A stretch of DNA of 22,776 nucleotides from a virus: positions 18,443 to 41,218 of the IMG/VR virus record IMGVR_UViG_3300030110_004245. One strand, written 5' to 3'. This document shows positions 1 through 22,776 of this stretch, in pieces. Below the pieces are notes generated by a model. It ran no database searches. It worked only from the letters and a program-made list of their open reading frames with translations, and was not told the origin of the DNA. Every line of letters begins with the position of its first letter. Position 1 is the stretch's first letter. A program made the position numbers and the translations under genes.

Positions 1-788
1 ATGCTACAATTGCTGCCGGTGGTGCTCTCACCATCGCTGCTGACGCTGTTGAGCCTTCCATGATGAGCATCTTTGATGATTCATTGGCAGCTACCAACAA
101 GCACATTATGATTGCTGACGGATCTGATTACAGTTCTTTCGAGCTTTCTGGTGACATTTCCATGACAAACGCTGGTGTAGTATCCATCGCTGCTGACGCT
201 GTCCACGCTACCATGCTTAACGACGACGTCATTAGCGCCCAGACAGAGCTTGCTCTAGACGGACTTGCTGCAGCTGATGAGCTTTTGATCTCCGATGGTG
301 GAACACTCAAGAAGATCGGTGTTGATAACCTCTTCATTGACGGTCCAGCATTGTTGACTGAAGCAGCTATGACAGTTGCTGACGATTACGTGATGTTCCT
401 TGATGGCGGTGCTACTGGTGACGCCAAGAAAGAAAAGTGGGCTGATCTTGTAGGCTTAATGGCAGGAGCCGGTCTTTCGGCCGCTTCCGGTCAGCTTAGC
501 GTTACTGGTAACGATGTTGCTCTTAAGGCTGATGGCGATGTACTCGCAGAAGGTTACAACTACTTCGCTGACATTTCAGCGGGCAATGTAGGCGTAGACC
601 TTCCAGCAGCACCAACTGTTGGTGATGTTGTACACGTCAAGGCTGGTAACATTACCAACTCCCGTACCCTTAGAGTCGCGTGCCAGGGTTCTCACCTAAT
701 TGATGGCGAAGCCAACGTTAGTCTTGAGTCCCCATACGCTGCTATATCTTTGGTATACGTTGCAGCAAACGCTTGGAGAATCGTCTAG
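1..788 (+). CDS. Repeat-containing tail fibre-like protein (5' end outside window)
   Basis: The frame is open from the left edge (first full codon at base 3) to TAG at 786-788, so the methionines at 60 and 63 are probably internal. The visible part, about 261 residues, is rich in Ala, Asp and Gly. It has an imperfect repeat containing IAADAV (seen twice, about 46 residues apart) followed by a met/asp-rich stretch such as MLNDDVIS. Short Ala/Gly/Asp-rich repeats of this kind are usual in phage fibre and appendage proteins and suggest a trimeric beta-structured shaft. The last about 55 residues contain IDGEANVSLESPYAAISL and end in WRIV, and resemble the end of the next protein. A strong terminator follows at 823-853. 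The function as a fibre is inferred from composition and neighbours; no receptor-binding domain is recognised. Confidence 0.6.
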   Translation, partial: ATIAAGGALTIAADAVEPSMMSIFDDSLAATNKHIMIADGSDYSSFELSGDISMTNAGVVSIAADAVHATMLNDDVISAQTELALDGLAAADELLISDGGTLKKIGVDNLFIDGPALLTEAAMTVADDYVMFLDGGATGDAKKEKWADLVGLMAGAGLSAASGQLSVTGNDVALKADGDVLAEGYNYFADISAGNVGVDLPAAPTVGDVVHVKAGNITNSRTLRVACQGSHLIDGEANVSLESPYAAISLVYVAANAWRIV

Positions 789-822
789 TCTAGAACTAGC
801 TGGTTAATCCTGCTAATAAATT

Positions 823-853
823 GGGGGTCCTCCGAAAGGGGGGCTCCCTTTTT
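823..853 (+). terminator. Intrinsic terminator after first fibre gene
   Basis: An 11-bp stem (arms 823-833 and 838-848, three G-U pairs, the rest G-C) closes on a GAAA tetraloop and is followed directly by five T and then AGTTTT. This is a complete rho-independent terminator 35 bases after the stop codon. It would separate the first fibre gene from the next unit, whose promoter-like motif begins 12 bases downstream. Confidence 0.9.
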
Positions 854-864
854 AGTTTTGGACA

Positions 865-873
865 ACTATTTAA
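865..873 (+). promoter_or_regulatory. Promoter-like motif ACTATTTAA, copy 1
   Basis: One of six near-identical nine-base motifs found in spacers of this window. It lies just after a strong terminator and 30 bases before the ATG at 895. The position fits a promoter element, but no start site is known. Confidence 0.55.
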
Positions 874-894
874 GGAAGCAGGAGAAGTTTTAAT

Positions 895-2583
895 ATGTCA
901 GGATGGGTATACGGACCGGGTGGGGGCACAACGTCACCGGGCGGCAACGATAAAGAAGTACAATTCAATAATAACGGTTCATTTAGTGGCTCTGCCTTAC
1001 TAATCACGGATGGCTCTGGGTCCCTATCGGCATCCGTGAATATATCAGCTTCTGCTTTTTATGGTGACGGTTCAAATTTAACAGGACTCACGGCGTCTGC
1101 TGTTAACGTAGCAGATGGTCCTGAGTATTCTATTCAATTTAGGAGAGACTCCCCTATAACAGGAGAGATCTCGGGCTCTGCCAACCTCAAGGTTAGCTCT
1201 GACACCACAAATCTTTTTATGTCAGGCACCACATTCCTTTCAGCCTCTGCAGCTGACGGACAAGATATTTTTGTTGGCTCGGGAACAGCCCGAACCATAG
1301 GAACTTTGATTGATGGCAGCGACGACTTCTTTGTGATGGGTCACGACGGTGGCGCTGTCACATTATCAGCCTCATCCGGTATTGAGCTTATTGGTGGGTC
1401 TGAAGGTGTTGGCTCCTTCGGGTCTGATATCAAAGTTTATACTACACAGGCTGGCACTACAACCGCCATATCGCTAGCCAACTCTGGCGATATTTCAGGC
1501 TCTGGAAATATCTCAGGCTCAAACTTCTACTTAAAACCTGGAAAATCTATTTTCTTCGATGGCAATACAGAAACCTTTAAGATTGCCAATAACGGTACCA
1601 ACTTAGATATTAATGGAGCTAATATTATATTAAATGCTGCAACGCAAGTTTCAGCATCCTCTAACCTTTCTGCTTCTAATTTATATTCAACCACTCTTAA
1701 TCTTACAAGTGATGCGATTATTGAGGGTCAAGTAAAAGTTGGCCCCGGTACAGGCGTGGGATATGTAGCCTCTAACGGAGATCCCGACACAAGAATCAGG
1801 TTTGGCGCGGCTGGTAGAGGCTCCGATTCGATATCGATTGAAGCTGGTGGTAAATCTTTTATCATTCTTGATGAGAATGGACTTGATGAGCTTATTTTAG
1901 GTGCTGCCTCTAGCGATGTAGTCTTTGTTTCTGGATCATTAACAGCATCAGTTGGTATGAGGGTATCCGCGTCGGCTGCTAACGGTGAAGATATATTTGT
2001 TGGCTCTGGAACAGTCCGAACGATAGGAACTTTGCAAGATGGTGGTGATGACTTTTTCGTCATGGGTCACGACGCCGGTAGTATTACGTTGTCTGCTTCA
2101 TCTGGTGTTGAGTTTGTCGCCAATCCGTCTGAAGGTGTGAAATCCTTCGGTGCCCCAATCACTATTTTTGATGACCAAGCTGGCACTAATTCCGTTATAT
2201 CATTGTCAAAAGGAGGCAACATATCTGGCTCCAATGGCTTAATTGCCAAAGGTAAGGTCACTTTTGGTGTTTCTGCTGAACAAACCATGAACTTCAGTGC
2301 TTCTGCTGGTGATTTCCGAACATATATTGTTAACTCTACAGGATCTGTGATTACTGGGTCTCTTCCTGGGGTTGCGTCACATGCTGACATAGGCTTGACT
2401 TACACTTTTAAAGACATTGCCGGCTCTGGATCAACCAACAATGTGGTTGTATCACCTTCGGGCTCGCAAAAGATTGATGGCGCCGCACAGGCCAAGATAC
2501 AAACTGATTATGGAGCACTAACTGTAACAGCATTCTCCTCATCAAAGGGCGGCTTTGGCTGGGGAATTGTTTCAACAACATAA
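895..2583 (+). CDS. Repeat-rich tail fibre-like structural protein
   Basis: 562 residues. The ATG at 895 follows AGGAGAAG at a normal distance. The N-terminal region has KEVQFNNNGSFSGSA, a motif type common near the N-terminus of phage fibre proteins, with a degenerate second copy soon after (SIQF...SGSANL). FYGDGSNLTGLTAS follows, also typical of fibre proteins of marine phages. Two long copies of a module of about 87 residues lie at residues 116-202 and 358-445, each with DIFVGSGT, RTIGTL and DDFFVMGHD. Ser/Gly-rich ISGSxNISGS linkers join the modules. The C-terminus (KIDGAAQ...WGIV) resembles that of the preceding protein. A fibre or decoration role is inferred; the exact location on the virion is not known. 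Confidence 0.65.
   Translation: MSGWVYGPGGGTTSPGGNDKEVQFNNNGSFSGSALLITDGSGSLSASVNISASAFYGDGSNLTGLTASAVNVADGPEYSIQFRRDSPITGEISGSANLKVSSDTTNLFMSGTTFLSASAADGQDIFVGSGTARTIGTLIDGSDDFFVMGHDGGAVTLSASSGIELIGGSEGVGSFGSDIKVYTTQAGTTTAISLANSGDISGSGNISGSNFYLKPGKSIFFDGNTETFKIANNGTNLDINGANIILNAATQVSASSNLSASNLYSTTLNLTSDAIIEGQVKVGPGTGVGYVASNGDPDTRIRFGAAGRGSDSISIEAGGKSFIILDENGLDELILGAASSDVVFVSGSLTASVGMRVSASAANGEDIFVGSGTVRTIGTLQDGGDDFFVMGHDAGSITLSASSGVEFVANPSEGVKSFGAPITIFDDQAGTNSVISLSKGGNISGSNGLIAKGKVTFGVSAEQTMNFSASAGDFRTYIVNSTGSVITGSLPGVASHADIGLTYTFKDIAGSGSTNNVVVSPSGSQKIDGAAQAKIQTDYGALTVTAFSSSKGGFGWGIVSTT
1240..1500 (+). repeat. Fibre module, copy A
   Basis: Direct in-frame duplication of the segment at 1966-2229 within the same gene. 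The two copies share most residues over about 87 positions, including DIFVGSGT, RTIGTL and DDFFVMGHD, while the DNA has diverged mainly at third codon positions. This indicates an old duplication kept under protein-level selection. Confidence 0.85.
1966..2229 (+). repeat. Fibre module, copy B
   Basis: Second copy of the module at 1240-1500, one codon longer. The region between the copies (about 1501-1965) is not part of the repeat and has its own Ser/Asn-rich beta-type sequence. Confidence 0.85.
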
Positions 2584-2595
2584 AGGTATTATAAG

Positions 2596-3345
2596 ATGGC
2601 ATTAGTATTAGAGAATGGTATTTGGTTATTACAGTCCGGCGGCAGTAATGTCACAGCTGTTGCTCAGACCAAGGTTCCTGCAGCTGGAACCCCGTCGAGT
2701 ATCGCAGATGGAGCTACGCTAGACGCCGGGATGCTAAGTGGATGGACTGTTAAAGATCCAAATGGAGTTTTTAATGCTATGGTGGATGATGGCACTACAT
2801 TTAATGTCAAATTCGATCAGGGAGACGGAGGCACCTCAACACCTTCTAATGGCAATGGCATCTTAACCAATGGACGTATTATATACCCTAACCTTCTTAT
2901 GGGTGATTTTGATCTATCCATATATGTTGACCAAGGTGCAAGTGCCGAGAATGTAAACACAGAGATAGCTTTGATGGCTGGCGGCGGCAATGCGACGGGT
3001 GAAGCTCACTGGCTGGGACATAGATATGGAAGATGGAACGCAGCCAACGCTAAATACTATGGGATAGGCGCCTGGGCATCCGGTGGACTTACACACAACG
3101 GAACTCAGAATGTGTCTAGAACTACAGCAAGGTGGGTCGGTCTAAAGCGCGTCAGCCAGACAGTTTCGTTCCGCGAAGGCGGTACGGCGGCAACTCCAAG
3201 TTGGTCCGACACCGACAAACAGTGGGATGCGGGAGGAGGCGCTGTGTCGATCGGAATATCATTCTTTGCTGGTTCCGCATCAGAGGAAACTTACAGACTT
3301 TATAAAGTCATACTTAACGGCTCCGAGTATACAGCTACCCCATAA
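2596..3345 (+). CDS. Putative lectin-like appendage protein
   Basis: 249 residues, starting 12 bases after the preceding stop, with a weak ribosome site (AAAGG). The first about 75 residues are low-complexity and may form an attachment segment. From about residue 85 the pattern of alternating beta-type strands (FDLSIYVDQ, TEIALMAGG, YYGIGAW, RWVGLKRV, TVSFREGG, ISIG-like, YRLYKVILNG) looks like a concanavalin/LamG-type beta sandwich, as often seen in sugar-binding tips of phage tails. I recognise no specific family and no catalytic residues, so the lectin reading is inference. Its place after two fibre-like genes supports a receptor-binding or fibre-tip role. Confidence 0.4.
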   Translation: MALVLENGIWLLQSGGSNVTAVAQTKVPAAGTPSSIADGATLDAGMLSGWTVKDPNGVFNAMVDDGTTFNVKFDQGDGGTSTPSNGNGILTNGRIIYPNLLMGDFDLSIYVDQGASAENVNTEIALMAGGGNATGEAHWLGHRYGRWNAANAKYYGIGAWASGGLTHNGTQNVSRTTARWVGLKRVSQTVSFREGGTAATPSWSDTDKQWDAGGGAVSIGISFFAGSASEETYRLYKVILNGSEYTATP

Positions 3346-3429
3346 TCGAACTTTTGTTGTTATACAGTCGACCGCACTAACTTTACGCTTCTTAAATAAA
3401 ACTGTTTTCGTCATTTAGAGAAATAAAAC

Positions 3430-3438
3430 ACTATTTAT
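3430..3438 (+). promoter_or_regulatory. Promoter-like motif ACTATTTAT, copy 2
   Basis: Lies in the 127-base spacer before the head genes, 43 bases upstream of the ATG at 3473. Apart from this motif and the ribosome site the spacer shows only AT-rich sequence and no convincing terminator. Confidence 0.55.
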
Positions 3439-3459
3439 TTTTGACGAGTTATCGTGTTT

Positions 3460-3463
3460 GGAG
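3460..3463 (+). promoter_or_regulatory. Ribosome binding site fixing the start at 3473
   Basis: GGAG ends nine bases before the ATG at 3473. It overlaps the only upstream in-frame alternative, a TTG at 3458, which has no such site. This favours 3473 as the start of the prohead core gene. Confidence 0.7.
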
Positions 3464-3472
3464 TTAATTTTT

Positions 3473-4531
3473 ATGTCTTCACTATTAGAAGAGGCGATCG
3501 TAGACGCCAAAGCCCTTAAGGAAGCAGCATTGAAGAATGCTGAGAATGTTGTATTGGAAAAGTATTCTGGCGAAGTTAAGAAAGCATTAGATACTTTACT
3601 AGAACAGGAAGATTTAGAAGAGGGTGAAGTGGATGAGACTCAAACACAGTTCACGGAGGATGTTCCCTATGCTTTTCAGAACGAAGAGCTAGACGAAGCC
3701 CCAGAAGACGAAATCGTTGAAATCGACTTTGATGCGTTGAAGACACGCCTAGAAGAGGAAGATGAAGTTGTAGAGGAAGATACCCTCAACGACGCTTTAG
3801 AAATGGCTGACGAAATAGCAGAAGGCGATCCGCTAGATAAAATGGCAGACCGCGATGCCGAAGAGGATGCCGCCGAGCTAGGCGCCACCCCCGTCGAGCC
3901 ACTAGAAGAAGACGAGGACCTTAACTTGTCCGAAGACTTTATTAAAGAATTAGTAGAAGAACTAACCCTGGATATGGACACATCTCCAGCAGGTTTCTCT
4001 TCGCTCGGTGGTGCTGAAAATAGCGTGCTGCAGGCAAACAATGATGCCATTGCAGCCGCTAAGGAAGCACACCTTGAGGAAGAAGAGGAAGAGGAGATTG
4101 AAGAAGATACCGCACCAGACGTTGTGCCAGTTGAACTTCACGAAACAAAGATCTCCGAACTTACAGAATCTAACAGAGAGCTTCGTGCTCTCATTGTTGA
4201 AGCAAAGGATCAGCTTACAAAGCTGAATCTTGATAACGCCAAGCTTGTTTATCAAAACAAGGCTTTGGGCAGCGCCTCCCTGAATGAGCGACAAAAAACA
4301 CAAATTGTCGAAGCTGTTCAATCTGCCAATTCTGTTGAAGAAGCAAGTATGATTTTTGAAACAATTCAAAACGCAGTGGGGGCATCGGCTGATCCCCGAA
4401 CACGCCCACAAACACTTCGTGAAGCAGTTCAAAGACCTACATCGCTTTTGATCAATTCTAAGAGAAACAACAAGGCAACTAAGGACCCATCTATGGGTCG
4501 TATGCTGCGTTTAGCAGGTTTGAATAAATAA
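3473..4531 (+). CDS. Prohead core scaffold protein (T4 gp22-like)
   Basis: 352 residues from the ATG at 3473, chosen because GGAG precedes it at proper spacing. The protein is extremely acidic in its first two thirds, with long Glu/Asp runs, and is predicted to be largely helical. A coiled-coil stretch lies around residues 220-265. The N-terminus (SLLEEAIVDAKALKEAAL) and the basic C-terminus ending MGRMLRLAGLNK fit the scaffolding core proteins of T4-type phages, which fill the prohead and are degraded by the prohead protease. Several L-x-E type sites that such proteases use are present. It lies directly before the capsid gene, as gp22 does before gp23 in T4. The protease itself is not in the window. 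Family assignment is by composition, ends and context. Confidence 0.75.
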   Translation: MSSLLEEAIVDAKALKEAALKNAENVVLEKYSGEVKKALDTLLEQEDLEEGEVDETQTQFTEDVPYAFQNEELDEAPEDEIVEIDFDALKTRLEEEDEVVEEDTLNDALEMADEIAEGDPLDKMADRDAEEDAAELGATPVEPLEEDEDLNLSEDFIKELVEELTLDMDTSPAGFSSLGGAENSVLQANNDAIAAAKEAHLEEEEEEEIEEDTAPDVVPVELHETKISELTESNRELRALIVEAKDQLTKLNLDNAKLVYQNKALGSASLNERQKTQIVEAVQSANSVEEASMIFETIQNAVGASADPRTRPQTLREAVQRPTSLLINSKRNNKATKDPSMGRMLRLAGLNK

Positions 4532-4557
4532 ACAATAACATTCAGGAGGATATAAAA

Positions 4558-6294
4558 ATGTCTATTGTAGAAAGATTGACTGAAGGTATTGTCAATCGTG
4601 ACCTCTCGACCGAGGGTGCCGCACTTATTTCTAAGTGGGAGCAGACTGGTCTTCTAGAGGGCATTTCCGATGATACCCAGAGAAACGGTATGGCCCGTTT
4701 GCTTGAAAACCAAGCAAAAGAGCTTCTCCGTGAGTCCAGCGCCATGGCTGCTGGAGATGTAGAGGGTTTTGCAGCTGTTGCATTCCCACTAGTACGCCGA
4801 GTATTCGGCAATTTGATCGCCAACGATCTCGTTAGCGTTCAGCCAATGAGTCTCCCATCGGGTCTCATTTTCTTCCTTGACTTCACCTTTGGTGGAACAC
4901 TCAGCGACACGACAGGCGACCGCCTTGCCAACGCCGTTGACACGTCCCTCTATGGTGGTGGTCGAGTTGGTGCCCAGATCACCGGTGGTGTTCTTCTAAC
5001 GAACGCCAACGCTGAGACTGGACCATACGCCCTTAACAACGGCTACTCTTCGCCAACCGGTTCAATTGGTATGGCCTTTACTGTAGTCGCTTCGGGTAAC
5101 GTTGGTGCTGGTGGTGTTCCAGATTTTACTATTTACGCTGGTAACACGCCAACAGCTGGCTATGAGACTGATCGTCTTCTACGCTTCGACCCAGATCTAA
5201 TTTCTGGTTCACAGTTCGTAGTTGCTACAATGCCAAGATCCACTTTGGTTGCTGCAGATGTAAACTTGGAAGACCTTGTTGCACTTACACTTTCACAGTC
5301 GCTTGGTGTCAACACAATTCAGGTTCGACGTCTCCAGAGAGAGTCGTTTGTCGATGAGGGCAAGATTCTTGTCACAGTCGCTTCTACGACTGCTTCAACA
5401 ACTGCTGCTCACCTTGCCGCGCTTTCAACGATCGTTGGTGGTCACGAGCACATCGCTGCTCCATTGGCTGATAACTTTGTTGTTGGTGGTGCCCTTGGTT
5501 CAGTCGAAGGTGCATCTGAGTGGGGTCTAGAGAACCAGGAAGCAATTCCAGAGATCGACATCAAGGTCGACTCAGTGGCCGTCACAGCTGTCACTAAGAA
5601 GCTCAAGGCTAAGTGGACTCCAGAGTTGGGACAGGATCTCAACGCTTACCACAACCTTGATGCCGAGGTCGAGCTTACTCAGATTCTTTCTGAGCAGATC
5701 GCCCTTGAGATCGATCGTGAGATCCTTGAGGACCTTATCAAGTTGTCCACCGGTGGCACTCGCTACTGGTCGCGTCACCCAGGTCAGTTCCTCGATCGCG
5801 AGACAGGTGCTGTTTCTAGCGTTACGCAGGACTTCACCGGTAACGTCAGTGAGTGGTACGAGACACTTGTTGAGACAATCAACGACGTCTCCGCACAGAT
5901 CCACAGAAAGACACTCCGTGGTGCTGCAAACTTTGTGGTTACATCCCCAGAGATTGCTAACATCCTTGAGTTCACAGCTGGTTTCCGTGCTAACGTGACT
6001 GCTGATGCTGATCGTGGTGATATTGGTGCCGTTAAGGTTGGCGCTCTCTCCAAGAAGTTCGACGTTATGGTCGATCCATACTTCCCACGTAACTTGATCC
6101 TTGTGGGTCGACGCGGAAGTAGTTTCCTTGAGAGCGGTTATGTATACGCACCTTATGTGCCACTACAGACCACACCTACTATCTTCGGTGTAGAGGACTT
6201 CGTACCTCGCAAGGGTGTTATGACCCGTTACGCCAAGAAGATGGTCCGTCCAGATATGTACGGCTTGGTCATCTGCCGAGGTCTCGAAGGCTAA
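4558..6294 (+). CDS. Major capsid protein (T4 gp23-like)
   Basis: 578 residues; ATG preceded by a strong AGGAGG seven bases after the spacer start. Hallmarks of gp23-type capsid proteins are visible. FPLVRRVFGNLIANDLVSVQ is at residues 76-95, LKAKWTPELGQDLNAYHNLD starts at residue 349, followed by ELTQILSEQIALEIDRE, and the C-terminus is YAKKMVRPDMYGLVICRG. It forms the hexameric head lattice. T4 gp23 loses an N-terminal propeptide after an L/I-x-E site; the best equivalent here is L-R-E with Glu at residue 59, which is inference. It is longer than T4 gp23 (521 residues), the extra length being mostly in the Gly/Ala/Thr-rich region at about residues 120-330. Fifteen of its 16 lysines use AAG, consistent with high expression. 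A hairpin follows at 6322-6353. Confidence 0.95.
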   Translation: MSIVERLTEGIVNRDLSTEGAALISKWEQTGLLEGISDDTQRNGMARLLENQAKELLRESSAMAAGDVEGFAAVAFPLVRRVFGNLIANDLVSVQPMSLPSGLIFFLDFTFGGTLSDTTGDRLANAVDTSLYGGGRVGAQITGGVLLTNANAETGPYALNNGYSSPTGSIGMAFTVVASGNVGAGGVPDFTIYAGNTPTAGYETDRLLRFDPDLISGSQFVVATMPRSTLVAADVNLEDLVALTLSQSLGVNTIQVRRLQRESFVDEGKILVTVASTTASTTAAHLAALSTIVGGHEHIAAPLADNFVVGGALGSVEGASEWGLENQEAIPEIDIKVDSVAVTAVTKKLKAKWTPELGQDLNAYHNLDAEVELTQILSEQIALEIDREILEDLIKLSTGGTRYWSRHPGQFLDRETGAVSSVTQDFTGNVSEWYETLVETINDVSAQIHRKTLRGAANFVVTSPEIANILEFTAGFRANVTADADRGDIGAVKVGALSKKFDVMVDPYFPRNLILVGRRGSSFLESGYVYAPYVPLQTTPTIFGVEDFVPRKGVMTRYAKKMVRPDMYGLVICRGLEG

Positions 6295-6321
6295 TTTAGC
6301 CTGACTTGAGGTCAAAATAAT

Positions 6322-6353
6322 GAAAGCCCCGTCTCTTTTGAGGCGGGGCTTTC
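6322..6353 (+). terminator. Hairpin terminator after capsid gene
   Basis: A 14-bp stem (6322-6335 with 6340-6353, one T-G pair) with a TTTT loop and a central GCCCCG/CGGGGC core. The downstream T tract is interrupted (TATTTATT), and its last two stem bases overlap the next promoter-like motif. It may act as a terminator or attenuator of the very abundant capsid transcript. Confidence 0.8.
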
Positions 6354-6360
6354 TATTTAT
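6352..6360 (+). promoter_or_regulatory. Promoter-like motif TCTATTTAT, copy 3
   Basis: Overlaps the 3' arm of the capsid terminator and lies 35 bases before the ATG at 6387. It is the only copy with T instead of A in the first position. Confidence 0.45.
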
Positions 6361-6386
6361 TAATAGATAAAATCTGAGGGACCTTA

Positions 6387-7655
6387 ATGTCAATTCCAAA
6401 TTTAAACCCAGCCTCCACTTCAAACGCTAATATTCTTCCCGTTACAGGGGCAGCTGCAAATGTGGCAGCTACACTACCTTTTGCTATTTACGCTAATTCA
6501 ACTGCCTTCCTATCGGGAGCCGCCGATCAGGTTGCGTATACCTATAAGAAGTTGGGCGGCGATGTACTGGACATTGAGTTGGCAGAGGGCTCAGTATATT
6601 CAGCCTATGAGGAGGCTGTTCTAGAATACTCGTATCTTGTAAATCTATATCAAACAAAGAATTCTCTTTCATCTCTCTTGGGCGCGACGACGGGCTCCTT
6701 TGATCAAGATGGGCAGATAGTATCTGGAAGCTCTCTCTCAGGGTCTAATATTGCTTTGCGATATCCAAAGTTTGATTATGGCTATGTTCGAAGAGTTTCG
6801 GAAGGGCTGGCAACAGAAGCTGGTTTCGGCGGTACAACACCAATTTACTCTGCTTCGGTTGACAAAGTCACCGATCAGCAAGATTATGATTTGCAGACTT
6901 TAATTTCATCTTCGGCTGCAACTGATACAACTGCTGCTTACTACGGGCAAGTTGGCGATAAAAGAGTTATTATTAGAAAAGTGTTTTTCAAGACGCCACG
7001 AGCAATGTGGCGGTTCTACGGCTACTATGGTGGCTTTTCTGTTGTGGGCAACCTTCGTACATACGGACAGTACGCAGATGATTCAACCTTTGAGATCGTA
7101 CCAACTTGGCAAAACAAGCTTCAGGCAATCGCCTACGAAGATGCTCTGAATGTTAGAGTCTCGCACTACTCTTATGAAATACACGACAATAATCTAAGAA
7201 TATTCCCCACGCCCGATAACACATCGCCACAAAAGTTTTGGGTTCAGTTCAGTATTGAAAGACAGTATGAGCCTTGGGAAGACACCGGTCGAGGTGACAC
7301 GGGCGCTGAGGGCATTAACAACATAAACACACTGCCATTTGAGAATATTCCGTTTGAGAACATTAATGCGATCGGTAAACAATGGATCCGCAGGTTTGCC
7401 TTGGCCTTAACAAAAGAGATACTCGGACAGGTAAGAGGTAAATTTTCCACTGTTCCTATTCCAGGTGAATCAGTGACATTAAATGCGTCTGAATTACTAT
7501 CACAAGCCAGAACTGAAATGGATCAGTTGAGAGAGGAACTTAAAACTATTCTTGATGATACTACCTATGACAAGCTGGCCACCGTTGATTCATCACTGCA
7601 AGACTCCGCTAAGAAGGTTCTAGAGAACATTCCAACCGGCATATTCGTAGGATAG
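6387..7655 (+). CDS. Neck / head-to-tail connector protein (gp13-like)
   Basis: 422 residues. The N-terminal part has a helical stretch (YKKLGGDVLDIELAEGSV followed by AYEEAVLEYSYLVN) of the kind found in head-completion adaptor proteins, where a short loop names the residue pattern LG-x-VLDIEL. The C-terminal part has WIRRFALALTKEILGQVRGKF from residue 333, then VTLNASELLSQARTEMDQLREEL, which is the pattern I associate with T4 gp13-type neck proteins. T4 gp13 is shorter (309 residues), so the middle section, rich in Tyr and Gly, is additional. It lies between the capsid gene and the gp15-like gene, matching a head-tail joining role. No separate gp14-like gene is visible. The assignment is from remembered family patterns and context. 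Confidence 0.55.
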   Translation: MSIPNLNPASTSNANILPVTGAAANVAATLPFAIYANSTAFLSGAADQVAYTYKKLGGDVLDIELAEGSVYSAYEEAVLEYSYLVNLYQTKNSLSSLLGATTGSFDQDGQIVSGSSLSGSNIALRYPKFDYGYVRRVSEGLATEAGFGGTTPIYSASVDKVTDQQDYDLQTLISSSAATDTTAAYYGQVGDKRVIIRKVFFKTPRAMWRFYGYYGGFSVVGNLRTYGQYADDSTFEIVPTWQNKLQAIAYEDALNVRVSHYSYEIHDNNLRIFPTPDNTSPQKFWVQFSIERQYEPWEDTGRGDTGAEGINNINTLPFENIPFENINAIGKQWIRRFALALTKEILGQVRGKFSTVPIPGESVTLNASELLSQARTEMDQLREELKTILDDTTYDKLATVDSSLQDSAKKVLENIPTGIFVG

Positions 7656-7659
7656 TTTA

Positions 7660-8604
7660 ATGTCACGCAGCAAAAGATCCGAAAAGCAAATAAAAGATAA
7701 GAGATCTCAGCGATTTGATTATGTGGGGGATAAGGATGTAGCAAAAAAACTTCAAGAAATTGAGTTTATGCCATCTTCTTTGGAAACCATTGATAGAGCT
7801 ATGCTTAGTTTTATTGATGAAGAGCTTAATCTTTTCACTAATACCAATGATGGGTTCAAGAAAGTCCCAGTCCTTTGGGTTACAGCCGAGCGTGCCTTTC
7901 AGATAAAACATAATAAAGACTTAAGAGATAAAGAAGAAACATTGATTCTTCCTTTAATCACTGTTAATCGCTCAAGCGTGACGAAAGAAGACAACTTTCG
8001 TGGCACTGTATTCGCCAACTTGTATCCTATTAATGATGAAAAGGGCGGCACTATAACGATTGCCAGACAGATTAATCAAAAGAAAACAGCAGAGTTCCAG
8101 AATGCACAGGCTAATAGAAAATACGGCGCCGACGGTAACGTCTCTAGTAAGATGCTCAATACCAATAAAAGAAATATGTCTACGGCGAAAGCTGTTTACG
8201 AAACAATAACAATCCCTATCCCTACTTGGATTAAAGTAACCTATGAGATATCTATCAGAACAGAGTATCAGCAGCAAATGAATGAGTTAATTCGTCCGTT
8301 TATAACAATTCCAGGTAACTCAAGAACACCAAAACGCATTGAAGCCGAAGGGCACTATTACGAAATATTTATTGATGGTAGTTTTGCAAACAACTCTAAT
8401 CAAGCTAATCTTGGAATGGAGCAGAGGAACTACGAAACCAATATTAATATTGAAACTCTTGGTTATCTTATTGGTGAGGGAGAAAACCAAGAAAGACCAA
8501 AGATTGTGCGGCGCGAAAATGCAGTTAGCATAAAGCTTGGACGAGAGAGAACAATTCTTGGCGATATTCCTGAGAATATAAAGGACGGATTTTACAGAGA
8601 ATAA
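7660..8604 (+). CDS. Tail sheath stabiliser / tail completion protein (gp15-like)
   Basis: 314 residues, starting four bases after the previous stop. Two segments line up with T4 gp15: KVPVLWVTAERAFQIK (about residues 68-83) followed by ETLILPLI (93-100), and TWIKVTYEISIRTEYQQQMN with ELIRPFI (about 189-215). T4 gp15 forms a hexamer that caps the tail end and joins it to the neck. The first about 35 residues are strongly basic, and about residues 120-175, rich in Lys, Asn and Gln, have no counterpart that I can name. Codon use is more AT-rich than in the capsid gene, with lysine mostly AAA. The gene just before the sheath gene fits this role. Confidence 0.7.
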   Translation: MSRSKRSEKQIKDKRSQRFDYVGDKDVAKKLQEIEFMPSSLETIDRAMLSFIDEELNLFTNTNDGFKKVPVLWVTAERAFQIKHNKDLRDKEETLILPLITVNRSSVTKEDNFRGTVFANLYPINDEKGGTITIARQINQKKTAEFQNAQANRKYGADGNVSSKMLNTNKRNMSTAKAVYETITIPIPTWIKVTYEISIRTEYQQQMNELIRPFITIPGNSRTPKRIEAEGHYYEIFIDGSFANNSNQANLGMEQRNYETNINIETLGYLIGEGENQERPKIVRRENAVSIKLGRERTILGDIPENIKDGFYRE

Positions 8605-8624
8605 TTCTATTCCTACTACTTAGC

Positions 8625-8633
8625 ACTATTTAC
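8625..8633 (+). promoter_or_regulatory. Promoter-like motif ACTATTTAC, copy 4
   Basis: In the 64-base spacer before the tail sheath gene, 44 bases upstream of the ATG at 8669. No hairpin was seen in this spacer. Confidence 0.5.
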
Positions 8634-8668
8634 TTTGAACATTTTCGCAATGTAGGAGAACCGAACGA

Positions 8669-11506
8669 ATGTCAGTTAAAAATTACCGATTTGTATCCCC
8701 CGGCGTTTTTGTCAATGAAATTGACAACTCACAGCTACCAGCCTCGCCAGCAGGTATAGGACCAGTCATCATCGGACGAGCCGAAAAAGGGCCGTCACTA
8801 AGACCAACAACTGTTAGTTCTTTTGAAGAGTTCGTTAATGTTTTCGGCACCCCAAACCCAGGAAACTCTGGCGATGACGTTTGGCGCCAGGGCGCAAACA
8901 CAACTGCCACAACTTATGGTGCGTACGCCGCGCAGGCTTATCTTCGTAATAGTTCTCCTCTAACTTACATTCGCTTGCTTGGAGCAGAGACTGATAATGC
9001 GTCGGGCGGTGGCGAAGCCGGCTGGGATGGTGGAACAAACGGAAGAGCCTGGGGACTCGTAGTATTCCAAACCGGGTCGTCTGCTGCTATGGGCTTGACA
9101 GGTGCGTTAGGCGCCATTGTATACGCTGAGGATAGCGTTAGCTTAGAACTAAGTGGTAATATTCTTGAGAATAGAGACACCTTGACGAACCGCTATGTTG
9201 ACTCTGGCATGGCGATCACAGGCTCTGATCTAGTTATACTTTCTACCAACAATTCATCGAAAGAATTCAAGGCACTTATCAAGAACAGCACGGGCACTAT
9301 TTTAGACACCATTACATTTAACTTCAATCAAAATGATTCGAAGTACATTCGAAAGGTTCTCAACACAAATCCGCAGCTATTAAATGGCGAGATTACGACT
9401 GCCGCCAATGAGAAGAATTACTTCCTAGGCGAGACATTTGATCGGCACCTTACCAATGTTTTGACAGATACTGATTCTTCCATCGCGGCAGCTTTTGTTA
9501 GAATCAACAACTCCACCACAGAGGGCGACGACTTTAGATACGAAGCGCAAGCTGCAGAGACTCCGTTCATCATCAGCTGCAAGCTCTCTCCATCGGCTGA
9601 GCCAACAAAGCTGTTTAAGTTTGTTGCGAGGGGCAAGGCAGGTGATTGGACAAACAAAAATCTTAAAGTATCCATTCAAGATATTAAGCGCTCCACAAAT
9701 GACGATGATCCTTACGGCTCTTTCTCGGTTGTAATTCGGCACCTAAGCGACAGTGATAATGTAGTGAGGGTGGTTGAGCAGTTTAATAACTGTAACCTAA
9801 ATCCAAACTCCCTTAACTACATTGGTCGCAAGATTGGTGACTCCTATCTGGACTGGCGCCAGGATGAACGAAGATACAGGCAGCAGGGTAATTACGCTAA
9901 TAATTCTGACTACGTTTACGTTAGTATTAACTCTGATGTCGACGCCGGTAACACAAACCCAAGCTTGCTCCCATTCGGATTCCAGGGAATTGTTAAGTAT
10001 ATTGATATTTCATCTCATGTTGCTGGACGACAGGCTAGCTGGCTCTCCGCATCGATCGGCTCGGGCTCGATGAACGACCTCGTCGCCGCGTCGTCAGGTT
10101 CAATCTTTGTCGTGTCATCCTCGGCGCAGGCATCTGCCGGCGTCTCGGTAACAGCCTCGGTTGAGTTCCCAAGACCAGTTCTTCGCGTTAACGCGTCGGA
10201 CGGAAACTTGGCTAACCCAACAGATGCATACTTCGGTGTCCAAACGTCTGAGGCGGCTACTTCTACTGTTTTTGGTAAGTCAACCATTGACTTGTTCAGA
10301 CCACGAGGTGGCGCTGTTGGATTCACGGTTCCAACTAATGGTGCTCTTTCCCCAACATTTACCTTGGATGATATTTCTGGATCTGATGGGACATATGTGA
10401 CCGGATCAGGTAACTCCGGTACCGAAACATCCCTGACCGCTCAGAGTGGCGCTGTATCAGGCGTCCTAGATCAAGGATACGATCGTTTCACAGTTCCACT
10501 TTTCGGTGGCTTCGACGGTGTTGACATCCTTCAGATGGATCCATTCTCTAGCGTTAAGGGAATGCCTTCAGCGCCAACCGACGATAATAGTTACGCCTTC
10601 TTCTCAATTAGAAGAGCCATCGACTCTATCGCGGATCCAGAGGTGGTTGAGATGAACCTTGCAGCCATCCCGGCTCAGACTCAAGACGGTCTCACAACGC
10701 ACTTGGTCAGAACTTGTGAGGAGCGTGGTGACGCCATGGCTGTTATTGATCTTCCGGACGCATTCGTTCCTAGAGAAGACGGCGAGGAACTCAACAGAAA
10801 TAACACTGCTAGCACAATCACTACACTTATCAATGGGCTTCGGAGCAGGAACCTAAATTCCTCTTACGGCGCGGCATACTACCCATGGGTCAGAGCTAGG
10901 GACACCATTAATGGTTCGTTCATATGGCTTCCACCATCTGTCGCGGCCATCGGCACATTCTCTAGCTCACAGCGCAGAACACAGGTTTGGTTCGCACCAG
11001 CTGGTTTCAACCGCGGTGGACTCACAGAAGGTTCCGCAGGAATTCCAGTTGTTGACGTTGCACACCAGCTGCGCCGAAAGGATCGTGATGACCTCTACGC
11101 TGCGAACATTAACCCAATTGCTAAGTTCCCAGCAGAAGGTATTGTGATCTTCGGTCAGAAGACACTGCAGGTTACCCCTTCGGCATTGGATCGTATTAAC
11201 GTACGACGACTAATGATCTTCGTCAAGAAGCGTATCTCGCAGATTGCCAGTGGCATTCTCTTTGATCCAAATATTCAGACAACTTGGACGAGATTCACAT
11301 CGCGAGTTGATCCTTTCTTGGCTGATGTAAAGACAAACTTTGGTCTTTCGGATTACAGAGTTATTCTTGATGATACAACCACAACCCCTGATCTTGTAGA
11401 TAGAAACATTCTATATGCGAAGATTTTCTTGAAGCCAACGCGGGCAATCGAGTTCATTGCGATTGACTTCAATATCACAAGAACAGGAGCGTCATTTGAC
11501 GATTAA
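8669..11506 (+). CDS. Contractile tail sheath protein (gp18-like)
   Basis: 945 residues, ATG preceded by AGGAG. The N-terminus has FVSPGVFVNEIDNS (residues 8-21) followed by GPVIIGRAEKGP, the classic start of sheath proteins. The C-terminus has RRLMIFVKKRISQIASGILF from residue 846, then FDPNIQTTWTRF and a closing beta segment, which is the conserved core through which sheath subunits mesh with each other and the tube. T4 gp18 has 659 residues; the extra about 290 lie in the middle, including Ser/Ala/Val-rich segments at about residues 450-530 and 560-620. These are probably surface domains, as in other large sheath proteins. Followed by a hairpin and the tube gene, the standard order. Confidence 0.93.
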   Translation: MSVKNYRFVSPGVFVNEIDNSQLPASPAGIGPVIIGRAEKGPSLRPTTVSSFEEFVNVFGTPNPGNSGDDVWRQGANTTATTYGAYAAQAYLRNSSPLTYIRLLGAETDNASGGGEAGWDGGTNGRAWGLVVFQTGSSAAMGLTGALGAIVYAEDSVSLELSGNILENRDTLTNRYVDSGMAITGSDLVILSTNNSSKEFKALIKNSTGTILDTITFNFNQNDSKYIRKVLNTNPQLLNGEITTAANEKNYFLGETFDRHLTNVLTDTDSSIAAAFVRINNSTTEGDDFRYEAQAAETPFIISCKLSPSAEPTKLFKFVARGKAGDWTNKNLKVSIQDIKRSTNDDDPYGSFSVVIRHLSDSDNVVRVVEQFNNCNLNPNSLNYIGRKIGDSYLDWRQDERRYRQQGNYANNSDYVYVSINSDVDAGNTNPSLLPFGFQGIVKYIDISSHVAGRQASWLSASIGSGSMNDLVAASSGSIFVVSSSAQASAGVSVTASVEFPRPVLRVNASDGNLANPTDAYFGVQTSEAATSTVFGKSTIDLFRPRGGAVGFTVPTNGALSPTFTLDDISGSDGTYVTGSGNSGTETSLTAQSGAVSGVLDQGYDRFTVPLFGGFDGVDILQMDPFSSVKGMPSAPTDDNSYAFFSIRRAIDSIADPEVVEMNLAAIPAQTQDGLTTHLVRTCEERGDAMAVIDLPDAFVPREDGEELNRNNTASTITTLINGLRSRNLNSSYGAAYYPWVRARDTINGSFIWLPPSVAAIGTFSSSQRRTQVWFAPAGFNRGGLTEGSAGIPVVDVAHQLRRKDRDDLYAANINPIAKFPAEGIVIFGQKTLQVTPSALDRINVRRLMIFVKKRISQIASGILFDPNIQTTWTRFTSRVDPFLADVKTNFGLSDYRVILDDTTTTPDLVDRNILYAKIFLKPTRAIEFIAIDFNITRTGASFDD

Positions 11507-11512
11507 ATAAAA

Positions 11513-11535
11513 GTGGGGGAGTTCCGACTCCCCAC
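11513..11535 (+). terminator. Hairpin after sheath gene
   Basis: A nine-base-pair stem (GTGGGG + AGT with ACTCCCCAC, one bulged G) and a four-base loop TCCG, seven bases after the stop codon. No T tract follows; the next bases are the promoter-like motif. It may be a weak terminator, or a 3' end stabiliser for sheath mRNA. Confidence 0.6.
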
Positions 11536-11544
11536 ACTATTTAA
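11536..11544 (+). promoter_or_regulatory. Promoter-like motif ACTATTTAA, copy 5
   Basis: Directly adjoins the hairpin after the sheath gene and lies 35 bases before the ATG of the tail tube gene at 11571. Confidence 0.55.
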
Positions 11545-11570
11545 CTTAGACCTATCAGGAGATAATAACA

Positions 11571-12146
11571 ATGGCCTTTTGGACAAGCGCACTTTCAGAA
11601 CCTAAGAGACAACACAGATTTATTTTGAGATTCCCGGAGCTTATCACGCCGGATGGAGACTTTGCGTACGCCGAGTATTTGGCCAAGTCTGTTACAAAGC
11701 CCTCCTACACAGTTGGCGAGACATCGCACAAGTTTTTAGGGAACACATATTACTACCCAGGCGCGGTCACATGGAATGAATGCACAGCGACTATTGTTAA
11801 CTCCGTCTCGCCAGATGGTAACGAGCTTCTTTATCAGGCACTCCAGCAGATGGGTTATCTAAAGCCTGACGTTCAGGAAGATGTTTTCCTACAGAACCTT
11901 CCAGCCTCAACGCCGAACAAGCAGGCTGCGCTAGCAGCGCTTGGTCAGGTTCAGTTTGACGAGCTTTCTGGAGAAGGTGGTACACTTGGAACTTGGAAGT
12001 TGCAGAATGCTTTTATTACAAATGTAACTTTCGGTGATTTAGATTACGCAGGCGAGGAACTTCTAGATATTACAATCCAGATGCGTTACGACTGGGCAAC
12101 TTATGACGTAGGTCCAGCAACTAGAGCTTTAGCAAACATTCGATAA
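11571..12146 (+). CDS. Tail tube protein (gp19-like)
   Basis: 191 residues; ATG preceded by AGGAG. It starts FWTSALSEPKRQHRFILRF, a typical opening of gp19-type tube subunits, has SYTVGETSHKFLG and YYYPGAVTWNECTATI in the middle, and ends DITIQMRYDWATYD. These are beta strands of the tube fold that stacks as hexameric rings to make the DNA channel inside the sheath. T4 gp19 has 163 residues; the extra about 25 are mostly at residues 95-135. It directly follows the sheath gene, as in T4. Confidence 0.88.
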   Translation: MAFWTSALSEPKRQHRFILRFPELITPDGDFAYAEYLAKSVTKPSYTVGETSHKFLGNTYYYPGAVTWNECTATIVNSVSPDGNELLYQALQQMGYLKPDVQEDVFLQNLPASTPNKQAALAALGQVQFDELSGEGGTLGTWKLQNAFITNVTFGDLDYAGEELLDITIQMRYDWATYDVGPATRALANIR

Positions 12147-12165
12147 AAGAAAGAGACGGTGATTT

Positions 12166-13020
12166 TTGAGTAGAAATTCAAACAGACAAGGGGCGCCTGA
12201 TGTGCCCCCGCCACCACAACAGCAACTACCAGAACAATTTCAACAAAACTTATTTTCCTTCCCGGTCCCAACGGAGTTCGTTGAACTTCCAAGTAAGGGA
12301 CTGTTTTATGGTGAAGGACACCCACTTCATAAAGTAGAAACAATTGAAATTAAACACATGACAGCAAAAGAGGAAGATATCCTCTCCTCCGAAGCGCTGA
12401 TTAAAAAGGGCGTCGTTATGGATAAGCTTTTGCGCTCTGTTTTGGTGGATGATAACATTAACCCTTCATCGCTTTTGATTGGCGATAAAAACGCTATTAT
12501 TATGTCCGTCCGAGAGACAGGCTTTGGTCCATTGTATGGAACAAGCGTAAATTGTCCTTCTTGCGGGCACCTGAACGAAAAAGAGTTTTCTCTACAAGAG
12601 AGAGAAATTAAAGAATCTAATTTGCTCGAAAATGTGCAACTTCTGGACAACGGCAACTTTTTGCTTACGGCTAACGAGTATAACCCAGAGATTACTTTTG
12701 AAATCAAATTACTGACCGGTCATGATGAACAGAAAATCAGCAAGTATGTCGAAGGAAGACGAAAGCTTAAGATGGAAGTTGGTACTGTTACAGAACTTTT
12801 GAAGAACATCCTTGTATCTGTTAATGGCATCTCACAGCCGAGCGCTTTGCAGGAGGTCATAAATCAGATTCCAGTCAATCTATCAAGAAAAATTCGTAAA
12901 GCTTACGAAGAGGCAATGCCAAACATTCAACTAAAAGCCGATTTTAATTGCGACAACTGCTCCCACATAGAGCGAATGGAGGTGCCGATTAATATCGACT
13001 TTTTTTGGCCTAAACTCTGA
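12166..13020 (+). CDS. gp26-like baseplate/tail assembly protein, zinc-ribbon type
   Basis: 284 residues from TTG at 12166. This is the first possible start, because TGA at 12160-12162 lies just upstream in frame. Its ribosome site is weak (GAGACGG). A Pro/Gln-rich tail (residues 10-30) precedes the conserved LPSKGLFY (41-48) and MTAKEEDILSS (65-75), which I associate with the T4 gp26 baseplate family. Two CxxCxH pairs at residues 130-135 and 262-267 should bind one zinc ion. T4 gp26 (208 residues) is needed for baseplate hub assembly. The gene ends with seven T (13000-13006) and stops at 13018-13020. The coding continues in another frame (see next entries), so this is probably the short form of a tail assembly chaperone pair acting on the tape measure. 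Confidence 0.75.
   Translation: MSRNSNRQGAPDVPPPPQQQLPEQFQQNLFSFPVPTEFVELPSKGLFYGEGHPLHKVETIEIKHMTAKEEDILSSEALIKKGVVMDKLLRSVLVDDNINPSSLLIGDKNAIIMSVRETGFGPLYGTSVNCPSCGHLNEKEFSLQEREIKESNLLENVQLLDNGNFLLTANEYNPEITFEIKLLTGHDEQKISKYVEGRRKLKMEVGTVTELLKNILVSVNGISQPSALQEVINQIPVNLSRKIRKAYEEAMPNIQLKADFNCDNCSHIERMEVPINIDFFWPKL
13000..13006 (+). other. Probable programmed frameshift site (seven T)
   Basis: In the zero frame the run reads TTT TTT T(GG), five codons before the stop. Phe-tRNA on the second TTT (13003-13005) can re-pair perfectly on TTT one base later, giving a +1 shift to GGC at 13007; a -2 slip gives the same frame. A -1 shift meets a stop almost at once (TAA at 13011-13013). Polymerase slippage on the T run, or a sequencing error in it, would look the same. 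Confidence 0.6.
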
Positions 13021-13195
13021 TTATCAAGCAACTTTATACGAAGAGTTCTTTATTTTAAAGCAGCATGGAAATTGGTCTTTTGCTGAGGCTTATTCGCTTC
13101 CCACTGGATTACGGCGCTGGTTCTTGGATCGACTCGTAAAACATTTTGATGAGAAGAAGGCTGCAGAAGAGAAAGCTATGTCGGGCGCACGATAA
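13007..13195 (+). CDS. Frameshift-expressed C-terminal extension of the gp26-like chaperone
   Basis: In frame +1 relative to the gp26-like gene, codons are open from 12971 to TAA at 13193-13195. No ATG, GTG or TTG occurs in this frame before TTG at 13124. The 62 residues after the shift read like a real domain: LYEEFFILKQHGNWSFAEAY, then LPTGLRRWFLDRLVKHF and a charged tail. The pattern of a short helical domain with a tyr-x-leu-pro-x-x-leu-arg motif is the type seen in second-frame products of tail assembly chaperones that recruit the tape measure. With a shift after Phe280 the long form would be about 342 residues. It is also possible that the gene is translated independently from an unusual start. 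A terminator follows at once. Confidence 0.7.
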   Translation, partial: GLNSDYQATLYEEFFILKQHGNWSFAEAYSLPTGLRRWFLDRLVKHFDEKKAAEEKAMSGAR

Positions 13196-13211
13196 GTGCG
13201 CCTTTTTCTTT
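13184..13211 (+). terminator. Intrinsic terminator after the chaperone genes
   Basis: Stem GGCGCAC (13184-13190) pairs with GTGCGCC (13196-13202) around loop GATAA, followed by TTTTTCTTT. The stop codon of the frameshift extension lies in the loop. Six bases later comes another promoter-like motif. Confidence 0.9.
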
Positions 13212-13216
13212 ATGCT

Positions 13217-13225
13217 ACTATTTAA
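13217..13225 (+). promoter_or_regulatory. Promoter-like motif ACTATTTAA, copy 6
   Basis: Follows the intrinsic terminator and lies 28 bases before the ATG at 13245. It would start the unit holding the tape measure, baseplate genes and polymerase, as no further copy was seen downstream. Confidence 0.55.
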
Positions 13226-13244
13226 TTAGAAGAGGTGTTCCCAC

Positions 13245-13562
13245 ATGAGCAAAGATGAGATTGTTATTGATTTAACGGATAAGTCCCTTAATGAGAGGCT
13301 TTATACAGATTTTTCTTATAAGGTCAACCGATTGTTGCTGGATTTATATGACGCCGGCGTAAATATTAACCCCACTATTAGAGGGACACAAGCTCAGATT
13401 GAGTCGTTCTTTAAAGCTCTTCGGGGCGAGAAGAGGTATATGGATTCTTATATAAGACACGGACTGAGCGACTCTAGAACCATGACGAACAGAAGAGACT
13501 TAGATAGAGCAGTCTCTGGATTTGAGAAAGAAACAGGCTTACGGTGGCCGTTTAAGAACTAG
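13245..13562 (+). CDS. Small protein before tape measure, unknown function
   Basis: 105 residues; ATG preceded by AGAGGTG. I do not recognise the family. It has an acidic start, a helical stretch (YKVNRLLLDLYDAGVNI), then FFKALRGEKRYMDSYIRHGL, and a basic end (NRRDLDRAV, LRWPFKN). No membrane segment or signal peptide. It lies between the chaperone pair and the tape measure, 11 bases before the latter's start, so a role in tail assembly is likely but only inferred from position. Confidence 0.7.
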   Translation: MSKDEIVIDLTDKSLNERLYTDFSYKVNRLLLDLYDAGVNINPTIRGTQAQIESFFKALRGEKRYMDSYIRHGLSDSRTMTNRRDLDRAVSGFEKETGLRWPFKN

Positions 13563-13573
13563 GCGGCTAAGCA

Positions 13574-15772
13574 ATGTCTGAAATTACAGATCTCACAGCA
13601 GCAGTTAACAGACTCACGGCACAATTGCAGGGTCAAGGCACCGCTGGTGGTCAAACGCCTGAGCAAATCGAAGCTAAAAGAAAAGCCGCCGAAAAGTTTT
13701 ACAAGTTAGAAAGAGAAACTCTTAAAAGCAAAAAAGAACTTGCAGCTCTGGATTCAAAATATCAAAAAGAGCAACTTGACTTTTACAGGAAACAAGCTGT
13801 AGCTATTGGCGAAGGAAACGAAGGTTACGAAGAAGCTATTGGGCGCGCCAAAGAACTTTCGGATTCAAATCAAAAACTAGAACGCAGCACAAAAAACCTG
13901 AATGCCGAGTTTGAAAAGGGTGCAGCCGAAGCTGACAACCTAGCTAACAGTTTCCTTAAGCTTGACAAAGAAGGCGCCAAGTTCTTCCAAACTATTGGCG
14001 CCTCGCCTCGGAGGTTAGCTGGATTCGTTACTGGTCTTGGTAAAGCAGTAATAACAGGAGATTTGTTTGTAAAAACTTTCCAAAAGGTAATTGGCAACTC
14101 TATTAATTTTGCTTTCGAACTTGATAGGCAAAACGCTGCCTTTAAGAGGTCAACGGGCGCCGGAAATGAATACGCAAGTTCTATTGCAAATGCTGGACTA
14201 GCCTTCGCAGCTTACGGAATAAATGTTGAAGATGCCGGTGCAGCCGCACAAGATTTATTTTCTAATTTCCGTGATTTTACAAATCTTTCCGAGAGTGAGA
14301 GAACCAATGTCATTGCCACAACCGCAACGTTAAAACAGTTTGGCGTTTCTGCGACTACGACCGCCACGATTCTTGATCAAGCAACAAAGTCTTTATACAT
14401 GAATACTCAAGAAGCCGAGCTTCTAACTAGACAAGCCGCAACATTGGCGATAGACATAGGAAAACCATTAACAGAAGTTGCGGGAGACTTAGCATCTGCA
14501 GGTCCAAAATTGGCTTTTTACGGCAAGCAAATGTTTGATGTGTTCGCACAGTTAGAAAGACAATCAAAGGCTACGGGCTTGTCGGTCGATTCTTTGCTTG
14601 GCTTGGTTGGTGAGAAGTTCGATACCTTTGAAGGCGCAGGACAAGCTGTAGGGCGCCTCAACGCCATCCTGGGCGGACCATACCTTAACTCCATTGATAT
14701 GTTGAACGCCTCTGAGGCTGACCGTCTTGAAATGATTAAAGAAGCTATTGAGGCCGGCGGTGTTCAATTTGATCAATTGAACAAGTTTGAGCAAAAAGCA
14801 TTTGCATCTGCCATGGGAACTGATGTTGATACTCTTCGTAGGTCTTTAAACGAGCTAGATCCAGAAGTTCAACTACAAGCGCTACAGCAAGAAGAGTTGG
14901 CAAAGCGCGCCGGCGATGCTCGCTCCATAATGGAAAAACTAACCGATGCAATCAATTCGCTGATTATTTCTTTTGCTCCTTTAATAACCAGCGTATCTGA
15001 GGGTATAAATAAGTTCTCTGATTTTGTACAGAAAGTAAATGAAGGCAAAGCCAGCTTTATGGATATAGAGTTTGGTGTTGGGAAACTAGCCCTGGCGCTG
15101 GGGGGTCTAGGGCTTGCACTCAAAGCTGTAGGGTTCTTATTTAGTCCTTTTATGCGTTTGCCTAGTTTACTAAGAAGATCGACAGGAGAGATGTCAGGCT
15201 TGGCTTCCCAAACTGGACGAGCTGCCGGCGCAGCCGGTAAGTTCAGTCGCTTCGCCCGCGGAGGCGCATTTGGTCTAGCTGCTGGAGCAACAGGTTACGC
15301 CACCGCAAAGGGTGTTGATTATTTTAAATCGAAAGGACAAACCGGGGCAGCGCAAGCAACATCTATTGGCGGCAGTGTTGCTACCGGCGCCTTGACCGGT
15401 GCTGCTATCGGATCATTTATACCCGTCATCGGTACTGGAATTGGCGCATTGGTTGGAGGTGCAATCGGCGGCGCGGCAGGCGTTAGCAGTGCTACAAAGA
15501 TTCAGGATGGCGAGATAAAAATGGTTCAGTTCAGCAACCAAGATACATTTGAAAGAGTCGCTGACGGCGTCGTCGCTGCTAAGCCAGACGGAACTTTGGA
15601 TAAGGCGATTAGGGAATCTGTTGAAAAACAGACCGCTGTCCTTGTTGAGGCTATACAAAACGCGATGAATGTACAGGTTCAGGTCGGTGACCAGCAATTA
15701 GGTGATGTTGTTGTCAAAGCTATGAACTCTACAAGAGGAAGAAATTCAATTTCCCCATTTTACGAGGGATAG
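13574..15772 (+). CDS. Tail tape measure protein
   Basis: 732 residues. It sets tail length and is threaded through the tube. Residues 1-130 are charged and strongly helical, with coiled-coil heptads. The middle is Ala-rich helical sequence. A hydrophobic stretch (LALALGGLGLALKAVGFLF) lies at about residues 506-524. A glycine-zipper segment at about residues 599-636 (GALTGAAIGSFIPVIGTGIG and on) could insert in the host membrane during DNA entry, as proposed for other tape measures. T4 gp29 has 590 residues, so by length this tail would be longer, roughly in proportion. Position after chaperone genes and before hub genes is classic. Family identity is from composition and order, not from one diagnostic motif. 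Confidence 0.82.
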   Translation: MSEITDLTAAVNRLTAQLQGQGTAGGQTPEQIEAKRKAAEKFYKLERETLKSKKELAALDSKYQKEQLDFYRKQAVAIGEGNEGYEEAIGRAKELSDSNQKLERSTKNLNAEFEKGAAEADNLANSFLKLDKEGAKFFQTIGASPRRLAGFVTGLGKAVITGDLFVKTFQKVIGNSINFAFELDRQNAAFKRSTGAGNEYASSIANAGLAFAAYGINVEDAGAAAQDLFSNFRDFTNLSESERTNVIATTATLKQFGVSATTTATILDQATKSLYMNTQEAELLTRQAATLAIDIGKPLTEVAGDLASAGPKLAFYGKQMFDVFAQLERQSKATGLSVDSLLGLVGEKFDTFEGAGQAVGRLNAILGGPYLNSIDMLNASEADRLEMIKEAIEAGGVQFDQLNKFEQKAFASAMGTDVDTLRRSLNELDPEVQLQALQQEELAKRAGDARSIMEKLTDAINSLIISFAPLITSVSEGINKFSDFVQKVNEGKASFMDIEFGVGKLALALGGLGLALKAVGFLFSPFMRLPSLLRRSTGEMSGLASQTGRAAGAAGKFSRFARGGAFGLAAGATGYATAKGVDYFKSKGQTGAAQATSIGGSVATGALTGAAIGSFIPVIGTGIGALVGGAIGGAAGVSSATKIQDGEIKMVQFSNQDTFERVADGVVAAKPDGTLDKAIRESVEKQTAVLVEAIQNAMNVQVQVGDQQLGDVVVKAMNSTRGRNSISPFYEG

Positions 15773-15784
15773 GAGGTAAAGTAA

Positions 15785-16618
15785 ATGGCCGACAGAGTAA
15801 AACAACCAACATTTTTTAATGATTCAAATTTTTTAATTCATATCACTCATATTCCAACCAATAAAAAGGTTGAGTTTCATTCGTGGCTTACAGGCTTTAC
15901 TGATGCTTTTTCCTCTACTTGGCAAGGAACCCCCGTATACGGGCGAATGGACGATTTATACACCTTTGCCAAAACTGGACGCGTGATAACAATGAGTTTT
16001 GATGTTGTGGCAGCTGATATTAACGAAGCAAGGCTTAATCAGGCAAGACTTAATACACTAACTCAGTTCTTGTATCCTGTATATTCTAATCCAGTTGCCG
16101 GCGGATCCTCTAGAGAAAATAGTCAGGTTCTCAAAGCCGCGCCTCTATTGAAAATGAAGTTCAACTCTCTTGTAAGAAACGCAGTCGATGGAAGCGACTT
16201 GGTTGGTTTTTTAAATGGTTTTACATATGCTCCAAATATAGAGGTGGGTCAGTTTTTTGCTAATAAAGATAAAGACTTTGTTTATCAATCTCATAATGTT
16301 CAATTGACGTTTAACGTGCTGCACACACACCTAACTGGCTGGGTACAGACAGAAGGTGGTCAGGGAGCCGATGGTAAAGTTACATACTCTTTTGGAAGGG
16401 CTGACCAATCGCGCGAGGCTGCCAGCTTAAATGGAAATTTCCCTCACGCCGGCGCAAGTGGTTATGTCCCCAAATATCCAAATCCAGACGTCGGACCACC
16501 ACAGATAACAACTCCCGATCTCAATAACGACGGGGTTGCCGATGTTTGGCAGACCGGAATTGGCACAAATCAAACTGAAGCTGAGGCTCAGCAGGAAAAA
16601 ATTACTAAGAAAACCTAG
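15785..16618 (+). CDS. Probable tube-initiator / baseplate hub protein
   Basis: 277 residues, ATG preceded by AGGAGG. Residues about 30-80 contain FHSWLTGFTDAFSSTWQGTP and GRVITMSFDVVA, beta-type sequence like proteins that cap the tail tube at the baseplate (T4 gp48/gp54 role). That comparison is functional and not proven by a motif. Downstream of the tape measure, contractile phages usually carry such a tube initiator followed by a LysM protein and the hub, which is the order here. The C-terminal about 70 residues are Pro/Gly/Asn-rich and contain DLNNDGVAD at residues 245-253, which fits the DxNxDGxxD calcium-loop pattern. Confidence 0.5.
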   Translation: MADRVKQPTFFNDSNFLIHITHIPTNKKVEFHSWLTGFTDAFSSTWQGTPVYGRMDDLYTFAKTGRVITMSFDVVAADINEARLNQARLNTLTQFLYPVYSNPVAGGSSRENSQVLKAAPLLKMKFNSLVRNAVDGSDLVGFLNGFTYAPNIEVGQFFANKDKDFVYQSHNVQLTFNVLHTHLTGWVQTEGGQGADGKVTYSFGRADQSREAASLNGNFPHAGASGYVPKYPNPDVGPPQITTPDLNNDGVADVWQTGIGTNQTEAEAQQEKITKKT

Positions 16619-16629
16619 GAATTCATATT

Positions 16630-16968
16630 ATGACCAGCAGATACGATAACCGACGAGTTCTTAAAAACAATCTAGAAGAGTATGAGAATATTCTTGAAGA
16701 CAGGGGAGTCAAACAAATCTTCCAGTATGGAACTAGATTTATAAAATATCCAACTGTCGATGAAATCAAGAACCTAACAAGGGTGCAACACGTCTGGAGT
16801 GTAGGAGACAGGTACTACAAACTAGCTTCAAAGTATTACGGCAATCCAAAGTATTGGTGGGTTATTGCGCATTATAACAAAAAACCAACCGAAGCTGATC
16901 TGACTGTCGGAGATATTATTTACATACCGACTCCGCTAGAAAAGATATTAAATTACATTTTGGAATAA
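16630..16968 (+). CDS. LysM-domain baseplate protein (gp53-like)
   Basis: 112 residues. Residues about 50-103 form a LysM-like unit: VWSVGDRYYKLASKYYGN, then YWWVIAHYNKKP and VGDIIYIPTP. The pattern (start, aromatic pair, asn/lys loop, G-D-x-I-x-IP) is that of LysM domains found in T4 gp53 and in P2 gpX, which join baseplate parts; here the domain probably binds protein partners rather than peptidoglycan. T4 gp53 has 196 residues, so this is a short form with a small helical N-terminus (NNLEEYENILEDRGVK). It lies three bases before the large hub gene. Confidence 0.75.
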   Translation: MTSRYDNRRVLKNNLEEYENILEDRGVKQIFQYGTRFIKYPTVDEIKNLTRVQHVWSVGDRYYKLASKYYGNPKYWWVIAHYNKKPTEADLTVGDIIYIPTPLEKILNYILE

Positions 16969-16971
16969 AGG

Positions 16972-19900
16972 ATGACACAGCCCAATAACATTAAACAAGC
17001 AGTTGATTTTTTGATTAACAACAAAATTATAGAAAATATATGTCAATCATATGTCTATGAATACTTGTCTTCTGGTGGGGCTGCCCCCGAGGGTGTAGAC
17101 CCAGCTGTGTGGGCTGATAAACTCAATACACTTCTGGAGGCTTATAAGAATGATCCTGATTTTGCGTTCTTAAAAGAAACTTATACAGACGAAGAGACCG
17201 GTGAGGAGGTTACGGAATACAAACGGGTGGACAACACCAAAGAAGCCTATGATAATTTCGTAAAAAACCAATTTACTCTGCACACAAATACGGTTGCTTC
17301 TAACACCTACAAGTCGATAAGGAAACTTTTTACAACTGAACTTGGAAAGTCCGTTTTGTACACAATTCTACAAAACGCAAATGAAGTCTTCCGAGATCCT
17401 AGACTTAATCCAAGGGAGGATGTAGCGAATATTGAAGCTGCCAATCTCGGTGGCGCGGTAGACAAGCCAGTGTTAGACTGGCCAACTGCTGGAATGACAC
17501 TAAATTTACAAAGCGAAGGCATTTATTTGTTCTTTCTGTTTGTGTATCAAACAGGGTGGTTCACAAAAGATTATACAGAAAACTTACCTGTAAAACTTGG
17601 CGCAACTTCGCTGCCAGATGATAGGGCTGAACTAGGTGATCGTTTTGCGGGCGTCCTTAATCCCATCTACTTCCCGTACATGGTACCAGACGGCGCGCCA
17701 GTTTACGAGACGAAGACTGTAAGAAACCCAGGGTCCGTTCGAGACGGTATACCCCCTTCCACTAGGGAGGTTACAAAACTAACAGAAAACACTGAGCTTG
17801 TTGGTATCCCTGCAGGGGGAACTTTCGGTCCTGCAGATGTTGAAATATCATATATGTCTAATGCCGGCACAATTGAAGTCAAAACAAGAGAAGAGCTTGA
17901 AAGTGAAGGTTATGATTTTAGAGGTCTTACCGGCGGATTGTACGACGAAAGACCCGGGCAGCCTTTTGCGGGAAACATTTTATTTTATAATGGCGGTGAT
18001 GAAGTCCGACAAGCGCGCGGACCTATATTCGAAGCTATATACGGTTGGAATGAAGATGTAATAACCTCTATAGCCACCTTATATCCAAGCGTAACTTGGT
18101 CAGTCTTTAAGTCAGTTTTATTAGATTTTGTTGGAGAAGTTGACAAAAATATTAAGCAGGCCGAAGGGATACTAGGCGCTGATGAGGGTGACGTCAGAAC
18201 ACCCTTCACTAAAAAAGTGGTTAGAACACCGAAGAAAGAAGCCCTGAAGCCAGTCGATCATCAGTGCTATTTGTTGGAAAACATTAGAGTTTTAACTGAG
18301 TATAAAGATAGCGTTATTGCGGGTGGTGTGGAAAAATATGAGAATATCAGCACGATATATAACAGTACACAAGGAAAGAATTCACTCCCGGGCAACTTGA
18401 TTTCGTATATTAATCATGCAGACAAAACTGACGAAGTAAACGCTCTTTTAAACTTATGTCCGGAGGTGTACGCTCTACTAACGCCACATATTAAAATATA
18501 TCGCGTCGAATATGAAGGTGAAAATAAGTTAATTCCTACACTTCAACAGGAAATACCATTTCCAAACTTCATAGACCCGTCGGACATTCAGGCTATTATG
18601 AATAATGATTATGGTCGATTCCCAGGCGCCGGCATTAAATCGTTTTCTTGGAATTTAGATGGTGTAAACCCAGCAGAGGTTGATAATAACATAAGCGCCC
18701 GATTGGACTTACATTTCCAAACAATTCAAGATCTGTTCTCGTTAAACCAGGGGCTAGCTGCAGGACAGGCGAAGCCCGGGTATCTAGATCTTATCATCAA
18801 GTCTGCAAGGCAACGATCCAACAAATCTGGGGGGGGAACTGCTCTCAACGAGCAGGCCGCGGCAGCCCCTATCTCGACAGAATGTTTTGAAGCTACGATG
18901 ATGGAGTATGATCCAAGAGATTTTGAAATCAAAGCGTGCGTAGGGTGGTCAACGCCAGCAAATTTCTCAAACATTATAAATGATTTGCAATCCTCTAGAG
19001 ATAAGGGACCGGACTACGGGATAAATCTTGAAGCTGCGATCAACGAGACAAGAGTTGGGCTATACTTAACCCTGACCACCCACGAACTAAACTTTAATGA
19101 AAATGGCTCTGTTGATCTGAGTGTAAACTACCAAGCAAGATTGTCTGGACTGGCAAGATCCCCAGCAGCAAACATATTTTCTGGGGGCACGGAATTGTCC
19201 CGGCAACTAAAACAGATTAATGAAAAGCTTAAAGAAAAAAATAAAAGAATAAGTGAAAGAACCAATGCGTACGATCCAGAAAATCGAACGCTAGCACTAG
19301 AAGATGATGCGATAAATGATTTGAGAAGAGATAAAGAAGATCTTCTTGAGGAAAAAGTTAAGCTCACAAAGCAAAGCAAAGCGATTAAGTACAAAAGGTT
19401 CTTGAACAAGTTGTACAACGATCAAAAAATATACACTTATGTGGTACCAGCCTCTGAAAGAATTCTTTTCAAAAACATGACACCTGAGGAAAGAGCAAAG
19501 AAAGCTGCAACCAGAGTGGCGTCTAACGAATATCAAGTTGGTTGGGAAGCGCAGTCTGATTCAGGCGCAGCAGCAGCAATATATGATTCAGCTGCAAAAC
19601 AAATTAGCGAAATTAGTAAATCTGAAGAAAGCGACGAGGTCTTGTCTGAAGAAGCCAAGGCTAAAGGTGCGGTCTCAAACTTTAATTTGAGGACAGCCGC
19701 GAGCAAAACAAACACAGACTTGAAGATTCCATTTTTTTATTTGGGCGATCTGCTAGATGCTGTTCTGGAACATATTGATATTATTGTCGACAAAGAAGGT
19801 GACCGAGGAAGTTTTCAACTAATTCTGTCTCAGGTTGAGTTGTTGGATCCGCTCCTGGCTTACCAGATCGAATCAGTCAAGATTCAGTGTCCGGACAACA

Positions 19901-20811
19901 AAGATGTTGAAGTATTGCGACAAATGTCGCAAATAGACCCAATGCGATTTCGTGGACTTGTGGGAATGAAGTTTACCACCAATATAGCGAGCATGCCAAT
20001 TTCTTTGGAAGTCTTCCAAGAGTGGTTTATCAATAATATTGTGAAACCTCAGGTAGACAACTATAATGTTTTAAGATTTATTAAAACAGTATGTAGCTCA
20101 TTAATTGGAAAAGCTTTTAATGCCTCTTGTTTTGAAGATCTTAACTTTAATTTAAGATTTGATACTTCAATATTTAATTTCGATAAGACATTTACCGGCA
20201 AAGTTACAACTGTAGAAGAATTGGCGTCCTCCAAAAAATCAGCCGATAAGAAAGACTGTATTGCTCTGCCTCAAAACCAAAGTCCGACAATACCAACATT
20301 TGTTCTCTATTCTGTTGACTCCAGACCAATGACTGGAAACTATGATGATGACTTGAATACAGGGATTTATCATTATTACCTGGGGGCAGCATGCGGAATT
20401 GCCAAAAAGATATCGTTTAATAGAACCGATATCCCATATTATCGTGAAGGACGCCTCCAAAGAAAGAGTGCGCTGTCGGCGCTGCAGCTGAGAGAGCTTT
20501 ACAACGCGAATATTCAAATGATTGGTAACAATTTACATAAAAATGGACAATATATTTATGTGAATCCCATTGCGATCGGAGCAGGCAGCATGCAGCAAAA
20601 AGGAAGCTTGCCAAACTTAGCTCGATTACTGGGCATAGGAGGCTATTATATGGTGACTAAAGTTTCACACGATATATCTTCTGCCGGGTTTAACGTAACG
20701 ATTGACGCGCTTCAAGAAGGAATCGACTTTTCGGGTGCTGGAAATTCTGTTACACAACTAATTCGTTATGATGGGCGAACAGTATTGAACCCCAAGACCT
20801 CGGGAAATTAA
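16972..20811 (+). CDS. Very large virion protein, probable baseplate hub
   Basis: 1279 residues, starting three bases after the LysM gene stop; the ribosome site AAAGG overlaps the end of that gene. No whole-length family is recognised. The N-terminal 130 residues are helical. A coiled coil lies at about residues 742-813 (RQLKQINEKLKEKNKRISER and on). The C-terminus from residue 1217 reads ARLLGIGGYYMVTKVSHDIS then GFNVTIDALQEG. This resembles the closing beta segment of hub proteins of the gp27/gpD type, in which a GxYxVxxVxH...GFxTxxxA pattern ends the domain. The preceding YVNPIAIGAGSM fits the same module. I infer a trimeric hub fused to other domains, with no lysozyme motif visible. It stops one base before the next ATG. 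Confidence 0.5.
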   Translation: MTQPNNIKQAVDFLINNKIIENICQSYVYEYLSSGGAAPEGVDPAVWADKLNTLLEAYKNDPDFAFLKETYTDEETGEEVTEYKRVDNTKEAYDNFVKNQFTLHTNTVASNTYKSIRKLFTTELGKSVLYTILQNANEVFRDPRLNPREDVANIEAANLGGAVDKPVLDWPTAGMTLNLQSEGIYLFFLFVYQTGWFTKDYTENLPVKLGATSLPDDRAELGDRFAGVLNPIYFPYMVPDGAPVYETKTVRNPGSVRDGIPPSTREVTKLTENTELVGIPAGGTFGPADVEISYMSNAGTIEVKTREELESEGYDFRGLTGGLYDERPGQPFAGNILFYNGGDEVRQARGPIFEAIYGWNEDVITSIATLYPSVTWSVFKSVLLDFVGEVDKNIKQAEGILGADEGDVRTPFTKKVVRTPKKEALKPVDHQCYLLENIRVLTEYKDSVIAGGVEKYENISTIYNSTQGKNSLPGNLISYINHADKTDEVNALLNLCPEVYALLTPHIKIYRVEYEGENKLIPTLQQEIPFPNFIDPSDIQAIMNNDYGRFPGAGIKSFSWNLDGVNPAEVDNNISARLDLHFQTIQDLFSLNQGLAAGQAKPGYLDLIIKSARQRSNKSGGGTALNEQAAAAPISTECFEATMMEYDPRDFEIKACVGWSTPANFSNIINDLQSSRDKGPDYGINLEAAINETRVGLYLTLTTHELNFNENGSVDLSVNYQARLSGLARSPAANIFSGGTELSRQLKQINEKLKEKNKRISERTNAYDPENRTLALEDDAINDLRRDKEDLLEEKVKLTKQSKAIKYKRFLNKLYNDQKIYTYVVPASERILFKNMTPEERAKKAATRVASNEYQVGWEAQSDSGAAAAIYDSAAKQISEISKSEESDEVLSEEAKAKGAVSNFNLRTAASKTNTDLKIPFFYLGDLLDAVLEHIDIIVDKEGDRGSFQLILSQVELLDPLLAYQIESVKIQCPDNKDVEVLRQMSQIDPMRFRGLVGMKFTTNIASMPISLEVFQEWFINNIVKPQVDNYNVLRFIKTVCSSLIGKAFNASCFEDLNFNLRFDTSIFNFDKTFTGKVTTVEELASSKKSADKKDCIALPQNQSPTIPTFVLYSVDSRPMTGNYDDDLNTGIYHYYLGAACGIAKKISFNRTDIPYYREGRLQRKSALSALQLRELYNANIQMIGNNLHKNGQYIYVNPIAIGAGSMQQKGSLPNLARLLGIGGYYMVTKVSHDISSAGFNVTIDALQEGIDFSGAGNSVTQLIRYDGRTVLNPKTSGN

Positions 20812-20812
20812 T

Positions 20813-22087
20813 ATGACTACAACATACGATTATACCGAGGAAGAGATGGCTAACCCGTCAGGTAGAAACTCTCAATCTGCCAGAGCTAAGTTTTTTCAAC
20901 GTTCATTATACAAAGAAGTTATCTATCCTGACGATATTGTTAAGCCTCTTGATAGTTGGTATGATAAGAACTTATACGGTAGAGTTAATCAAGAGCAGAC
21001 AGTCGTGATACCCAAGCAGTCTAGCATAGTTCAAATTGAGTACGGCGTGCAGCCAAACATGTTTTGTTTAAACTTTGTTAACAAAGCATTTTCTGATTTT
21101 GTTGAGCATATGAAAACAGCTTATTTGACAAATTGTATTGATAGAGGCGGAAATTCATCTTTGTATAATATAAGGGCTGTTATTAGTTACATCGATTGGC
21201 CTTCTTCCCACATCACACACACTAACAAGATAATAGAGGCTTTTATCAACAATTATGTTCCTTCTTACGAATCCCCAATTAGAAACTTTATAGATTTTAA
21301 GCATATATATGTCAAATATCTTTTAAGTATGGTTAAAAGTATGCCCATAACCATGACCAGCTTTGTTTTGTCTCCTTTCGCCTCAACTTTTGGCAGCGGT
21401 TTAAAGATCGCAATCGCCCAGCAAGATGCCGGTAATGATGCAATCAAATACGATCAGTTTATTAACGACCCTAATTTTAAGTTTTATGCGCGCGCCGCAA
21501 AAAAGTTTGGCTTTCTGGTTGACAAGTATGTGCCTTGGATATTAACATATGACTTGTTCACAGATGCTTCTTTAAATTACATTGATTATTACCTAACAAA
21601 TCAAGGAGAAGATATTACAGAACAAAATTTCTTTAATACGTTTTATTCTGATGCTAGTGAAACTGATTTAAGCTTATTAGAATATTCTATTCAAAGGGCA
21701 TATCAAATGTTTATTGACCGAAAGCCTTTTTACGAAGAAGCATGCGGTAAGGATAAGTTAGTAACAAAACAAAGAGATCAATTAGGTTCTCAAACGTTAA
21801 CAACGAAGGAACTAATTGATCTTTACATTGATCTGAGAAATGCAGAGGTAAACTATGAGGGACCATCTGTTAAGAAAACTAAGAGAAGAGCTTACGAAAT
21901 ATTCAAAACACAAACATCCCTAGAAACGGCCATGGCGAAAATTGTTAAGTATGTTGATGAAACTTACAAAAACTTTATCTACCCCAAAAATTATGGTCAA
22001 CTGAATTCTTCCCTTGACATGACAGAAATATCTGATATAGTAGACACAGTGGCTGAAACCGCTGTTGCGATTCAGTCCAGTTACTAG
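20813..22087 (+). CDS. Structural protein of unknown function
   Basis: 424 residues, starting one base after the preceding stop codon, which suggests translational coupling. I do not recognise the family. The protein is rich in Tyr, Phe, Asn and Lys and mostly helical. A short hydrophobic stretch (SMPITMTSFVLSPFASTFGS, about residues 177-196) is not long enough to be called membrane spanning with confidence. No catalytic motif is seen. The tight link to the probable hub gene suggests a virion or baseplate part. The AT-rich codon use differs from the capsid and sheath genes. The stop TAG lies in the same frame as the polymerase that follows. Confidence 0.75.
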   Translation: MTTTYDYTEEEMANPSGRNSQSARAKFFQRSLYKEVIYPDDIVKPLDSWYDKNLYGRVNQEQTVVIPKQSSIVQIEYGVQPNMFCLNFVNKAFSDFVEHMKTAYLTNCIDRGGNSSLYNIRAVISYIDWPSSHITHTNKIIEAFINNYVPSYESPIRNFIDFKHIYVKYLLSMVKSMPITMTSFVLSPFASTFGSGLKIAIAQQDAGNDAIKYDQFINDPNFKFYARAAKKFGFLVDKYVPWILTYDLFTDASLNYIDYYLTNQGEDITEQNFFNTFYSDASETDLSLLEYSIQRAYQMFIDRKPFYEEACGKDKLVTKQRDQLGSQTLTTKELIDLYIDLRNAEVNYEGPSVKKTKRRAYEIFKTQTSLETAMAKIVKYVDETYKNFIYPKNYGQLNSSLDMTEISDIVDTVAETAVAIQSSY

Positions 22088-22093
22088 GGAGGT
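22087..22093 (+). promoter_or_regulatory. Ribosome binding site for the polymerase TTG start
   Basis: GGGAGGT lies directly after the stop of the preceding gene and three bases before TTG at 22097. The spacing is a little short, but this is the only strong site here and supports the TTG start. Confidence 0.65.
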
Positions 22094-22096
22094 AAC

Positions 22097-22776
22097 TTGC
22101 TTTTTCAAGTTCTAGACGCCAAGCGCGATTGTGTTGGCTATTTCGCTAAAAATCAGATAAACTCTACGACGGATCTTCCATCAGAAGGTGGCACTTGGGA
22201 ATATTCCAGTCATTTGGGTGAAGGTAACTACGAGATAGCACGCATCTACGCCAACGGAGCGTCGATTACAGACGTTTGTCCGGAGGATATGAAGGCTGAC
22301 TGGGAGGAAATCAAAAACACGCTTAGATCGTGTCTGAGAGCCTTCAAAACTGCTGACCTTTCCTTGGACGATAATTGCTTCTATGACGTATTGCCGGAAT
22401 ATTTCCTTTATCGCTATATGAATGCGAAAAATGAGGTCACAAAGCACGTTTTGGACACTTTCGATCGTCCTGAGAATTACGAGCATATGTCTAATCTGGT
22501 TCAGATGCTCTCGGACATTGAGTCGAGAGACTTAAACATCGATATCGAGCCTATCAAGCATCTTTTGTCTTCTGTAAAGGGTCGGAACTTCCATCACAGG
22601 CTCCGTAACTCACGTTGGGTGTGTGATTATAACGCCTGGGGCACTGTAACCGGCAGACTTGCGACAAAGCCTAAGTCTTTTCCGATTCTGACGATGGGCA
22701 AGGAATTTCGCGGATGTATTAAGCCGAACAATGATTGGCTCGTGGAACTTGACTTCAACGCCGCAGAGTTAAGAGT
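22097..22776 (+). CDS. Family A DNA polymerase, N-terminal part (3' end outside window)
   Basis: 226 full codons are visible from TTG at 22097; an in-frame stop at 22085-22087 excludes longer starts. TGRL at residues 185-188, followed by KPKSFPIL and FRGCIKPNNDW, then LDFNAAELR with Asp219, matches the finger/palm start and motif A of Pol I-type polymerases. There the usual motif is DYSQIELR; the catalytic Asp and the Glu and Arg are kept. Only about 184 residues precede TGRL, enough for a thumb domain but not for a 3'-5' exonuclease as well, and no DxE exonuclease motif is seen at the N-terminus. It would copy phage DNA. T4 itself uses a family B polymerase. Coupled to the structural genes with no promoter seen before it. 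Confidence 0.87.
   Translation, partial: MLFQVLDAKRDCVGYFAKNQINSTTDLPSEGGTWEYSSHLGEGNYEIARIYANGASITDVCPEDMKADWEEIKNTLRSCLRAFKTADLSLDDNCFYDVLPEYFLYRYMNAKNEVTKHVLDTFDRPENYEHMSNLVQMLSDIESRDLNIDIEPIKHLLSSVKGRNFHHRLRNSRWVCDYNAWGTVTGRLATKPKSFPILTMGKEFRGCIKPNNDWLVELDFNAAELR

Follow-up and report, generated by a model that had tools for sequence, protein, structure and literature searches.

Why should a protein domain under selection begin without a start codon, immediately behind a phage gene that already has its own stop? The question arises from a 22,776-nucleotide stretch of viral DNA (positions 18,443 to 41,218 of IMG/VR record IMGVR_UViG_3300030110_004245; hereafter the window), in which a gp26-like gene ends close to a run of seven T and is followed by an open frame lacking a start. 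The original prediction was that the two are joined by a programmed +1 or -2 ribosomal frameshift, giving products of 284 and about 342 residues, and that this would tie the T4 gp26 family to the general system of tail assembly chaperones. Our comparative analysis strongly supports the frameshift, narrows its direction to +1, and carries the tie to the chaperone system further than was proposed; the event itself, its rate and the chaperone function remain inferences.

The gp26-like gene and the frame that follows it

The gp26-like ORF (12166-13020, + strand, as are all features of the window described here) has a TTG start, encodes 284 aa and ends GAC TTT TTT TGG CCT AAA CTC TGA, with the seven T at 13000-13006. 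Its product matches PF12322 (T4_baseplate) over residues 56-281 with 53.1 bits, above the gathering cut-off of 24.5, and phrog_150 (baseplate hub) with E 3.7e-14. A second frame is open for 74 codons from 12971 to 13195, and its first ATG, GTG or TTG lies at +106 from the gp26 stop, that is, at 13124. If ribosomes pass from one frame to the other at the slip site TTT [TTT] TGG (13000-13008; P-site UUU at 13003-13005, A-site UGG at 13006-13008, re-pairing to UUU at 13004-13006), the extension begins with GGC at 13007, comprises 62 aa (13007-13192; stop TAA at 13193-13195), and the long product would be 280 + 62 = 342 aa, as originally predicted. A tail tube gene lies upstream (11571-12146; phrog_4542, E 1.3e-18). 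Downstream, a 105-aa ORF (13245-13562), for which no family was found in Pfam or PHROGs below E 0.1, precedes a 732-aa ORF (13574-15772) that is presumed on grounds of position to be the tape measure gene: its own best PHROG hits are families of unknown function, with one tape measure family only at E 0.19. A hairpin resembling an intrinsic terminator, with an 8-pair stem (6 GC) and a T run, overlaps the end of the extension (13183-13207), so that the extension seems to close the gp26 transcript, although this is one of 5 terminator-like sites in 12100-13700 against a mean of 1.7 in shuffled sequences.

If the arrangement reflects a programmed frameshift, then both the frame relation and the slip site should be conserved among relatives. 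To test this we searched viral contigs, found 327 relatives and retained the best 80; in 76 of these the extension is readable (in four the contig ends too early), and it lies in the +1 frame in 76 of 76. The junction reads TTY TTT TGG CCN in all, with TTT as the first codon in 72 and TTC in 4. Among 40 representatives sharing less than 90% nucleotide identity, the P-site codon is TTT in 40 of 40, whereas Phe elsewhere in the same genes is TTT 260 times and TTC 112 times: the probability of this arising by chance is about 6e-7. A second, more distant set of 100 loci – not dereplicated, and possibly sharing contigs with the first – gave 93 readable loci (7 were too short), of which 91 have the extension in the +1 frame. 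In these 91 the P-site codon is again TTT in every case (Phe elsewhere TTT 681, TTC 206), the preceding codon is TTT in 74, TTC in 14 and CTT in 3, and the A-site codon is TGG in 89 and TAC in 2. The two exceptions (loci L207 and L212) carry the domain as a separate gene with its own ATG, a longer N-terminus and a stop before it, and their junctions read TTC TTG TAT and TTC CTT TGG: the site is thus gone where it is not needed. Of four loci from MAGs, three are readable and all three are +1.

A further prediction concerns selection on the extension. In ten representatives of the window's clade, the 34 codons between the gp26 stop and the first possible start of the window lineage show a median dN of 0.084 and a median dS of 1.459 (45 pairs; the ratio of sums is 0.40, dS being near saturation), and differences by codon position over +4..+160 are 446/201/1150; the extension is under purifying selection from the gp26 stop onward. 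The prediction that start codons should be absent is fulfilled only in part: from the upstream stop to 12 codons past the site no start codon exists in 28 of 76 loci (14 of 40 representatives), the window's sequence among them, but 34 of 76 have one within those 12 codons and 40 of 76 have one upstream of the site.

We then examined 13 records of named phages taken from 40 matches, in which some records appear more than once. Reading by eye, nine have the following open frame at +1: immuto (TTT CTT TGG), LR756508 (TTT CTA), Mel-JY01 and RM378 (TTT TTT TGG), GXN1 (TTC TTT CGT), BRock (TTT CGC), SP-15 (TTT TTT CAC), LIS04 (TTT TTT AGT) and Alone3 (TTT CAG), the exact slip codon in LR756508 and LIS04 being our reading. 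Four – LR756511, Atu_ph07, PA5oct and RAS14 – have it at -1 with T TTT TTC or T TTT TTT. Of the latter only LR756511 matches the +1 extension profile strongly (25.1 bits; PA5oct 10.8, RAS14 9.6, Atu_ph07 4.0), while in RM378 the open +1 frame (3159-3374 of the extracted locus) does not resemble the domain (0.8 bits). In immuto and LIS04 the pair lies between tube-type and tape measure genes, but in the stretches seen of RM378, Atu_ph07, PA5oct, RAS14 and the cyanophage S-MbCM100 the gene is not next to annotated tube and tape measure genes. Scans with the SP-15 and Atu_ph07 proteins returned only those phages themselves, and a tblastn of the BRock protein against plasmids found nothing.

Direction of the shift and alternative explanations

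According to the explanation we favor, and hold with high confidence, most ribosomes read TTT TTT TGG CCT AAA CTC to the stop and make the 284-aa short form, while some pause with the Trp codon UGG in the A site: the P-site tRNA-Phe slides one base from UUU to the overlapping UUU and translation continues GGC CTA into a helical domain, giving the 342-aa long form. No protein or reporter data bear on this. A -2 shift, as appears to occur in phage Mu, would reach the same frame, and all-T sites, CTT TTT TGG and TTT CTT TGG allow it about as well as +1. However, at TTC TTT TGG (18 of 167 loci), at TTC TTT CGT (GXN1) and at CTG TTT C (BRock, Alone3) a -2 move places UCU or UGU under tRNA-Phe, whereas a +1 move gives UUU or UUC; a -2 shift is therefore unlikely. 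A Shine-Dalgarno-like GGAGGTG (12978-12984) lies 18 nt before the P-site codon, and its conservation is evident from codon usage: GAG is used in 31 of 32 Glu codons at this position (8 of 40 representatives have another residue) against 351 GAG to 530 GAA elsewhere, and an SD-like 6-mer is present within the 40 nt upstream in 33 of 40 representatives, its first base at -25 in 28. The motif may slow the ribosome, and one so far upstream could pull it backwards, but the spacing is probably greater than in known SD-stimulated shifts and unlike that of release factor 2. Downstream, no clear conserved RNA structure was found by comparison with mononucleotide shuffles (8 of 40 +1 loci below z -2, median -0.5; for the -1 loci described below, 15 of 48 distinct loci below -2, median -1.16).

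The start codons present in some relatives leave room for a different view, in which the extension is a separate small protein made by termination-reinitiation at or after the gp26 stop: a start often occurs at +7 from that stop, and in L207 and L212 the domain is indeed a separate gene. Yet 28 of 76 loci lack any start in the relevant interval, a Tyr just before the +7 position is nearly invariant (in 90% or more of 49 aligned extensions), and the P-site TTT is invariant except in the two loci with a separate gene, where it is lost; we consider reinitiation improbable. Transcriptional slippage on the T run, which may be long enough to permit it, is less likely still, since the 18 loci with TTC TTT TGG have only four T in a row and immuto has TTT CTT TGG. 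Finally, although homopolymers are prone to sequencing and assembly error, 167 loci share the frame offset, including sites without a long T run: these exclude both slippage and homopolymer errors as general explanations, and an error in an otherwise continuous gene is in effect refuted by the relatives.

T4 gp26 and gp51, and the marine T4-like phages

T4 has been described as the exception to frameshifting of the G/GT kind, and yet it carries two PF12322 proteins. T4 gp26 matches the family over residues 1-206 of 208 and gp51 over residues 1-201 of 249, leaving a 48-residue tail; gp26 ends EFFELL, and the gp51 tail begins just after the corresponding place, which is where the extension joins in the window. 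T4 and six of six further gp51-bearing phages have two PF12322 copies, whereas S-MbCM100 and each of 13 other phage records have one (11 of the 13 by PF12322; immuto and Mel-JY01 only by our own alignment A1), although a divergent copy could be missed, since that alignment did not find the T4 copies.

Direct comparison of window-type extensions with gp51 is weak: profile matches to T4 gp51 are near noise (5.3 bits), a shallow hhalign gave E 0.023 for the domain and 0.0015 for the full length, and the PHROG alignment of the window's long form stops at 239 of 282, before the gp51 tail. The link runs instead through marine phages. A T4-type gp26 found in a MAG (locus L099) ends AGT TTT TTT TCA TAG and is followed by a gp51-like domain in the -1 frame. 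Of 82 such loci (80 from a further search, L099 and S-MbCM100), 78 are readable, and a profile of seven T4-type gp51 C-termini scores best in the -1 frame in 78 of 78; among 54 distinct loci the -1 frame scores 21.3-49.4 bits and the +1 frame of the same loci at most 0.8. An in-frame T TTT TTN is present in 78 of 78 (TTTTTTA 48, TTTTTTT 23, TTTTTTC 6, TTTTTTG 1), and 64 of 78 have no ATG, GTG or TTG from the upstream stop to 10 codons past the gp26 stop. The profile of these extensions hits 7 of 7 gp51 C-termini (13.0-33.3 bits, at most 1 of 16000 shuffles as high) and aligns with the +1 extension profile over 57 columns (hhalign 97.1%, E 7.7e-11, a pairwise and not a database E-value). Against single +1 extensions it is mixed: 9.9 bits for L001 (identical to the window here), 18.7 for L095 (one of the MAG loci), and about noise for immuto, LR756508 and L097, another MAG locus.

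The two parts of the long form were folded separately: the extension alone is predicted as three helices (pLDDT 89; residues 6-23, 27-31 and 35-63 of the 64-residue model) and has no PDB fold match, and its BFVD matches are all above E 0.1, although 'Gp51' of P-HM1 (53 aa) ranks fourth (E 0.33, TM 0.73 by target) and a Klebsiella 'baseplate protein' sixth. The short protein is predicted well (pLDDT 88, pTM 0.81), and its best match among re-aligned PDB chains is the HK97 tail assembly chaperone (2ob9_B; Z 5.8, rmsd 6.0, 90 residues, next Z 4.3; Foldseek E 2.3), which is weak and suggestive only. Sequence searches of the PDB found no convincing relative: four unrelated chains at E 0.037 or more for alignment A1, and none for T4 gp51.

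Both T4 proteins are listed as hub assembly chaperones, and gp51 as needed but absent from the particle (PMC3004832), but the same paper cites genetic evidence that the hub contains gp26, so gp26 may be structural. Cyanophage and marine vibriophage gp51 have been noted to lack about the first 200 residues while the C-terminus is similar (PMC3037559); the overlap would explain this, although that the annotated short gp51 is this domain rests on the description and on the weak fold match to P-HM1 Gp51.

Related systems and the origin of the long form

In phage lambda, gpG and gpGT are likewise a short and a C-terminally extended form from one gene near the tape measure gene, but lambda shifts -1, and the protein family here is PF12322. 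A +1 chaperone shift is not new in itself, being called very likely in the myovirus HSTV-2 (PMC5009743). By analogy with lambda we infer that the common N-terminal part binds the tape measure protein and that the C-terminal domain recruits the tube protein. The slip resembles that of release factor 2 (CUU_UGA; PMC10274946) and of influenza PA-X (UCC_UUU_CGU; PMC5009743), in which the P-site tRNA slides one base over CUU U or UUU N, and the UUC UUU CGU of GXN1 is close to the PA-X site; here, however, a sense codon, mostly UGG, waits in the A site.

A more distant relationship is suggested by contractile injection systems. Of 49 window-type extensions, 28 hit PF20546 (DUF6760) at E up to 1 (best 6.3e-4), and no other family is hit by more than 2; the window's extension scores 13.5 bits (E 0.077) against a cut-off of 27, and is probably related at a distance but not a member. 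Conversely, the +1 profile hits 9 of 9 DUF6760 domains at 14.2-22.2 bits, with 0 of 16500 shuffles as high. We looked at nine such loci, four of which (L110, L111, L112, L114) are annotated with tail sheath genes, the others being assigned by likeness. In all nine, DUF6760 is in the -1 frame relative to the upstream short tail assembly gene, and in eight (L101, L110, L111, L113, L114, L218, L219, L220) a run of five or six G sits near the end of that gene; the ninth, Haloferax (L112), has an ATG overlap. L101, L110, L111 and L220 have no ATG, GTG or TTG in the open frame near the domain start (L111 has one 423 nt upstream; L110 and L111 have a TTG inside the domain). In three further loci (L102 and L103, both at 871-1626 and both over the PF12322 cut-off, and L115, match 2501-3181, found by tblastn with L102) a gp26-like protein and a DUF6760-like domain are fused in one frame, the joint falling at the FF (FV in L115) that marks the slip site elsewhere. 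These systems probably use the same pair with a programmed -1 shift, but the evidence is nine loci and should be regarded as a lead.

Taken further, it is probable, though less secure than the frameshift itself, that the whole T4 superfamily, together with contractile injection systems carrying DUF6760, builds its tubes with one ancient short/long chaperone pair, and that only the way of making the long form has changed: a +1 shift at UUU_U, a -1 shift at U_UUU_UUN, a -1 shift at a G run, in-frame fusion, a separate gene or, in T4, gene duplication into gp26 and gp51. No report of a frameshift in gp26/gp51 or in DUF6760 was met among the titles and opening lines of abstracts returned by our literature searches (papers consulted beyond these, in addition to those cited above, were PMC5122674, PMC9024508, PMC12282133 and PMC11821841), nor was the consequence for T4. 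Annotation misses the extension: it is absent from S-MbCM100 (2185-2364 of the extracted locus) and LIS04 (2230-2459), and in Mel-JY01, immuto, SP-15 and BRock it is annotated as a small hypothetical protein, in the last three from an internal start.

T4, then, probably makes from duplicate genes the same pair that its frameshifting relatives make from one: gp26 would be the short form and gp51 the long form, the T4 GT protein, which would also account for the short cyanophage gp51. Since the direction of the shift differs (+1 or -1) at one place within one gene family, these loci offer a natural series for studying how recoding sites evolve.
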